This document shows, piece by piece, positions 1-64,000 of a stretch of DNA of 64,000 nucleotides. The first letter of the stretch is position 1. Each line of letters starts with the position of its first letter. A program made the translations under genes and the position numbers. The DNA comes from Oscillospiraceae bacterium (GTDB taxonomy: Bacteria; Bacillota; Clostridia; Oscillospirales; Acutalibacteraceae). The DNA lies in NCBI GenBank assembly GCA_009779995.1, contig WRDW01000005.1:1-64000 (forward strand). Direction: 5' to 3'. The notes below the pieces were generated by a model. The model did not search any database, had not been told where the DNA came from, and saw nothing but the letters and a program-made list of their open reading frames with translations.

Positions 1-165
1 CAGCGTGAGCAAAACCGCCGCGAGGGTGGCTGCGGCGAACGCGAAGGGGTAGATCCCAGGCTGCCAGTTGACATACACGTCGTAGTACCAGAGCAGGGCG
101 GCGGCCAAAGCCGCCGTCAGGCCCAGGGCCGCGAGGGAGGTTAAGATGCTGGTCTGCTTTTTCAT
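1..165 (-). CDS. partial small membrane protein (N-terminal part, runs off the window edge)
   Basis: Minus-strand ATG at 163-165 preceded by GGAGGTCACT; open to base 1: MKKQTSILTSLAALGLTAALAAALLWYYDVYVNWQPGIYPFAFAAATLAAVLLTL... Confidence 0.55.
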   Translation of the reverse strand, partial: MKKQTSILTSLAALGLTAALAAALLWYYDVYVNWQPGIYPFAFAAATLAAVLLTL

Positions 166-207
166 AGTGACCTCCGAATCTCTCTTATTCAATGTAATGA
201 ATAATAA

Positions 208-384
208 ATGAACCCGCTTAACCATCTGATGGATTGGGACATTTTTGAGGAGACGCTTGACAGGGTAAAGCCGGACAAGACGCGGGGCGGCAAGGGAGGG
301 AGGCCGCCGTATATCAGGTTTCCCCCCAAAGCACAACAGAAAAAACTCGGGAGGGCATTCGTCGCGCTGGCAAATGGAGAGTGA
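208..384 (+). pseudogene. N-terminal relic of an IS5/IS1182-type transposase
   Basis: Reads MNPLNHLMDWDIFEETLDRVKPDKTRGGKGGRPPYIRFPPKAQQKKLGRAFVALANGE*, resembling the IS5-type transposase N-terminus (DWxxFEExL...GRPPxxxR) but stopping at 58 aa. Confidence 0.5.
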
Positions 385-536
385 GGGGAGCAACCGCTGC
401 TGCCGCTTGGATCAACAGCTACCCCCGCCGCCTGCTCGGCGGCCTTTCCGCCAACTTCTTCGCTATCAGGTGCCGGCTGGACAATTAATGTTTCAATTCG
501 CCAATTCGCCTTATCTCCTTTTGGGCGAAATTTATC

Positions 537-565
537 TTGACAAATCGTGTCTATGGTGCTATACT
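537..565 (+). promoter_or_regulatory. sigma-A-type promoter for putative antisense RNA 1
   Basis: TTGACA (537-542), 17-bp spacer, TATACT (560-565). Confidence 0.75.
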
Positions 566-571
566 GTTCAC

Positions 572-675
572 GAGGGGTGGCGCTGCGTTAGGCAGACGGC
601 CTTCCTCCCCTCGTTATGCTACGTGATGGAAGTAACCGCCCAGGCTGGTCAGGCTTAGGGGCGGTTACTTCTTGT
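572..675 (+). ncRNA. putative type I antitoxin RNA 1, ending in a bidirectional terminator
   Basis: Downstream of the 537-565 promoter; ends in hairpin AAGTAACCGCCC...GGGGCGGTTACTTCTT (630-672), which overlaps the 3' end of the convergent small ORF. Confidence 0.6.
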
Positions 676-745
676 TGCCACGTATGGTCATGAGGTACCC
701 TGTCGCAATCACGAGGAATGCTAAGATGTAAATCTCTATGCTCAT
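665..745 (-). CDS. putative type I toxin peptide, 26 aa: MSIEIYILAFLVIATGYLMTIRGNKK
   Basis: Minus-strand ORF with SD GGGGGTGAG; single hydrophobic helix and basic tail; stop codon lies in the terminator stem; paralogues at 1008-1094 and 43917-43988. Confidence 0.65.
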   Translation of the reverse strand: MSIEIYILAFLVIATGYLMTIRGNKK

Positions 746-807
746 ACAGTCTCACCCCCTTTCGGAAGTGAGGGGAGTAACCGCCGCTGCCGCGCAGCGC
801 CGCTTAC

Positions 808-836
808 ATTATACAATGCCCCCTTGAAAAATACAA
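808..836 (-). promoter_or_regulatory. promoter of toxin 1
   Basis: Minus strand TTGTAT-17 bp-TATAAT. Confidence 0.6.
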
Positions 837-876
837 GGGGTTATTTCCGTTAATCGCCTTTTGGGCGAAATTTATC

Positions 877-905
877 TTGACAAATCATGTAGTTGGTGCT
901 ATACT
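877..905 (+). promoter_or_regulatory. promoter for putative antisense RNA 2
   Basis: TTGACA (877-882), 17 bp, TATACT (900-905); near-identical to 537-565. Confidence 0.75.
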
Positions 906-911
906 GTTCAC

Positions 912-1018
912 GAGGGGTGGCGCTGCGGTAGCAGACGGCCTTCCTCCCCTCGCAAATTGTGCTAGTTTGCAAGAAGTAACCGCCCAGCCTGTCGGAGCTA
1001 GGGGCGGTTACTTCTTAC
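912..1018 (+). ncRNA. putative type I antitoxin RNA 2
   Basis: Same architecture as RNA 1; terminator AAGAAGTAACCGCCC...GGGGCGGTTACTTCTT (971-1016). Confidence 0.6.
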
Positions 1019-1094
1019 TGCCGTGGATGGACAGGATATAACCGGTTGCGACTACAAGGAAAGCCAGGATGTAGAGCGCGAAGTTTGCGTCCAT
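1008..1094 (-). CDS. putative type I toxin peptide, 28 aa: MDANFALYILAFLVVATGYILSIHGSKK
   Basis: Minus-strand ORF with SD AAAGGGGGTGAG; paralogue of 665-745. Confidence 0.65.
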   Translation of the reverse strand: MDANFALYILAFLVVATGYILSIHGSKK

Positions 1095-1155
1095 CTTTCT
1101 CACCCCCTTTCGGGAGCAAGGGGAGCAACCGCCGCTGCCGCGCAGCGCCGCCTAT

Positions 1156-1184
1156 ATTATACAATGCCCCCTTGTAAAATACAA
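1156..1184 (-). promoter_or_regulatory. promoter of toxin 2
   Basis: Minus strand TTGTAT-17 bp-TATAAT. Confidence 0.6.
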
Positions 1185-1236
1185 GGGGGTTTGGGAATTT
1201 AGTTGGGGTTAGAGAAGAGGGGTGAGTAGCTCTTTT

Positions 1237-2130
1237 TCAGTTGATAGTTACGTTCCCAAAGCCATAACCGACAAAACTATTTTTTCCGCTCTCAGATGTT
1301 CCCTTTTCCCACACTCTCCCTTTCAAAACATATCTAAATTCTATTTTTTCCACTCCTACTACATTTAACTTAAGTTCATACGGTTCCATATCGCCATCTA
1401 GCTCGATTCTTTTGATCTCACTCCCATCGCCTGTAATCAATAGCTCCGCGCTAGCTTTTGCTAAGGAATCAATATGCCCTATGATGCCAGTAATCGTCTT
1501 ATATTCCTCTTTTAATATGTAACTAGCAATTGTTGATTTTTCCGAAGCGTCCTCTTGTAAGCTCCATGTCATACCATTACGGTACTCCACAGAATTCATT
1601 TGAAAATAATCAAATCCATCACCATAACCTGGTGGGAATTTGTGATAGGGACCTCCTGATGTATGTATCTCTTGTGCTGCTTGAAAAAAAGGTTTTGGTC
1701 CAACGAAAGGCCAATTTTTTTTCAAGAAGAAAACACCTAATAGAATTAAGAACACCAGGAGAAAGAGCAAGATACCTTTTGCCATCCACCTTGCATCCTT
1801 GGTTTCATTTTCACCTTCTCCTTCTGCTCCAAATTTCATTTTGAAAAATTCTAAATTGAATTTAAACTTTTTGGGTTGACTTGTGGTTGGTGTTTGTGGG
1901 TTGCTTGGTGCTGGCAAAGTGGGGTTTACATGAGAAGCTAGAGAAGCTGGCTGTTGAGGTTTATAGCGAATGGTCGTAAAGCTATCGCCATCCCCATTTC
2001 GAACATACTCCGGAAGATCATTCCCCCAGAAGGGATAAGTCGTTTTGGTTACTTCATCACGGTAATACCAATCGGGTTGATGCCTATGATCCTCCATCTC
2101 TCCTGTAAAAGGGTTCCTGCACGTAACCAT
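1237..2130 (-). CDS. hypothetical protein with one central transmembrane segment
   Basis: 297-aa ORF; AT-rich compared with neighbours; hydrophobic LLFLLVFLILLGVFFL segment. Confidence 0.65.
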   Translation of the reverse strand: MVTCRNPFTGEMEDHRHQPDWYYRDEVTKTTYPFWGNDLPEYVRNGDGDSFTTIRYKPQQPASLASHVNPTLPAPSNPQTPTTSQPKKFKFNLEFFKMKFGAEGEGENETKDARWMAKGILLFLLVFLILLGVFFLKKNWPFVGPKPFFQAAQEIHTSGGPYHKFPPGYGDGFDYFQMNSVEYRNGMTWSLQEDASEKSTIASYILKEEYKTITGIIGHIDSLAKASAELLITGDGSEIKRIELDGDMEPYELKLNVVGVEKIEFRYVLKGRVWEKGTSESGKNSFVGYGFGNVTIN

Positions 2131-2209
2131 ATGCCATTCTCCTTGTATCTAATGGGATTTTCATTTGTCATTATACGACAACTCTTCCCAAAAATCAAGG
2201 GGTTTATTC

Positions 2210-3703
2210 CTAAAATTTTACTTTTTTAAACCGCCAATACGCCTCCCGCCACGCCTCCCCGTCATCCACCCCATACACATCCAAATCAAAGCTGCCCCGC
2301 ACAACCTCGCGGGCCTGCCTCAAGTCGGCGACCTCGCCCTGGGCGATCATCTGCGCGAGCAGATTCCCCAGCACGGTGGCCTCCGCGGGCCCGGCCAAAA
2401 CGGGTATCCCGCAGGCCCTCGCGGTCATTTTGCACAGCAGGCCGTCCTTCACGCCGCCGCCCATCACGTGCAGGGCATTGTAGCGTTTGCCGGTGCAAAG
2501 CTCAAGCTTTTCGAGGGTCGCGCGGTATTTCATCGCCAGGGATTCGTAGATGCAGCGCACGGTTTCGCCGACGGAACCCGGCGGGGTCTGGCCGGTCTTT
2601 GTGCAATATGCTGAGATGCGTTCCGGCACATTGCCATGGGCGATGAACGCGGGGTCGTCCGGGTCGATGAAGCGGGCGAAGGGCGGTGCCTCCAGGGCCA
2701 GGCGCTCCAGGTCGGCGTAGCTGTAGCTGTAGCTGTGCCTGTTCCAGTGGCGGCGGGACTCCTGGATGAGCCACAGCCCGGTGATGTTCTTGAGGAAGCG
2801 CGTTTTGCCGAAGCCGCTCTCGTTCGTTATGCTGTAGGAAAAGCTCTTATCGTTCACGATGGGCCTGTCCAGCTCCGTGCCGAAGAGGCTCCAGGTGCCG
2901 GAACTGATGAAGGCGAACTCTGAGCCATAGAGGTTCGCCTTGGCGAAATCGTCCTGCGCCGCTGGCACCGCGCACACGGCGGAGCCGGTGTCGTGGCCGC
3001 AGACGGAGATAACAGGCACGGGGCCGAGGCCGGTCTCGTCCTGGATTTCGGGTAGCAGCGTGCCCAGAACTGTGCCTGAAGGCACGATTTCGCCGAAGAG
3101 CTCTCGCGGCAGGCCCAGTTTATCGAATATGAGAGATGACCAGTCGCCGGTATGCACGTTCAAAAGCTGCGTCGTGCGCGCGATGGAGCTCTCCGTGGCC
3201 ATCGCGCCGGTGAGGAAATAGCCCAGCAGGTCCGGCAGCATCAGCAGGCTTTTGGCCTGATCGAGCACTTCCGGGCGCTGCGATTTGAGCGCGTACAGCT
3301 GGTAAATCGTATTGAAAGGCAGGCGCTGCAGGCCGGTTTCGTCGTAGAGCGCCCTGGGTGTAAGGAGCTTGTCCACCTCTTCGATGACGCCATTTGTCCT
3401 GCTGTCACGGTAGTGAATTGGATTTTCCAGCAGCAGCCCGCGCCTGTCCAGCAGGCCGAAGTCCACGCCCCAGGTGTCGATGCCTATGGCGGTGATTTCA
3501 TGCTGCGATGCTTTCGCCAGCCCGGTTTTGATTTCATGCAGCAGCCGCAGGATGTCCCAGTACAGCGTGCCGTTTACGCGCACGGCGTCGTTGGAGAAGC
3601 GGTGCAGCTCGTCCAGGGTGATGGCATGGCCGTCCCAGCGGCCGAGCATCACCCGGCCGCCGGAGGCCCCCAGATCGATCGCTATGTAATTTTTCTCACA
3701 CAT
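2210..3703 (-). CDS. rhaB: rhamnulokinase (FGGY family)
   Basis: MCEKNYIAIDLGASGGRVMLGRWDG...IGIDTWGVDFGLLD...; FGGY kinase N-terminus and GGG motif. Confidence 0.9.
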   Translation of the reverse strand: MCEKNYIAIDLGASGGRVMLGRWDGHAITLDELHRFSNDAVRVNGTLYWDILRLLHEIKTGLAKASQHEITAIGIDTWGVDFGLLDRRGLLLENPIHYRDSRTNGVIEEVDKLLTPRALYDETGLQRLPFNTIYQLYALKSQRPEVLDQAKSLLMLPDLLGYFLTGAMATESSIARTTQLLNVHTGDWSSLIFDKLGLPRELFGEIVPSGTVLGTLLPEIQDETGLGPVPVISVCGHDTGSAVCAVPAAQDDFAKANLYGSEFAFISSGTWSLFGTELDRPIVNDKSFSYSITNESGFGKTRFLKNITGLWLIQESRRHWNRHSYSYSYADLERLALEAPPFARFIDPDDPAFIAHGNVPERISAYCTKTGQTPPGSVGETVRCIYESLAMKYRATLEKLELCTGKRYNALHVMGGGVKDGLLCKMTARACGIPVLAGPAEATVLGNLLAQMIAQGEVADLRQAREVVRGSFDLDVYGVDDGEAWREAYWRFKKVKF

Positions 3704-4124
3704 CCGCAACAACGCCCTTTTTCAAAATGACATTCGCGTAGAGCTCGGTCTCCCCCGTGGCGACGACGGCGTAGGCCTCCTTCGCCCTGTCGTAGAACGC
3801 GAAGCGCTCCACCAGCTCCACGTGGCGGTCGCCCTCCCGGCGCAGGATGCACTTGCTGTACTCCTGCCAGATGGGCGGGCGGATGGACGGGTCGCCGGTG
3901 TCCATCAGCGCCACGGGGCACTCCACGAAGCCGTCCAGGGGGAAGTACAGCAGGATGGCGTCCAGCAGCGCGGGGATGCCGTGGCCGTCGGCCCGCACGA
4001 GGCGCTGCGCCAGGGAGGCCGAGGGGAAGTTCGCGTCGCCGAGGACGAGCTCGTCGCCGTGGCCCATCTCGCTCAGGGTGGCGAGCAGCGCCGGGGAGAG
4101 GATGGGCGGGATATTTTTCAGCAT
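3696..4124 (-). CDS. fucU: RbsD/FucU family sugar mutarotase (likely L-fucose mutarotase)
   Basis: MLKNIPPILSPALLATLSEMGHGDELVLGDANFPS; ORF overlaps rhaB start. Confidence 0.88.
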   Translation of the reverse strand: MLKNIPPILSPALLATLSEMGHGDELVLGDANFPSASLAQRLVRADGHGIPALLDAILLYFPLDGFVECPVALMDTGDPSIRPPIWQEYSKCILRREGDRHVELVERFAFYDRAKEAYAVVATGETELYANVILKKGVVADV

Positions 4125-4153
4125 GGTAATGCCCCTTTCGCAGTATGATCAAG

Positions 4154-4783
4154 CTATTTTATGCGCTTCGGGCGGAAGATATGCGGCTCCAGCCACTGGA
4201 ATAGAAGCATTGCCAGCAGTGCGCAGGCGAGGCCCGCAAGAACCCCTCCAAGTATGTCCGTGGCGTAGTGCACGCCCAGGTACAGCCGCGAAAAGGCGAT
4301 CAGCGCCGCCAGCACAATCCCAATGTACGATACCCAGCGCGCGTTCCCCACCCATTCTTTTTTCGAGCCGAAACACCACGCCAGCGCCGCCGCGAGGGAG
4401 GCCCCCGTGTGCCCGGAGGGGAAGGACATGTCGCTGGGCATACTTTTGGCCAGCGCGCCGCCCGGGAACACAGCCCGGTACGCCTGCATCCACCAGTCGA
4501 TCTCCAGGTCATAGGGCCGCGGCCGGGCGAAGAGCGGCTTCATGGCGACATTGACGATGAGCAGCTGAAAAATCAGCGCGAAGACCATGATCAGCCCGAT
4601 TTTTCTCGTCTTCTTGAAAATCAGGAAGCCCACTGCCAGCGCGATCCAGAACCACCCGCTGTTGCCCAGCATGGTGACGAAGTTGAAGAACCAGTCCAGC
4701 GCGGGGCTGGTCCCAGGGCTGAACACGCGGCCTATCCACTGGAAGGCGGCGGCGTCGAAGGAAAGGAAGGGTTCGAAGAGCAT
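4154..4783 (-). CDS. PAP2-family phosphatase (membrane)
   Basis: Motifs KPLFARPRP, PSGHT, SRLYLGVHYATDILGG. Confidence 0.88.
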   Translation of the reverse strand: MLFEPFLSFDAAAFQWIGRVFSPGTSPALDWFFNFVTMLGNSGWFWIALAVGFLIFKKTRKIGLIMVFALIFQLLIVNVAMKPLFARPRPYDLEIDWWMQAYRAVFPGGALAKSMPSDMSFPSGHTGASLAAALAWCFGSKKEWVGNARWVSYIGIVLAALIAFSRLYLGVHYATDILGGVLAGLACALLAMLLFQWLEPHIFRPKRIK

Positions 4784-4794
4784 GAGTGGCCTCC

Positions 4795-5224
4795 AATGCT
4801 GAATTATGAATGCTGAATGCTGAATTATTTTTTCTGCGACTTACATATTGCTGTCAATAGCCGCAGAATCTCTTGGCAGTCCTTATTTATGCTTTCGTAC
4901 TCTTTTTGCTCCAGCTCTTTGCTTGCATACATTATATCAAGCCAATATTCTGTTTCACTTGCTTCCTTCAGAGCTATACTCATTTTTGCATAGAAGTCTG
5001 GTTTGCTCTGTCCGCGTACCGCCTCTTTCACATTGGCGCCTATACTGGTTCCGCTACGTAAAAGCTGTCTACATAAATCATATTCAACTTTTCTCAGCCG
5101 AAGAAGCTTATACAGCCGAATAATCCGAATAGCAAAGGTTCTACTTTTGTCTACGATAATATTTCCATCAGCCACAAACTATCCTCCTAAATAATTCAGC
5201 ATTCAGCATTCATAATTCAGCATT
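4795..5224. mobile_element. 430-bp unit with 36-bp perfect terminal inverted repeats enclosing a four-helix-bundle gene
   Basis: 4795-4830 AATGCTGAATTATGAATGCTGAATGCTGAATTATTT is the exact reverse complement of 5189-5224. Confidence 0.7.
4825..5175 (-). CDS. four helix bundle protein (S23/IVP-like, TIGR02436 type)
   Basis: KSRTFAIRIIRLYKLL...LLRSGTSIGANVKEAVRGQSKPDFYAKMSIALKEASETEYWLDIM. Confidence 0.88.
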   Translation of the reverse strand: MADGNIIVDKSRTFAIRIIRLYKLLRLRKVEYDLCRQLLRSGTSIGANVKEAVRGQSKPDFYAKMSIALKEASETEYWLDIMYASKELEQKEYESINKDCQEILRLLTAICKSQKK

Positions 5225-6480
5225 CAAAACGCCTCCCCGCAGACCTCCTCCAGGCACCACATCCCCCGCTCGAAGGTCTCACGGTCTATCCACATGCCGT
5301 TGGTGAAATCCGGCACGGGCACCGGCGCGCCGCCCATGGCCGCGCTTTGCTCGCTCAAACAGGTGATGGCCATCCAGGCGGCTGTGTCATAGACGTCGAT
5401 TGGGGGGGCAACTTGACGTTGCACTGCATCTACAAATGCCGACAAAACCAGGTAGTCCATCCCGCCGTGCCCGCCGAAGTGTACGCCCTCGTCGTGGTAG
5501 GCCTTCCAAAGGGGGTGCTCGTACTTCTCGATGTAGTCGCTGAAGTATTCCCAATCGCCTGTCCAGCTGGAATGCGGCGAGACGCCGTCGATGTGGATGG
5601 CGTCGCCGAAGGGGGCCTCCAGGAAGATGCCCTTCGTGCCCTGGATGCAGTAGTCGCGGCTGTAGGGCCGGGGCAGAGTGCAGTCGTGCGTCAGGCGTAT
5701 GGTCTCGCCGTTGGCGCAGGCGATGAGGGTATCCACGATGTCGCCCTCATTGAAGACTTGATTTGCCAGGTAGTAATCCGGGCCCTTCTCTCTCACGATA
5801 AACTCATGCAGGCCCCGGGCTTTCGAAGCCACGCTGTTGACTGCCAAAAAGCGATTGCCTCTATTGATGCGCAGTAATTTCGCAATCGGCCCGAGCTGGT
5901 GCGTGGGGTAGAGCTCCCCGTTGCGTCCAATAAAGTTGCGCAGCCGCCCGTGGCGATTTTCTTTCCCGTAGCCGATCTCGTCGCGCAGATCGTGGCGGTA
6001 GCCGCCCTCGCAGTGCACGATCTCCCCGAAGATGCCCTGCCGCGCCATGTTGAACAGTGCCATTTCTTTTCTGTCGTAGCAGCAGTTCTCCAGCAGCATA
6101 CAGAACCTGCCTGTTTCTTCAGAGGCGCGCACCATCTGCCAGCACTCCTCCGTGCTCGCTGCCCCGCCGACCTCTATCGCCACGTCGCAGCCCGCGCGCA
6201 TGGCGTCCACGGCGATGCGCCCGTGGGTGATCCACGTGGAGCAGCACAGCACGGCGTCGAGGTTCTCTTTCGAGAGCATCTCTCTGTGATTGCGATATAC
6301 AGCTGGCGTTATGCCCGTCTTCTCTTCCACGATCTTTGCGGCTTCCTGTGCCCTGTCCTCGTAGACGTCGCACACGGCGGGCACAGCCACGCCCGCGATG
6401 CTGAGCATCTCGCGCATCTGCCCCCTGCCGCGCCCGCCGAGCCCTACGCAGCCGATGCGGATGGTTTTTATCTCGTTCAT
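5224..6480 (-). CDS. Gfo/Idh/MocA family oxidoreductase
   Basis: IRIGCVGLGGRGRGQMREML Rossmann motif; stop codon abuts the inverted repeat at 5224. Confidence 0.9.
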   Translation of the reverse strand: MNEIKTIRIGCVGLGGRGRGQMREMLSIAGVAVPAVCDVYEDRAQEAAKIVEEKTGITPAVYRNHREMLSKENLDAVLCCSTWITHGRIAVDAMRAGCDVAIEVGGAASTEECWQMVRASEETGRFCMLLENCCYDRKEMALFNMARQGIFGEIVHCEGGYRHDLRDEIGYGKENRHGRLRNFIGRNGELYPTHQLGPIAKLLRINRGNRFLAVNSVASKARGLHEFIVREKGPDYYLANQVFNEGDIVDTLIACANGETIRLTHDCTLPRPYSRDYCIQGTKGIFLEAPFGDAIHIDGVSPHSSWTGDWEYFSDYIEKYEHPLWKAYHDEGVHFGGHGGMDYLVLSAFVDAVQRQVAPPIDVYDTAAWMAITCLSEQSAAMGGAPVPVPDFTNGMWIDRETFERGMWCLEEVCGEAF

Positions 6481-6576
6481 GATGATCCGCCTTTTGCTTA
6501 TTATATATGAATTATACTATAGAATGGGGCGGTGCGCAAGGGGGGAAATAAAAATTAAAATCTCGCAAAAATCCAG

Positions 6577-6605
6577 TTGACACGATAGCTGAATTCGGGT
6601 ATAAT
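6577..6605 (+). promoter_or_regulatory. promoter of type II TA operon
   Basis: TTGACA-17 bp-TATAAT. Confidence 0.75.
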
Positions 6606-6637
6606 ATTGTTATAACTAGAGATGGAGGGTACGCGAA

Positions 6638-6898
6638 TTGCCGAGCATTCGACCAAGCGCATACTTGCGCAACAACTACAATGATATTTCCGAATACTGC
6701 CACGCGAGGATGGAACCCGTGTTTATCACCAGAAACGGCCACGGGGATTTGGCAGTCATGAGCATCGAAGCCTACGAAAAATTCTGCGGGCGTTATGAGC
6801 TGTATCATCTGCTTGACGAGGCACTTGAGGCTGAAAAAGCGGGAGATTATATGGATTATGATGAATTCATTGCGGGCTTGCGGAAGGAATTTGCATGA
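6638..6898 (+). CDS. Phd/YefM-type antitoxin
   Basis: 86 aa, PSIRPSAYLRNNYNDISEYCHARMEPVFITRNGHGDLAVMSIEAYE; TTG start; overlaps downstream toxin by 4 nt. Confidence 0.88.
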   Translation: MPSIRPSAYLRNNYNDISEYCHARMEPVFITRNGHGDLAVMSIEAYEKFCGRYELYHLLDEALEAEKAGDYMDYDEFIAGLRKEFA

Positions 6899-7233
6899 CT
6901 TACAAAATCCGAATCATGAAACCCGCACAGGACGAGATGCGGGAAACCTACCGCTATATCGCAGAAGAATTGGGCAATCCTATAGCGGCGGAGCGTCGGC
7001 TTTCGCTGATTGACAACGCCATCCAGTCATTGAAGGAGAATCCGGGCCGATTTCCGCTTGTTCGGGACGAGTATCTGGCGTCAAAGGGGTATCGGATGAT
7101 CGTTGTGAAAAATCATCTCGTCTTCTTCATCGTCCGCGAGAAGGAAAAGGCTGTATCCGTCATGCGCGTCCTGTATGGGCGCAGGGATTGGATGCGCCTG
7201 CTGAGAATAGAAGCGGCACATTTACAGGAATAG
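6895..7233 (+). CDS. RelE/ParE family toxin
   Basis: 112 aa, YKIRIMKPAQDEMRETYRYIAEELGNPIAAERRL...MRVLYGRRDWMRLL. Confidence 0.88.
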   Translation: MTYKIRIMKPAQDEMRETYRYIAEELGNPIAAERRLSLIDNAIQSLKENPGRFPLVRDEYLASKGYRMIVVKNHLVFFIVREKEKAVSVMRVLYGRRDWMRLLRIEAAHLQE

Positions 7234-7302
7234 AAAAGCCATAAATACCCACTCCCCCGCATATACATGACAACAAACTTGTATTACGCGGGGGGTCATT
7301 CT

Positions 7303-8370
7303 ATGCCTACGATAAGCCTGTGCATGATCGTCAAAAACGAGGAGGAGGTGCTGGCGCGCTGCCTTGCCAGCGCGAAGCCGCTGGTGGACGAGATCGTCGT
7401 CGTCGACACCGGCAGCGAGGACAGCACCAAGGAGATTGCCCGGCAGTTCACCGATAAGGTCTACGACTTCGAGTGGATAGACAACTTCGGCGCGGCGCGC
7501 AATTTTGCCTTTTCCCAAGGAACCTGCGATTACTTGATGTGGCTGGACGCCGACGATATTATATTGCCCGAGGACGCGGCGGCCTTTTTGTCATTGAAAG
7601 AAACCCTGGACAGTTCCGTGGACACTGTCATGATGAAATATAATATAGCCTTCGACGAGCAGGGCAAGCCCACGTTCAGCTACTACCGGGAGCGCGTGAT
7701 GCGCAATTGCCCCCTGGCCCGCTGGGATGGCGCGATCCACGAGGTCGTTACGCCCTTCGGCAAGATCATCCACGCCCCCATAGGCGTCACCCACCGGCGC
7801 AAGGACAAAACCGACGCCCAGCGGAACCTCCGCCTGTTTGAGCGCCTGATCCAGCGGGGCGAGACACTCTCGCCCCGGGAGCAATTCTACTACGCCCGGG
7901 AGCTCTATTACAACGCCCGCTACGCCGAGGCCGCGGCCATGTTCGAGCGCTTCCTGAACGAGGGCAGGGGCTGGTTGGAGAACAACATCGAGGCCTGCCG
8001 CGTGCAGGCCCAGTGCTACAACGCCCTCAAGCAGCCCGAGCCCGCCCTGCAGGCCCTGCTGCGCTCCTTCACCTACGACGCCCCCCGCGCCGAGCTCTGC
8101 TGCGAGCTGGGCTACTATTTCTTTGCGCGCAATGAGTTCGAGAAGGCCGTCCAGTGGTATGCAACAGCACTATTGTGCCCGAAGAAGGAGGCCTCCGGGG
8201 CGTTTTTGCTGGAGGACTGCTACGGCTACCTGCCGCATTTGCAGATGTGCGTGTGCCTGGACCGCCTGGGCCGCACGGCCGAGGCCGTCGCCCACAACGA
8301 GGAGGCGATGAAAATACGCCCGCAGTCCAAGGCCTGCGAGCACAACAGGATGTATTTCGAGGGGAAGTGA
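7303..8370 (+). CDS. glycosyltransferase family 2 with TPR-like C-terminal region
   Basis: MPTISLCMIVKNEEEVLARCLASAKPLVDEIVVVDTGSEDST...LWLDADD. Confidence 0.88.
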   Translation: MPTISLCMIVKNEEEVLARCLASAKPLVDEIVVVDTGSEDSTKEIARQFTDKVYDFEWIDNFGAARNFAFSQGTCDYLMWLDADDIILPEDAAAFLSLKETLDSSVDTVMMKYNIAFDEQGKPTFSYYRERVMRNCPLARWDGAIHEVVTPFGKIIHAPIGVTHRRKDKTDAQRNLRLFERLIQRGETLSPREQFYYARELYYNARYAEAAAMFERFLNEGRGWLENNIEACRVQAQCYNALKQPEPALQALLRSFTYDAPRAELCCELGYYFFARNEFEKAVQWYATALLCPKKEASGAFLLEDCYGYLPHLQMCVCLDRLGRTAEAVAHNEEAMKIRPQSKACEHNRMYFEGK

Positions 8371-8777
8371 CAAGGCCCCGCGGAACGCGAACGCACGGCC
8401 CTCCCCCTAAGCGTACCAACGGGCATAAAGCCCGTGACGGGCTTGCGCCCGCGCTTAAAAACCAGCTTTTTCACGTCCCGCAGGAACCCTGCCCAAACAT
8501 CATAGCACCTGCGGCCCGGCAATGCAAGCGCATTGACCGAATATTTATTTCGGCATAGCCTAAAACGCATTCGCAAGGGAGATTTTTCCCGAAGGGAATA
8601 ATGGGCCTGCCAAAATATTTATAGCCGCTGGGAGGGATTGCCATGCCCGCAACGGTCAAACAGGCCTCCGGGCCCCCTATGCCCGCCCAGACGCCATAGT
8701 GCTGCGCACACTGCGGGAGGTCTGGCCCGCCTTCCCGAAGGATTTTTCGCCCGAAAGATTTTGCGTAAAAAATTTGC

Positions 8778-8806
8778 TTGACAAAAGTCTATAAATCTGA
8801 TATGAT
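8778..8806 (+). promoter_or_regulatory. promoter for putative antisense RNA 4
   Basis: TTGACA (8778-8783), 17 bp, TATGAT (8801-8806). Confidence 0.7.
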
Positions 8807-8812
8807 ATGCAT

Positions 8813-8941
8813 AGAAGGGGAGCGCCCCCGGGCGGACACCCGAGGACGCAGCACCGCACAGGTTGCGGCTGCACCTCTTTCCTCTTAACGAGTTAGAAGG
8901 AACCGCCCAAGTTGTTGAGGCTTGAGGGCGGTTCTTTCTTT
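8813..8941 (+). ncRNA. putative type I antitoxin RNA 4
   Basis: Ends in terminator GAAGGAACCGCCC...GGGCGGTTCTTTCTTT, convergent with the 58-aa minus-strand ORF. Confidence 0.5.
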
Positions 8942-9069
8942 GCGCGCGTCACCTTGCGGCAACGCAATGACAGGATCGCTTGCACGATCGCGATGACGAA
9001 GGACGGGTCCGCCGCCAGCGCTGTGTATGTTTCCACCACTACCTGCCACAAAATACATAATATCTTCAT
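8893..9069 (-). CDS. putative type I toxin / holin-like small membrane protein, 58 aa
   Basis: MKILCILWQVVVETYTALAADPSFVIAIVQAILSLRCRKVTRAKKEPPSSLNNLGGSF; SD AAGGAG; hydrophobic segment plus basic tail; ORF reads through the shared terminator. Confidence 0.5.
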   Translation of the reverse strand: MKILCILWQVVVETYTALAADPSFVIAIVQAILSLRCRKVTRAKKEPPSSLNNLGGSF

Positions 9070-9166
9070 CAAAGGCACCATCTCCTTTTCTATTACGTTC
9101 CGAACCCATCCAGAGCCGTAAAGAGCAAAGACAATGCAACCGCCACCCCTGAACAGGGCCAACAAC

Positions 9167-9195
9167 AGTATATCACAGCAATTTCCAAAAATCAA
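9167..9195 (-). promoter_or_regulatory. promoter of toxin-like gene 4
   Basis: Minus strand TTGATT-17 bp-TATACT. Confidence 0.55.
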
Positions 9196-9280
9196 CAATT
9201 TTTCACGAAAAAATATTTTCTCCCCTTTGTAACATTCCCCCTATCCCAGCAGTCATACACACAGGAACCGAGGTGAGCCC

Positions 9281-9745
9281 GTGTCCGACTTCGAGGCCGT
9301 CTACCGCGAGTATTACCCCTTCATATGCCGCTACAGCTACTCCCTGTGCCGCAGCCGCGCCCTGGCCGAGGACCTCGCGCAGGAGACCTTCCTGAAGGCC
9401 ATGAAGCACATCGGCTCCTTCCGCGGCGAGTGCAGGCTGGAGGTCTGGCTGTGCCAGATCGCCAAGAACACCTGGTACACCTACCAAAAAAAGCACGCGC
9501 GCGGCCTGGACGAGCTCCCCTATGAGCCATACACCCGCGACGAGGACCGTGAAGCCGCCATGGAGCTTCACCGCGCCCTCGACGCCCTGGAGGAGCCCAC
9601 CCGCTCGGTCGTGAGCCTGCGGGCCCTGGGCGAGCTCCCCTTCGCGCAGATCGCGCAGCTGCACGGCAAGACGGAGAGCTGGGCGCGGGTCACGTTCCAC
9701 CGGGGCAAACTCAAATTGAAAGAAATGATGGAGGAATCACCATGA
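9281..9745 (+). CDS. ECF-type RNA polymerase sigma factor
   Basis: GTG start; FEAVYREYYPFICRYSYSLCRSRALAEDLAQETFLKAM; sigma-4 region at C-terminus. Confidence 0.9.
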   Translation: MSDFEAVYREYYPFICRYSYSLCRSRALAEDLAQETFLKAMKHIGSFRGECRLEVWLCQIAKNTWYTYQKKHARGLDELPYEPYTRDEDREAAMELHRALDALEEPTRSVVSLRALGELPFAQIAQLHGKTESWARVTFHRGKLKLKEMMEESP

Positions 9746-10680
9746 AACAAACCCACAAACGCACCCTGACCCTAACCGTCAGCATCGCCCTGTCCGCCCT
9801 GCTGTTGGTCGGCCTGTTTGCCGCCTGCGGGGCCTCCGGCAGCGCGGCCCCTGAAAGCAGTGGCTACCTGAGCTTTGACGCTTCTGGAATGCTACAGAAA
9901 GCCGCCGCCGAATCACAGTTGCGTGACGGCGACTACAGCAACGTGTACGTGACGAACATGGCCTCCGTCATGGGCGGCGGGGAGGTGGAGCGGGGCCGCT
10001 TCGTCATCGCCCGGGCGAACGTCACCATCCAGACCAAGGCCTACGACGCCTTCACCGCCGCGCTGAAAGCCGGGCTCAAGGCCATGGGCGGCTACACCGA
10101 CGCCTACAACGAGTGGAACTTCGACAGCGACCGCCGGGCCGACATCACCGCCCGCGTGCCCAGCGAGAAGCTCGACGCCTTCCTGGACAGCCTGGAGCAA
10201 AACGGCACCATCATGAGCCGCAGCGTCACGACGAATGACGTGACGGACGAGATGATCGAGACCGGCAGCAAAAAAGAGGCGCTGATCGCCGAGGAGAAGG
10301 CCCTGCTGGCGATCCTGGAGAAGGCCACGACCGTGGAAGACATCATCCGGGTGCAGGATCGCCTGTCAAACGTGCGCGCCGACCTGGAGAGCTATTCGCG
10401 CCGGCTTCAAAGCCTGCAGAACCAAGTGAATTACAGCACCGTGAGCATCAGCGTCAGCGAGGTCAACCGCATCACCACCCCCACGCAGAGGTTCGGCGTC
10501 CTCGCGAGCTCCAACTTCCTGGCCAGCCTGCGTGACGTCGGCAGCGGCCTGCGCAACTTTGCCCTGTGGTTCATATCTGCCATTCCCTGGCTGGTGCTGC
10601 TGGCCGTGCCCGCCGCCCTGCTGGTGTGGATTGTCCGGCGCGTTCGTAAAAACAGAAAAGCGAAGAAGGCGGGGATGTAA
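9742..10680 (+). CDS. DUF4349-type lipoprotein
   Basis: Lipobox LLVGLFAACGASG; RANVTIQTKAYDAFTAAL...VTTNDVTDEMIETGSKKEALIAEEKALLAIL; coupled to sigma factor. Confidence 0.85.
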   Translation: MKQTHKRTLTLTVSIALSALLLVGLFAACGASGSAAPESSGYLSFDASGMLQKAAAESQLRDGDYSNVYVTNMASVMGGGEVERGRFVIARANVTIQTKAYDAFTAALKAGLKAMGGYTDAYNEWNFDSDRRADITARVPSEKLDAFLDSLEQNGTIMSRSVTTNDVTDEMIETGSKKEALIAEEKALLAILEKATTVEDIIRVQDRLSNVRADLESYSRRLQSLQNQVNYSTVSISVSEVNRITTPTQRFGVLASSNFLASLRDVGSGLRNFALWFISAIPWLVLLAVPAALLVWIVRRVRKNRKAKKAGM

Positions 10681-11472
10681 GTGACTGACTGTGAAATCAT
10701 CCATGATCTCCTGCCGCTGTACCACGACAAGGCCTGCTCCCCGGCCAGCCGCGCGCTGGTGGACGGGCACGTGAACGCCTGCGAGGCCTGCCGCGCCATG
10801 CTTGCCGAGCTGGACGAGCCCCTGCCCCCGCCTGTCAATTCATTTTTGCCCCCGGCATCGCGCCTGAAGCAGGCGAAGAATAAGCTCGTGCGCAGGACGG
10901 CCCTGGCCGTCACGGCGGTGTTCTGCGCCATGGGGATCGTCGCGGCGGGCGGCGCGGGGCTCTACGGCGAGTTCGAGCGCGAGCGCCCGGTTTCATGGAG
11001 CGGATCCTTGCTGGCCGGGGCCACCGGGGTCGGCGCTGCCGGAGACGGCGCTGAACCCGAGGGACTTGGCGCTGTACACCTGGATTTCGCCCTCGCGCGC
11101 TACGCCCGGGCCGCTTGCCTGTTCCGCCGTCTCCCCACCTCGGATGGCGGCGGGGAAGACATCGCGATCATTCAGCTCACCCAAACCTGGGCGCGCAAAA
11201 CCTTCGACACCAATCTGAGCGGCCCGGAAGTAGTTGCCCTGGGCGCGGGCACGGGCCTGACGCTGGGCAGGGGCGGGCAGCGGCACGACGTGGCCTACGG
11301 CCCGGAATACGCGCCGGAGTACTGGAACCCCGCGTGGGAGTACCCCGGCAGCCTGGCCGCGGTCTACTACCTCGACACCCCCTCGCCCATTGACCTGAAG
11401 GACGCCCCATGGATGGCCATTCTGGATGCCCTGAATCAGAACGGCAGGCTGCTCTGGGAGCGGGAGCTGTAG
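10681..11472 (+). CDS. zinc-finger (zf-HC2) anti-sigma-like membrane protein
   Basis: CEIIHDLLPLYHDKACSPASRALVDGHVNACEACRAML (HxxxCxxC) followed by one TM segment; coupled downstream of ECF/DUF4349. Confidence 0.8.
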   Translation: MTDCEIIHDLLPLYHDKACSPASRALVDGHVNACEACRAMLAELDEPLPPPVNSFLPPASRLKQAKNKLVRRTALAVTAVFCAMGIVAAGGAGLYGEFERERPVSWSGSLLAGATGVGAAGDGAEPEGLGAVHLDFALARYARAACLFRRLPTSDGGGEDIAIIQLTQTWARKTFDTNLSGPEVVALGAGTGLTLGRGGQRHDVAYGPEYAPEYWNPAWEYPGSLAAVYYLDTPSPIDLKDAPWMAILDALNQNGRLLWEREL

Positions 11473-11499
11473 GGAAAACCACCGCCCGCATATTCCCTG

Positions 11500-11530
11500 G
11501 GAGGCGCATTTCCATGCGTCTCCTTTTTAT
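11500..11530 (+). terminator. rho-independent terminator
   Basis: GGAGGCGCATTTCCATGCGTCTCCTTTTT. Confidence 0.7.
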
Positions 11531-11706
11531 TATTCTTTTCTCGCAAAAAGTCTTAAAATTGCCAAATACTATCTCAATTTGCCATGATTTGACCAAACTC
11601 CCACATTTTGTCGAGTTGAAAGCCTGAGATTTCCAGATAAGAAACATAAAATCCCTGCATATTCCAGATTACTGGAAAAAAAACATGAAAATATTTAAAA
11701 AAACAC

Positions 11707-11735
11707 TTGATTTTTTTGGAATAAAGTGATACAAT
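11707..11735 (+). promoter_or_regulatory. promoter upstream of small SH3-like gene
   Basis: TTGATT-17 bp-TACAAT. Confidence 0.6.
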
Positions 11736-11813
11736 ATTCATGAAACAATGCGCCAGCATAGCAGCGCATGAAATTTCGCGCCCTAAATCGTTAGAGCTAT
11801 AAGGAGGTAAAAA

Positions 11814-12023
11814 ATGAAAAGATTCGTAAACACGTCTGGACGTGAGCTTGTCATCTATGCCGACAGCAAGATGACGACCAAAATTGGTATGCTTTATCGG
11901 GACAGCGCTTGCTACTGCATCCTTGAGCAGGATGCAGCAGTCGTTGTGTTGTATAAAGTATCCTCCAATGGGGTATTTAAAGTCGGTTTCACCGACTACC
12001 TCCCGGGGGTACAAGAAGGGTAA
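11814..12023 (+). CDS. small SH3-like standalone protein, 69 aa
   Basis: SD AAGGAGG; MKRFVNTSGRELVIYADSKMTTKIGMLYRDSACYCILEQDAAVVVLYKVSSNGVFKVGFTDYLPGVQEG. Confidence 0.7.
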   Translation: MKRFVNTSGRELVIYADSKMTTKIGMLYRDSACYCILEQDAAVVVLYKVSSNGVFKVGFTDYLPGVQEG

Positions 12024-12091
12024 GAGCTAGGATCCAAGCAGAAACTGGGACGTCCAACAAAGGGCCCAAAGGCATAGGGCCCAGAGGACGG

Positions 12092-12124
12092 CAGGGGCGC
12101 GCGGCCGCGTGCCCCTGTTTTTCT
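12092..12124 (+). terminator. rho-independent terminator
   Basis: CAGGGGCGCGCGGCCGCGTGCCCCTGTTTTT. Confidence 0.75.
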
Positions 12125-12230
12125 ATGCCCGAAAAAACAGAGACGCAAGGCCGCGTCTCCGGCCGCAAGCGTATCAGGAATTTTTGCCGGGGCAAACTAA
12201 ACCATACCTCTTTGATTGACGGGAGGAACC

Positions 12231-13016
12231 ATGGAAAATAACGACAGCGAATATATGCCCCCTGAAATTTCCACCGAGCCCCCCGGCGGCGACGGCCCCT
12301 CCGACGGTGATGGCCGCGAACGCTCCAGGGAGCCCGCCCGCGACGTGGGCGGCGTGACCGTGGAGGGCAGGCGCGGGCTGATCCACTGCCTGACGGTGAT
12401 CGGGCAGATCGAGGGCCACACGGAGCTGCCCTCGGAGACGAAATCCACCAAGTACGAGCACGTGATCCCGCAGCTGGTGGCCATAGAGGAGAGCCGAGAG
12501 GTGCGCGGCCTGCTGATCGTGCTCAACACCGTCGGCGGCGACATCGAGGCCGGCCTGGCGCTCGCCGAGCTCGTGGCCGGGATGCGCACGCCCACGGTTT
12601 CGCTGGTGCTGGGCGGCGGGCACTCCATCGGGGTGCCCCTGGCCGTGGCGGCCCGGCGCTCCTTCATCGCGCCCTCGGCCACCATGACCATCCACCCCGT
12701 GCGCATGAACGGCCTGGTCCTCGGCGTGCCGCAGACCCTCACCTGGTTCGAGCACATGCAGGAGCGCATCGTGCGCTTCGTGGCGCAAAACAGCCGCGTC
12801 CCCGCCGAGCGCTACCGCGCCATGATGCTCGAAACCGGCGTGATGGCCATGGATTTCGGCACCATGCTCTCAGGCGAGCAGGCCGTTGCCGAGGGCCTGA
12901 TCGACGAGATAGGCGGACTTTCGCAGGCGGTAGAGGCGCTTTATGGGATGATACCGGAGGACCACCCCAACGAACCTGCGGGTTCGCCGGGGACCCCGGA
13001 GGAGGGGGAGGGGTGA
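12231..13016 (+). CDS. ClpP-fold protease, TepA/YmfB-like
   Basis: ClpP-like sequence: GLLIVLNTVGGDIEAGLALAELVAG...SLVLGGGHSIGVPLAVAARRSFIAPSATMTIHPVR. Confidence 0.85.
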   Translation: MENNDSEYMPPEISTEPPGGDGPSDGDGRERSREPARDVGGVTVEGRRGLIHCLTVIGQIEGHTELPSETKSTKYEHVIPQLVAIEESREVRGLLIVLNTVGGDIEAGLALAELVAGMRTPTVSLVLGGGHSIGVPLAVAARRSFIAPSATMTIHPVRMNGLVLGVPQTLTWFEHMQERIVRFVAQNSRVPAERYRAMMLETGVMAMDFGTMLSGEQAVAEGLIDEIGGLSQAVEALYGMIPEDHPNEPAGSPGTPEEGEG

Positions 13017-13020
13017 GGGA

Positions 13021-13926
13021 TTACAACAGTTTCATTAAAGCTCTCGCGGTGAAGGGCAGTGTTGACAAAGATGCGTTTATCTGTGCATCATGGTAATGCG
13101 CAATTTCCGTGAATAGCTCATAGCATTTGATTTTACACTCATAGTTGGGACTTAGTGTGTGCTGCTGTTTATACTTTTCAAGCAAACCAAAGCTTTTCCC
13201 GGTCATTTTTTTCAATTGATATAGGTCGTATTCCGGGTCGGCCCAAGAGCAGTTGAACGGGTCGATCACCGCGACAGCGTTTCGCTTATCCTCGTCAAGC
13301 AGGATATTTAAAGTGTTGTAGTCCCCATGAACCAGCCCTGCGCCTTCCGGTTCCACTTGAAAAATGCTATCGTACCGCTCCAGTGCATAGTGACATACAT
13401 CAAAAGTTTTCTGCTTTATCTGGCCGGAAGCCAGCAGAACTTCTCCCTTTTTCAGCGTGCTTTTCATAACTTCTCGATAGTGGTCGTGCCAACTTGCGTT
13501 ATAATTCCCGGCATCCAGTTCCCCATAGCCTTCGTGCGGCGCTGCGTGGTATGCCAGCAGGTTTTCAATGATTTGCCCGCCGATCCGATCCCTTGTTTTT
13601 GCGGAAAGAGCGAACTGGAATCCCGCGTTGACGCCTTGCAGGAACTCCATAACAAGCGCTGTGCTTTCATGAACATGATAGACCTGCGGCATCTTCAATG
13701 TGCTGTGTTGCGCAAGTGTCTCCAGTTGCAGCGCTTCACGTTTATTCATATCATCGAACTTATATAGCTTCACCACCGCCTGATGCGGCGGCTTATCAAA
13801 GGCGGCAAGAAACACCTTTCCGTAAAACCCCCCGCCAAGATATTTTATCCCAGTTGGTTGCGTATGGAAACAGTCGCTTACGACAGAGACCACTTGGCTT
13901 TCCAAGCCTCTTTTTGAGTTCGCCAT
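13021..13926 (-). CDS. aminoglycoside phosphotransferase-like kinase
   Basis: LVHGDYNTLNILLDEDKRNAVAVIDPFNCSWADPEYDL (HGDxxxxN and D motifs). Confidence 0.85.
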   Translation of the reverse strand: MANSKRGLESQVVSVVSDCFHTQPTGIKYLGGGFYGKVFLAAFDKPPHQAVVKLYKFDDMNKREALQLETLAQHSTLKMPQVYHVHESTALVMEFLQGVNAGFQFALSAKTRDRIGGQIIENLLAYHAAPHEGYGELDAGNYNASWHDHYREVMKSTLKKGEVLLASGQIKQKTFDVCHYALERYDSIFQVEPEGAGLVHGDYNTLNILLDEDKRNAVAVIDPFNCSWADPEYDLYQLKKMTGKSFGLLEKYKQQHTLSPNYECKIKCYELFTEIAHYHDAQINASLSTLPFTARALMKLL

Positions 13927-14010
13927 GAATGTCCCTCCATTGAACAAGATTGCCTTGATATAGATATTCTATCACTTCTCATACGGCATTTCAACATCAA
14001 TTTTTCAAAC

Positions 14011-14039
14011 TTGACACCCACCCCCTCATGCTGTATAAT
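14011..14039 (+). promoter_or_regulatory. promoter of thiamine operon
   Basis: TTGACA-17 bp-TATAAT. Confidence 0.7.
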
Positions 14040-14082
14040 AATTAAGCATTCAAAATTAAGCATTCAGCATTGAGGTAACACC

Positions 14083-14847
14083 ATGCCCCCACCCATCCTC
14101 CTCACCGTCGCCGGCTCGGATTCCTCGGGCGGCGCGGGCATACAGGCCGACCTGAAGACCTTCGCGGCCCACGGCTGCTACGGCTGCAGCGCCATCACGG
14201 CGCTCACGGCCCAGAACACCCGCGGCGTCACGGCGATCCACACGCCCCCGGCGGACTTCCTCGCGGCGCAGCTGGAGGCCGTGCTGAGCGATTTCCCGCC
14301 CGACGCCGTGAAGATCGGGATGCTGCCGGACGCCGATTGCGTGCGCGCCGTGGCCGATTCCCTGCGGGGAATGCAAGCACCCATCGTCGTCGACCCGGTG
14401 ATGGTGGCCACCAGCGGGGCGTCGCTCTCCAGCGACCCTGCCGTGGCGGCCATGCGCGCGCTGCTGTTCCCCTTAGCTGCGGTGATCACGCCCAACCTTC
14501 GCGAGGCCGAGGTGCTCGGCGCGATGCAGATCACCTGCGAGCGCGAGATGGAGGCCTGCGCCCGGCGCATCGGCTTCCCGGTGCTGATCAAGGGCGGCCA
14601 TTTTCCGGGGCACGGCGCGAACGATCTGCTCTATATAGATGAAGAGGCCCTCTGGCTGCGCGCCCCCCGGCTGGACATAGGCGATATCCACGGCACGGGC
14701 TGCACGCTGTCCTCGGCCATCGCCTGCCGCCTGGCGCAGGGGCATACGCTGTACGAGGCGGTGAAGCTCTCGAAGGCCTGGCTGACCTGGCTGCTGAAAG
14801 AAAAACCCGATTTCGGCGTACCCAACGGGCCGATGATGCCACGATAG
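14083..14847 (+). CDS. thiD: hydroxymethylpyrimidine/phosphomethylpyrimidine kinase
   Basis: LTVAGSDSSGGAGIQADLKTFAAHGCYGCSAITALTAQNT. Confidence 0.95.
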   Translation: MPPPILLTVAGSDSSGGAGIQADLKTFAAHGCYGCSAITALTAQNTRGVTAIHTPPADFLAAQLEAVLSDFPPDAVKIGMLPDADCVRAVADSLRGMQAPIVVDPVMVATSGASLSSDPAVAAMRALLFPLAAVITPNLREAEVLGAMQITCEREMEACARRIGFPVLIKGGHFPGHGANDLLYIDEEALWLRAPRLDIGDIHGTGCTLSSAIACRLAQGHTLYEAVKLSKAWLTWLLKEKPDFGVPNGPMMPR

Positions 14848-14851
14848 AATC

Positions 14852-14902
14852 CCCTGGCTCCCCCTTGGGGGAGCTCCCGCCGCAGCGGGTGAGGGGGTGG
14901 AA
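14852..14902 (+). repeat. short GC-rich palindromic repeat (half-unit of a dispersed family)
   Basis: CTGGCTCCCCCTTGGGGGAGCTCCCGCCGCAGCGGGTGAGGGGGTGG, related in layout to the repeats at 23.9 and 61.8 kb. Confidence 0.55.
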
Positions 14903-14912
14903 TGGAGATAAA

Positions 14913-15104
14913 ATGACCGTCAACGGCAAACCAGTAGAATATCAACCCATCACCCTGCTGGAGTATCTCCGGCGGGAGGGCTATGAGCCGTCCCACGTGG
15001 TGATAGAGCGAAACATGGAGATCATCACCCGGGAGCGCTTCGGAGAGGTTGTGCTCGGGGCGGGCGACGAGATCAATATTTTGCGCTTCATGGGAGGGGG
15101 CTGA
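14913..15104 (+). CDS. thiS: sulfur carrier protein ThiS
   Basis: MTVNGKPVEYQPITLLEYLRREGYEPSHVVIERNMEIITRERFGEVVLGAGDEINILRFMGGG, GG C-terminus. Confidence 0.92.
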   Translation: MTVNGKPVEYQPITLLEYLRREGYEPSHVVIERNMEIITRERFGEVVLGAGDEINILRFMGGG

Positions 15105-15105
15105 A

Positions 15106-16245
15106 ATGCTGAAAGAGAGAGAAGCGGCGAGAGGCCAAAAAATTCCCCTCCTTGGAGGGGTGGCCCCGCAGGGCCGGGGTGGTCCCCGCCAGTCCAATTT
15201 CGAGCTGCTGCGCATCCTGCTGATGCTCATGATCGTGTCGGTGCACATGGTGGGCTACGGCGGGCTGCTGGGCCACGCCGAGACGCCGCTTTCGGGCAGG
15301 GTGTTGCTGGTGCTGCTCAGTTCCGGCGGGAAAGTCGGCGTCAACGGCTTCGTGATGCTCAGCGGCTACTTCCTTTGCACATCGAAGAGCCTCTTCCAGT
15401 CCAAACGCCTGCTGAAGCTCTGGCTGCAAATCTTTTTTTATTCGGCGGGCCTGTTTTTCGGGCTCTACTTCGCGGGGCTGTGCCGTATGCACCCGGACGA
15501 CGCCTTCCACTTCCTCCTGCCGGTGACGCAGAATATCTACTGGTTCGCCTCGGTCTTCTTCCTCCTCATGCTGGCCGCGCCGTTTCTGAACCGGCTGCTC
15601 CAAAGCCTGGACCGCAAGAGCTACAGGGCGCTGCTGCTGGTTGTTTTTCTTGCGTTCTCCCTGATGCCCACCTTCCTGCGGGTGCGGTATGAAGTCCCGC
15701 GCCTGTGCTGGTTCTTCTATTTGTACCTGCTGGCGGGCTACATCCGCCTGCACCCCGAGCCCATCTTCGACAAAAAATGGCCGACGCTGGCTGTGGCCGT
15801 GGGGAGCTATCTCGTCAGCGCCTTCTACGCGCCGCTGCACTCGAACCTGCTGCCCTACATCCCCCTGCTGCGCCACATGCCCGAGCGGTGGCACACGCCG
15901 GGGACCTCCGTGCCCGCGCTGCTGTGCTCGCTGGCGCTGTTCATTTTCTTCAAAAATGTGAATATCAAGGGCAGCAGGGTCATCAATCTGATCGCCTCGG
16001 GCACCTTCGGGGTCTACCTCCTGCACGAGCACGGCATACGTATGCGCCGCCTGATTTGGCTGGAGCTCTTCGATGGCCGCCCCATCACGGGCAGCACCGC
16101 CGCGCTGCTGGGCCACGCCCTGCTGGCGATTTTCGCCGTATTCGCCGTCGGCGTTGTGATCGATTTAATCCGTCAATACGCCCTGGAGCGCCCGCTGTTC
16201 TTGGCTCTGGACAAAACCAAACTCGGAAAGAAGTATTTGCAATGA
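15106..16245 (+). CDS. acyltransferase 3 family membrane protein
   Basis: RQSNFELLRILLMLMIVSVHMVG...; N-terminus contains the translated repeat 15140-15185. Confidence 0.85.
   Translation: MLKEREAARGQKIPLLGGVAPQGRGGPRQSNFELLRILLMLMIVSVHMVGYGGLLGHAETPLSGRVLLVLLSSGGKVGVNGFVMLSGYFLCTSKSLFQSKRLLKLWLQIFFYSAGLFFGLYFAGLCRMHPDDAFHFLLPVTQNIYWFASVFFLLMLAAPFLNRLLQSLDRKSYRALLLVVFLAFSLMPTFLRVRYEVPRLCWFFYLYLLAGYIRLHPEPIFDKKWPTLAVAVGSYLVSAFYAPLHSNLLPYIPLLRHMPERWHTPGTSVPALLCSLALFIFFKNVNIKGSRVINLIASGTFGVYLLHEHGIRMRRLIWLELFDGRPITGSTAALLGHALLAIFAVFAVGVVIDLIRQYALERPLFLALDKTKLGKKYLQ
15140..15185 (+). repeat. in-frame GC-rich palindromic repeat (IPLLGGVAPQGRGG), copy 1
   Basis: 44-nt match (about 41 identical) to the reverse complement of 34418-34461. 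Confidence 0.75.
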
Positions 16246-17018
16246 CCGACCCCTTCCGACTGGGCAACAAAATATTTACTTCTCGCTTCATCCTGGGCAG
16301 CGGGAAATTTTCCCTGCCGCTGGTGCGCGCCGTCACGGAGCAGGGCGGTGCCGAGATGATCACTCTGGCCCTGCGCCGGGCCAACCCCGGCGGCGAGGAA
16401 AACATCCTCGGCGTCATCCCGCCCGGGGTGACGCTCATCCCCAACACCTCTGGCGCGCGCGATGCCAACGAGGCCGTGCGCATCGCGCGGCTGGCCCGTG
16501 CCCTGGGCTGCGGCGACTATGTAAAAGTTGAGATTATGCGCGACACAAAGTATCTTTTGCCCGAAAATTATGAAACGGTTCTGGCCTGCGAAATGCTTGT
16601 GGATGAAGGCTTTCAGGTGCTGCCCTATGTCTACCCCGAGCTCGCCACGGCCCGCGCCCTGGTGAAGGCCGGGGCCGCCGCGATTATGCCGCTGGGCGCG
16701 CCCATCGGCAGCAACAAGGGCCTGCTCACGCGCGAGTTCATTCAAATTCTCGTGGAGGAGATAGCCCTGCCCATCATCGTGGACGCCGGCATAGGGCGGC
16801 CCTCCCACGCCTGCGAGGCCATGGAGCTGGGCGCCGCCGCCGTGATGGCCAACACCGCCGTCGCCACGGCCTGCGACCCCGCCGAGATGGCCTTGGCGTT
16901 CAAGCTGGCGATTGAAGCCGGGCGGCGGGGGTATCTCGCCGGGCCGGGCCGCGTGCTGGAGCGGGGAGGGGAGGCCTCCTCGCCGCTGACAGGGTTTTTG
17001 GAGGAAGAAGTCATATGA
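16242..17018 (+). CDS. thiG: thiazole synthase
   Basis: MTDPFRLGNKIFTSRFILGSGKF...VKVEIMRDTKYLLP...PIIVDAGIGRPSHA; ATGA overlap with upstream CDS. Confidence 0.93.
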   Translation: MTDPFRLGNKIFTSRFILGSGKFSLPLVRAVTEQGGAEMITLALRRANPGGEENILGVIPPGVTLIPNTSGARDANEAVRIARLARALGCGDYVKVEIMRDTKYLLPENYETVLACEMLVDEGFQVLPYVYPELATARALVKAGAAAIMPLGAPIGSNKGLLTREFIQILVEEIALPIIVDAGIGRPSHACEAMELGAAAVMANTAVATACDPAEMALAFKLAIEAGRRGYLAGPGRVLERGGEASSPLTGFLEEEVI

Positions 17019-17686
17019 AAAGAGCGTCTTCCATAATTCTCACATTTGTTTTATTGTTCTCAATAGCATCATGCAGCTTCAATGTTGGCCAGCCTGAATT
17101 GCAAACGGAAGAGACCACTGACCGCGAAGATACAAGCCAACCAACAACGACAAGATCAGTTATCAATGATCCGCCGATAGATGCCATGAAAAACATTATA
17201 ATCTCTTGTACACCTGAAGAATTGCTGCACACACTGGAAGTGTTGAATGTGCCAATCATTACCCCAGAAGAACTTCGTACCTTACATGGTTCTGGTTTTG
17301 ATCATGAAGCATATTGGAGAGGCTTAATTGAGAATTACGTAAACGATGGACGTTTTTATAACTATACGTATGATGGAAGCTTTAGTTATTCCACAGCTGA
17401 TGGAGATGGTTTTCATTTTAGTGAAGCCGGGAAACTTATTTACTGCGATTTTTATAGTATGCGCTTTTCATCAGGTGAGGGTGCGCGGATAGGAGACAGC
17501 CTTGAGAAGGTGCAAAAAATATACCGCCTCACCGAAACAATAGCATCACCGCCCAACCACATTGTTTTTGATGCAACAACAAAAGATGGAGCGTATATTT
17601 TTCATTTTGAAGATGGCGAACTGAAAAGCTGGTTTTTCGGTGACGACATTATAGTTTTGCGCATCATGTTTGGCTATTTTGATTAG
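17015..17686 (+). CDS. hypothetical lipoprotein
   Basis: Signal peptide/lipobox MKRASSIILTFVLLFSIASCSF; contains IGDSLEKV motif also found in the 25569-26801 lipoprotein. Confidence 0.7.
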   Translation: MKRASSIILTFVLLFSIASCSFNVGQPELQTEETTDREDTSQPTTTRSVINDPPIDAMKNIIISCTPEELLHTLEVLNVPIITPEELRTLHGSGFDHEAYWRGLIENYVNDGRFYNYTYDGSFSYSTADGDGFHFSEAGKLIYCDFYSMRFSSGEGARIGDSLEKVQKIYRLTETIASPPNHIVFDATTKDGAYIFHFEDGELKSWFFGDDIIVLRIMFGYFD

Positions 17687-17698
17687 AAACGTGAAGAT

Positions 17699-18850
17699 AT
17701 GAGACAAACCACCTCCCCCCCCATGGCCTACCAGCCCGGCATGGAGGCCATAGCATCGAATATCATGGAGCAAACGCTAGACGCCATGCGCGATTTTTCC
17801 CCGGAAAAGTATGCGCAGGATGATGTCCGGCGGGCCTTGGCGATGCAAAACCGCGATATAGAAGCGTTTGCGGCCCTGCTCTCCCCCGCCGCCGAGCCCC
17901 TGCTGGAGGACATTGCCCGTGCCGCAAAACAGGAGACCCGCCGCTGGTTCGGCAACGGCGTGGCGCTGTTCACGCCGCTCTACATCGCGAATTACTGCGA
18001 GAACCACTGCGCCTACTGCGGCTTCAGCTGCCACCAAAAGATCCGGCGCGCGAGGCTCACCATGGACGAGCTGCGCCGCGAGGCCGGGGCCATCGCCGCC
18101 ACGGGCCTGCGCGAGCTGCTGGTGCTCACCGGCGAATGCCGCGCCGCCTCCAGCGTGGAGTACATAGGCGAGGCCCTGGGCGTGCTGAAGGGCTACTTCG
18201 GCGTGCTGGGCCTGGAAATCTACCCCCTGAACATCGACGAATATTACTACCTGCGCACGTGCGGCGCGGATTACGTGAGTGTATATCAAGAGACTTATGA
18301 CCCTGTTTTGTACGAAAACGTGCACCCCCTGGGCCCCAAGCGCTGCTACCCCTACCGCTTCTATGCCCAGGAGCGGGCGCTGCTGGGCGGGATGCGGGGC
18401 GTCGCCTTCGGCGCGCTGCTGGGCCTGGGCGATTTCCGCCGGGACGCCTTCGCCGCCGGTTTCCATGCCTGCTGTACGCAAAAAAAAGTTCCCCAGGCGG
18501 AAATCTCCTTCTCCTTCCCGAGGCTGCGCCCCGCCGGGGACATCACGGCCATTTCAAACGCGATTACAGAGCGCCAGCTATTGCAGACCATGCTGGCCTA
18601 CCGGCTGTTCCTGCCCTTCGCGGGGATCACAATTTCGACACGCGAGCGCCCCGCCTTCCGCGACGCCGCGGCGGGACTTGTCGCCACGAAGATGTCCGCA
18701 GGGGTGAGCGTGGGCGTGGGCGGGCATCTCGAGGCGGCCAAGGGCGACCCGCAGTTCCTGATTGCCGACGGTCGCGGCGTGGCCGAGGTGCGCGAAATGC
18801 TCGCGCGGCAGGGCCTGCAGGCCGTGATGATCGACTATGTGGGGGTGTAA
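17699..18850 (+). CDS. thiH: 2-iminoacetate synthase (radical SAM)
   Basis: LFTPLYIANYCENHCAYCGFSCHQKIRRARLTMDEL. Confidence 0.92.
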   Translation: MRQTTSPPMAYQPGMEAIASNIMEQTLDAMRDFSPEKYAQDDVRRALAMQNRDIEAFAALLSPAAEPLLEDIARAAKQETRRWFGNGVALFTPLYIANYCENHCAYCGFSCHQKIRRARLTMDELRREAGAIAATGLRELLVLTGECRAASSVEYIGEALGVLKGYFGVLGLEIYPLNIDEYYYLRTCGADYVSVYQETYDPVLYENVHPLGPKRCYPYRFYAQERALLGGMRGVAFGALLGLGDFRRDAFAAGFHACCTQKKVPQAEISFSFPRLRPAGDITAISNAITERQLLQTMLAYRLFLPFAGITISTRERPAFRDAAAGLVATKMSAGVSVGVGGHLEAAKGDPQFLIADGRGVAEVREMLARQGLQAVMIDYVGV

Positions 18851-18856
18851 AGTGAA

Positions 18857-19387
18857 ATGCTTGAAATTGCGATAACGAACCGGCATCTCTGTAAAGGCAA
18901 TTTCTTAACGCAGATCGAGAAAGTGGCCTCTCATAAGCCTTTTGCTATTTTGCTGCGGGAAAAAGACCTGGATTTCGACAAGTATTTTGCCTTGTCACGC
19001 GAGGCGAATCGCATCTGCTCGCAATTCGATGTGCCATTGATTGCGCACACGTACGCCGTGCCGGGGACGCAGGATTTACATGTGCCCTTCGCCCACGCAA
19101 ACGAGGCACTGACGCGCGAGTATTCACTGAGCGTTTCGGTGCACTCCCTCGAAGAAGCGCGCGGAGCACAGGCCTTGGGGGCGAAATTCGTGATCGCGGG
19201 GCACATTTTCGCCACCGGCAGCAAGCCGGATCTTCCTCCGAAGGGGCTTGACTTTTTGCGGAAAATATGCGATACTGTGCAAATCCCGGTGTTCGCCATA
19301 GGGGGTATCACCGGCAACAACGCAAAACAGTGCCTGGACGCGGGCGCGGCGGGCATCTGCAGAATGTCCTATTGGATGGAGCTGTGA
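18857..19387 (+). CDS. thiamine phosphate synthase-like (ThiE/TenI family)
   Basis: EIAITNRHLC...FVIAGHIFATGSKPDLPPKGLDFLRKICDTVQIPVFAIGGI. Confidence 0.85.
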   Translation: MLEIAITNRHLCKGNFLTQIEKVASHKPFAILLREKDLDFDKYFALSREANRICSQFDVPLIAHTYAVPGTQDLHVPFAHANEALTREYSLSVSVHSLEEARGAQALGAKFVIAGHIFATGSKPDLPPKGLDFLRKICDTVQIPVFAIGGITGNNAKQCLDAGAAGICRMSYWMEL

Positions 19388-19395
19388 CGACAAGA

Positions 19396-20223
19396 ATGCC
19401 GAGAAAACTCTTCTGCGAGCTGGGGCCCCGGGCCTACCAGGTCTCGCTGTGGAAGGTCTGCGCGCTGCGGCATCTGCGCAATTTGCGCTGCCATGGTATC
19501 ATCGCGCGGGAGCACAGCGAGGCGGCACTGCCCTGTCTGGTGTATGCCCACAAATCGCTCATCCGCAGGCGGCTGGGCGACGTGGACATGGCCCTCCAGG
19601 AGAACAAGGCGGTGAACCTGGGCCTTGCCGCGCCGAAGCTCGACGGCATCCTCATCCGTCCCGGCGAGACCTTCTCGTTCTGGGCCCTGGTGGGAAATAC
19701 CACGGCGCGCAAAGGATATCTCGACGGCCTGACGCTCTCCAAGGGCCGGGCCTTCCCGGGCGTGGGCGGCGGCCTTTGCCAGCTATCGAACCTGCTGCAC
19801 TGGATGGCCCTGCACAGCCCCCTGGAAATCGCCGAGCACCACCACCACGACGCCTACGACCTCTTCCCGGATTTCGGGCGGCAGGTGCCCTTCGGCTGCG
19901 GCACGTCGATCCAGTACAACAACCTGGACTACCGGCTCACGAACAACACAGAATATGTTTTTCAGCTGCGGGTCTGGACGGACGAGACGCATCTGTGCGG
20001 GGAGCTGCGCGCTGACAAGCCGATGCCTTTCCGCTGGCATGTCAAAGAGACAGAGAGCCGCTTCGTTCGACAAGGCGAAGACCTTTACAGAGAGAACGTC
20101 ATCCTGCGGCGAACGATAGACCCCGTGACAGGCAACACCTGCGCGAATGAGGTCATGCGCCGCAGCCACGCGAAGGTGCTGTATGATGAAAAGTATATCA
20201 CTTGTCAAATCATGGAGGGGTAA
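19396..20223 (+). CDS. VanW family protein, copy 1
   Basis: ILIRPGETFSFWALVGNTTARKGYLDGLTLSKGRAFPGVGGGLCQLSNLLHWMALHSPLEIAEHHHH; alternative GTG start at 19384. Confidence 0.88.
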   Translation: MPRKLFCELGPRAYQVSLWKVCALRHLRNLRCHGIIAREHSEAALPCLVYAHKSLIRRRLGDVDMALQENKAVNLGLAAPKLDGILIRPGETFSFWALVGNTTARKGYLDGLTLSKGRAFPGVGGGLCQLSNLLHWMALHSPLEIAEHHHHDAYDLFPDFGRQVPFGCGTSIQYNNLDYRLTNNTEYVFQLRVWTDETHLCGELRADKPMPFRWHVKETESRFVRQGEDLYRENVILRRTIDPVTGNTCANEVMRRSHAKVLYDEKYITCQIMEG

Positions 20224-21042
20224 GTGGCGAGGAAGCTCTTTTGCGAACTGGGCCCCTGGGCCTTTCAGATTTCGCTGGCCCGGCTGCGCGCGCAGCGGCA
20301 TATCAAGAACCTGTGCAGCCGCGATGTGATTGCCCGGGCGCGCGGCGGGGATTCCCTGCCTGTGCTGGTCTGGGCGCACAAATCGTGCATACGCCGCAAG
20401 CTGGGCGGGGAGGCCTGGCAGCAGGACAACAAGGCGGTGAATCTCGCCATCGCCGCGCGGGAGATTGACGGCGTACTCATTCGCCCCGGGGAGACCTTCT
20501 CCCTTTGGGCGCTGGTCGGCAGCGTCACTGCAAAAAAAGGCTACCTCGAAGGCCCCTTCTTCAAGAAAGACCGCCTCGTGACGGACATCGGCGGCGGCAT
20601 GTGCCAGCTGGCCGGGGTGCTGCACTGGCTGGCCCTGCACAGCCCCCTGGAGGTCGCCGAGCGCCACCACCACAACGGCTACGACCTCTACCCCGAGCCG
20701 GACGGCCTCGTCCCCTACGGCTGCAGCAGCTCCATCAACTACAACCACCTGGACTACCGGCTGCGCAACGGCACGGACAACACCTTCCAGGTGCGTATCT
20801 GGACGGACGAGACACACGTCTTCGGCGAGCTGCGGACCGAGAAAGAACTGCCCCTGCGCTGGGAGATCGAGGAGATAAAAAGCCGCTTCATTCGACAAGG
20901 CGATGGCCTTTACAGGGAGAACGCGATCGAACGCCGCACCCTGGACGCCTTGACAGGAAAGCTTTTAACCAGCGAGGTCATCCGCGATGCCCGCGCAAAG
21001 GTGATGTACGATGAAAAGTATATCACTTGTCAGATAGAATGA
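20224..21042 (+). CDS. VanW family protein, copy 2
   Basis: Tandem paralogue: VLIRPGETFSLWALVGSVTAKKGYLEG...GGGMCQLAGVLHWLALHSPLEVAERHHH; GTG start. Confidence 0.88.
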   Translation: MARKLFCELGPWAFQISLARLRAQRHIKNLCSRDVIARARGGDSLPVLVWAHKSCIRRKLGGEAWQQDNKAVNLAIAAREIDGVLIRPGETFSLWALVGSVTAKKGYLEGPFFKKDRLVTDIGGGMCQLAGVLHWLALHSPLEVAERHHHNGYDLYPEPDGLVPYGCSSSINYNHLDYRLRNGTDNTFQVRIWTDETHVFGELRTEKELPLRWEIEEIKSRFIRQGDGLYRENAIERRTLDALTGKLLTSEVIRDARAKVMYDEKYITCQIE

Positions 21043-21044
21043 AA

Positions 21045-21072
21045 GAGACGCCCAGCGGCGTCTCTATGATTA
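21045..21072 (+). terminator. hairpin terminator (GAGACGC-type palindrome)
   Basis: GAGACGCCCAGCGGCGTCTC directly after vanW copy 2. Confidence 0.5.
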
Positions 21073-21417
21073 TACTATTGTCTCCCCCAGCAGAATCTTC
21101 GGCATGGTCGTCAGGCAGCGGTTCCAGCGCTTGTAGAATTTCTCCATGGCGGGTACGGCCAGGTGCCCGTGGGTTTCGGCGTCCTCCAGGGCGAGGTATA
21201 GCATGTAGGTCACCTTGCCCACATAGCGCGTGAGCCGGATGGGCGGCTCGCCCGCCTTCACCGCCTGGAAGCTCTCCTGCCGGTGCGTGCGCTTGACGTA
21301 GCGCACGTCGATCACCCCGGGCTGCGCCCGATAGAATTCCGCCACCTCGCGCATCAATGCCTCGATCTCGTCCTGCTTTTCGATTTTCGCCTCGTAGATG
21401 CAGATTTCACAGAACAT
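21070..21417 (-). CDS. hypothetical protein, possible dimeric alpha/beta barrel (ABM-like)
   Basis: 115 aa, MFCEICIYEAKIEKQDEIEALMREVAEFYRAQPGVIDVRYVKRTHR. Confidence 0.65.
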   Translation of the reverse strand: MFCEICIYEAKIEKQDEIEALMREVAEFYRAQPGVIDVRYVKRTHRQESFQAVKAGEPPIRLTRYVGKVTYMLYLALEDAETHGHLAVPAMEKFYKRWNRCLTTMPKILLGETIV

Positions 21418-22024
21418 GCCGCGCCGCCTCCTTTAATTCCCTTGCTGCACTCTCAATATCTTTCGCCCCAAAAATCCCCGAACTGACAGCGAAACCCGCC
21501 ATGCCGCAACCCTTGAGACTGGCGATGTTCGTGCGGTCAATGCCGCCTATCGCGACGACAGGAATGCTTACGCTAGCGCAGATTTCGCGCAATAACGCAA
21601 GCGGCATGGGCAGGGCGTCACTCTTTGTCAGCGTCCCGAACACCGCGCCGCAGCCCAAATAATCCGCACCGGCGGCCTGCGCGGCCAGGGCCTGGTCAAT
21701 AGTGCGCGCCGTCGCCCCCAGGATTTTCCCCGGCCCGAGCAGAGCCCGCGCGGCGCGCAAATCGCCGTCGGAGAGCCCCAGATGCGCCCCGGCGGCGTCC
21801 ACCTGCACGGCAATATCGGCTCTGTCGTTGATGATCAGCGGCATGTGATGGCGATCTGCGATGACTTTCACAGAACGCGCAAGACCAAGCAAGGCCTCGT
21901 CCGAAAGGCCCTTGGCTCTCAGTTGCAGCATCGTAATCCCGCCGCGCAGGGCGGCCTCGATTGCGGGGAGATTCCCATCGGAGATGGCGTAGAGCAGCAG
22001 GCTGCGGCGCAGATCATTCAGCAT
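21407..22024 (-). CDS. thiE: thiamine phosphate synthase
   Basis: LLLYAISDGNLPAIEAALRGGITMLQLRAKGLSDEALL...PLIINDRADIAVQVDAAGAHLGLSDGDL; start at SD-preceded ATG 22024. Confidence 0.9.
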   Translation of the reverse strand: MLNDLRRSLLLYAISDGNLPAIEAALRGGITMLQLRAKGLSDEALLGLARSVKVIADRHHMPLIINDRADIAVQVDAAGAHLGLSDGDLRAARALLGPGKILGATARTIDQALAAQAAGADYLGCGAVFGTLTKSDALPMPLALLREICASVSIPVVAIGGIDRTNIASLKGCGMAGFAVSSGIFGAKDIESAARELKEAARHVL

Positions 22025-22065
22025 TAAGCTCCCTTCGGTCATGGCAGCTGCGCTGCATTCAGCAT

Positions 22066-22830
22066 TCATAATTGAGAAAACATGTCGTCCATGCCGTAGC
22101 GCCCGGCGGGCTTGTCCGCAATCCAGCGCGCGGCGGCCAGGCAGCCCGCGGCGAAGATGCGCTTGCTGTAGGCCCGGTGGGTGAGCTCCACCACCTCGTC
22201 GAAGCCCGCGAAGATCACCGTGTGCTCGCCCGGCACGGTGCCGCCCCGGATGGAGTGGATGCCGATCTCGTTGCCGGGGCGCGCCTCGCGGCGGCCCTGC
22301 CGCTCGTAGACGTAGCCCCGCGGCGCGGCCAGCCCTTCGTTGACGGCCTCGGCCAGGATATACGCCGTGCCGCTGGGCGCGTCCACTTTTTGGTTGTGGT
22401 GGGCCTCGACGATCTCGATGTCGAAGCCCTCGCCCAGCACCTGCGCCGCCTGTTTCGCCAGCTGCTTGAGGAGCAGTATCCCCAGGGACATATTGCCGCT
22501 CTGGAACACCGGAATGTGTTTCGCGGCGTCATCGAGCATGGCGTATTCGCCCTCGCCGTAGCCGGTGGTGGCCAGCACGGCGGGCAGATTCTCCCGGATG
22601 CAGTATTCCAGCAGGGTGGGCAGCAGGGAGGGGTGCGAGCAGTCGAGCACCACGTCCGGTTTAACGTCGTCCACGTCGGCGGGGCTGGGAAACACGGGAA
22701 AGGGCAGGGACGTGCGCCCCGGGGCATGGTCAATGCCCGCGGCGATGCGGGCGTCCCGCCGGTTTTCGCAATATTCGATCACGGCACGGCTGAGGTTGCC
22801 ATTGCAGCCGCTGAGTAAAATATTTAACAT
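22066..22830 (-). CDS. dapB: 4-hydroxy-tetrahydrodipicolinate reductase
   Basis: MLNILLSGCNGNLSRAVIEY...VEAHHNQKVDAPSGTAYILAEA. Confidence 0.93.
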   Translation of the reverse strand: MLNILLSGCNGNLSRAVIEYCENRRDARIAAGIDHAPGRTSLPFPVFPSPADVDDVKPDVVLDCSHPSLLPTLLEYCIRENLPAVLATTGYGEGEYAMLDDAAKHIPVFQSGNMSLGILLLKQLAKQAAQVLGEGFDIEIVEAHHNQKVDAPSGTAYILAEAVNEGLAAPRGYVYERQGRREARPGNEIGIHSIRGGTVPGEHTVIFAGFDEVVELTHRAYSKRIFAAGCLAAARWIADKPAGRYGMDDMFSQL

Positions 22831-22850
22831 GCGCACCTCCTGGGTATTGC

Positions 22851-22923
22851 GGAGACGCACTGCCGTGCGTCTCTACATACAAAATATCGTTTTAGCGTGG
22901 AGACGCAGGGCAGCTGCGTCTCC
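22851..22923. repeat. two GAGACGCA...TGCGTCTC palindromes between dapB and dapA
   Basis: GGAGACGCACTGCCGTGCGTCTCTAC and GGAGACGCAGGGCAGCTGCGTCTCC. Confidence 0.7.
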
Positions 22924-22944
22924 ACCCAAGCCTGCTTGGGCCTT

Positions 22945-23835
22945 TCACACCATCCCATGCCTCTCCAGCGTCCCCTTCAGCTTTGCCAGGGCCGCCTCGC
23001 CCATCTCGCACAGCGGCAGGCGGCAGGGGCCCACGGCCTTGCCCATGAGGTTCAGCGCGGTCTTCACGGGGATGGGGTTTACGTCGAGAAATAAGTCGTT
23101 GCAGAGGTCCAGCCATTCCAGCTGGAGCCGCAGGCACTCGGCCTGGTCGGTCAGGCCCGCGATAGCCATGGCGTGCATGGCTTCCGGGGCCACGTTGGAG
23201 ACCACCGAGATCACGCCCTTGCCGCCCAGGCCCATCAGCGCGGCGGTCTGGTCGTCGTTGCCGGAGTAGAGGTGCAGGTCGTCCCCGCACAGCGCCATGG
23301 TCTTCGCGATGGCCGAGACGTCGCCGCAGGCCTCCTTTGTCGCCACGATGTTCGGGTGCTTGGAGAGCTCGGCGTAGGTCTCGGGCTGGATGGTCATGCC
23401 CGTGCGGGAGGGCACGTTGTACAAAATAATAGGGATATTGACCCTGTCGGCAATATAATAAAAATGCTTGACCAGGCCTCTCTGGGAGGTCTTGTTGTAG
23501 TAGGGCGTCACGTGCAGCAGGGCGTCCGCGCCGTCGCGCTGGGCGGCGATGGAGAGCTCGGCGGCGAAAGCCGTCTCGTTGCTGCCGCAGCCCGCGATCA
23601 CGGGCACACGGCCCTTGACCTGCTTCACCGCGAATGCGTTGACTTTTTCATGCTCTTTTGGCGTGAGCGTGGTGCTCTCGCCTGTCGTTCCGCAGATGAC
23701 GATGGCGTCGGTCCCCCGGGCGATCTGGTCGTCGATGAGCTCGGCGAGTTTGTCGTAATTGACGCTCATGTCCGCGTCGTCGTTGAACGGTGTGACGATG
23801 GCCACGCCCGCGCCGGTGAAAATTGTATTCTTCAT
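22945..23835 (-). CDS. dapA: 4-hydroxy-tetrahydrodipicolinate synthase
   Basis: FTGAGVAIVTPFNDDADMSVNYDKL...VICGTTGESTTLTPKEHE. Confidence 0.95.
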   Translation of the reverse strand: MKNTIFTGAGVAIVTPFNDDADMSVNYDKLAELIDDQIARGTDAIVICGTTGESTTLTPKEHEKVNAFAVKQVKGRVPVIAGCGSNETAFAAELSIAAQRDGADALLHVTPYYNKTSQRGLVKHFYYIADRVNIPIILYNVPSRTGMTIQPETYAELSKHPNIVATKEACGDVSAIAKTMALCGDDLHLYSGNDDQTAALMGLGGKGVISVVSNVAPEAMHAMAIAGLTDQAECLRLQLEWLDLCNDLFLDVNPIPVKTALNLMGKAVGPCRLPLCEMGEAALAKLKGTLERHGMV

Positions 23836-23867
23836 GAGAGATTACTCCTTGACTAATAAATTTTGTT

Positions 23868-24093
23868 GTGATGCAAAGCGTTCAGCCGCTCCGCGGATGC
23901 CTTCCTCACCCCGCCCGAGGCGGGGAGCTCCTCCCACGGGGAGGAGCTTTGGGGATTAGGTGGAACACGCCATCGTCTCTCCCAGTCTTGTAGTTGCATA
24001 GCCCGCTTACGCCTAATCCCCCAGGCTCCTCCCCGTGGGAGGAGCTCCCCGCCTCGGGCGGGGTGAGGAAGGCTTCGCGGAGCGACGCATCTT
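23868..24093. repeat. MITE-like long inverted repeat element
   Basis: CGCTCCGCGGATGCCTTCCTCACCCCGCCCGAGGCGGGGAGCTCCTCCCACGGGGAGGAGC mirrored by GCTCCTCCCCGTGGGAGGAGCTCCCCGCCTCGGGCGGGGTGAGGAAGGCTTCGCGGAGCG. Confidence 0.8.
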
Positions 24094-24132
24094 TGTGCAG
24101 CCTTTTCCACCTGTAGGGCAGTCTAATAACGC

Positions 24133-24270
24133 CTAGCCAAATCTTGCGCCGAGATAATACGAAGCTCCGATGAGAATTGCCAGTACCAACAGGCATACAA
24201 GCCATTTTATTATGCGATACCGGCGCGCCTCTTTCTCGGTTGCAAACATCTTGAGTTTAAAAATTTTCAT
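24133..24270 (-). CDS. small membrane protein, about 45 aa
   Basis: SD GGAGG; MKIFKLKMFATEKEARRYRIIKWLVCLLVLAILIGASYYLGARFG*. Confidence 0.6.
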   Translation of the reverse strand: MKIFKLKMFATEKEARRYRIIKWLVCLLVLAILIGASYYLGARFG

Positions 24271-24298
24271 GCCTTGTTATCCTCCAGTTTATGAAAAA

Positions 24299-25375
24299 TT
24301 AAATATACCCCTGTGCGCAAAGCAGCTCCGCCGTCAGCACCGAGCCCCCTGCCGCGCCCAGCAGGGTGTTGTGGGAAAGGCAAACAAATTTGTAGTCGTA
24401 CTGGCTGTCCTCGCGTAAACGCCCAATCGAAACCGCCATGCCGTTCTCCAGGTCACGGCAGAGCTTCGTCTGGGGCATGTTGTCCTCGGCGAAGTAATTC
24501 AGGAACTGCTTCGGCGCGCTGGGCAGGTGCAGCTTCTGCGACTCGCCCTGGAAATTCTCCCATACGTTCAGTATGTGTTCCTTGGAGGGCTTCATGCCCT
24601 CGGCGAAGCGCACGAACACGGCGGAGAAATGGCCGTCACTCACGGGGACCCGGATGCACTGGGCCGTGAAGTTGGGCAAATCGGCGGTTTTGATGATGCC
24701 GTCCTCCACCCAGCCGTAGATTTTACCCGGCTCTTTCTCCGACTTCTCCTCCTCGCCCCCAATATAGGGGATGATGTTGTCCACCATTTCGGGCCAGGTC
24801 TCGAAGGTCTTGCCCGCGCCGGAAATCGCCTGGTAGGTGCACACCAGAACGTCCTGCACGCCGGGGAAGGGGAACAGGGCGGGGACGTAGTTCTGTATGG
24901 AACAATTCGATTTTACGGTCACGAAGCCCCGCGCTGTCCCCAGGCGTTTTCGCTGGGCGGGGATGACCCCGGCGTGTTTCGCGTTGAGCTCCGGCACGAT
25001 CATAGGCACGTCCGGCGTCCATCGATGCGCGCTGTTGGAGGACACCACAGGGCATTCGGCCTTCGCATAGGCGTCCTCCAGCGCACGGGTTTCGTCCTTG
25101 GGCATATCCACCGCGCAGAAGACGAAGTCCACTAGCCCGGCCACTTTTGCTATGTCCGCCGTGGCGTCGTAGACCATCAGGTCTTTCATTTTCTCCGGGC
25201 AGGGTTTCTCCAGCATCCAGCGGGATTCCATCAAATCCCCGTAGGTTTTCCCCGCCGAGCGGGCGCTGGCCGCCAGCGCGGTGACGGTGAACCACGGATG
25301 GTTCTCCAGCAGCAGCGCGAAACGCTGCCCCACCATGCCTGTAGCCCCGATGATGCCGACCCTGTAGTTTTTCAT
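24299..25375 (-). CDS. asd: aspartate-semialdehyde dehydrogenase
   Basis: YRVGIIGATGMVGQRFALLLENHPWF...KSNCSIQNYVPALFPF...ISGAGK. Confidence 0.92.
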   Translation of the reverse strand: MKNYRVGIIGATGMVGQRFALLLENHPWFTVTALAASARSAGKTYGDLMESRWMLEKPCPEKMKDLMVYDATADIAKVAGLVDFVFCAVDMPKDETRALEDAYAKAECPVVSSNSAHRWTPDVPMIVPELNAKHAGVIPAQRKRLGTARGFVTVKSNCSIQNYVPALFPFPGVQDVLVCTYQAISGAGKTFETWPEMVDNIIPYIGGEEEKSEKEPGKIYGWVEDGIIKTADLPNFTAQCIRVPVSDGHFSAVFVRFAEGMKPSKEHILNVWENFQGESQKLHLPSAPKQFLNYFAEDNMPQTKLCRDLENGMAVSIGRLREDSQYDYKFVCLSHNTLLGAAGGSVLTAELLCAQGYI

Positions 25376-25568
25376 GTTTGTTCTCCTTCTGTTTAGTTGG
25401 CTTGTTGTTGTGGGAAACGCACAGCGCCTCTTTATTCTGGCACAGACGCACAGCCGTGCGTCTCTACAAAAATAGCTTGCATTCTTGCCCGAAATATTTT
25501 ATAATATTTCTTAGCCATTATATCATAGCACAGAATAGGTGGGTTCGTCAAGAAAGGATGATTATTTT

Positions 25569-26801
25569 TTGAAAAAAATTATTTCGCTGGCGTTTGTGCT
25601 GGTGTTGTTGGTGTTGTGCGGGTGCGTGAATACGCCCGAACAAACATATGCACCAGAAGTGTTTGCCTGGGATAAGCCGGCCGAAGACTACGAAATGAGC
25701 TTTAACTATGATTCCTTCATGTGGCCGGGTCAGTTCACAATATACGAGTTGATGGAGCACTTCGGAAGGCCAGAACGCCTATGGGCCGATGCAACGGACG
25801 CACTGAGCCTTGGGATTGGAGTGAATTTCGATGGCATAGGGTTTAGCTTGAGCGGTACCACGGAGCAGCCCGGCAGAGAATATTGTCTTCCGGATTCTCT
25901 GTCAGATGATGATGGCCTGATACCCAGTGTGACCGGCATGGCGCTGCGCCTGCCGCTGCGTATCACTACCGTGACCGGTGCGCAGCATTGGTTGCCGCGC
26001 GATATTCGGATTGGCGACAGCTTGGAAACTGTGCTGGATGCGCATCCAAGAATGCCACACGCGGGTGAAGTCTACGGGAACCGCGACGCGCGGCTGTACT
26101 ATCGCCATCAAAAACGATGGGGCGTGCAATACGGAGTAACCTACTTTTTTACGGAGGGTATATTGACTGAAGCGCGCATTGAGTGGCCCCAAGAGGCTGA
26201 GCCGCTCGAAACTGAGGAAAGGGTTCCGCCGACATGGTATCCCTACACCGAATTCGATGAAAGCCTACAGCCGGGGTACTATTCGATCAATGAACTGGCC
26301 AAGCATTTCGGCGAGCCGATCTATCTCATCGGTTCGTGCGTAGCGAATATGGGGCCGGGCTACAATATATACGGGCTGCTGGCTGTGTATGAGGGCATAA
26401 CACTTGAGATGTGGGATGATGGCGGCGATGTGATGCTTTCGTACAACATGAATGACTATGACCACCGTCCGCTTGTTCCAATTGAGTCCGACAAGGCTCT
26501 GCGCCTTGAGCTTGCCGGGCTTACAGTGACAGGCAAGAACATTTCTCTGCCCCGGGGCATCCATGTCGGCGACAGCCTGGAAAAAGTGCTGGATGCTTAC
26601 CCAGGCGAAACCTACAGGGAGACCGATGACGGCAAACTGGTGCTTGACTGCAACTACTACAATAAATGGGATGAAAAGTGGATCAAAAAACATGCCAGCT
26701 ACTTGCCTGAATGGACATACGGCATCAGATATTATTTTGCTGACGGCAAATTGTCAGGAGCAAGGCTTGACTGGTTCAATTCCTGGGCCCACTTCGACTG
26801 A
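25569..26801 (+). CDS. hypothetical lipoprotein with two homologous repeats
   Basis: TTG start; lipobox LVLLVLCGCVN; duplicated (I/E)L(M/A)(E/K)HFG(R/E)P ... GDSLE(T/K)VLDA(H/Y)P ... YFxxGxLxxARxxW. Confidence 0.7.
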   Translation: MKKIISLAFVLVLLVLCGCVNTPEQTYAPEVFAWDKPAEDYEMSFNYDSFMWPGQFTIYELMEHFGRPERLWADATDALSLGIGVNFDGIGFSLSGTTEQPGREYCLPDSLSDDDGLIPSVTGMALRLPLRITTVTGAQHWLPRDIRIGDSLETVLDAHPRMPHAGEVYGNRDARLYYRHQKRWGVQYGVTYFFTEGILTEARIEWPQEAEPLETEERVPPTWYPYTEFDESLQPGYYSINELAKHFGEPIYLIGSCVANMGPGYNIYGLLAVYEGITLEMWDDGGDVMLSYNMNDYDHRPLVPIESDKALRLELAGLTVTGKNISLPRGIHVGDSLEKVLDAYPGETYRETDDGKLVLDCNYYNKWDEKWIKKHASYLPEWTYGIRYYFADGKLSGARLDWFNSWAHFD

Positions 26802-26818
26802 TCGCACGAAAGGACACC

Positions 26819-27841
<1,023 letters not shown>

Positions 27842-27853
27842 GAGGTATCTGTG

Positions 27854-28294
27854 ATGAAGATCAAAGATTATTTGCTGGGAATCCTTGCGGGCTGCTTTAT
27901 GGTTGCGCTATGGTATGGGCAGATGGTGCTAAGTTGGCTAAATATTGGCGGTGGCATCATTTGGCTGCTCGTGTATCCGGTGATTCCCGCGATACTCTTA
28001 GTCCGCTTACTCAAGCATGGGCAATTTAAATATTACTATGTGAAGTTTGGCCTATATTTGGTTTCTGCGGTTTGTTTTCATGTGCTGTGCCTGCGGCTCA
28101 ATCTGCCAGATGCCCTGTTGAATGCCGTCTTTCCGGGCTATGGCGAGATGTCGGCGGGTGGTGGATTTGCTATCATGGTCATGGCAGGTATCAATTTGGT
28201 ATATAAATGCGTCGCGATTCTATTGACGGGATTCGTTTGTTGGTTGAAATATGACAGTGTTTCACAGCCGGCAGAACATGCGTCTGTGGATTGA
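27854..28294 (+). CDS. hypothetical membrane protein
   Basis: 146 aa with several hydrophobic segments; SD GGAGGT upstream. Confidence 0.65.
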   Translation: MKIKDYLLGILAGCFMVALWYGQMVLSWLNIGGGIIWLLVYPVIPAILLVRLLKHGQFKYYYVKFGLYLVSAVCFHVLCLRLNLPDALLNAVFPGYGEMSAGGGFAIMVMAGINLVYKCVAILLTGFVCWLKYDSVSQPAEHASVD

Positions 28295-28308
28295 AAGGAA
28301 ATTTTTGT

Positions 28309-28592
28309 GACGGCGATAATTTGATTCTAACCACAACCCGCACCGACACCCACGACGACCTGGGCCTGGAATAGCGCTCACAGTAGAAAATCAACAGCCA
28401 ATCGGGTTGAATATGGCACTCACGCAGGCCCGCATAGCTTCCCTTCAGCGGATGGTCTTTGTGCTTTGGATCCAGCGGTTTTTGCTCACGCAGTTGTTGA
28501 ATGACTTTTTTCAGCAAAGCAGTATTCAACCCGCGCCTGATAACGCGCTTGAAATCTCTGCGATACTGCGCGGTAGATGCTAATTCCAGCAT
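28309..28592 (-). pseudogene. YafQ-family type II toxin with inverted 3' end
   Basis: Minus strand MLELASTAQYRRDFKRVIRRG...GLRECHIQPDWLLIFYC then foreign residues; the missing end DGDNLILTTTRTDTHDDLGLE* is encoded on the plus strand at 28309-28374. Confidence 0.85.
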
Positions 28593-28601
28593 ACTGTCCT
28601 C

Positions 28602-28946
28602 CTACGCCGCCTTTGCACGGGTTCTTTCCTCCAGAAGTCGGGCTTCTTCCGCGTCCTCCGCCGCAATTTCCGCCATGATTTCCGCTTCGAATTCCTCATA
28701 GCTGGAGTACGTCTTCGTCTGCACTCTGCCCGCGATGATGTCCTTCGTCTCCTGGATGGCAGCAAGCGTTTCAGCGTTGTAACGAGGTTGATGCGGCTGG
28801 AAAGGTATTCGATACTCCAGCAGCGCTTGATGAAGGAACATGTTGACCGCATCGGACACAGTAAGCCCGTAATCCGAAAACAGCTCCTCCGCCTGTTTTT
28901 TTACAGAAGGTTTGACGCGAATATGCAGGCTTGCGGTTTTTTCCAT
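28602..28946 (-). CDS. RelB/DinJ family antitoxin
   Basis: MEKTASLHIRVKPSVKKQAEELFSDYGLTVSDAVNMFLHQALLEYRIPF. Confidence 0.9.
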   Translation of the reverse strand: MEKTASLHIRVKPSVKKQAEELFSDYGLTVSDAVNMFLHQALLEYRIPFQPHQPRYNAETLAAIQETKDIIAGRVQTKTYSSYEEFEAEIMAEIAAEDAEEARLLEERTRAKAA

Positions 28947-29018
28947 ATCATATCACTCCTTTTCCCTATTATATCACAATGCGCGCACAAATGCAACACA
29001 TTGCGAAAGGAAATTTTT

Positions 29019-30164
29019 GTGTTCCAGCTCCTCATGACCGAAAACGCCGCCCGGCGCGGCGCATTAACAACCCCCCACGGCGTCATCCAGACCCCGGCCT
29101 TCATGAACGTGGCCACCGGCGGTGCCATCAAGGGGGGGGTCTCGGCGCTGGACATGCGCGATCTGCTGCGCACCCAGGTGATGCTCTGCAACACCTACCA
29201 CCTCCATGTGCGCCCCGGGGACGAGCTGGTGCGGGACATGGGCGGCCTGCGGGCCTTCACGGGCTGGCAGGGGCCGGTTCTCACCGACAGCGGGGGCTTC
29301 CAGGTGTTCAGCCTGGCCAAGCTGCGCAATATTAAAGAAGAGGGCGTGACCTTCGCGTCGCATGTGAGCGGCGCGCGCATATTCATGGGGCCGGAGGAGA
29401 GTATGCGCATCCAGGCGAACCTGGGGAGCGCCATCGCCATGGCCTTCGACGAATGCGTGGCCAACCCCGCGCCCTACGACTACGCAAAGGCATCCTGTGA
29501 GCGTACATTCAGATGGCTGCTGCGCTGTAAAACCGAACACGCTCGCCTCCATGAACAGCGAAGCGACGGGGCCGCGCCGCAGGCGCCTGGGCAGCTGCTT
29601 TTTGGGATAAATCAGGGCTGCACATATGAGAATTTGCGCATAGAGCACATGCGGCAAATACGCGAGCTCAATCTCGACGGCTACGCCATCGGCGGCCTGG
29701 CCGTGGGCGAGCCCAAAGAGGTGATGTACAGAATCATCGCCGCCGTGGAGCCCCACATGCCGCGCGATAAACCCAGGTATTTGATGGGCGTGGGCACGCC
29801 GGGGAACATCCTCGAGGCCGTGCGCCTCGGGATCGACCTGTTCGACTGCGTGATGCCCAGCCGCAACGCCCGTCACGGGCATTTGTATACCGGGGAAGGC
29901 ATAATCAACCTGAACAACGCCAAATATGCCCGCGACCCCCAGCCCATCGATCCGGCCTGTGATTGCACTGTATGTCAAAACCACAGCCGCGCCTACCTGC
30001 GCCACCTGCTCAAGGCGGGGGAGACTCTCGCCCTGCGCCTGTGCGTATTGCACAACCTGTATTTTTATAATTCTCTGATGGAAAAAATCAGGGCTTCTCT
30101 GGAGGAGGGCCGGTTTGCGGAATTTTACAGGGCGAATGCGGAACGGCTGGACGGGCGCATTTAA
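29019..30164 (+). CDS. tgt: tRNA-guanine transglycosylase
   Basis: GTG start VFQLLMTENAARRGALTTPHGVIQTPAFMNVATGG...LTDSGGFQVFSL. Confidence 0.95.
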   Translation: MFQLLMTENAARRGALTTPHGVIQTPAFMNVATGGAIKGGVSALDMRDLLRTQVMLCNTYHLHVRPGDELVRDMGGLRAFTGWQGPVLTDSGGFQVFSLAKLRNIKEEGVTFASHVSGARIFMGPEESMRIQANLGSAIAMAFDECVANPAPYDYAKASCERTFRWLLRCKTEHARLHEQRSDGAAPQAPGQLLFGINQGCTYENLRIEHMRQIRELNLDGYAIGGLAVGEPKEVMYRIIAAVEPHMPRDKPRYLMGVGTPGNILEAVRLGIDLFDCVMPSRNARHGHLYTGEGIINLNNAKYARDPQPIDPACDCTVCQNHSRAYLRHLLKAGETLALRLCVLHNLYFYNSLMEKIRASLEEGRFAEFYRANAERLDGRI

Positions 30165-30230
30165 AAAACTTGCTTTTTCTTGTCTGATACGCTATAATGA
30201 AGCCAAGAAGACAAAAGGGAGCATTGCCTC

Positions 30231-31700
30231 ATGAACGTATTGCTGGTCAATCCCAACATCGGGTTTCAGCCCTCCACGCAGCCCGCGCCGCTGGGGTTGC
30301 TGTCCATCGGGACGTACCTGAAGCAGCGCGGCTGCCATGTGCGCCTGTACGACCGCAACGTGGACAAGATGTCCCTGGAAAAGGTGCTGCAGGCCTTCCA
30401 GCCGGACGCGGCGGGCGTCTCTGTGATCTCAACAAAGGCCCTGGATGACGGCGCCGGAGTTTCCTGCAAACTCCGGGCGCTGGGGATACCCGTCATCTGG
30501 GGCGGCCAGATGGCCTCCGCTGTTCCGGAATTGATTTTGCGGCAGGGCATTGCGGACTATGTGGTGATAGGGGAGGGGGAAGTCAGTTTTTACGCCCTTT
30601 TGCAGGCCATCGAACAAAAGCAGGACATGGCGCAGGTGGACGGCGTCGCTTACCTGGATGCAGCCGGTTCAGCGTGCCGCACGCCGGAGCGCCCCTTCGC
30701 GGAACTGGCGGAATTCCCTGTGACGGACTGGTCCCTCGCCGACCCCCGGAAGTACATGCGTTCGCACATGTGCTGTTCCAAAATGATGTTCTTATACCTC
30801 TCCAAGGGCTGCCCGTGCCAATGCACCTTCTGCTCCAACGAGAGCTTCCATCACTGCAAATACAGAAAACGCCCGAACGGGCACGTCCTCGCCGAAATCA
30901 AGGAGCTCGCGACGAAATACGGGCTCAACGGCGTCGAGTTCGCGGACGAGCTGTTTGGCGTAAACAAGCGCGAGCTGTACGAATTCTGCGACAGCCTGCG
31001 GGAAATGAAATTGGATTTCGTCTGGGGCTGCTCCACGCGGCTGAGCCACTTGAAGCGCGAGGACCTGCAATACATGTACGACGCCGGCTGCCGCTGGATT
31101 TTCTATGGCGTGGAAAGCGGTTCGCCGGACATGCTCAAACGTATCAAAAAGGGGATTGACCCGGAAATCATAGGCAAGGAATTTGCGATTTGCGGGGAGC
31201 TGGGCATAGCCGCCTATGCCGGCTTTATCATCGGCCTGCCGGACGAGACGGAGGACCAGCTTCGCGCGACCGTACAGCTGATGCTCGCCCTCGGAACCAC
31301 TTTTATCAACACATTGATGTTCTATCCCATTCCCGGCTCGGCGCTCTACAACGAGCTGGTCGGCAGAAAACGCCTGGTTCCGCCCGAAACGCTGCGGGAC
31401 CTGGGCACTTTTTCGCTGTTTGAAAAAAAGACGGTCAACTATTCCAATGTGCCGACACGGGACTTGTATGTGGTGCAAAGCTGCTTCCACTGGAGGGGTT
31501 TCTTTGGAAAAAACAGCGCAAAAAACATGAAAAAGCACGAGTTCGCGCAAAAAACCATCGTCAGCTCGCTTCGCCAGATTACGAAGCAGGGCATATTGAA
31601 CATGGTTAAATATCTTTTTTCGTCCGCCAGGATGTTTTTGATGATTGCCTGGTACGCCAACGCCTACCCGGGCATTCGCAGGAAGTACGGTCTTTCCTGA
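30231..31700 (+). CDS. B12-binding domain radical SAM protein
   Basis: MNVLLVNPNIGFQPSTQPAPLGLLSIGTYLKQRG...YLSKGCPCQCTFCSNESFHH (CxxxCxxC). Confidence 0.9.
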   Translation: MNVLLVNPNIGFQPSTQPAPLGLLSIGTYLKQRGCHVRLYDRNVDKMSLEKVLQAFQPDAAGVSVISTKALDDGAGVSCKLRALGIPVIWGGQMASAVPELILRQGIADYVVIGEGEVSFYALLQAIEQKQDMAQVDGVAYLDAAGSACRTPERPFAELAEFPVTDWSLADPRKYMRSHMCCSKMMFLYLSKGCPCQCTFCSNESFHHCKYRKRPNGHVLAEIKELATKYGLNGVEFADELFGVNKRELYEFCDSLREMKLDFVWGCSTRLSHLKREDLQYMYDAGCRWIFYGVESGSPDMLKRIKKGIDPEIIGKEFAICGELGIAAYAGFIIGLPDETEDQLRATVQLMLALGTTFINTLMFYPIPGSALYNELVGRKRLVPPETLRDLGTFSLFEKKTVNYSNVPTRDLYVVQSCFHWRGFFGKNSAKNMKKHEFAQKTIVSSLRQITKQGILNMVKYLFSSARMFLMIAWYANAYPGIRRKYGLS

Positions 31701-31834
31701 AAAAATAAAATGAACATATTGTAAAAATGCCGCGGTTGCCGCGTATTTCCAAAAAAACCTCTTGCTTTCTCCTGCCCAATCGGCTATAATAAAAAATACT
31801 GTACATCACTATTTTGGGAAGAGGAGCAAAGCGA

Positions 31835-32290
31835 ATGAATTTTGGTTTACTGATGAACATGTTTCCCGGCGGCGGCGGTGGCTCTGGCGGGACGGCACAG
31901 GGGGGCAGCCCGACCACGATGGTCATCATGATCGTGGGGATGCTGGGCGTGATGTATTTCACGATGATCCGCCCGCAGCGCAAGCGCCAGAAGGAAGAGC
32001 AGGCCATGCGGGATAACCTCTCCATCGGCGACGAGATCACCACCATCGGCGGGATCATGGGGCGTGTTGTCACCGTGAAGGAGGACAGCATCATCATCGA
32101 GACCGGCGCGGACCGCACGAAGCTGCGCATCATCCGCACGGCCGTGGGGGTCAACAACACCAACCAGGAGAAGGCCCAGGCCGAGCAGGACGCCGCCAAG
32201 AAGGCCGCCGAGGACGCCCGCGCCGAAAAGATGAGCGAATCCGCCAGCAGCAGGAAAAAGAGCAAGAAGAACAAGGGCGGCGACGAATAA
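31835..32290 (+). CDS. yajC: preprotein translocase subunit YajC
   Basis: VMYFTMIRPQRKRQKEEQAMRDNLSIGDEITTIGGIMGRVVTV. Confidence 0.93.
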   Translation: MNFGLLMNMFPGGGGGSGGTAQGGSPTTMVIMIVGMLGVMYFTMIRPQRKRQKEEQAMRDNLSIGDEITTIGGIMGRVVTVKEDSIIIETGADRTKLRIIRTAVGVNNTNQEKAQAEQDAAKKAAEDARAEKMSESASSRKKSKKNKGGDE

Positions 32291-32309
32291 GGCTGGACAA
32301 ATGCAAATG

Positions 32310-32338
32310 CGCCCCGGATTGATACCGGGGCGTTTTTT
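32310..32338 (+). terminator. rho-independent terminator of yajC
   Basis: CGCCCCGGATTGATACCGGGGCGTTTTTT. Confidence 0.85.
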
Positions 32339-34715
32339 ATGGTGTAGAGACGCAGCAGCTTTGCGCCTCTACATAAACGTCCTTTAAAATGGTCCGCACC
32401 CATCCCGCCGACCCAAACGGCGGGTTCCCGTGCAAATAATGGCTCCTGCAATTCTCGCCATCGCACGTCCATTCGATCAAGAACAGCCTTTGCTCGCCGC
32501 CGCACACGCGCAGGCGGGCGAGGGTCTTGTTTTCGTTCGCCGGCACAGAAAAATCCCCCTCCAGCAGGGTCTCGTTGCTGTGGGCGTCCCGCACGCGATA
32601 GGTTCCCTCACGCGCCTGCAATGAGTCGTTCCCCGCCACCAGCGCGATATGCCAGCCCTCCGGCTCGGCGAACATCAGGTGCAGGGGCCGCTGGGCCGCT
32701 TTGACCCAGTGATAGGCCAGTTTTTTGCCCCCGTACCAGTCCACGATGGCGTCGGAGATCTGCGGCCAGCCGTCCAGCAGGTTCCACCAGATGACGCCCG
32801 TGCGCTCCCACTTGCGCAGGCGCGCCGTCTCGATGAAGAACTTGAAGGCCTCGGCCTGCACCAGCTGGGAGGCCAGGATAAACTCGTCCAGGTCGTCCGG
32901 GATTTCGCCGAACACCTCGGCGATCTGGTTCGCCATCATGGCGTTGCGGCCCGCCCAGGGGTCGCCCTCCTTCGCGGTGAAGCAGGAGGCGTGCAGATGC
33001 CACTCGGCGTTGCCGCGCCAGGGCCGGGGCTCCGGCCAGACGTTCTCCGGCGTGAACATTTTCTCCAGGCTCTCCCGGTTCGGGCAGCCGTGGAAGCCCA
33101 TCTCGCTGACAAAACAGGCATGAGAATCTGTGTAAAATTTGTCTTTGTAGTAGATGCGCGGCCCCCAGAGATGATCTTCGGAGGGCTGGCCCAATCCCGC
33201 GATGAAGTCCGGCGCGTAGTAGGGCGAGCTGGGCAGGTAGTCCCGCGTGCCGTCGTGATTTTCGACTTCGAGGCGCAGCACCTCCCGTGTGGCGAAGTTG
33301 CGGTTGGGGTCCAGCCCGGCGCTGCGGTAGTTGTAGTCGCACTCGTTGTCGCCGCTCCACAGGGCAAGGCTCGGGTGCTGCCGCAGCTTTTGGATCACCT
33401 TCCGGGCCTCTATGCGCAGCTGCGAATAAAATTCTTCGTCCCTGGGGTAGAGATTGCAGGCCATGGTGAAATCCTGCCAGACCAGGATGCCGTATTGATC
33501 ACACAAGTCATAAAACGCATGATCTTCGTAGACGTTCCCGCCCCAGCAGCGCAGGATGTTGCAGCCGAGATCCTGCATCATGCCAAGGGCTTTCTCATAG
33601 CGCGCGGCGTCCCGGCTGTGGAAGGCGTTCAGGGGCACCCAGTTGCTGCCCTTGCACAGGATCGGCTCGCCGTTGACGTAAAAACAGAATTTGCCCGGCT
33701 TTTCGCGCGTTGTTATATCTGTCCTCTCAAGCTTGATGGTGCGCACGCCCAGGGTGTCCCACTTCTCGCAGAGCAGCTTCTCCCCCTGCCACAGAGAGAG
33801 CCGCACCCGGTACAGGGGCTGCTCGCCATACCCCGCAGGCCACCAAAGCTGGGGATGCTCCAGTTCCGCCTCGTCCGTCCCGGCGGCGAACCACAGCACC
33901 TTCTCCAGCGCGAACGCGGGCACTTGGCTCTCGCCCAGAAAGCCCTCCAGCCGCCAGCGCAGGCCCTCCCTGAGGGCGGTCGTCTCGAACACATAGAAAA
34001 TTCGCAGCCTTGCCTTATCGGCTTCCCTGTCGATGCGCAGGGTGCTCAGGAACATCTGCGTCACCCGGTGCGGCCCGCGGCGCTCCAGGCGTACGCCCCG
34101 CCACAGCCCGCAGGTGACGCAGCGGCACATAATGTCCCAGCCGTACGACGACGGCGCGCGCCGCAGGCGCAGGCTCTCCATGCAGCAGAAGTGGTGCCGC
34201 GTCACCGCCGGGAGGCTGTCCGCCGTGTCGGCCGCCTCCTCGATGGGCGAGGCCAGGCGAATCACGAGCTCGTTTTCGCCCTCGCGCAGGAATTCTGTGA
34301 TGTCGAATTCATGGGCGATCAGCGCGTTGCTGCTGTTCCCGAACAATTCGCCATTCAGGTAATACTCCGCCACGCAGTCCACGCCCTCGAAGACCAACAC
34401 GGCGCGGTGCTGCGCACAACCACCCCGGCCCTGCGGGGCCACCCCTCCACGGAGGGAAATTGGGGAAGAGAGCGTGAAGACCTTTCTGTACCACCACTCG
34501 TAGAATTCATATTCCCGGAGCTTCATCATGTGCAGCCCCTTGTAAAGGTCTTCGGGCAGCAGCCCGGCCCGCGAGAGCGCAAGCGCGGCCTCGCCGGGCA
34601 CCTCGGCGGGGAGGGGCGTATGGGCGGCCAGGTCCGCCGGGGTATTTACGGGCGAACCGCGCTGCGGAAAGCCGAAGAGCTCCCAGGCGCCGTCAAGAGA
34701 TTGGGTGTTGATCAT
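32337..34715 (-). CDS. GH2 family beta-mannosidase-like glycosidase
   Basis: GSNWVPLNAFHSRDAARYEKALGMMQDLGCNILRCWGGNVYEDHAFYDLCDQYGILVWQDF; contains translated repeat ISLRGGVAPQGRGG. Confidence 0.9.
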   Translation of the reverse strand: MINTQSLDGAWELFGFPQRGSPVNTPADLAAHTPLPAEVPGEAALALSRAGLLPEDLYKGLHMMKLREYEFYEWWYRKVFTLSSPISLRGGVAPQGRGGCAQHRAVLVFEGVDCVAEYYLNGELFGNSSNALIAHEFDITEFLREGENELVIRLASPIEEAADTADSLPAVTRHHFCCMESLRLRRAPSSYGWDIMCRCVTCGLWRGVRLERRGPHRVTQMFLSTLRIDREADKARLRIFYVFETTALREGLRWRLEGFLGESQVPAFALEKVLWFAAGTDEAELEHPQLWWPAGYGEQPLYRVRLSLWQGEKLLCEKWDTLGVRTIKLERTDITTREKPGKFCFYVNGEPILCKGSNWVPLNAFHSRDAARYEKALGMMQDLGCNILRCWGGNVYEDHAFYDLCDQYGILVWQDFTMACNLYPRDEEFYSQLRIEARKVIQKLRQHPSLALWSGDNECDYNYRSAGLDPNRNFATREVLRLEVENHDGTRDYLPSSPYYAPDFIAGLGQPSEDHLWGPRIYYKDKFYTDSHACFVSEMGFHGCPNRESLEKMFTPENVWPEPRPWRGNAEWHLHASCFTAKEGDPWAGRNAMMANQIAEVFGEIPDDLDEFILASQLVQAEAFKFFIETARLRKWERTGVIWWNLLDGWPQISDAIVDWYGGKKLAYHWVKAAQRPLHLMFAEPEGWHIALVAGNDSLQAREGTYRVRDAHSNETLLEGDFSVPANENKTLARLRVCGGEQRLFLIEWTCDGENCRSHYLHGNPPFGSAGWVRTILKDVYVEAQSCCVSTP
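34418..34461 (-). repeat. in-frame GC-rich palindromic repeat (ISLRGGVAPQGRGG), copy 2
   Basis: Reverse complement matches 15140-15185; same reading frame. Confidence 0.75.
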
Positions 34716-34749
34716 CGGATTCTCCTTCTGAAAAAATATAATTTTTCTA

Positions 34750-34778
34750 TTGACATATCGTGCGGAACACACTATAAT
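34750..34778 (+). promoter_or_regulatory. promoter of padR operon
   Basis: TTGACA-17 bp-TATAAT; palindrome CCGCACAGTGCGG follows at 34799-34811. Confidence 0.75.
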
Positions 34779-34828
34779 AGAGTTGACAATACAAAATACC
34801 GCACAGTGCGGCGATTGGAGGCGATAGC

Positions 34829-35170
34829 ATGGACAAAGACGACCTGGTTTCCGGCTTCCTGCTGGAGCTGCGCAGGGGCACGGTGATCCTCTGCGTGCTG
34901 GCCAAGCTGCGCAGGCCCGCCTACGGCTACCAGCTGGTGGCCGACCTGGCGGATACCGGGCTGCCGGTGGAGGCCAACACGCTCTACCCGCTGCTGCGGC
35001 GCCTGGAGGCCCAGGGCCTGCTGGAGAGCAATTGGGACACCGGGGGCGCGAAGCCCCGCAAATACTACGCAGCCACTCCCTTCGGCCTGGAGGTGCTGGA
35101 GGCGCTCAAGGGCCACTGGCAGAACACCGCGCAAAGCCTGAATGCAATTTTAGAGGAGGACCCGTCATGA
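34829..35170 (+). CDS. PadR family transcriptional regulator
   Basis: RRGTVILCVLAKLRRPAYGYQLVADLADTGLPVEANTLYPLLRRLEAQGLLES. Confidence 0.92.
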   Translation: MDKDDLVSGFLLELRRGTVILCVLAKLRRPAYGYQLVADLADTGLPVEANTLYPLLRRLEAQGLLESNWDTGGAKPRKYYAATPFGLEVLEALKGHWQNTAQSLNAILEEDPS

Positions 35171-36165
35171 CACACGAACTGATCGAGCGCTACATCTACG
35201 CCGTCACCCGCCGCCTGCCCGCGAAGCTGCGCGGGGATGTGGAGCGGGAGCTCGCCAGCCTGATCTCCGACATGCTCGAGGCCCGCTGCGGCCCGGTGAC
35301 GCCCGAGGAAAGGGACGCGCGCGTCGTGCTCACGGAACTGGGCCCGCCCGGCAAGCTGGCCGCGAAATACAGCGGCGACGAGGGCAGCGCCCTCATCGGC
35401 GGCGAATACTTCCTGCTGTACAAATTCGTGCTGAAGCTCGTGCTGCCCATCGCCGCGGGGGGCATCGCCTTCGCCAGCGTGCTCTCGCTGCTCCTGAACG
35501 GCAGCCCGGAGCCGAACCCCTGGATTCTGTTTGCCAAAACCTTCGGGCAGATTCTCGCGGGGATTGCCGGCGGCTCCATACAGGCCTTCGCCGTCATCAC
35601 GGTCGTCTTCGCGGCGCTGGAACGGGGGAAGGTCAGCCTCGGCGGCGGCGATTTCATCGATTCGCTGCCCCTGGTGCCCATCATGAACGAGCGCATCAAG
35701 CCCTGGGAGCCCATCGCCGGCATGGTATTCTGCGTGGTCGGGGCGGCGGTGTTCCTGGGCTTCCCGCAGGTGATCGGGATCGGCGTTTTCACAACGGGCG
35801 AGGCTTGGGTGCCCGTGTTCAACGCCCAGGTGCTGCGCTCCCTCTGGCCGCCCGTCGCGCTGTGGGCGGCGCTGGGCGTCGCCAGGGAGATCGTGCGGCT
35901 CATCGAAGGGCGCTACACCTGGCGCCTGGCGATCGCAACCCTCGTGGCGAATTTGCTGATGGCGGTCTGCGCGGCGCTGGTGCTCTTGCGGGAGAAACTC
36001 ATGCAGCCCCCCTTCATCCAGTACATCGACGAGATCATCCAGGAGCCGCTCATCACCGCGCTGTTTGCCCACCTCAACCTATTCCTCCTGGGAATCGTGC
36101 TGTTCGCGCTGCTGCTGGACATGGGCACGGCATTCCTCAAGGCGCGCAAGCATGGCAGGATGTAG
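35167..36165 (+). CDS. HAAS-domain/DUF1700-like multi-pass membrane protein
   Basis: MTHELIERYIYAVTRRLPAKLRGDVERELASLISDML; translationally coupled to padR. Confidence 0.85.
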   Translation: MTHELIERYIYAVTRRLPAKLRGDVERELASLISDMLEARCGPVTPEERDARVVLTELGPPGKLAAKYSGDEGSALIGGEYFLLYKFVLKLVLPIAAGGIAFASVLSLLLNGSPEPNPWILFAKTFGQILAGIAGGSIQAFAVITVVFAALERGKVSLGGGDFIDSLPLVPIMNERIKPWEPIAGMVFCVVGAAVFLGFPQVIGIGVFTTGEAWVPVFNAQVLRSLWPPVALWAALGVAREIVRLIEGRYTWRLAIATLVANLLMAVCAALVLLREKLMQPPFIQYIDEIIQEPLITALFAHLNLFLLGIVLFALLLDMGTAFLKARKHGRM

Positions 36166-36187
36166 AGACGCACGGCAGTGCGTCTAT
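36162..36187. repeat. GAGACGCA palindrome carrying stop codons of both convergent genes
   Basis: GTAGAGACGCACGGCAGTGCGTCTATG; TAG 36163-36165 (+) and TAG 36184-36186 (-). Confidence 0.75.
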
Positions 36188-37959
36188 GCCTGGCATCCCG
36201 CCCCGCAGCCCGCGCAGGCCTCACGGCAGTTGGGCGTCGTTTGCGCGGAAAATGCCCGCTCCTTCTCGCGCCACAGGAAGGCCTTCGTTACGCCATAGCC
36301 GAGGTGCTCCCAGGGGAGCGCCTCGTCCTTTTCGCGCTCGCGCAGGTATTCTTTTGGATCAATGCCCAAATCGTCGAAGCACTCCTTCCAGAGCGCGGGC
36401 CTGAACTGGTCGTCCCAGCCGTCGAAGCGCGCGCCGCGCCGCCGGGCCAGTTCGAGCACGTCGGCCAGGCGCCCGTCCCCCCGGGCGAACGCGCCCTCCA
36501 GCAGGCTGGTTTCGCTGTCGTGATAGCTCAGCTTGATCTTCTTGTTTTTGATCGCATTGCGCAGCAGCGCCTGCTTGCGGGCGAGCTCTCCGCGCGTGTC
36601 CATGGCCTCCCACTGGAAGGGCGTGAAGGGCTTGGGCACGAAGCCCGCCACGCTCAGGGACACCTGCACACCCTTGCCCTTGGGCCTGTCCGGGCTGCGA
36701 TAATACTCGTCAACGACTTTTTGCGCCAGCTCGGCGATGCCGAGAATATCCTCGTCCGTCTCCGTGGGCAGGCCGATCATGAAATAGAGCTTGACGCTCG
36801 TCCAGCCGCCCGAAAACGCCTGCCTGGCCGTTGACAGAATCTGCTTTTCTGTGATGTTCTTGTTGATCACGTCGCGCAGTCTCTGCGTACCGGCCTCGGG
36901 GGCGAAGGTCAGGCCGCTGCGGCGCACCTGCGCCAGCTTCTTCATCATCTCCTTGGGGAACTCGTCTATTCGCAAACTGGGCACGGCGACGTTGATCTTT
37001 TGCGGCACGGCCCAGTCCAGCATGGAATCGAGAAGTTCGGGCAATCGCGTGTAGTCGCTGGTACTGAGCGAACACAGCGAGACCTCCTCGTAGCCCGTGT
37101 TGTCGCATAGCGCGCGGCATTGCGCGTCCACAATCTCCGGGCTTTTTTCCCTGACGGGCCGGTTCAAAAACCCCGCCTGGCAGAAGCGGCAGCCGCGTAT
37201 GCAGCCCCGGAACAGCTCCGTGACCGTCCTGTCGTGCACCACTTCCAGCAGCGGCACGACGAAGCTTTCGGGAAAATAGCACGTGTCCAGGTCTTTCACG
37301 ATACGCTTTTTCACGGAAGCCTGATTTAATGCGGGCACATAAATCCCCTCAAGCTTTGAAGCCGCCCGCAAAAATTCCTCTTTCGAGCTGTTTTTGCGCT
37401 TGTGCTCGGCCAATAGATCGAGCAGCTCGCCGCTGACCTCCTCGCCCTCGCCCAAGACGAAAATATCGATGAAGGGCGCAAGGGGCGCGGGGTTGCAGGC
37501 GCAGGGCCCGCCGGCGATCACCAGCGGCGCGAGGCTGGGCCTGTCGGCGCTGCGCAGGGGGACGCCCGCCAAATCCAGCATATTCAGCACATTTGTGTAG
37601 CTCAGCTCATATTGCAGCGTGAAGCCCAGCAGGTCGAAGTCCCGCAGGGGGTCGCCGCTCTCCAGGGCCCAGAGGGGAATTTCTTTCTCGCGCATGAGGG
37701 CTTCCATATCTGTCCAGGGGGCGAAGCAACGTTCGCACCAGCAGTCCGCCCGGGCGTTGGCCAGGCCGTAGAGAATCTTCATCGCCAGGTTGGACATGCC
37801 GATTTCATACGTATCCGGAAAGCAAAAGGCATAGCGCAGCAACACTTCATTTGGGTCTTTCATGATGCTGCCGGGTTCCCCGCCGGTGTAGCGGCCCGGC
37901 TTTTGGACGAGGGGGAGCAAAACTTCAAAATCGCGGGGGCTGAAATCGCGGAAGGGCAT
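36184..37959 (-). CDS. TIGR03960-type B12-binding radical SAM protein
   Basis: LFRGCIRGCRFCQAGFLNRPVREKSPEIV...; N-term DFEVLLPLVQKPGRYTGGE. Confidence 0.9.
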   Translation of the reverse strand: MPFRDFSPRDFEVLLPLVQKPGRYTGGEPGSIMKDPNEVLLRYAFCFPDTYEIGMSNLAMKILYGLANARADCWCERCFAPWTDMEALMREKEIPLWALESGDPLRDFDLLGFTLQYELSYTNVLNMLDLAGVPLRSADRPSLAPLVIAGGPCACNPAPLAPFIDIFVLGEGEEVSGELLDLLAEHKRKNSSKEEFLRAASKLEGIYVPALNQASVKKRIVKDLDTCYFPESFVVPLLEVVHDRTVTELFRGCIRGCRFCQAGFLNRPVREKSPEIVDAQCRALCDNTGYEEVSLCSLSTSDYTRLPELLDSMLDWAVPQKINVAVPSLRIDEFPKEMMKKLAQVRRSGLTFAPEAGTQRLRDVINKNITEKQILSTARQAFSGGWTSVKLYFMIGLPTETDEDILGIAELAQKVVDEYYRSPDRPKGKGVQVSLSVAGFVPKPFTPFQWEAMDTRGELARKQALLRNAIKNKKIKLSYHDSETSLLEGAFARGDGRLADVLELARRRGARFDGWDDQFRPALWKECFDDLGIDPKEYLREREKDEALPWEHLGYGVTKAFLWREKERAFSAQTTPNCREACAGCGAGCQA

Positions 37960-38092
37960 AGGTGAAACTCCTTTGGCGTAATGATAATATTATATCACAA
38001 GGCACACCGGTTCGCAAGGCAAAAATAACCCTTGCCAAACCCACATGCCGCGTGTTATAATACTTCAATCTTACCCGAAAGGAGCCTTCCCG

Positions 38093-39010
38093 ATGCCCAT
38101 CAATATCGACGCCCGGCTGCCCGCGCGCAGCGTACTGGAAATGGAGAATATCTTCGTGATGAGCCGGGAGCGCGCCATGGCGCAGGACATCCGGCCGCTG
38201 CGCATCGCGATTCTCAACCTGATGCCGACGAAAATCGAGACCGAGACCCAGCTGCTGCGCCTGCTGAGCAACACGCCCATCCAGGTGGATATTGAATTGC
38301 TGCAGACGGCAACCCACAGGCCAAAGCACACCCCGCAGGAGCATTTATTGCAATTTTACAAGACTTTTGAAGAGATCAAGCACGAGCGCTACGACGGCAT
38401 GATCGTCACCGGCGCGCCGGTGGAGCACCTGCCCTTTGAAGAAGTGGACTACTGGCCGGAGCTGTGCGAAATCTTCGAGTGGAGCAAAAAGCACGTCTGG
38501 TCTGTGTTCCACATCTGCTGGGGCGCGCAGGCGGGGCTGTATTACCACCACGGCGTACCCAAGTTCCCCCTGCCGCGCAAGCTCTCCGGGGTCTATGTGC
38601 ACATGCTGACAGACCCCGTGCACCCCCTGGTGCGCGGCATGGATGACGAGTACCTCGCCCCGCACTCGCGCTACACCGAGGTGCGCCGGCAGGACATCGA
38701 GGCCGTGCCCGAACTGCGGGTGATCTCCTGCTCGGAGGAGGCCGGGGTTCACCTGGTGAGCGACGCGGGCCGCCGCAATATCTACGCCACGGGCCACTCG
38801 GAGTACGACCGCGAAACCCTCGCCGGGGAGTATTTCCGGGACGTCAACAAGGGCCTGGACATCCAGGTGCCCTGCAACTATTTCCCCGGCGGCGACCCCG
38901 CCCGCCCGCCTGCCATGCGCTGGCGCGGCGCGGCCAGCCTGCTGTTCTCCAACTGGCTGAACTACTTCGTGTACCAGGAGACACCATTTGATTTGGAGGC
39001 GATCTCATGA
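38093..39010 (+). CDS. metA: homoserine O-acyltransferase (HTS/MetA family)
   Basis: [53 protein letters not shown]. Confidence 0.95.
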
Positions 39011-40314
39011 CCATCCTCATCGCGGGCGCGGGCCACGGGGGCCTGGCCGCCGCCGGGCTGCTGGCCCAAAAAGGACATTCTGTCACAGTCTGTGAGCGCT
39101 GCCCGGAGCACAACCTCGGGCACGACTGGACCGACATCTTCAACATGGATTGCCTTGGCGGGGCGGGCATCCCGCTGCCGCCGGAGGGCGCGTACCGCGC
39201 CGCGCCGGACTTCACCGTGCACAACCCCGCCTGGACCACCAGCGTCACCGCCGCAGTGCCCGAACACCTGCCGGAGATGTGCATGGAGCGCCGCGAGCTC
39301 CTGCGGCATCTGATCGGCCATGCCCGGGAGTGCGGGGTCTCGTTTGAATTTGAGACGGCAGTCACAAAGCCCCTGATTGAGGGCGATCGAGTGACCGGAT
39401 TGGCTGTGAAAGACAAAACGGGGCCGCGTGAGATCATCGCGGACCTGGTGATCGACGCCGCCGGGATGGATTCGCCCGTGCGCAGGGCACTGCCCGCCGC
39501 CTGGGGCCTCACGGGCGACTTCCGCAGGGACCAGTACTTCACGGTGTGGCGCGCGTTCTTCCGCCGCTCGGACGAGGCTCCGCTGCTGGAGGGCACCTTC
39601 AACGTGTACTTCTACCCCATGGGCCGCAGGGCCATGGCCTGGGCCGCCCGGGAGGAGGACTACGTGGACATGCTCTGCGGCTCCTTCGAGGACACCACGC
39701 GCGACTACGCCGAGCAGGTGCGCCAGTTCCTGTTGCCCCGCCACCCCGAGTTCGGCGAGGGCATCCTGCGGGGCGGGCAGGCGGCGAAGATCCCCGTGCG
39801 CCGACCTGTGAGCGTCATGGTGGCAAACGGCTACGCCGCCGTGGGCGACAGCGCGGCCATGACCGTGCCCATTATCGGCTCGGGGATCAGCAACGCCGTG
39901 CGTGCCGGGGTGCTGCTTGCCGGCGCCGTGCGCAACATAAAGACCTGCGACGCCGCTTCCCTGTGGCCCTACCAGGTGGAGTACATGCGGCGCATCGGCG
40001 CGGTGCACGCCGCCCTGGATCCCCTCAAAACCATGGTGCTCACCATGGGCCCCGGGACGGTGGATTTCCTGCTGGAGCGCCGCATCCTCGACGCCGGGGA
40101 TATGTCCAAGGCCCGCACCGGGCAGGAGGTCGCCTTCACCGCGCGGGAGATGGCCCAACGGGGCCTGCGCGGCGCGGGACGCCTGCCCACCATGCTGGGG
40201 CTCTCCGCCCGCCTTGCCGCCAGCCAGAAGCTCAAACGCCACGCGATGGCCATCCCCGTCAGGTACGACGAGGATGCCGTGCGGGCCTGGGCGAAGGTTT
40301 ACGACGCGCTTTAG
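39007..40314 (+). CDS. FAD-dependent oxidoreductase (geranylgeranyl reductase-like)
   Basis: [35 protein letters not shown] overlap with metA. Confidence 0.8.
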
Positions 40315-40352
40315 GGCGCGCCCTCTGCGCAGCGCGCCCCTCGTGAGGCCCC

Positions 40353-40393
40353 CCCCGGCGCTAGCGGCTCCGAAGGAGACGCTAGCGCCGGGG
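40353..40393. repeat. 19-bp near-perfect inverted repeat
   Basis: CCCCGGCGCTAGCGGCTCC gaa GGAGACGCTAGCGCCGGGG, followed by a run of G. Confidence 0.7.
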
Positions 40394-40425
40394 AGTGTCC
40401 TCGCGGGGGGGGGGGGTGGCGGAGC

Positions 40426-40674
40426 TCACGGCAGCCAGTTCTCCAGCACATCTATGATGTGGTTGGGCGACACCTGATTGCGGTACAGCAGGCTCTCCAG
40501 CTGCCTGGCCTGGCCCGCGCTGCCGCATACGTCGTTGACCGTGCATAGCAGCCGCGCCCGGTCCGTGCCCTGGCTGATGTCCAGCACGTTGAGCCGGAAG
40601 GCCTTTCGGAACCCGCCGCCTATGTCATGCAGAACCTGCGGGGTGCAGGTGTAGAACAGCTTCGCCCGCGCCAT
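40426..40674 (-). CDS. conserved hypothetical protein
   Basis: MARAKLFYTCTPQVLHDIGGGFRKAFRLNVLDISQGTDRARLLCTVNDVCG. Confidence 0.7.
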   Translation of the reverse strand: MARAKLFYTCTPQVLHDIGGGFRKAFRLNVLDISQGTDRARLLCTVNDVCGSAGQARQLESLLYRNQVSPNHIIDVLENWLP

Positions 40675-40749
40675 CAGAATCGCCTCTTTTTCCAGGAATT
40701 CCCTAAGCACTTACAGTATGTGCTAAAATTCAACAGATGTCAATACAAT

Positions 40750-40781
40750 CATGGTTGTACAAAGATTGTTGTACAACCATG
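40750..40781. promoter_or_regulatory. 13-bp perfect inverted repeat, candidate operator or hairpin
   Basis: CATGGTTGTACAA agattg TTGTACAACCATG. Confidence 0.7.
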
Positions 40782-40790
40782 GTTGAGGCC

Positions 40791-41279
40791 TTATCTCCGG
40801 CGGGGCCTTTTGCGCCGCGGGCCGCGCCTTTCGGTCCCGCCGCGCCCTGCCGCCGTGCTGTTGGCCGCGAACACGCCCCCCGCGCTCCCGCCCAGCAGCG
40901 TGGCCAGCAGCAGCAGCACCGCGTTTCCCCCGAGGGGCGCGCGCGAAATCAGCACAGCTGCCAGCAATATGCCCGCGTAGAGCGCCGCGCCGGAGAGCAG
41001 CCCCGAGAGCAGCGCCTGCCTGCGCAGGGGGCGCACGTGCAGGTAGCCCGCCGCGAAGGCCGCCAGCGCCGCCAGGGGGATGCCCACCCAGGCCAGGCGC
41101 TCGCGCGGCAGATCCAGCGCGAGGCAGGCAGCCGCGGCCCCCGGCAGCAGCAAGGCGAACAGCGCCAGCCCCGCCCCCGCGCTGACCCCTAAGCGGGCCA
41201 GCAGGTCACGGCCCTGCGCCTTGTGCTCCTTCTCCTGTTTTTGCGGCTTTTTGAAGCCGGTCTCCCTGGCTGTCTCCAT
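40791..41279 (-). CDS. TIGR04086-like small membrane protein
   Basis: Four hydrophobic segments, 162 aa. Confidence 0.65.
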   Translation of the reverse strand: METARETGFKKPQKQEKEHKAQGRDLLARLGVSAGAGLALFALLLPGAAAACLALDLPRERLAWVGIPLAALAAFAAGYLHVRPLRRQALLSGLLSGAALYAGILLAAVLISRAPLGGNAVLLLLATLLGGSAGGVFAANSTAAGRGGTERRGPRRKRPRRR

Positions 41280-41563
41280 GGCGCAGGCCTCCCCGAAAAA
41301 AGTAAATCTGCCTCACATCATATGAGGCGGTTGGTTTTTTTATGTTTCGCGGGCCGGGTTGGCGCACTTTTCCGCGCCAAAACCGGGGTTCCGGCGGGTA
41401 GTATAAAGGGGTTTTTTTTGCACCTTGAAAACTGAATACGATCGACATTCTTTTCTTCGGCCATATTCCGGCCTTTTTCCGACAAAAACAGCTTGACATA
41501 TCGCCATTTTATGGTAGAATATTGCAGCATCGCTTTAATTTCCCCATTTTATGGTTTTAGTGT

Positions 41564-42901
41564 ATGAACGAAAGGCGGAGATGTGTGGTACGAAGGCTCT
41601 GCGCAATTTTCTTTATCGCGATTTTAGCTGTGCTCTGCGTGTGCCCCTTGGCCGCGGCGCGGGAGGTCGGCTGGCGGGTGGAGATCCCCCTGGAGGGCCT
41701 GCCGGAGCGCCTGGACAAGGTGGATAGCGGCAAGACCCTGGACCTTGTCGCCCTGGCGGACGGGAGTTACACCCTGGCCCTGGTGCCGCTGCGCATGGAG
41801 GGCAAGAGCTGGGTGCGCGTCGTACTCACGAAGGGAAGCGGCTTCTTCGGCCTGTGCCTGCTGGCCACGCGGGAGGAGTTCGGCAAAATGGAGGCCCTGG
41901 CCGTGGACGTCACCGAAGGGGGCGCGCTGCGCTTCACCGCCCTGCCGGGGGATACATCGCTGGCGGCTGTGGAGCTGCCCGTCACGCTGGCGGGCGAGTG
42001 CCGCCTGCTCCCCCTGGCGCAGTCCCAGGGCGTCACGGTGCTCCCCGTGGAGGCCCCCGAGGAGGAGCCCGACGCCCTGCCCGCGGACGCCGCGCCCACC
42101 GAGCCCGCCGAGGGCCCGCCCCCGCTGCGCCTGCATCCCGGCGCGTACATACTGGCTTTGGCTATCGCGATATTCGCGCTTGCCCTGCTGGTCATGGGAA
42201 CCATGTATAGGCGGCGCGCCGCCGCGCTTGTCGTTCGCGCAAAAGCGTTAGCCGCAGCCCTGTGGGCGAAGAGGCCCGTGCGCAGTGAATTGCCCGATGA
42301 GCCCGATGCGCCAGAAGATGAGCCGGAGGAGAAAAACGGCCCCTCGCGGGACACGCGGGAGCTGCCCCGCATCGTGCCGGGGCCGTACCTCCCCGGCCTG
42401 CGGGTGACGGCCCCGCCCGAGCGCGCCCTGGTGCGGCGGATCACCATGCGCACCGCCTGGGAGGCCGCCGCCGAGCCCCCGCAGGGGAACATGCCCGAGC
42501 AGGTGAACGCCTACTTCCTCGGCAGGGGAGCCCTGCCCGCCGGGGGGCGCTTCCGCACCGTGGGCCTGCGCAACCGCGACGCCCTGCTCCAACAGGAGGG
42601 CGGCGTGCGCCCGCTGTTCGCGCCCAACCCCCGGGGGCAGATCTTCTCCCTGGAGGAGGAGACCGGCGGGCTCTACCTCCACGTGGACTGCTTCGCCCCG
42701 CCCGGCTTCCTGCTGCAGCCGGTGCTGCGCAGCGTGTGCCTGGAGAGCGTGTTCGCCCTGGAGGACAGGCGCGGCGCCCCCCTGCGCCTGGAGGCCGCGC
42801 CGGGCCGCGCGATCCTGGGCATCGTCCCGGCGCGCACGGCCCGCACGGAATCCGGCTTCATCCTCACGGAGAAGGGCAGTTTGGTAATCGGGGAGAATTA
42901 A
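41564..42901 (+). CDS. hypothetical secreted/membrane protein
   Basis: Signal peptide, central TM LALAIAIFALALLVMGTMY, 445 aa. Confidence 0.7.
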   Translation: MNERRRCVVRRLCAIFFIAILAVLCVCPLAAAREVGWRVEIPLEGLPERLDKVDSGKTLDLVALADGSYTLALVPLRMEGKSWVRVVLTKGSGFFGLCLLATREEFGKMEALAVDVTEGGALRFTALPGDTSLAAVELPVTLAGECRLLPLAQSQGVTVLPVEAPEEEPDALPADAAPTEPAEGPPPLRLHPGAYILALAIAIFALALLVMGTMYRRRAAALVVRAKALAAALWAKRPVRSELPDEPDAPEDEPEEKNGPSRDTRELPRIVPGPYLPGLRVTAPPERALVRRITMRTAWEAAAEPPQGNMPEQVNAYFLGRGALPAGGRFRTVGLRNRDALLQQEGGVRPLFAPNPRGQIFSLEEETGGLYLHVDCFAPPGFLLQPVLRSVCLESVFALEDRRGAPLRLEAAPGRAILGIVPARTARTESGFILTEKGSLVIGEN

Positions 42902-42978
42902 TGCACAATGCACAATGTACAATGTACACGGCCTCTATGGCCTTTGGGGCCGCAAATGCACAATTGAGGGGGGCGTTT

Positions 42979-43731
42979 ATGTCAACTTGGGGATTTTGCT
43001 GCTATGAGGACGGCGAGCAGACGTATTTTGCCCATATCGAAAACGGCCGCTGGGCGCGGTTCCCCTTCGGGGATATGCGCGGCGACAACCGCCTGCTCGC
43101 CCTGGAGGCCCTGCTGCCGCAGCGGCAGTCCGCCCCCGCCCTGGGCCGCGACGCCGTCTTCCTTGAGGCCCTGCGGGACGCCGCCCTGCTGGTCAGCCTC
43201 GACCCCGCCGCAGGCCTGCGCTGCAAAATCCGGGCGGACCAGCGGGACCTGGCCGAGGCCGTCGTCTACGACCTGTATGCCAGCGCCCTGCCGCAGCTGC
43301 AATTTTTGCCCTTCGCCGCGGGCACGGAGCTTCCCCCCGCGCCGGGCCTGCGCCTGCTGCTTTCACCCCAGCGAATCTCCGATTCGCCGGGGACCCCGAA
43401 CGACCTGCCCGAAAGCGATTTCGTGGGTGCGCGCGTGGATTTCACGGCGGCGCAGCCCACGCTGCAGCTGAACTTCCCCCGGCTGAACTTCGCCCAGCGC
43501 ACCATGCGCGGCCTGCTGGCCCCCCTGGGCCTGGGCCTGCTCCTGAGCATGTGGAACGCCGCCGCCCACGCCGCCGGGGAGCGCCTGGGCGCGCGCAGGG
43601 CCGCCGAATACACCGATCTCACGGCCTGGCTGATGCTGCGGCGCAGTTTCCCCGGCAACGAATACGCCGTCACCGGGGAGGAGCACGAGCAACTGCGCCG
43701 GTGCGCGGAGGAATACGCGGCGGGAGGGTGA
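42979..43731 (+). CDS. hypothetical protein
   Basis: MSTWGFCCYEDGEQTYFAHIENGRWARFPFGDMRGDNRLLALEALL; contains in-frame repeat 43372-43398. Confidence 0.65.
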   Translation: MSTWGFCCYEDGEQTYFAHIENGRWARFPFGDMRGDNRLLALEALLPQRQSAPALGRDAVFLEALRDAALLVSLDPAAGLRCKIRADQRDLAEAVVYDLYASALPQLQFLPFAAGTELPPAPGLRLLLSPQRISDSPGTPNDLPESDFVGARVDFTAAQPTLQLNFPRLNFAQRTMRGLLAPLGLGLLLSMWNAAAHAAGERLGARRAAEYTDLTAWLMLRRSFPGNEYAVTGEEHEQLRRCAEEYAAGG

Positions 43732-43802
43732 GTCGAAAGGATAGAGGTAGATAAGCCAAAAGACAAACGAAGCAAAAACTTTAAGATTCTCGGTTTTATG
43801 TA

Positions 43803-43831
43803 TTGACATATCCCCCGCTATGCGCTATACT
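43803..43831 (+). promoter_or_regulatory. promoter for putative antisense RNA 3
   Basis: TTGACA (43803-43808), 17 bp, TATACT (43826-43831). Confidence 0.75.
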
Positions 43832-43837
43832 ATAAAA

Positions 43838-43925
43838 TGTAGCGTTACCGTATAGACGGTTAGCCCCCATTCGATAGGTTATAGAAATAACCGCTCAGTC
43901 CGGAAAGCTGGGGCGGTTATTTCTT
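43838..43925 (+). ncRNA. putative type I antitoxin RNA 3
   Basis: Ends in AGAAATAACCGCTC...GGGGCGGTTATTTCTTT; shares direct repeat TACCGTATAG (43846-43855, 44025-44034) with the toxin 5' UTR region. Confidence 0.65.
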
Positions 43926-43988
43926 TGACGCTTCAATGTAGCCCGTAGCAACGATGAGTATTACTACCAACATCACTAAGTATTCCAT
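43917..43988 (-). CDS. putative type I toxin peptide, 23 aa: MEYLVMLVVILIVATGYIEASKK
   Basis: Minus-strand ORF with SD GGGGGGATG; shares (I/V)ATGY...KK with toxins 1 and 2. Confidence 0.7.
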   Translation of the reverse strand: MEYLVMLVVILIVATGYIEASKK

Positions 43989-44050
43989 TTACATCCCCCC
44001 TTTCGGGGGCGGGATTTAACCGCCTACCGTATAGGCAACGCTACGATAAT

Positions 44051-44079
44051 ACTATAACAGAGGATTGTCCCGTTGTCAA
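44051..44079 (-). promoter_or_regulatory. promoter of toxin 3
   Basis: Minus strand TTGACA-17 bp-TATAGT. Confidence 0.75.
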
Positions 44080-44095
44080 TAGATGGAAGAGAAAT

Positions 44096-47000
44096 ATGCT
44101 GCAATTGATTCTCGGCCGTTCCGGCGCCGGTAAGACGACATATCTCCATGAGCTGTTATGCCAAAAAGTGCGTGACGGCAATAAAGACATCATCCTCCTC
44201 GTGCCCGAGCAGGATTCCTTCGCCCACGAGCGCGCCATGCTCGCGCTGCTGGGGGAGGGGCGCGCGGGCGCGGTGGAGGTGCTCAGCTTCACGCGGCTGG
44301 GCGACGCCCTGTTCCGGGAATTCGGCGGGCAGGGCGGGCGCACGCTTCACGACAGCCAGCGGGCGCTGTGCATGGCCCTGGCCCTGGAGGCCGCCCGCGA
44401 CCGGCTGGAGCGCTTCGCCGGTGCCGACGGGCGCATGGTGCCCGCCCTGCTGCGCCTGCGCCGGGAGCTGGGCATGTCAGGCGTTTTGCCGGAAGAATTT
44501 TACGCCGCTTCGCTTGTGTTAGGGCAGGGCAAGCTCACGGAACTGGCCGAAATTTTGCAAATATACGACGCGCTGCTTGACGAGCGCTTCGGCGGCGCGG
44601 GGGACGCCATGCAATCCCTGCGCGACCAGCTGGAGACTCCCCGGGGCAGGGACTGGTTCGCGGGGAAAATCGTGGCCGTGGACGCCTTCTGGGGCTTTAC
44701 GCAGCAGGAGCTGAAGGTGCTCGGGGCGATTATGGAGCGGGCAGAGACTGTTTATGTCACGCTCACGCTGGAACAACTGCGCGATCAGGAAAGCACAATA
44801 GGGGTCTTCGAGCACACGCAGAGGACAGCCGCGCAGCTGCGCGGCCTTGCGCAGCAGGCAAGCGTGCCCGTGGCAGCGCCGGTACTGTTGCAGGACATGC
44901 CGCGCTTCTATGAAAATCCCGCCCTGGCCGAGCTGGAGCGGGCCCTGGCGGGCGCCCCTTATGATAGTCGGGCCATCCCCTGCGAGCTTTACGCCTGCGT
45001 GGACATCGAAGTCGAGTGCGCCTGCGCGGCCCGCAATATCAAGCGGCTGCTGCGCGAGGACGGCCTGCGCTGCCGCGAGATCGCCGTGCTGGCCCGGGAT
45101 ACCGAAATGTACGCCAGGCCGCTCTACGCCGCCCTGCGGCGCGCGGGGGTGCCCATATTTGAGGACCGCCGCCAGCCCGTGGCGGGCCAGCCCCTGCTGC
45201 GCCTGCTCTCGGCGGCCCTGGAGATCGCCGCCGAGGGCTTCACGCTGGACGCCGTGATGCGCTGGCTCAAGACAGATTTGACGGGCATGGCCGAGGAGGA
45301 TGTGGCCGCCCTGGAGAGCTACGCCCTGCTCTGGCGCGTGCAGGGCAGCGCCTGGCTGCGGGACTGGACCGCCCACCCGGGGGGTTTGGGGCAGCTGCCG
45401 GATGAGGCGTCAGATCAAGCGCTAGTCACACTGAACGAGCTTCGCCGCAGGGCGATAGAGCCATTGCAAAATCTACGCGAAGAGCTGCGCGATTGCACGG
45501 GGGTCTCGGGCGCGGCGGCCATAGACGAGCTCTTGCAGGTGTGTCTCATCCCGGAGGCGCTGCGCCTGCAAAAGGCCGCCCTGGAGGCATGTGGCTGCCC
45601 CGCCGAGGCCCTGGAGCTCGGCCGGGTGTGGGAGCTGTGCATGTCCATGCTGGACCAGATCGCCGAAATCGTGGGAGATCAATATGCCGGCGCGGCCCGG
45701 CTCGCGGCCCTGTTCGCGCTGTCGCTGTCCTACCAGACCCTGGGCGAGCTGCCCCAGTGCCTGGACGCCGTCACCTTCGGCGCGGCGGACCGGGCGCGCC
45801 TGCCCTCCCCGAAGGCCGTGTTCATCCTGGGTTTCAACGACGGCGTGTTCCCGCGTGTTCCCGGCGGCGCGGGCCTGCTCAACGACCGCGACCGCGCCGC
45901 GCTTGAAGGCAAGTTCAATATGCTCCTCGGGGACCCCGCCGAAAAGCAGCTGGCTCTGGAGCGCCTCATCGTCTACCGCTCCCTGACAGCCGCGAGGGAA
46001 AAGCTGTACGTAAGCTGGGCCTTGCGTACCGCCGCCGGTGACGACCTGCGGCCCTGCGCCTGGGCGCACTGGCTGCGCGAGAACTTCCCCGCCATGCGGG
46101 CATGCGAGTACCAGCTGCTGCCCCCGCAGGAGCGCCTGGAGGGCGAGAGCGAGGGTTTTGCCCTCCTGTGCGAGACCTATGCCGAAAACAGTGAATTACA
46201 CGCCGCGCTGCATGAATATTTCCAGGCCAATGAAGCGTATGCCCCCCGCTTGGAGGCCCTGGGGCGCGCCGTGAGCGCCCGGCCCGACGAGCTGTGCATC
46301 TCGCCGGAGGCCGCGGGCGCGCTCTTTCACAAAAAAGAGATTTCGCCCTCCCGGGTGGAGGGCTACGCCCGCTGCGCCTTTCAATATTACTGCCAATACG
46401 GCCTGAAAGCGAGGGCGCAGAGAACCGCCGATTTCGACCCCCTGCTGCGGGGCAGCGCCCTCCACGCGGCCCTGGAGCAAGTGCTGCGCAGCCATGGCGT
46501 GGACGCCCTGCTGGCCATGTCCCCGCCGCAGAGGCGCGCTCGGATGGATATGTGCATGGGCGAATACGCCGCGCGGCACTTCCCCGCGGGTGCGCTGCCC
46601 GCGCGGGTGACGTATCTCTATCGCCGCCTGCACGACATCGCCGCGCAGGTGCTGGAGCGCACGTTGGCGCAGTTCGGCGCGAGCGTGTTCCGGCCCGTGG
46701 CCTATGAGCTGCAAATCTCGCCGGATTCGCAAATCAGGCTCTACGAGGTCGCCCTCGCGAACGGCGATATATTGCGGCTGGGCGGCCGCGCGGACCGCGT
46801 GGACTGCGCCGTTATCAACGGCAAGCAATATTTCCGGGTGGTGGACTACAAGACCGGCGCGAAGGACTTCTCCCTGGGGGACGTCTTCGACGGCCTGGGC
46901 CTGCAAATGCTCGTTTACATGTTCGCCCTCTGGGAATCCGGCGACCCTGCCCTCGCGGGCCTGCCTGCGGGCGTGCTCTACGAGCAGGCGCGCGACCCCG

Positions 47001-47419
47001 TGCTCTCCTCCCCCGCGCGGGACATCTCCCCCGAGGAGATCGAGCGGCTAAAGCAAGAAAAGTCCCGCGCGGCGGGCTTTGTGCTCGACGACGCCGACGT
47101 GCTGCTTGCCATGGAAACGGGCGGCTTGGGGCTCTATCTCCCCGCAAAAATGGGCAAGCACGGCCCGGAGGAGCAGGTGCTCTCCCTGGCGCGGCTGGGC
47201 AAGCTGCGGCAGGCGGCGGACGATGTCCTCGCCGACATCGCCGGGCGTATGCGCGGCGGCGAAATCCCCGCCGTCCCCCTGCGCGGCGCCAAATTCACCC
47301 CCTGCGGAAACTGCGATTTCCACGCCGTATGCGGCCACGAGCCGGGGATGCCGGAGCGGATGGAGAACGGGATGAAATTTGAGGACGCGGTGAAGGTGCT
47401 GGATGAGAGATTCAAGTAG
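44096..47419 (+). CDS. addB: ATP-dependent helicase/nuclease subunit B
   Basis: MLQLILGRSGAGKTTYLHELL...LLVPEQDSFAHERAML; C-terminal Fe-S Cys cluster. Confidence 0.93.
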   Translation: MLQLILGRSGAGKTTYLHELLCQKVRDGNKDIILLVPEQDSFAHERAMLALLGEGRAGAVEVLSFTRLGDALFREFGGQGGRTLHDSQRALCMALALEAARDRLERFAGADGRMVPALLRLRRELGMSGVLPEEFYAASLVLGQGKLTELAEILQIYDALLDERFGGAGDAMQSLRDQLETPRGRDWFAGKIVAVDAFWGFTQQELKVLGAIMERAETVYVTLTLEQLRDQESTIGVFEHTQRTAAQLRGLAQQASVPVAAPVLLQDMPRFYENPALAELERALAGAPYDSRAIPCELYACVDIEVECACAARNIKRLLREDGLRCREIAVLARDTEMYARPLYAALRRAGVPIFEDRRQPVAGQPLLRLLSAALEIAAEGFTLDAVMRWLKTDLTGMAEEDVAALESYALLWRVQGSAWLRDWTAHPGGLGQLPDEASDQALVTLNELRRRAIEPLQNLREELRDCTGVSGAAAIDELLQVCLIPEALRLQKAALEACGCPAEALELGRVWELCMSMLDQIAEIVGDQYAGAARLAALFALSLSYQTLGELPQCLDAVTFGAADRARLPSPKAVFILGFNDGVFPRVPGGAGLLNDRDRAALEGKFNMLLGDPAEKQLALERLIVYRSLTAAREKLYVSWALRTAAGDDLRPCAWAHWLRENFPAMRACEYQLLPPQERLEGESEGFALLCETYAENSELHAALHEYFQANEAYAPRLEALGRAVSARPDELCISPEAAGALFHKKEISPSRVEGYARCAFQYYCQYGLKARAQRTADFDPLLRGSALHAALEQVLRSHGVDALLAMSPPQRRARMDMCMGEYAARHFPAGALPARVTYLYRRLHDIAAQVLERTLAQFGASVFRPVAYELQISPDSQIRLYEVALANGDILRLGGRADRVDCAVINGKQYFRVVDYKTGAKDFSLGDVFDGLGLQMLVYMFALWESGDPALAGLPAGVLYEQARDPVLSSPARDISPEEIERLKQEKSRAAGFVLDDADVLLAMETGGLGLYLPAKMGKHGPEEQVLSLARLGKLRQAADDVLADIAGRMRGGEIPAVPLRGAKFTPCGNCDFHAVCGHEPGMPERMENGMKFEDAVKVLDERFK

Positions 47420-47499
47420 GGGACTCCGGACGTCCCTGAGCCAATAAACTCGGGGCGTCGGGGACGCCGCCCCCTACACCATAGCGAAAGAGGAAAATC

Positions 47500-50400
47500 A
47501 TGCCCGACTGGACCCCGGCCCAACTAAACGCCATCCAAGCCCGCGGCGGCTCGCTGCTGGTCAGCGCAGCCGCGGGCTCCGGCAAAACGGCGGTGCTGGT
47601 GGAGCGCGTGCTGCGGCGTCTCACCGATCCAATTGACCCCTGCGGCGCGCACGAGCTGCTGGTGGTCACCTTCACGCGGGCGGCGGCGGCGCAGATGCGC
47701 GAGGGAATAGACAGGGCGCTGGGGCAACGCCTGCGCGAGGAGCCCCATAACACAGCGCTTTTGCGCCAGCAGCAGCTGCTCCCCCTGGCACAAATTTGTA
47801 CAATAGACAGCTTCTGCCTGAACCTGGTGAAGGAGCACGCGGCCTGCCTGAATCTGCCCCTGGACCTGCGCCTGCTGGACGAGAGCGAGCGCGTGACCCT
47901 GCGCGCCGAGGCCGCCGAGGAGGCTCTGGAGGCCGCCTACACGGCGGACGAGGCGGCGTTCCGGCAGCTTGGGCTGCTGCTGGAGGTCAGCGGGGACGAC
48001 AGGCGGCTGCAAAAGCTGCTGCAGGGCGCGGCGGATACCGCCCTGGCCCGGCCCGACCCCGCCGCCTGGCTGGATTCTTTGCCCGGGCCATACCTGTGCG
48101 GCAATGCCCCCGGCGAGACCCGGTGGGGTAAAATCCAGCTGGACGAGGCCCTGGAGCGCCTCGCCCTGTGCGAAGCCCTGGCCGCGCAGAGCCTGGCCGA
48201 CCTGCCCGCCGACCCGCCCCTTTACGAACGCTACGCCCCGGCGTTCCAGGCCGACGCCGCCCTGGTGCACCGGCTGGAGCTGGCCGTGCGCCGTGGCGGC
48301 TGGGACGCCCTGCGCGCCGCCCTGGAAAAAAAGCCCGATTACACCGGCTTCAACCGCAAGCCCAGGGGCTGCGACGATAGCCTGGCGGCGCTGTGCCAGA
48401 CGCGCCGCAAGCGCTTCAAATATGAGCTGGAAAAGCTGCCGGGGCTGTTCCCAGTCAGCCAGGCGCAGCATTCGGAGGACATGGCCGCGCTGGCCCCCGT
48501 CGCGCTGGCTTTCACTGCGCTGGTGCAGGATTTCATCGGGCGCTGCGCCGAAAAAAAGGCCAAGCGCCAGGCGGCTGATTTCAACGACATATTGCACTAC
48601 GCCCTTGCGTTGCTTGTCTCCCCGGATGGCGCACGCACAGAGCTTGCGATATCCATTGGTTCGGGTTTCAGGGAAATCCTCGTGGACGAATACCAGGACG
48701 TCAACGCGGCGCAGGGGCTGCTCTTCGAGGCGCTGTCGCAAGAAGGCAAAAATTTATTTTTGGTGGGCGATGTCAAACAGAGCATCTACCGATTTCGGCA
48801 GGCCAGCCCGGAATTGTTCCTGGAAAAGCGCGCGGGCCCCTGCGTCATCCTGGGCATGAACTTCCGCTCCCGGCCCGGCGTCACCGACGCGGTGAATTTT
48901 GCATTTCGGCAGCTGATGGGACAACAGGCGGCTGAAATCGACTACACCCCCGAGGAGGAGCTGGTCTGCAAGGACGGCTTTACACCCTGCGATACGCCCG
49001 ATACGGAGCTGCACCTGCTTGGCTTCGACCCCGACGAGGAGACAGGCGTGGCCGCCGAGGCGCAATATATCGCGCGGTGGATTGCCGGGGAAATCCAAAA
49101 AGGCCGTAGCCCCAAGGACTTCTGCATCCTGCTGCGCAGCGACCACAAGCCCGGCGCCGTCTACGCGCAGGCCCTGCGGGAGGCCGGGGTGGCCGCCTAC
49201 GCCCTGGAGAGCGAAGGCCTCTTCAGAAGCCGCGAAATTCAGATTTTGCTCTCCCTGCTGCGCGTTACAGAGAATCCGGCCCAGGACGTCCCCCTCGCGG
49301 CGGTGCTGCTCTCCCCTGTGATAGGCTTTTCGCCGGACGGCCTTGCCCTGTTGCGCGCGGAGTATAGGGACGTGCCTGGCCTATACCAGTGCGTGCGCGC
49401 GGCGGCTGAGGACGGCGACGACCGCTGCGCGGCTTTTCTGGCGCAGCTGGCGGCATGGCGGCAGATGGCCGCCGTCTCCGCCATAGGGGATTTGACGCGC
49501 TGGCTGCTGGAGGATACGGCCCTGCTGGCCATCGCCGGGGCCATGCCGAATCCGGCGCGCCGCCGCGCGAATCTCCACAGATTGGCGGACTACGCCCTGG
49601 CCTACGGCGAGCGCGGCGGGACTTTGAGCGGCTTTCTGCGCTACATCGCCCGCATCGAGGCCGACGAGACCATGCTCGTCGCAAACACTTTTTCCGAGAG
49701 CGCCGACGTGGTGCGCGTGATGAGCATCCACAGGGCCAAGGGCCTGGAATTCCCGGTGTGTATCCTCGCGCAGTGCGCCCGCAAATTCAATTTGATGGAC
49801 GCAAACGACCCTCTGCTGCTCCACGCGCAGACTGGCCTTGGCCTGCAGCGCCCCGAGGAGGAATCCCGCCGCCGCTTGCAAACCCTCCCCCACATGGCCC
49901 TGCGCACGGCCATGAAGAGGGCGGCCCGCAGCGAGGAACTGCGCCTGTTGTACGTAGCCATGACCCGCGCCAAAGAAAAAATCATCTTGCTTTGCAGCGA
50001 GAAAAACCCCGGCAATAAGCTGCGCAGCCTGGCCGCGGGCCTCACCTTCGGCGGGGCACGCCTGGAGCCCGCGCGGGTGCAGGGGGCGTACAGCTTCGCC
50101 GATTGGCTGCTCACGGCCTTTTTGCGCCACCCGGACGCCCACGCCCTGCGCGAGCTGGCGGGCCTGTCAGCTGACAAAGCCCTGCCAGCCAATGAGCGCG
50201 TGCGCTTCCATATGCCCTTCTCCTGCGAAGAGGCGCAATCGCCTGAAGCACAGGAGACGGCAATCGAAAATACACAGCCCCCGGAAGCACTGCGCGCTTT
50301 CGTGCGCGAGCGTTTTGAATATCGCTACCCTTTCGCGCATCTCAGCCGCCTGGCCGCGAAACAAGCCGTTTCCGATCTGACGGAGAAGGCCCTGCTGGAC

Positions 50401-50967
50401 GCATTCGCGTTCTCGTCGCGGCCCGCATTTATGCGCGCAGAAGGCATTACAGCCGCCCAGCGGGGCAGCGCCATGCACGCCTTCCTGCAATATGCCGATT
50501 ATCACGCCGCGTCGCGCGATCTGAACGGCGAAATCTCCCGCCTGTGCGAGCGCGGCTATCTCACCGCCCGGGACGCAAAAGCCCTGGAACGCGACAAACT
50601 CGCGCGCTTTTTCGCCGGGCCCTTCGCCGCGCGGCTGCTGGCCTCGAAGAATATCCTGCGCGAAAAAAAATTCACCCTGCGCGTCCCGGCGTGGGAGCTG
50701 GCGCAGGGCGACCCGCTGCTCGGGCCGGAGGACGTGGCGGGCGAATACGTGGTTGTGCAGGGAATCATCGACTGCGCCTTCGACGAGGACGGCACGCTGG
50801 TGCTGCTGGACTACAAGACCGACCGGGTGGACGACCTCGAAATCCTGCGGGAGCGCTACGGTGGGCAGCTCTCATACTACCGCAGGGCGATGCGCGAGTG
50901 CTTCGGGCTCGAAGTGGCCGAGACGCTGATCTACTCCTTCTGGCTGGGGGAGTGGGTGGCTCTATAA
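47500..50967 (+). CDS. addA: ATP-dependent helicase/nuclease subunit A (UvrD-like)
   Basis: MPDWTPAQLNAIQARGGSLLVSAAAGSGKTAVLVERVLRRL...VDEYQDVNAAQ. Confidence 0.95.
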   Translation: MPDWTPAQLNAIQARGGSLLVSAAAGSGKTAVLVERVLRRLTDPIDPCGAHELLVVTFTRAAAAQMREGIDRALGQRLREEPHNTALLRQQQLLPLAQICTIDSFCLNLVKEHAACLNLPLDLRLLDESERVTLRAEAAEEALEAAYTADEAAFRQLGLLLEVSGDDRRLQKLLQGAADTALARPDPAAWLDSLPGPYLCGNAPGETRWGKIQLDEALERLALCEALAAQSLADLPADPPLYERYAPAFQADAALVHRLELAVRRGGWDALRAALEKKPDYTGFNRKPRGCDDSLAALCQTRRKRFKYELEKLPGLFPVSQAQHSEDMAALAPVALAFTALVQDFIGRCAEKKAKRQAADFNDILHYALALLVSPDGARTELAISIGSGFREILVDEYQDVNAAQGLLFEALSQEGKNLFLVGDVKQSIYRFRQASPELFLEKRAGPCVILGMNFRSRPGVTDAVNFAFRQLMGQQAAEIDYTPEEELVCKDGFTPCDTPDTELHLLGFDPDEETGVAAEAQYIARWIAGEIQKGRSPKDFCILLRSDHKPGAVYAQALREAGVAAYALESEGLFRSREIQILLSLLRVTENPAQDVPLAAVLLSPVIGFSPDGLALLRAEYRDVPGLYQCVRAAAEDGDDRCAAFLAQLAAWRQMAAVSAIGDLTRWLLEDTALLAIAGAMPNPARRRANLHRLADYALAYGERGGTLSGFLRYIARIEADETMLVANTFSESADVVRVMSIHRAKGLEFPVCILAQCARKFNLMDANDPLLLHAQTGLGLQRPEEESRRRLQTLPHMALRTAMKRAARSEELRLLYVAMTRAKEKIILLCSEKNPGNKLRSLAAGLTFGGARLEPARVQGAYSFADWLLTAFLRHPDAHALRELAGLSADKALPANERVRFHMPFSCEEAQSPEAQETAIENTQPPEALRAFVRERFEYRYPFAHLSRLAAKQAVSDLTEKALLDAFAFSSRPAFMRAEGITAAQRGSAMHAFLQYADYHAASRDLNGEISRLCERGYLTARDAKALERDKLARFFAGPFAARLLASKNILREKKFTLRVPAWELAQGDPLLGPEDVAGEYVVVQGIIDCAFDEDGTLVLLDYKTDRVDDLEILRERYGGQLSYYRRAMRECFGLEVAETLIYSFWLGEWVAL

Positions 50968-51816
50968 ATAAATCACAACCGTCCCCTCAATATCCGTGCG
51001 ATGCACTGCAATCCCATAGGATTTGCAGCGCTCGAGCACCTCGGCGCTGGGGTGGCCGTAGCTGTTGCCCACCCCGCAGGAGATCACGGCGTCTTTCGGC
51101 CGCGCCATGAACAGAAAGTTGTCGTTCGAGGATGTCTTGCTGCCGTGATGCCCGGCCTTGAGCAGGTCTGACCGCAGCGCCTCCCCATATTCCTTCACCA
51201 GGGCGTTTTCGACTGTCTTCTCGGCGTCGCCCATGAACAGGGCGGCCTTGCCTTGCCATTCCACCCGCACGATCACCGAGTCGTTGTTGTAGTTTCTGCC
51301 GTCCTCTTTCAATGGCCCCAGTATCGTGAAGCGCGCCTCGCCCAAGGCGTAGACGTCGCCGGGCCGGGCGTATTTCGCCGCCGTCCCCTGTGCAATGAGC
51401 TTGCCAACGGCATCGAGGAACTTCTCGTAGGTTTGCGTGGTGGGCGTGTTCTCCGGCGAGAAGCGAGGCGCGATAACCGTGCCCACGGGGAAGGCCTCCA
51501 GCACCCCGTAGGCCAGGCCGCCCATGTGGTCGCTGTGGGGGTGCGTCGCGACGGCGTAGTCGAGCCGCTCCACGCCCCGCCGGCGTAAATACTTGATCAC
51601 TTTGCCCTCGCTGCCGCGCTCGCCGCCGTCGATCAGCATGAAGCGCCCGCCGGCCTCGATGAGCGCGCAGTCGCCCTGGCCGACGTCGATGAAATGCACC
51701 ACCAGGCCCCCGCCCGGGGCAGGGGAGGGGTCAAAGAGCCAGCTGACGTCACAGGCGGCGAGGGAGAGCAGCAGGACAAAGGCGAGGAGGAGGGCGGTAA
51801 AACGTTTCTTATTCAT
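50962..51816 (-). CDS. ComEC/Rec2-like MBL-fold hydrolase
   Basis: LVVHFIDVGQGDCALIEAGGRFMLIDGGERG...VATHPHSDHMGGL. Confidence 0.88.
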   Translation of the reverse strand: MNKKRFTALLLAFVLLLSLAACDVSWLFDPSPAPGGGLVVHFIDVGQGDCALIEAGGRFMLIDGGERGSEGKVIKYLRRRGVERLDYAVATHPHSDHMGGLAYGVLEAFPVGTVIAPRFSPENTPTTQTYEKFLDAVGKLIAQGTAAKYARPGDVYALGEARFTILGPLKEDGRNYNNDSVIVRVEWQGKAALFMGDAEKTVENALVKEYGEALRSDLLKAGHHGSKTSSNDNFLFMARPKDAVISCGVGNSYGHPSAEVLERCKSYGIAVHRTDIEGTVVIYL

Positions 51817-52051
51817 CTTCCAGCTGTGTCTCCTCTATCTCCGGGAAATCCAGAAACTGCGATAGCGTCATGCCAAGCCCCTGCGCCAAGCGGTGTAACG
51901 TGCGCAGCCCGGGGCTCTTTGACCGGCCCTTGATAATATTTTCAAGGGAGGATTGGCTCATACCGGAGAGCGTGGCAAGCTTGTTGATTGTGATTTTTTG
52001 TTCTTTGCAAAGGGCTAAAATTCTTTTTGTTATGACGTTTGAATATGTCAT
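51809..52051 (-). CDS. XRE family HTH protein, 80 aa
   Basis: ITINKLATLSGMSQSSLENIIKGRSKSPGLRTLHRLAQGLGMTLSQFLDF. Confidence 0.88.
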   Translation of the reverse strand: MTYSNVITKRILALCKEQKITINKLATLSGMSQSSLENIIKGRSKSPGLRTLHRLAQGLGMTLSQFLDFPEIEETQLEDE

Positions 52052-52058
52052 ATATCAC

Positions 52059-52307
52059 CTAATCGAACTTTAACAATTGATCGGGTTCTACGCCGAGCGC
52101 ACCAGCGATTCTGTAGATGGAGACGATGGACAACCCGTATACCGACGTGCTTTCCAGGTGGCCGATCGTCGTGTAACTCAAATCGGCCTTTTCGGCCAGT
52201 TCAAATTGGCTCATGCCGCGCTTCTTGCGAAGGAATTGTATCTTGAACCCGATATTTTTTACGAATTGGTTTTCTTCCTCTGTGTATGTTTTTCTGTTAA
52301 TCGGCAT
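52059..52307 (-). CDS. XRE family HTH protein, 82 aa
   Basis: IQFLRKKRGMSQFELAEKADLSYTTIGHLESTSVYGLSIVSIYRIAGALGVEP. Confidence 0.88.
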   Translation of the reverse strand: MPINRKTYTEEENQFVKNIGFKIQFLRKKRGMSQFELAEKADLSYTTIGHLESTSVYGLSIVSIYRIAGALGVEPDQLLKFD

Positions 52308-52364
52308 TCCATGTCCTCCCTCCGCAAATTACATCTATTTTACTTGAAATATGATTGCATTTGA

Positions 52365-52400
52365 ATGCGGTATAAAGATAAAATAATGCGGTATAAATAC
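52365..52400 (-). promoter_or_regulatory. direct-repeat candidate operator upstream of XRE genes
   Basis: AATGCGGTATAAA occurs twice in tandem with ~22-bp spacing next to a weak promoter-like sequence. Confidence 0.45.
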
Positions 52401-52448
52401 AAAAATGCCGCCGGACTTGCGCTTCGGCAGCAATTCTATTTTACCAAT

Positions 52449-52483
52449 AAAAAAGAGAGGCAAAGCTTTTCACTTTGCCTCTC
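52449..52483 (-). terminator. rho-independent terminator of repeat RNA
   Basis: Minus strand GAGAGGCAAAG TGAAAAG CTTTGCCTCTC TTTTTT. Confidence 0.88.
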
Positions 52484-52498
52484 CTCTCACATTACAAT

Positions 52499-52592
52499 TC
52501 TCATTTGCGGCTGAGATACACCTACATAATAGCTCTCATTTGCGGCTGAGATACACCTAAATAATAGCTCTCGTTTGCGGCCGAGATACACC
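52499..52592 (-). repeat. three tandem 35-bp repeats (third truncated/diverged)
   Basis: Units begin at 52499, 52534, 52569 (plus-strand TCTC[A/G]TTTGCGGC[T/C]GAGATACACC). Confidence 0.9.
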
Positions 52593-52627
52593 GAGATTAA
52601 TGTGAGGCAGCACACGACTGCACTATT

Positions 52628-52656
52628 ATTATATCCTGCGCATGACTATTTGTCAA
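52628..52656 (-). promoter_or_regulatory. perfect-consensus sigma-A promoter of the repeat RNA
   Basis: Minus strand TTGACA-17 bp-TATAAT. Confidence 0.85.
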
Positions 52657-52692
52657 GCGTTTTTTCAGGAAAAACACGATATTCCAGGGATT

Positions 52693-55224
52693 TTATTCCT
52701 CTTCGCCTCCGAAGCTGCGCTTTTCCATGGGCCCGGCGTTGGCTTTGCCACCGCTTGCCATGTACTCCTGCCACTGCGCGTGGCTCATGAGCACCTTGCG
52801 CGGCTTGGCGCCGTCCGAGGGGCCGACAATCCCCCGGGCCTCCAGGAGGTCCACCACCCGCGAGGCCCTGGCGTAGCCCAGCTTGAGCTTCTTTTGCAGC
52901 ATGGTGGTGCTGGCCAGTTGCGCGTTGACCACCACCTCGATGGCCGCGTCCAGCATGGGGTCGTCGTCCTCGTCGCCGTCGTCGCCGACGGAGAGGTCGA
53001 AGCCGCCGCCCCTCTTTTTGCCGCGGGCGGCCTGGGCGGCAAAGCGGTCGATCTCCTCCCACACGCCGTCGTCGTAGCCCTCGCGGCTGGGGTCCTTCTC
53101 CTTCACGAAGGCGACCACCTTGCGCACCTCGGCGTCGCTGACGAAGCAGCCCTGCACGCGGATGGCGTTGTTGCCGCCGTTCATGCTGAAGAGCATGTCG
53201 CCGTTGCCCAGCAGCTGCTCGGCCCCCATGCTGTTGATGATGGTGCGCGAATCGATCTGCGAGGCCACGCTCAGCGCGATGCGCCCGGGCAGGTTGCTCT
53301 TGATCACCCCGGTAATCACGTCCACGCTGGGCCTTTGCGTCGATACGACCAGGTGTATCCCCGCCGCGCGGCCCTTCTGCGAGAGCCGCTGTATGGAGTC
53401 CTCCACGTCGCTGGGGGCCACCATCATCAGGTCGGAGAGCTCGTCGATGAAGATGACGATGCGGGGCAGGTGCTCCAGGTCGTCCTGCATGGCGGCGATG
53501 TTGTTGTAGCTGTCGATGTCCCGCACGTTCTGCTCGCTGATGGTGGTATAGCGCTTCTCCATGGCGTTCACGGCCCAGCCCAGCGCCCCGGCGGCCTTGA
53601 TGGGGTCGCTGACGACAGGCACAAGCAGATGCGGAATCCCGCTGTAGACGTTGAACTCGACCTGCTTGGGGTCCACCATCACCATCTTGACGTCCTCTGG
53701 CGAGGCGTTGTACATCAGGCTGAGAATGAGCGTGTTCATGCACACGGATTTGCCCGAGCCGGTGGTACCGGCGATGAGCAGGTGCGGCAGCCGGGCGAGG
53801 TCGGCGCACACCAGGTCGCCCACGATGTCCTTCCCCAGGGCCACGGTGAGCTTCGACTTGTTCGCGCTCAGGCGATAGGTGTCGCTCTCCACCAGCTCCC
53901 GCAGGGTGACGATGGCGCGCTTTTTATTGGGGATCTCCACGCCCACGGCGGGCTTGCCGGGGATGGGGGCCTCAATACGTACCTTGGTAGCGGCCAGGCG
54001 CAGGGCGATGTCGTCGGCCAGGGAGGTGATCTTGCTGATCTTCACGCCCTCGGCGGGGCGCAGCTCGTACCTGGTGACGGCCGGGCCCCGGCTGCGGCCC
54101 ACCAGCTCCACCGCCACGCCGAAGTTCGCCAGGGTCTTCACCAGCCGGTAGGCGATCTCCTCCTCCTCGCCGCGCTCGGGCAGCACGCCCTGCCCGGGCC
54201 TGCTGAGCAGCTCCGGCGTGGGCGGCTTATACCCCTGCTGCGGCTTCGCGCCGGATTCCGCCGCATTCTGCAGCAGGTTCTCCATGGCCGCCTTGACGGC
54301 GTCCTCCCCGGGCTGCTTCTTATAGCGCTTGGGGGGCTGGGGCGCTTCCTCCGGCGGCAAAGGCTCTATATTCGCCACGGTGGGGATGCGCGCGTCCTCT
54401 GTCGGTACTTCCACAGACTTTCGTCTAAAGGGGTTGCGCAGGCCGTGCTCCCGACCGATCCGGTCGAGCTCCTCCAGCTCGTCCATGGGCTCCTCCCGGA
54501 GGGGCCGCTCCCTTTCGAACCTTGTTCGCTCGGGCCGCACCCGTTCGGGCTTCTCCTGCTCGGGGCGGGGCGGGGCGTCCGCGCCCCAGCGGCCGGCGGC
54601 CTTCGCCACCAGGGAGCGCTGCAGGGGGGGCAGCGCCATGGGCAGGCAGGCCAGCGCCAGCAGCAGGGTGATCGCCAACGCGCCCGGCTTGCCGCAGCCC
54701 AAGGCCAGGCCCGCGCCCAGCAGGGAGCCCGGCAGGCCGCCGTTGCCCAGCAGCTCGGGGGCCGTCCAGCGCTCGCCCATGCGCTCGAAGCAGGACGACG
54801 CCAGGGGCCAGAAGGGCCCCGTCAACGCCTCCGCGGGTCTTGCTATAATAAATATCGTCGCGCTCAGGAACAGCAGCAGCAGCGCCTGGGCGAGCAGCGT
54901 CAGCCAGGCCTCCAGCAGGCTCCGGTTGCGCAGCCACAGGCCGCAGCAGTAGAACGAGAACAGGAGCCACAGCGGCAGCGCCGCGCCCGCCAGGCCCCAC
55001 AGCGCGCCGTGCAGATCGAGCCACACGCTCTGCCCGGGGATGGCCGCCAGCACCGCCAGCAGCGCCGTGGCGGTTCCCAGGCCGTAGGCGTAGTTCATGC
55101 GCGCGCGGTGCAGCGCCTCCTCGGCGGCCTTTATGTCGGCCTTCTTCGCCTTTTCAGTTTTGGGCTGGGCATTTTTTGCCTGCGCCGGTTTTGGGCCGGG
55201 CTTCTTCTGTGGTGCAGCGGGCAA
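52693..55224 (-). CDS. ftsK: DNA translocase FtsK/SpoIIIE
   Basis: LPHLLIAGTTGSGKSVCMNTLILSLMYNASPEDVKMVMVDPKQVEFNVYSGIPHLL; C-terminal gamma-like domain. Confidence 0.95.
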   Translation of the reverse strand: MPAAPQKKPGPKPAQAKNAQPKTEKAKKADIKAAEEALHRARMNYAYGLGTATALLAVLAAIPGQSVWLDLHGALWGLAGAALPLWLLFSFYCCGLWLRNRSLLEAWLTLLAQALLLLFLSATIFIIARPAEALTGPFWPLASSCFERMGERWTAPELLGNGGLPGSLLGAGLALGCGKPGALAITLLLALACLPMALPPLQRSLVAKAAGRWGADAPPRPEQEKPERVRPERTRFERERPLREEPMDELEELDRIGREHGLRNPFRRKSVEVPTEDARIPTVANIEPLPPEEAPQPPKRYKKQPGEDAVKAAMENLLQNAAESGAKPQQGYKPPTPELLSRPGQGVLPERGEEEEIAYRLVKTLANFGVAVELVGRSRGPAVTRYELRPAEGVKISKITSLADDIALRLAATKVRIEAPIPGKPAVGVEIPNKKRAIVTLRELVESDTYRLSANKSKLTVALGKDIVGDLVCADLARLPHLLIAGTTGSGKSVCMNTLILSLMYNASPEDVKMVMVDPKQVEFNVYSGIPHLLVPVVSDPIKAAGALGWAVNAMEKRYTTISEQNVRDIDSYNNIAAMQDDLEHLPRIVIFIDELSDLMMVAPSDVEDSIQRLSQKGRAAGIHLVVSTQRPSVDVITGVIKSNLPGRIALSVASQIDSRTIINSMGAEQLLGNGDMLFSMNGGNNAIRVQGCFVSDAEVRKVVAFVKEKDPSREGYDDGVWEEIDRFAAQAARGKKRGGGFDLSVGDDGDEDDDPMLDAAIEVVVNAQLASTTMLQKKLKLGYARASRVVDLLEARGIVGPSDGAKPRKVLMSHAQWQEYMASGGKANAGPMEKRSFGGEEE

Positions 55225-55229
55225 CTAAA

Positions 55230-56300
55230 TCACTCCTCCGTGCCCTTCGCGTTTTCAAAGAGGAACTCGCAGACCTTCTGGCGCGTCAGCAGGCGGATCA
55301 CGTGCCCCCTGCTGCCGTACAGCTGCTCGAACACCTCGTCATCGGTGCCGTCCGCGCCGGAATCTGCGCGCATATTCTCCGCGACGATTTGCAGCTCCTC
55401 GTCTGTCACGGAGATGTCCTCCTTTTGCGCCACGGCAAAGGCGAACAGGTCGCGCCGCAGTTCCTCGCCGCGCATGGCCTTCGCGTCGGCGTAGCCTCTC
55501 TGCGCGGCGTATTCGTCCGCGCTGCCCAAGCCCTCGCGCTGCGCCGCCTGCTGGAGATACTTGTCCCAATATTTCGTCTCTTTGCCGGGCGTTTTGAGGA
55601 ACTCGGCGTTCTCGAGGGCCGCGTCGAACGCGATACCCCCGTTCTGCCAGGCGGCCTCCTGCTCTATATCCTGCCGGAGCACGTCCCGGAAATCCTCCGC
55701 CGTGGTGAAGCCCCAGCCGGTAATCGCGTCCAGCGCCTGCACGTCCGCGTCGGTGAGCGTCTCCGTGCCGATCTTGAAAATCTCGCATTCGAAGGTGATG
55801 GGCCTCCCCTTCAGCTCGGCTTTCCAGTAGTCCTCCGGGAACACGACTTCAACGTCGAACTTCTTGTCCCGCGGCTGGCCTGTCATCTGTTCCTCGAAGC
55901 CGGGGATGAAGCCCCCGCTGCCCAGTACAAGGATGTGGTGCGTCTCCGGGTCGCTCTTCATCCCCGCAAGGGTGTCCTCCGAAAGGCCCTCGCCCCGGCC
56001 CTCGAAGGAGAACAGCACCGCGTCGCCCTCGGCCGCCTGCGCTTTGGCGGGGTTGTCGAGCACGCTCCAGCTCAGCTCGTGGTAGCTCAAAATCTCCTTG
56101 GCGTAGTCGAAGACGTTTTCCTCCTTCACCGTTTCAAAATCGGCGGCGACGCCCTTGTATTCGCCCGGATTGACGTACTTGTCCAGGTTGTAGCTGGCGT
56201 AGGGCTTGTCGTCCGCCGCGCCGCAGGCGGCCAGGCCCGCAAGCAGGCAGAAGGCGCAAAGGACTGCGCACACGGACAGGATGCGTTTTGTATGTTTCAT
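55230..56300 (-). CDS. trigger factor/FKBP-like lipoprotein (PPIase)
   Basis: Lipobox LLAGLAACGAA; LGSGGFIPGFEEQMTGQPRDKKFDVEVVFPEDY. Confidence 0.82.
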   Translation of the reverse strand: MKHTKRILSVCAVLCAFCLLAGLAACGAADDKPYASYNLDKYVNPGEYKGVAADFETVKEENVFDYAKEILSYHELSWSVLDNPAKAQAAEGDAVLFSFEGRGEGLSEDTLAGMKSDPETHHILVLGSGGFIPGFEEQMTGQPRDKKFDVEVVFPEDYWKAELKGRPITFECEIFKIGTETLTDADVQALDAITGWGFTTAEDFRDVLRQDIEQEAAWQNGGIAFDAALENAEFLKTPGKETKYWDKYLQQAAQREGLGSADEYAAQRGYADAKAMRGEELRRDLFAFAVAQKEDISVTDEELQIVAENMRADSGADGTDDEVFEQLYGSRGHVIRLLTRQKVCEFLFENAKGTEE

Positions 56301-56457
56301 TCAAAATACCCTTTCGTCGGAGGCATAGACGCCCCCATGTAACGATTATAACATAATTTTAACGCAATGGCAATGCATTTCTTGAAATTTTCGTATAAGC
56401 GGGCCCTTCCCGGGCACAATGGAGAGTGAATTTACGCAAAACGAAAGGATGCAGCAT

Positions 56458-57870
56458 ATGAATACACACAAGACCCCCATACGCAGGGCGTTGACGGCCC
56501 TGGCCCTTTGCGCCGCGCTGGCCGCAGGCTTCCTGGCGGGCTGCGGCACGACACCCGGCGGCGAAAAGGAGACCACCCAGCGGCCCCCCGCCGAAGAGAC
56601 CGGCCTGAAGCTCAACATCTACCAGCCCCACCCGGCCCAGGAGGGCCTGTGGCAGGCCCTCGCGGCGGACTACAAGAACCTCACCGGCGTGAACGTGAAC
56701 GTGATCACCCCGAAAACCGGCGCGCCCGCCACCGAGCTCAAGGAATTCCTCAAAGGCGAGCGGGATGCGCCCGCCATCTTCCTGTTCACCAACCCGCGCG
56801 AGTACAGGGCCTGGCAAGATCACGCGATGGACATCACCCAAAACGCGGCCTACGACCGCCTGGTGGATAAACGCCTGGCCCTCAAGGCCGAGGGGAAGGC
56901 CGTCGGCCTGCCCGTGGGCGTGGAGGCCTTCGGCGTCGTCTACAACAAGAAGATCCTCGACGGCTACTTCGCCCTGGAAAACAAGAAGTCCGGCCTGAAG
57001 AATATCAATGAAGTCAAAAGCTACAAGGAGCTCGAGGCCCTGGCCAAGGACATCCATGAAAGAAAAGACGATCTGGGCATCGAGGGCGCGTTCGCGGCCC
57101 CGGCGCTCAAGGAGGGCGAGGGTGCGGCCTGGACCACCCGCCTGCTGGGCATCCCCCTGGGCTACGAGTACGAGAGGGCGGGTCTGGACGTCACCGGCGA
57201 CAAGGTGGACGAGATCGCCCTGCGCCACGAAGCGGGCTACCGGGGCTTCTATGACCTGCACCTCGCCCACGACACCGCCGCCAAAGAGAATCTCGAAACT
57301 CGCGCCTATGCCGACGCCGTGAGGGAGTTCGCCACCGGCAAGGCCGCGTTCATCCTGGGCGGCACGGAGCTCCTCGGCCACCTCAATTCCGCCGTGGGGA
57401 AGACCGTCACCGCCGACCAGTGCGCCTTCCTGCCCGCCTTCATGAATATCGAGGACGTGAAGGCCCAGGGCCTGGCCTTTGAAGTGACGGAATACGCGGC
57501 CATCAACGGGCGCGCGAGTGAGGAGGAGAAACAGGCCGCGGGCGAGTTCCTCAACTGGCTGTTCACCTCCGAGCGGGGCACAGACTTCCTGGCGAATAAG
57601 CTGAACGTCCTCGCGCCTTATGATTCTGTCACCAGTTCTTCCCTCCCCAACAACCCCCTGAGCGCCGCCGCCTTCGAGTGGCTCGGGAAGGAGGGCGTCA
57701 CCGGCCCGGTGGTCTACGGCGCGCTCAGCCCCGGCGAGGAATTCCGCGACAAGGTGATGCACACGGGCCTGCTGGCCTACGCCCGGGGCGAGAACGACTG
57801 GGCGAAGTTCCGCACCGGCCTGAAGGAGGGCTGGGCCGAGCACCGCGGCAAGGTGGACGAGAACTACTAA
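56458..57870 (+). CDS. ABC transporter extracellular solute-binding lipoprotein (carbohydrate type)
   Basis: Lipobox LAAGFLAGCGTT; VGLPVGVEAFGVVYNKKILDGYF. Confidence 0.85.
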   Translation: MNTHKTPIRRALTALALCAALAAGFLAGCGTTPGGEKETTQRPPAEETGLKLNIYQPHPAQEGLWQALAADYKNLTGVNVNVITPKTGAPATELKEFLKGERDAPAIFLFTNPREYRAWQDHAMDITQNAAYDRLVDKRLALKAEGKAVGLPVGVEAFGVVYNKKILDGYFALENKKSGLKNINEVKSYKELEALAKDIHERKDDLGIEGAFAAPALKEGEGAAWTTRLLGIPLGYEYERAGLDVTGDKVDEIALRHEAGYRGFYDLHLAHDTAAKENLETRAYADAVREFATGKAAFILGGTELLGHLNSAVGKTVTADQCAFLPAFMNIEDVKAQGLAFEVTEYAAINGRASEEEKQAAGEFLNWLFTSERGTDFLANKLNVLAPYDSVTSSSLPNNPLSAAAFEWLGKEGVTGPVVYGALSPGEEFRDKVMHTGLLAYARGENDWAKFRTGLKEGWAEHRGKVDENY

Positions 57871-57879
57871 AGGCAAAAG

Positions 57880-58010
57880 CAGCGGCGCTGCGATGCATCG
57901 CCCTACGAGCGTTTCGCCTATGGCGAATAACACGCGCAATCCATCTCCGCCACGGGCGGAACCCTCGTAGGGCGAGCCACTGGCCCGCCGTCGGCGAAAC
58001 GCAATTCGGC
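57880..58010. repeat. dispersed-type inverted repeat
   Basis: ATCGCCCTACGAG ... CTCGTAGGGCGA arms. Confidence 0.5.
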
Positions 58011-58222
58011 TGTAAAGCAAATCTTTTTCTTCCCCGACTTTAAATCGCAAAATTTTACAATAAGCTGCCCTTTACACAGTGCGTAAGGCGCTATGTGAAG
58101 GGCGCTTTATTGCCATGAATTGACAAGCGATGGGCTTGCCAACCCCAAGAAATGCAATTTCTCTTGACATCCTCACCAAAACCCATTACAATAATGCCAT
58201 AAACATATAAGGAGGCTTCCCC

Positions 58223-60544
58223 ATGTCCATACCCATCCGGCTGGCTGGCCTGCTCCTGGCCGCCATGATGGCCTTCACGGGTCTGCTGTTCACCGGGCAG
58301 ATGCCCATCGCGGAGATCCCCGCGCCGGAACCCGGCGCTCTCACGCAATACGTGAACCCCTTCACGGGCACGGGCTCCATCCCCTGGAACAGCGGCATGA
58401 CCAATCCCGGCGCGGCGGCCCCCTTCGGCGCAGTGCAGATGGCCCCGGACACCTGCTGGCCCACCGGGTTCAATATCACGAGCTTCGGCACGGGGGGCTA
58501 TTACCAGTACAAGACCCACATATTCGGCTTCAGCCACAATAGAGTGTCCGGCGCGGGCATCGTGGAGGGCGGCAGCTTCCGCGTCACCCCGGCCCTGGAG
58601 GGCGCAGACCCCCTGCGGCGCATGGAGCGCCCCCTTGCGTTCTCCCACGCGCGGGAAAAGGCCGTGCCGGGCTACTACGGCGTGTGGCTGCCCGGGGCCG
58701 CGTGCCTGGCGGAGTTCACCGCCACGGAGCACACGGGCGTGCACCGCTACACCTTCTCCAGCGAAAAAGACGCCCATCTCTTCCTGGACGCCACGAGTAT
58801 CCTCAACACCGGGCGCGACGCGCAGAGCGGCTCGATCAAAATGCTCGACGACAGGACCCTCGAGGGCAGTGTAAACAACAGGGTCTTCTTCTACGCCGCG
58901 TTTGATACGCCCTTTAAGGCTAGATTCTGGGCGGACGGCCAATTCCCCGATGCCATGGGCCCGAACGGCGAAACCCCCATCGAGGCCTCCAGCACCCGTG
59001 AGGGCGACGGCCCCGGCGCGGACGCGGGCGCGGACTTGAATTTCGGCAATGTCAAAGATAAGCCCATCGTCATGCGGCTGGGCCTGAGCTATGTCAGCGT
59101 TGAGGGCGCGAAGGCGAACCTCCTGGCCGAGAGCGCGGGCAAAGCCTTCGAGGAGGTCTGCGCAGCCACCCTGGCGAGATGGGAGGAGCGTCTTTCCGCC
59201 ATACAGATCAAGACCGGCGACGACGAGATCAAGAAAATCTTCTATACAGCGCTGTATCACTCCATGCTCCACCCGACGAACATGACCGACGTGACGGGCA
59301 AGTACCCGGGCTACCTGGGAACGACAGGCACGGCAAAGGGGTACACTTACAGGAGCGACCTGTCCCTCTGGGACACCTTCCGCACCACGCACCCGCTGTA
59401 CATCCTCGTCGCGCCGGATATACAGCATGACAGCACCCAGAGCCTGCTGGCCATGGCCGAGCTCCACGGCGGCTTCCCCAAGTGGCCGAGGGGCGGTGGC
59501 GACGGCGGCTCCATGTACGGCACTCCGGCCCACATCGTCATGGCCGAGAGCTGCCTCAAGGGCCAGCTGAGCCGCGCGGACGCCATCAGATCCCTCGAAA
59601 TCATGAAATGGGCGGCCTTCAACGCGGGCCCCCAAAATCTACCCATGCGCGGGCGGCAGTATTACGAGGAGTATAACGAATACGGCTATATCCCCAATGA
59701 CATCGACAAGATCTCCGTCAGCCGCACCCTGGAATACGCCTGGGCGGACTACGCCACCTACCTGATGGCCGAGAAGCTCGGCGCGGGCTTTGAGGCCGAC
59801 GCCGCCCAATTCAAGGCCCTGGGCGACAGCTACAAGAACGTCTTCGACCCCTCGACGAAATATTTCAGGCCCAAGAACGCCGCGGGGGAGTGGCAGTTCT
59901 CCGCGCCCTGGGCCACGACCTACCTGGATGAAATATCCCCCATCCCGCTGGCTTGGGGCTTCTCCGAGGGCAGCGCGAAGCACTATCGCTGGCACGCCAT
60001 ACAGGACCCCGCCTGGCTGGTGGAGAGCATGGGTGGCCCGGCGGCCTTCACGAAGGAACTGGAGGCCTTTATGAACGGCGCGGCCAACAGGCGCGCGGGG
60101 GCCTACCCCGGCAACGGCTGGTGGGTGGGCAATCAGCACAACTACCACGCGCCCTACATGTTCAATGAGGCAGGGCGGCCCGACCTGACGCAGAAGTGGG
60201 TGCGCTGGACTTTGACCGACCGCTTCGCCGACGGCCCAGGCGGCCTGGACGGCAACGACGACTTGGGGGCCCTGAGCGCCTGGTACATTTTCGGGGCGCT
60301 GGGCTTCTACCCCGTGTCCGGCACGGACCGCTACTGGATCGGCTCCCCCAACGTGGAGGAGGCCGTATTGCAGCTTGGGGACGGCAAAATTTTAACTGTC
60401 AAAGCCAACAACCAGGGCCCGAAGAACGTCTACGTAAAGTCTGTGACGTTCAACGGCCAGCCGCTCGACCCCGCCAAGGGCTTTACGCACGACCTGATCA
60501 AGGACGGCGGCACGTTCGTGTTCGAGATGGCGAATAAACCGTGA
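58223..60544 (+). CDS. GH92 family alpha-mannosidase-like glycosidase
   Basis: QYVNPFTGTGSIPWNSGMTNPGAAAPFGAVQMAPDT...GGDGGSMYGTPAHIVMAES...GNDDLGALSAWYIFGALGFYPV. Confidence 0.93.
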   Translation: MSIPIRLAGLLLAAMMAFTGLLFTGQMPIAEIPAPEPGALTQYVNPFTGTGSIPWNSGMTNPGAAAPFGAVQMAPDTCWPTGFNITSFGTGGYYQYKTHIFGFSHNRVSGAGIVEGGSFRVTPALEGADPLRRMERPLAFSHAREKAVPGYYGVWLPGAACLAEFTATEHTGVHRYTFSSEKDAHLFLDATSILNTGRDAQSGSIKMLDDRTLEGSVNNRVFFYAAFDTPFKARFWADGQFPDAMGPNGETPIEASSTREGDGPGADAGADLNFGNVKDKPIVMRLGLSYVSVEGAKANLLAESAGKAFEEVCAATLARWEERLSAIQIKTGDDEIKKIFYTALYHSMLHPTNMTDVTGKYPGYLGTTGTAKGYTYRSDLSLWDTFRTTHPLYILVAPDIQHDSTQSLLAMAELHGGFPKWPRGGGDGGSMYGTPAHIVMAESCLKGQLSRADAIRSLEIMKWAAFNAGPQNLPMRGRQYYEEYNEYGYIPNDIDKISVSRTLEYAWADYATYLMAEKLGAGFEADAAQFKALGDSYKNVFDPSTKYFRPKNAAGEWQFSAPWATTYLDEISPIPLAWGFSEGSAKHYRWHAIQDPAWLVESMGGPAAFTKELEAFMNGAANRRAGAYPGNGWWVGNQHNYHAPYMFNEAGRPDLTQKWVRWTLTDRFADGPGGLDGNDDLGALSAWYIFGALGFYPVSGTDRYWIGSPNVEEAVLQLGDGKILTVKANNQGPKNVYVKSVTFNGQPLDPAKGFTHDLIKDGGTFVFEMANKP

Positions 60545-60563
60545 ATTACGATAGGAGGCTAAT

Positions 60564-61184
60564 ATGACAATCGCGGTCATCAACGAATTCAGCGCCTGCG
60601 CGAAGAACGGCGATATTATCGCCGCCCTGGAGGCAAGCATTCCGGGCGCGCAGATCCTCAACGCGGGCATGGCGCAGCCGGGGCAGGAGCCTACGCTGAC
60701 CTACGTCCACACGGGCCTGATCGCGGGCGTGCTGCTGGGCGCGCGCTGGTGCGATTTCGCCGTGGGCGGCTGCGGCACAGGGCAGGGTTTTTTGATCAGC
60801 TCGATGCAGTTCCCCGGCGTGATTACTGGCCTGATTCTGGAGCCCCTGGACGCCTGGCTGTTCTCGCAAATCAATGGCGGCAACTGCGTTTCCCTGGCGC
60901 TGAACAAGGGCTACGGCTGGGCCGGGGACATCAACCTGCGCTACATCTTCGAGAAGCTCTTCCGCGACCCGACCAGGGGCTACCCTCTCGAACGCGCCGA
61001 GAGTCAGGCGTGCAGCCGCGCGTATATCCAAACCCTGTCGGCGCGCTCCCACCGGCCATTGGGCGAGATTTTGGCCGATATTCCCGCCGAAATCTGGGCG
61101 CCTGTCCTCCGACACAGGCCCTTCATGGACATTGTGGAGCAAAACGCGCACAGCGACATCGCGAAGATTATTTTAGCGCTGTAG
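60564..61184 (+). CDS. RpiB/LacA/LacB family sugar-phosphate isomerase
   Basis: TGLIAGVLLGARWCDFAVGGCGTGQGFLISSMQFPGVITGL. Confidence 0.85.
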   Translation: MTIAVINEFSACAKNGDIIAALEASIPGAQILNAGMAQPGQEPTLTYVHTGLIAGVLLGARWCDFAVGGCGTGQGFLISSMQFPGVITGLILEPLDAWLFSQINGGNCVSLALNKGYGWAGDINLRYIFEKLFRDPTRGYPLERAESQACSRAYIQTLSARSHRPLGEILADIPAEIWAPVLRHRPFMDIVEQNAHSDIAKIILAL

Positions 61185-61231
61185 GGGTGGCATTCTTGCC
61201 ACCCGCATTATGCCAAGAAAGAGTGTTTCCC

Positions 61232-61681
61232 ATGCTGACCATCCGAGAAGCCGTTCCGCACGACGCCGAGGCCCTGCACGAGCTCTACATGCGCCATCTT
61301 GTGCCGTCCCCGCCGGAGGAGCCGCAGGACATGGCCGCGTGGGCCGCGATGCTGGCGCAGTTCGCCGTCGACCCCGGCTATCATTTGCTGGTGGGTGAGC
61401 TGGAAGGCAAAATCGTGTCGTCCGTCACGGTGATCGTCATCCAAAACCTGCCCCGCAACCTGCGGCCCTACGCCCTGATCGAAAACGTCGTCACCCACGG
61501 CGATTTTCGCAAAAGGGGCTATGCCCGTGCCCTGATGGACGCCGCAAGCGCCATCGCGAAAGAGAGCAATTGCTACAAAATCATGCTGTTGACCGGCTCG
61601 AAGCTGGAGAGCACCCTGCGCTTCTACGAGGGCTGCGGCTTCAACAGCGATGACAAAACGGGGTTTATTAAGTGGCTGTGA
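61232..61681 (+). CDS. GNAT family N-acetyltransferase
   Basis: MLTIREAVPHDAEALHELYM...IENVVTHGDFRKRGYARALMDAASAIA. Confidence 0.9.
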   Translation: MLTIREAVPHDAEALHELYMRHLVPSPPEEPQDMAAWAAMLAQFAVDPGYHLLVGELEGKIVSSVTVIVIQNLPRNLRPYALIENVVTHGDFRKRGYARALMDAASAIAKESNCYKIMLLTGSKLESTLRFYEGCGFNSDDKTGFIKWL

Positions 61682-61701
61682 CATTGAAGGCCGCCATCGA
61701 C

Positions 61702-61927
61702 CCGCACGAGGAACGTCGCTCCGCGATAGCATCCTCAGTCGGCCCGAGGCCGACAGCTCCTTCCACGGGAAGGAGCCTTGGGGCTTGCGCAAAAGCGACT
61801 GCACGATTCCAAGCCCGTTTTCGCCTATTCCCCCAGGCTTCCTCCCGTGGAGGAAGCTCCCCGCCTCGGGCGGGGTGATGATGGCAGTGCGGAGACCATC
61901 GCGGAGCGACGTTCCTCGTGCGATGCG
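61702..61927. repeat. MITE-like inverted repeat element related to 23868-24093
   Basis: TIR CGCACGAGGAACGTCGCTCCGCGAT / ATCGCGGAGCGACGTTCCTCGTGCG; core GCTCCCCGCCTCGGGCGGGGTGA shared. Confidence 0.8.
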
Positions 61928-61991
61928 CATAACCTGCCGTCCGAAACAAAAACAAACGCCAAAATCAAAATCACATAACGGAGGAACAACC

Positions 61992-62780
61992 ATGGCAAAG
62001 CACAACCCCTTAATCATCACCGCAACCCCCAACATCTGCTGGCTCAAGCCCGATGTGCCCTTCCCCCAAACCACCTCTGAGATCATCGCCGAGGCCGCCC
62101 GCTGCCGCGAGGCAGGTGCCAGCGTGCTCCATACCCATGCCGAAAAGGACTGGGCCGGGGTCATCAACGGGGTCAGGGCCGCCAACGACATCATCATCCA
62201 GAGCGGCATGTCCAGCATTCCCTTGCAGGAGCGCATCGAGCTGTTCGAGCAGCACAGCGACTGCGTATCCATCATCGCCAACCACCACGACGAGGACTTC
62301 GCCGAGGTCAACTGCGACTGCCTGCACACCCTTGACGAGCTCGTCGAATACTGCGAGGCCTGCAACCGGTACGGCGTCAAGCCCGAGTGGGAGATCTGGC
62401 ACGCGGGCTCCATCTGGAACCTGGAGCGCCTGATCGAACGCGGGCTGCTGGCCGCGCCCTACATCACCACGCAGTTCTACGGCTGGCCCGGCGGCACCTG
62501 GAGCCCCCCCACTGTAGAAGAGTATCTCTATCGCAACAGGCTGATGCCCGCGAACTGTGCCGTCACCGTAAGCATCATGGGCCCCGAGCAAATGGATATT
62601 CTCGTCGCGGCCATCATCAACGGCCATAACGTGCGCGTTGGCACTGAAGACTACCCCTTCCTGCAAAACGGCAAAGAGGCCACCTGCCACGAGCTCGTAA
62701 AGCAAATCGCGGACATCTCGCGCTCCCTGGGGCGCGAGGTCGCCACGCCCGCGCAGGCGAGGGAGCTGTTGGGGCTGTAG
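61992..62780 (+). CDS. 3-keto-5-aminohexanoate cleavage (BKACE/DUF849) family protein
   Basis: NPLIITATPNICWLKPDVPFPQTTSEIIAEAARCREAGASVLHTHAE...RVGTEDYPF. Confidence 0.9.
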   Translation: MAKHNPLIITATPNICWLKPDVPFPQTTSEIIAEAARCREAGASVLHTHAEKDWAGVINGVRAANDIIIQSGMSSIPLQERIELFEQHSDCVSIIANHHDEDFAEVNCDCLHTLDELVEYCEACNRYGVKPEWEIWHAGSIWNLERLIERGLLAAPYITTQFYGWPGGTWSPPTVEEYLYRNRLMPANCAVTVSIMGPEQMDILVAAIINGHNVRVGTEDYPFLQNGKEATCHELVKQIADISRSLGREVATPAQARELLGL

Positions 62781-62795
62781 GAAAGGAGTTATTCC

Positions 62796-63122
62796 ATGAA
62801 AAGCGAAGCTATCGGAGAAGAAAAAACCCCGAAATCGGAAAAAAGGATTGCGCGCTGGAGATGTGCAACGATCGTAATAGGTGCCATGTTGCCTTTTTTG
62901 GCTTCTGTGCTGGCAACAGTTATTCCCGGTGCTACTGACTATAAGGATTTGATGGTCGATTTCAATGTTATTGCGTTCCTGGTCTGCCTTGTCGTCTGGA
63001 TTGTTTTGCGGCTGAATCGGTCGGAAGAACGGATCAGCAAGCTGGAAGAGGCGTTGGGCGCAGTTGCAAAAAGAACATCAGAGGCCGAAAGCATACCCGA
63101 ACAAGAGACACAGAACCTGTAG
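62796..63122 (+). CDS. small membrane protein with coiled-coil tail
   Basis: Two TM segments then RLNRSEERISKLEEALGAVAKR. Confidence 0.65.
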   Translation: MKSEAIGEEKTPKSEKRIARWRCATIVIGAMLPFLASVLATVIPGATDYKDLMVDFNVIAFLVCLVVWIVLRLNRSEERISKLEEALGAVAKRTSEAESIPEQETQNL

Positions 63123-63229
63123 GGGTGGCATTCATGCCACCCGAAACACCCAATCAGGTAGGGGACGGCCTCCGGACGTCCCTGATCCCATAAACCATAA
63201 CAATAATATTTTTCAGGAGGAACTATCGC

Positions 63230-64000
63230 ATGACAGACAGAAAGACAGCAATCGTAACAGGGGCGTCGGTGGGTATCGGGCGGGCGGCGGCGATCCAGTT
63301 CGCCAATGAGGGCTACAACGTGGCCATCATCGCGCGCGGGCCGAAAATCCACGAGGTGGGCGAGGAGATCCGCGCCATCGGCGTGGAGTGCATCGCCTAC
63401 CAGGGCGACGTCGGCTGCGAGGCAGACGTACAGGCCATGGTGCAGCAGGTGGAGGCCGCCTGGGGCCGCGTGGACGTGCTCAACTGCAACGCCGGCATCG
63501 TGGTGGTCAAGCCCCTGGAGGACACCACCTGGGAGGACTTCGTCAACGTGACCCACGTCAACATCGGCGGGCATTTCCTGTTCATGAAGCACGTCGTGCC
63601 CATCATGAAGCGCCAGATGAAGGGCGCCGTGGTGAACATGGGCTCGGTTTCGGGCCATGTGGGCCAGACCCAGCACGGCATCTACGGCGCGACGAAGGGC
63701 GCGATCATCGCCTTCACCCGCGCCATGGCCTGGGAGTACGCGGCGTATAACATCCGGGTCAATTCCGTCAGCCCCGGCTCCATCGATACCCCCATGCTGC
63801 GCAGCGACATCCAGCTGGAGAGCACCCGCCTGAACATCCCCTTCGACGAGGTCAAAGCCGTGCGCGAGAAGGAGCAGGCCTTCGACCGCTGGGCCGAGCC
63901 GGAGGAAGTGGCCGAGGTCATCTGCTTCCTGGCCAGCGACAAGGCCTCCTTCGTCACCGGCGCGGACTGGCTGGTGGACTGCGGCTGGGTGGCGAAATAG
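63230..64000 (+). CDS. SDR family oxidoreductase
   Basis: KTAIVTGASVGIGRAAAIQFANEGYNVAIIAR...YGATKGAIIAFTRAMAWEYA; stop TAG at window end. Confidence 0.93.
   Translation: MTDRKTAIVTGASVGIGRAAAIQFANEGYNVAIIARGPKIHEVGEEIRAIGVECIAYQGDVGCEADVQAMVQQVEAAWGRVDVLNCNAGIVVVKPLEDTTWEDFVNVTHVNIGGHFLFMKHVVPIMKRQMKGAVVNMGSVSGHVGQTQHGIYGATKGAIIAFTRAMAWEYAAYNIRVNSVSPGSIDTPMLRSDIQLESTRLNIPFDEVKAVREKEQAFDRWAEPEEVAEVICFLASDKASFVTGADWLVDCGWVAK

Follow-up and report, generated by a model that had tools for sequence, protein, structure and literature searches.

The 64,000-nt stretch of Oscillospiraceae DNA analysed here (the window) carries a 430-base unit in which one small four-helix-bundle gene lies between mirror-image arrays of a 7-base repeat. 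We consider this element to be probably a compact, apparently mobile IVP gene enclosed by inverted ARTKMNN arrays, and part of a mobile repeat system reliant on enzymes of the host; IVP is our name for the PF05635/TIGR02436 protein, i.e., the protein of 23S rRNA intervening sequences. The element is the gene-bearing member of a two-part family, the other members being intergenic gene-less palindromes of ~100 bp and single arrays, and this family, which is widespread and has no known transposase of its own, may explain the abundant, unexplained 7-base repeats of bacterial genomes. The features of the window are as follows:

4154–4783, minus strand: PAP2 phosphatase gene, the downstream neighbour; its Shine-Dalgarno sequence (4790–4794) directly abuts the outer edge of the element.
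4795–4830, plus strand: the element's 3' outer arm, downstream of IVP; it is built of the heptamers AATGCTG/AATTATG, is perfectly complementary to 5189–5224 and contains the IVP stop codon (4825–4827).
4825–5175, minus strand: IVP gene; 116 aa, GTG start, PF05635/TIGR02436, predicted four-helix bundle (AF2 pLDDT 92) with an Avd-like fold.
5183–5188, minus strand: Shine-Dalgarno sequence AGGAGG of the IVP gene, directly adjoining the right arm on its inside.
5189–5224, minus strand: the element's 5' outer arm, upstream of IVP; its first unit, read together with the two bases before it, is TGAATGC, which supplies the stop codon of the upstream gene.
5224–6480, minus strand: Gfo/Idh/MocA gene (glycosyl hydrolase 109-like), the upstream neighbour; stop TGA at 5224–5226 on the element border, the pair with PAP2 being kept without the element in congeners.
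14039–14071, minus strand: one-armed array without a gene, in the heptamer flavour of the IVP arms; it lies upstream of another gene.
22055–22075, minus strand: a further array without a gene, again in the flavour of the IVP arms; 40 nt away lies a shorter one on the same strand (ATTCAGCATTAAG).
42901–42929, plus strand: AATGCAC/AATGTAC heptamer array between two genes, with AATGCACAATT repeated ~30 nt further on; its flavour differs from that of the IVP arms.

The two arms are 36 nt long, 100% complementary and 358 nt apart, the sequence at 4795–4830 being AATGCTGAATTATGAATGCTGAATGCTGAATTATTT and its exact complement standing at 5189–5224; the perfect inverted heptamer repeats described in an earlier note on this DNA are thus real. 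That note had also placed the right end of the unit on the Gfo/Idh stop codon, and the TGA at 5224–5226 indeed shares its A with the last base of the arm. With its own stop codon inside the left arm, the unit is fitted to its site to the base. This site lies between two protein genes (Gfo/Idh and PAP2), not inside a 23S rRNA gene, and no target site duplication was seen there. In the predicted RNA fold, which is 7 SD better than shuffles (z = −7.15), the arms pair as an uninterrupted 36-bp terminal stem whose loop holds the gene. Bacteria often carry tandem heptamer repeats (PMC6344855), and one might suppose that the arms arose by slippage or misassembly with the gene between them by accident. 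Such an arm pair within 1 kb has an expectation of ~1e-14 in 64 kb, and the same architecture recurs at 112 of 119 loci, finished plasmids included; this explanation is already refuted by the cross-phylum association and we give it practically no weight.

The enclosed gene encodes the four-helix bundle that had been read from its sequence, and its proposed kinship with the proteins of 23S rRNA intervening sequences is borne out. Over its whole length the protein matches PF05635 (3.7e-26; 91.9 bits versus the Pfam cut-off of 33.8 bits) and TIGR02436 (3.5e-30; 104.4 bits versus the NCBIfam cut-off of 24 bits), and the predicted model resembles the IVP structures 2rld (TM 0.90) and 2gsc (TM 0.78). 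The suggested resemblance to the Avd proteins of diversity-generating retroelements (DGRs) also holds for the model, with TM 0.70–0.73 and probabilities of 0.99–1.00 against chains of 4dwl and 8ub7, Avd within the DGR ribonucleoprotein among them, though E-values are 0.07–0.45; identity between IVP and Avd is ~13%. Pairs of relatives show dN/dS of 0.03–0.15, i.e., purifying selection, and the protein is therefore kept. No catalytic motif or family was matched by IVP. A role in anti-phage defence was rejected since no PADLOC family matches, as was a phage origin, given a marginal PHROG match only and the presence of IVP in just 2 of 50,697 phage records. To our knowledge, no function has been assigned to IVP proteins in three decades.

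Heptamer arrays accompany IVP genes of several phyla. We compared 119 loci, comprising 80 close relatives, 29 diverse loci of the order, 8 plasmid loci (Nostoc, Euhalothece, Bernardetia, and Monoglobus, finished plasmids among them) and loci of the genus, with a few near-duplicates included. Mirrored period-7 arrays were present upstream at 112 and downstream at 109 of the 119. Beside the 80 related genes, period 7 (and 14) alone was enriched (autocorrelation 0.404 versus 0.244 in control flanks), and of 145 control segments a single one had a long period-7 run. At 81% of the 79 testable loci among the 80 close relatives, the gene was spanned by an exact inverted match of 13 nt or more, compared to 22% when arms of different loci were paired. 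Arms are alike within a locus and not between loci (LCS 16.3 versus 9.8; p = 4e-23).

The units follow one rule, which in gene direction reads 5'-ARTKMNN, with position 4 being G or T. The ART part fits 111 of 112 upstream arrays (null expectation ~37%), and over 1085 units the frequencies are 0.95 for A, 0.97 for R, 0.97 for T, and 0.92 for K. Of 153 variable arrays, 139 show no change at position 4 other than G to T or T to G (p = 1e-79). Such swapping is unlike a mutational spectrum; under drift, transitions would be expected to dominate. Between the window genome (G000) and its closest relative (G004), exchanges of G and T, or of A and C as their complement, make up 12 of 15 arm changes. 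In palindromes of the window genome, the units of one arm recur in the other in a different order; the arms appear to keep their heptamer vocabulary more faithfully than exact pairing.

Among the loci without arrays, six form one clade and carry other repeats of ~20 nt. These order-level loci (L131, L134, L143, L148, L150, and L153) constitute a supported IVP clade lacking heptamers (SH-aLRT 99), and in several of them IVP is flanked by ~20-nt units made of an 8-mer and a mini-hairpin (AGCTAAAT..., ATATCAC...). Apparently, this is a second repeat type tied to IVP.

The search for other copies that had been proposed for this element was productive. The window genome holds ~35 further AATKMTK sites, gene-less or one-armed, many of which are palindromes of ~95–115 bp with a short core, and some cores are common to several sites. 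It also holds a second IVP copy, 57% identical and with AGTTGAC arms, situated in an apparent ABC-transporter operon, where it follows the upstream stop codon and precedes the next Shine-Dalgarno sequence. AGTTGAC arrays are dispersed in this genome as well; their reversed pattern is itself a match and hence useless as a chance control for AGTTGAC counts. The AATKMTK and AGTTGAC arrays thus match the two resident IVP copies, which predicts that G002, whose IVP has AGTGATT arms, should hold AGTGATT-type arrays. AGTKRTT matches numbered 39 in G002, 12 in G005, 2 in G003, and 0 in the window genome. In an order-wide survey, IVP was found in 18 of the 23 genomes with at least 10 AATKM matches, compared to 132 of 297 overall (Fisher p = 0.0008). 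No IVP was detected in the other five array-rich genomes of the survey, nor in the array-bearing G003 and G004 (the latter 80% complete). Beyond 75% protein identity the coupling of flavour to protein is weak (0.31 versus 0.21 shuffled), and a strong co-speciation of IVP and heptamers was toned down on that account.

Comparison of empty and filled sites, which the earlier note had recommended, points to movement. The Gfo gene is present in 12 of 14 genus genomes. In G004, where it is 90% identical, Gfo and PAP2 lie 26 nt apart without IVP or array, and seven further congeners keep the pair close together, again lacking both. The Gfo C-terminus reads ...EYFNS* in G004 versus ...EAF followed by the arm-supplied stop in the window genome. 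Absence of the element from eight congeners that keep the gene pair means that it was either inserted here or repeatedly lost, and insertion in this lineage would be the simpler reading. Gene-less members vary likewise: one palindrome is filled in the window genome and empty at the orthologous G004 site, and the nusG-rplK spacer has a palindrome in the window genome, is empty in G003 and bears another flavour (TAGAYNT) in G004. This third palindrome flavour occupies, in G004, sites orthologous to three loci with AATKC palindromes in the window genome (L171, L176, and L178). Three palindromes are common to the window genome and its sister species, with changed units, so turnover is slow. All these comparisons are between species, with one genome per species, mostly MAGs, and a window genome 66% complete. 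Within that frame they strongly suggest mobility as the cause of the presence and absence of elements; heptamer flavour may also change in place, and array conversion could then account for part of the pattern.

Further copies sit in unrelated surroundings. IVP genes 95% identical occur at unrelated flanks (L043/L057), as do IVP paralogues within one genome, and in near-identical pairs IVP identity exceeds flank identity by a margin that we judge moderate. Target duplications were found at three of 98 loci, all insertions at tRNA-Leu, where the tRNA gene's 5' end recurs on the far side over 14, 19, and 23 bp; one of the three adjoins what looks like an earlier element. The remaining ~95 loci, including the window's, had none, and general target-site duplication was rejected. 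As to the outcomes that would have spoken against a mobile unit, no relative has the repeats at this site without the gene, and almost every IVP gene is accompanied by heptamer arrays. The claim that movement was recent fares less well, Gfo/Idh identity to the closest relative being no higher than 90%. Nor does the perfect match of the arms speak for a recent event, since what arms preserve at other sites is the heptamer vocabulary and not the order of the units.

Two observations concern individual palindromes. The core loop of a shared palindrome (L167 versus L205) is inverted between two species with its arms in place. At L169 (~1005–1040), a heptamer array inside a coding sequence is translated in frame in both species, and a second arm, after the stop codon, occurs only in the window genome.

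The same comparisons bear on whether the arrays are instead kept for regulation and rarely move, with IVP binding hairpins in operon mRNAs. Positions between stop codon and Shine-Dalgarno sequence in operons, a bias for the sense orientation, the conserved protein, the retention of arrays at some orthologous sites, and the translational regulation proposed for TAACTGA arrays (MacGregor, 2015; PMC4679880) would all agree with such a role. However, sites are idiosyncratic between congeners, sister species show different flavours at the same site, and in the eight congeners that have no element at this site the gene pair is not visibly altered. We regard a regulatory system as rather unlikely.

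Orientation and context of the insertions bring in another candidate. IVP elements are mostly sense with their neighbours (82:16 and 82:14, versus 142:64 for neighbours with each other). Eight loci lie directly 5' of tRNA-Leu (L144, L152, L137, and five more) and six directly 5' of tmRNA (L058, L064, L066, L093, L097, and L099), all of them sense. A period of 7 shifts the reading frame with each unit; stop codons in all frames occur in the upstream arm at 39% of loci and in the downstream arm at 6%. The sense bias and the positions 5' of structured RNA genes, together with the strong predicted terminal stem of the window element, would suit an RNA-level passenger, i.e., an insert like an intervening sequence that survives because RNase III removes its hairpin, with IVP a by-product and spread achieved by horizontal transfer and homologous recombination of flanks. 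The intervening sequence of Coxiella (428 nt, with a 28-bp stem and heptamers upstream of its ORF) is cut by RNase III in vitro (PMC4990558). Yet IVP is under purifying selection, gene-less palindromes match in heptamer flavour, insertions occur at unrelated flanks, and a hairpin has no need of G/T-only unit changes; we think a passenger unlikely, if the first alternative to consider.

A third alternative is movement in trans, either by a reverse transcriptase, as in DGR/Avd-like retro-mobility, or by a Y1 transposase, as for REPINs, encoded elsewhere in the genome. The Avd-like fold of IVP, the REPIN-like layout, and the variable length of the tRNA-Leu duplications, which resembles target-primed insertion, could be read this way. 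Against it, among 21 array-bearing genomes 13 lack RVT_1 and 8 lack Y1_Tnp, and neither is present in six that are 93–97% complete and have 3–6 IVP genes (G117, G158, G170, G212, G223, and G279). Neither RVT_1 nor Y1_Tnp was found in the window genome, itself 66% complete. The six near-complete genomes indicate that a dedicated reverse transcriptase or Y1 enzyme in trans is no general requirement, unless the arrays are relics, and as obligatory partners both went unsupported. The trans-acting reverse transcriptase that the earlier note had suggested looking for thus seems not to be required, and we hold movement by such enzymes to be quite improbable.

The system that we favour, in which mobile repeats rely on enzymes of the host, would work in a manner similar to REPIN/RAYT. 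A resident protein gene would sit between copies of the repeat that it serves and the dispersed repeat pairs would be its non-autonomous dependants, with a non-enzymatic, Avd-like four-helix bundle replacing the transposase. An IVP oligomer would most likely bind the heptamer arrays, as single-stranded DNA or as a long RNA hairpin, and guide host enzymes of replication, repair or RNA processing, which would copy the hairpin to further positions between genes, adjoining stop codons and upstream of Shine-Dalgarno sequences or structured RNA genes. The hairpin of the transcript, if cuttable by RNase III as in 23S rRNA intervening sequences, would keep the insertion harmless. We infer recognition of heptamers by IVP and hairpin copying by host enzymes from their co-occurrence, the G/T rule, and the analogy with REPIN/RAYT and Avd; the Coxiella intervening sequence suggests that RNase III may excise the element here.

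Known systems share parts of this architecture. As in REPIN/RAYT (Bertels and Rainey, 2011; PMC3116915), a single protein gene is flanked by inverted short repeats, many gene-less inverted hairpin pairs and decayed singletons lie in intergenic DNA, and the repeat flavour matches the resident gene. Unlike RAYT, the protein is a four-helix bundle without a Y1 transposase domain, and Y1_Tnp is missing from the six near-complete array-bearing genomes; the repeat is an array of 4–5 heptamers where the REPIN has one short palindromic REP. The 23S rRNA intervening sequences with S23p/IVP of Coxiella and Leptospira (PMC4990558) are similar in their length of ~430 nt, IVP ORF, and terminal complementary stem, and heptamers (GACAGAT) have been noted upstream of the Coxiella ORF (PMC4990558). 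In contrast, the present element stands between protein genes, has ARTKMNN arms on both sides and is accompanied by dispersed gene-less copies. DGR Avd is alike in its fold, whereas neither a reverse transcriptase nor a template/variable repeat pair occurs at the element's locus. MITEs are also short, palindromic and non-autonomous; this family, however, has no matching transposase, mostly lacks target duplications, and has arms of tandem heptamers that turn over unit by unit.

Among the tandem repeats of prokaryotic intergenic regions, heptamers are reported to be the most abundant, with nothing to indicate what they do (PMC6344855). Intergenic arrays are described for Xanthomonas (GGGAATC, with 70–75 inverted pairs) and Nostoc (GGGGAYT) (Rehm, 2015; PMC4692102) and for Beggiatoa (TAACTGA; MacGregor, 2015; PMC4679880). 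Compared by published unit alone, these fit ARTNNNN when rotated or complemented (AATCGGG, ARTCCCC, and AGTTATC, respectively), and Xanthomonas is also the source of the IVP protein XCC0516 (2gsc). Unlike the present family, these arrays were described without a link to IVP and judged not to be associated with mobile elements. More tentatively than for the element itself, with rather less than even confidence, we propose a phylum-spanning ARTKMNN mobile repeat, driven by non-enzymatic IVP and core host enzymes only, that may underlie the heptamer arrays of Xanthomonas, cyanobacteria, Beggiatoaceae, and others, and of which the rRNA intervening sequences would be special cases. rRNA IVP elements and unexplained heptamer arrays were known separately. 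In the open PMC literature, the scope of our search, no link between IVP and heptamers was found beyond those in the Coxiella intervening sequence; joining them into one system is new relative to that literature. If true, the strict association of IVP with heptamers, the one shared rule, and the genome-specific matching would give both a common explanation, in the form of a mobile repeat system without a transposase; a synthetic array and one 116-aa protein would then be enough to put the question to the test.

IVP genes have also been reported in cas loci and in the 16S/23S rRNA of CPR bacteria. At four of our loci (L135, L140, L151, and L194, the last on a Monoglobus plasmid), IVP elements lie inside restriction-modification operons, either between hsdS and hsdR, as annotated, or upstream of an apparent type III res gene, as read from the sequence.
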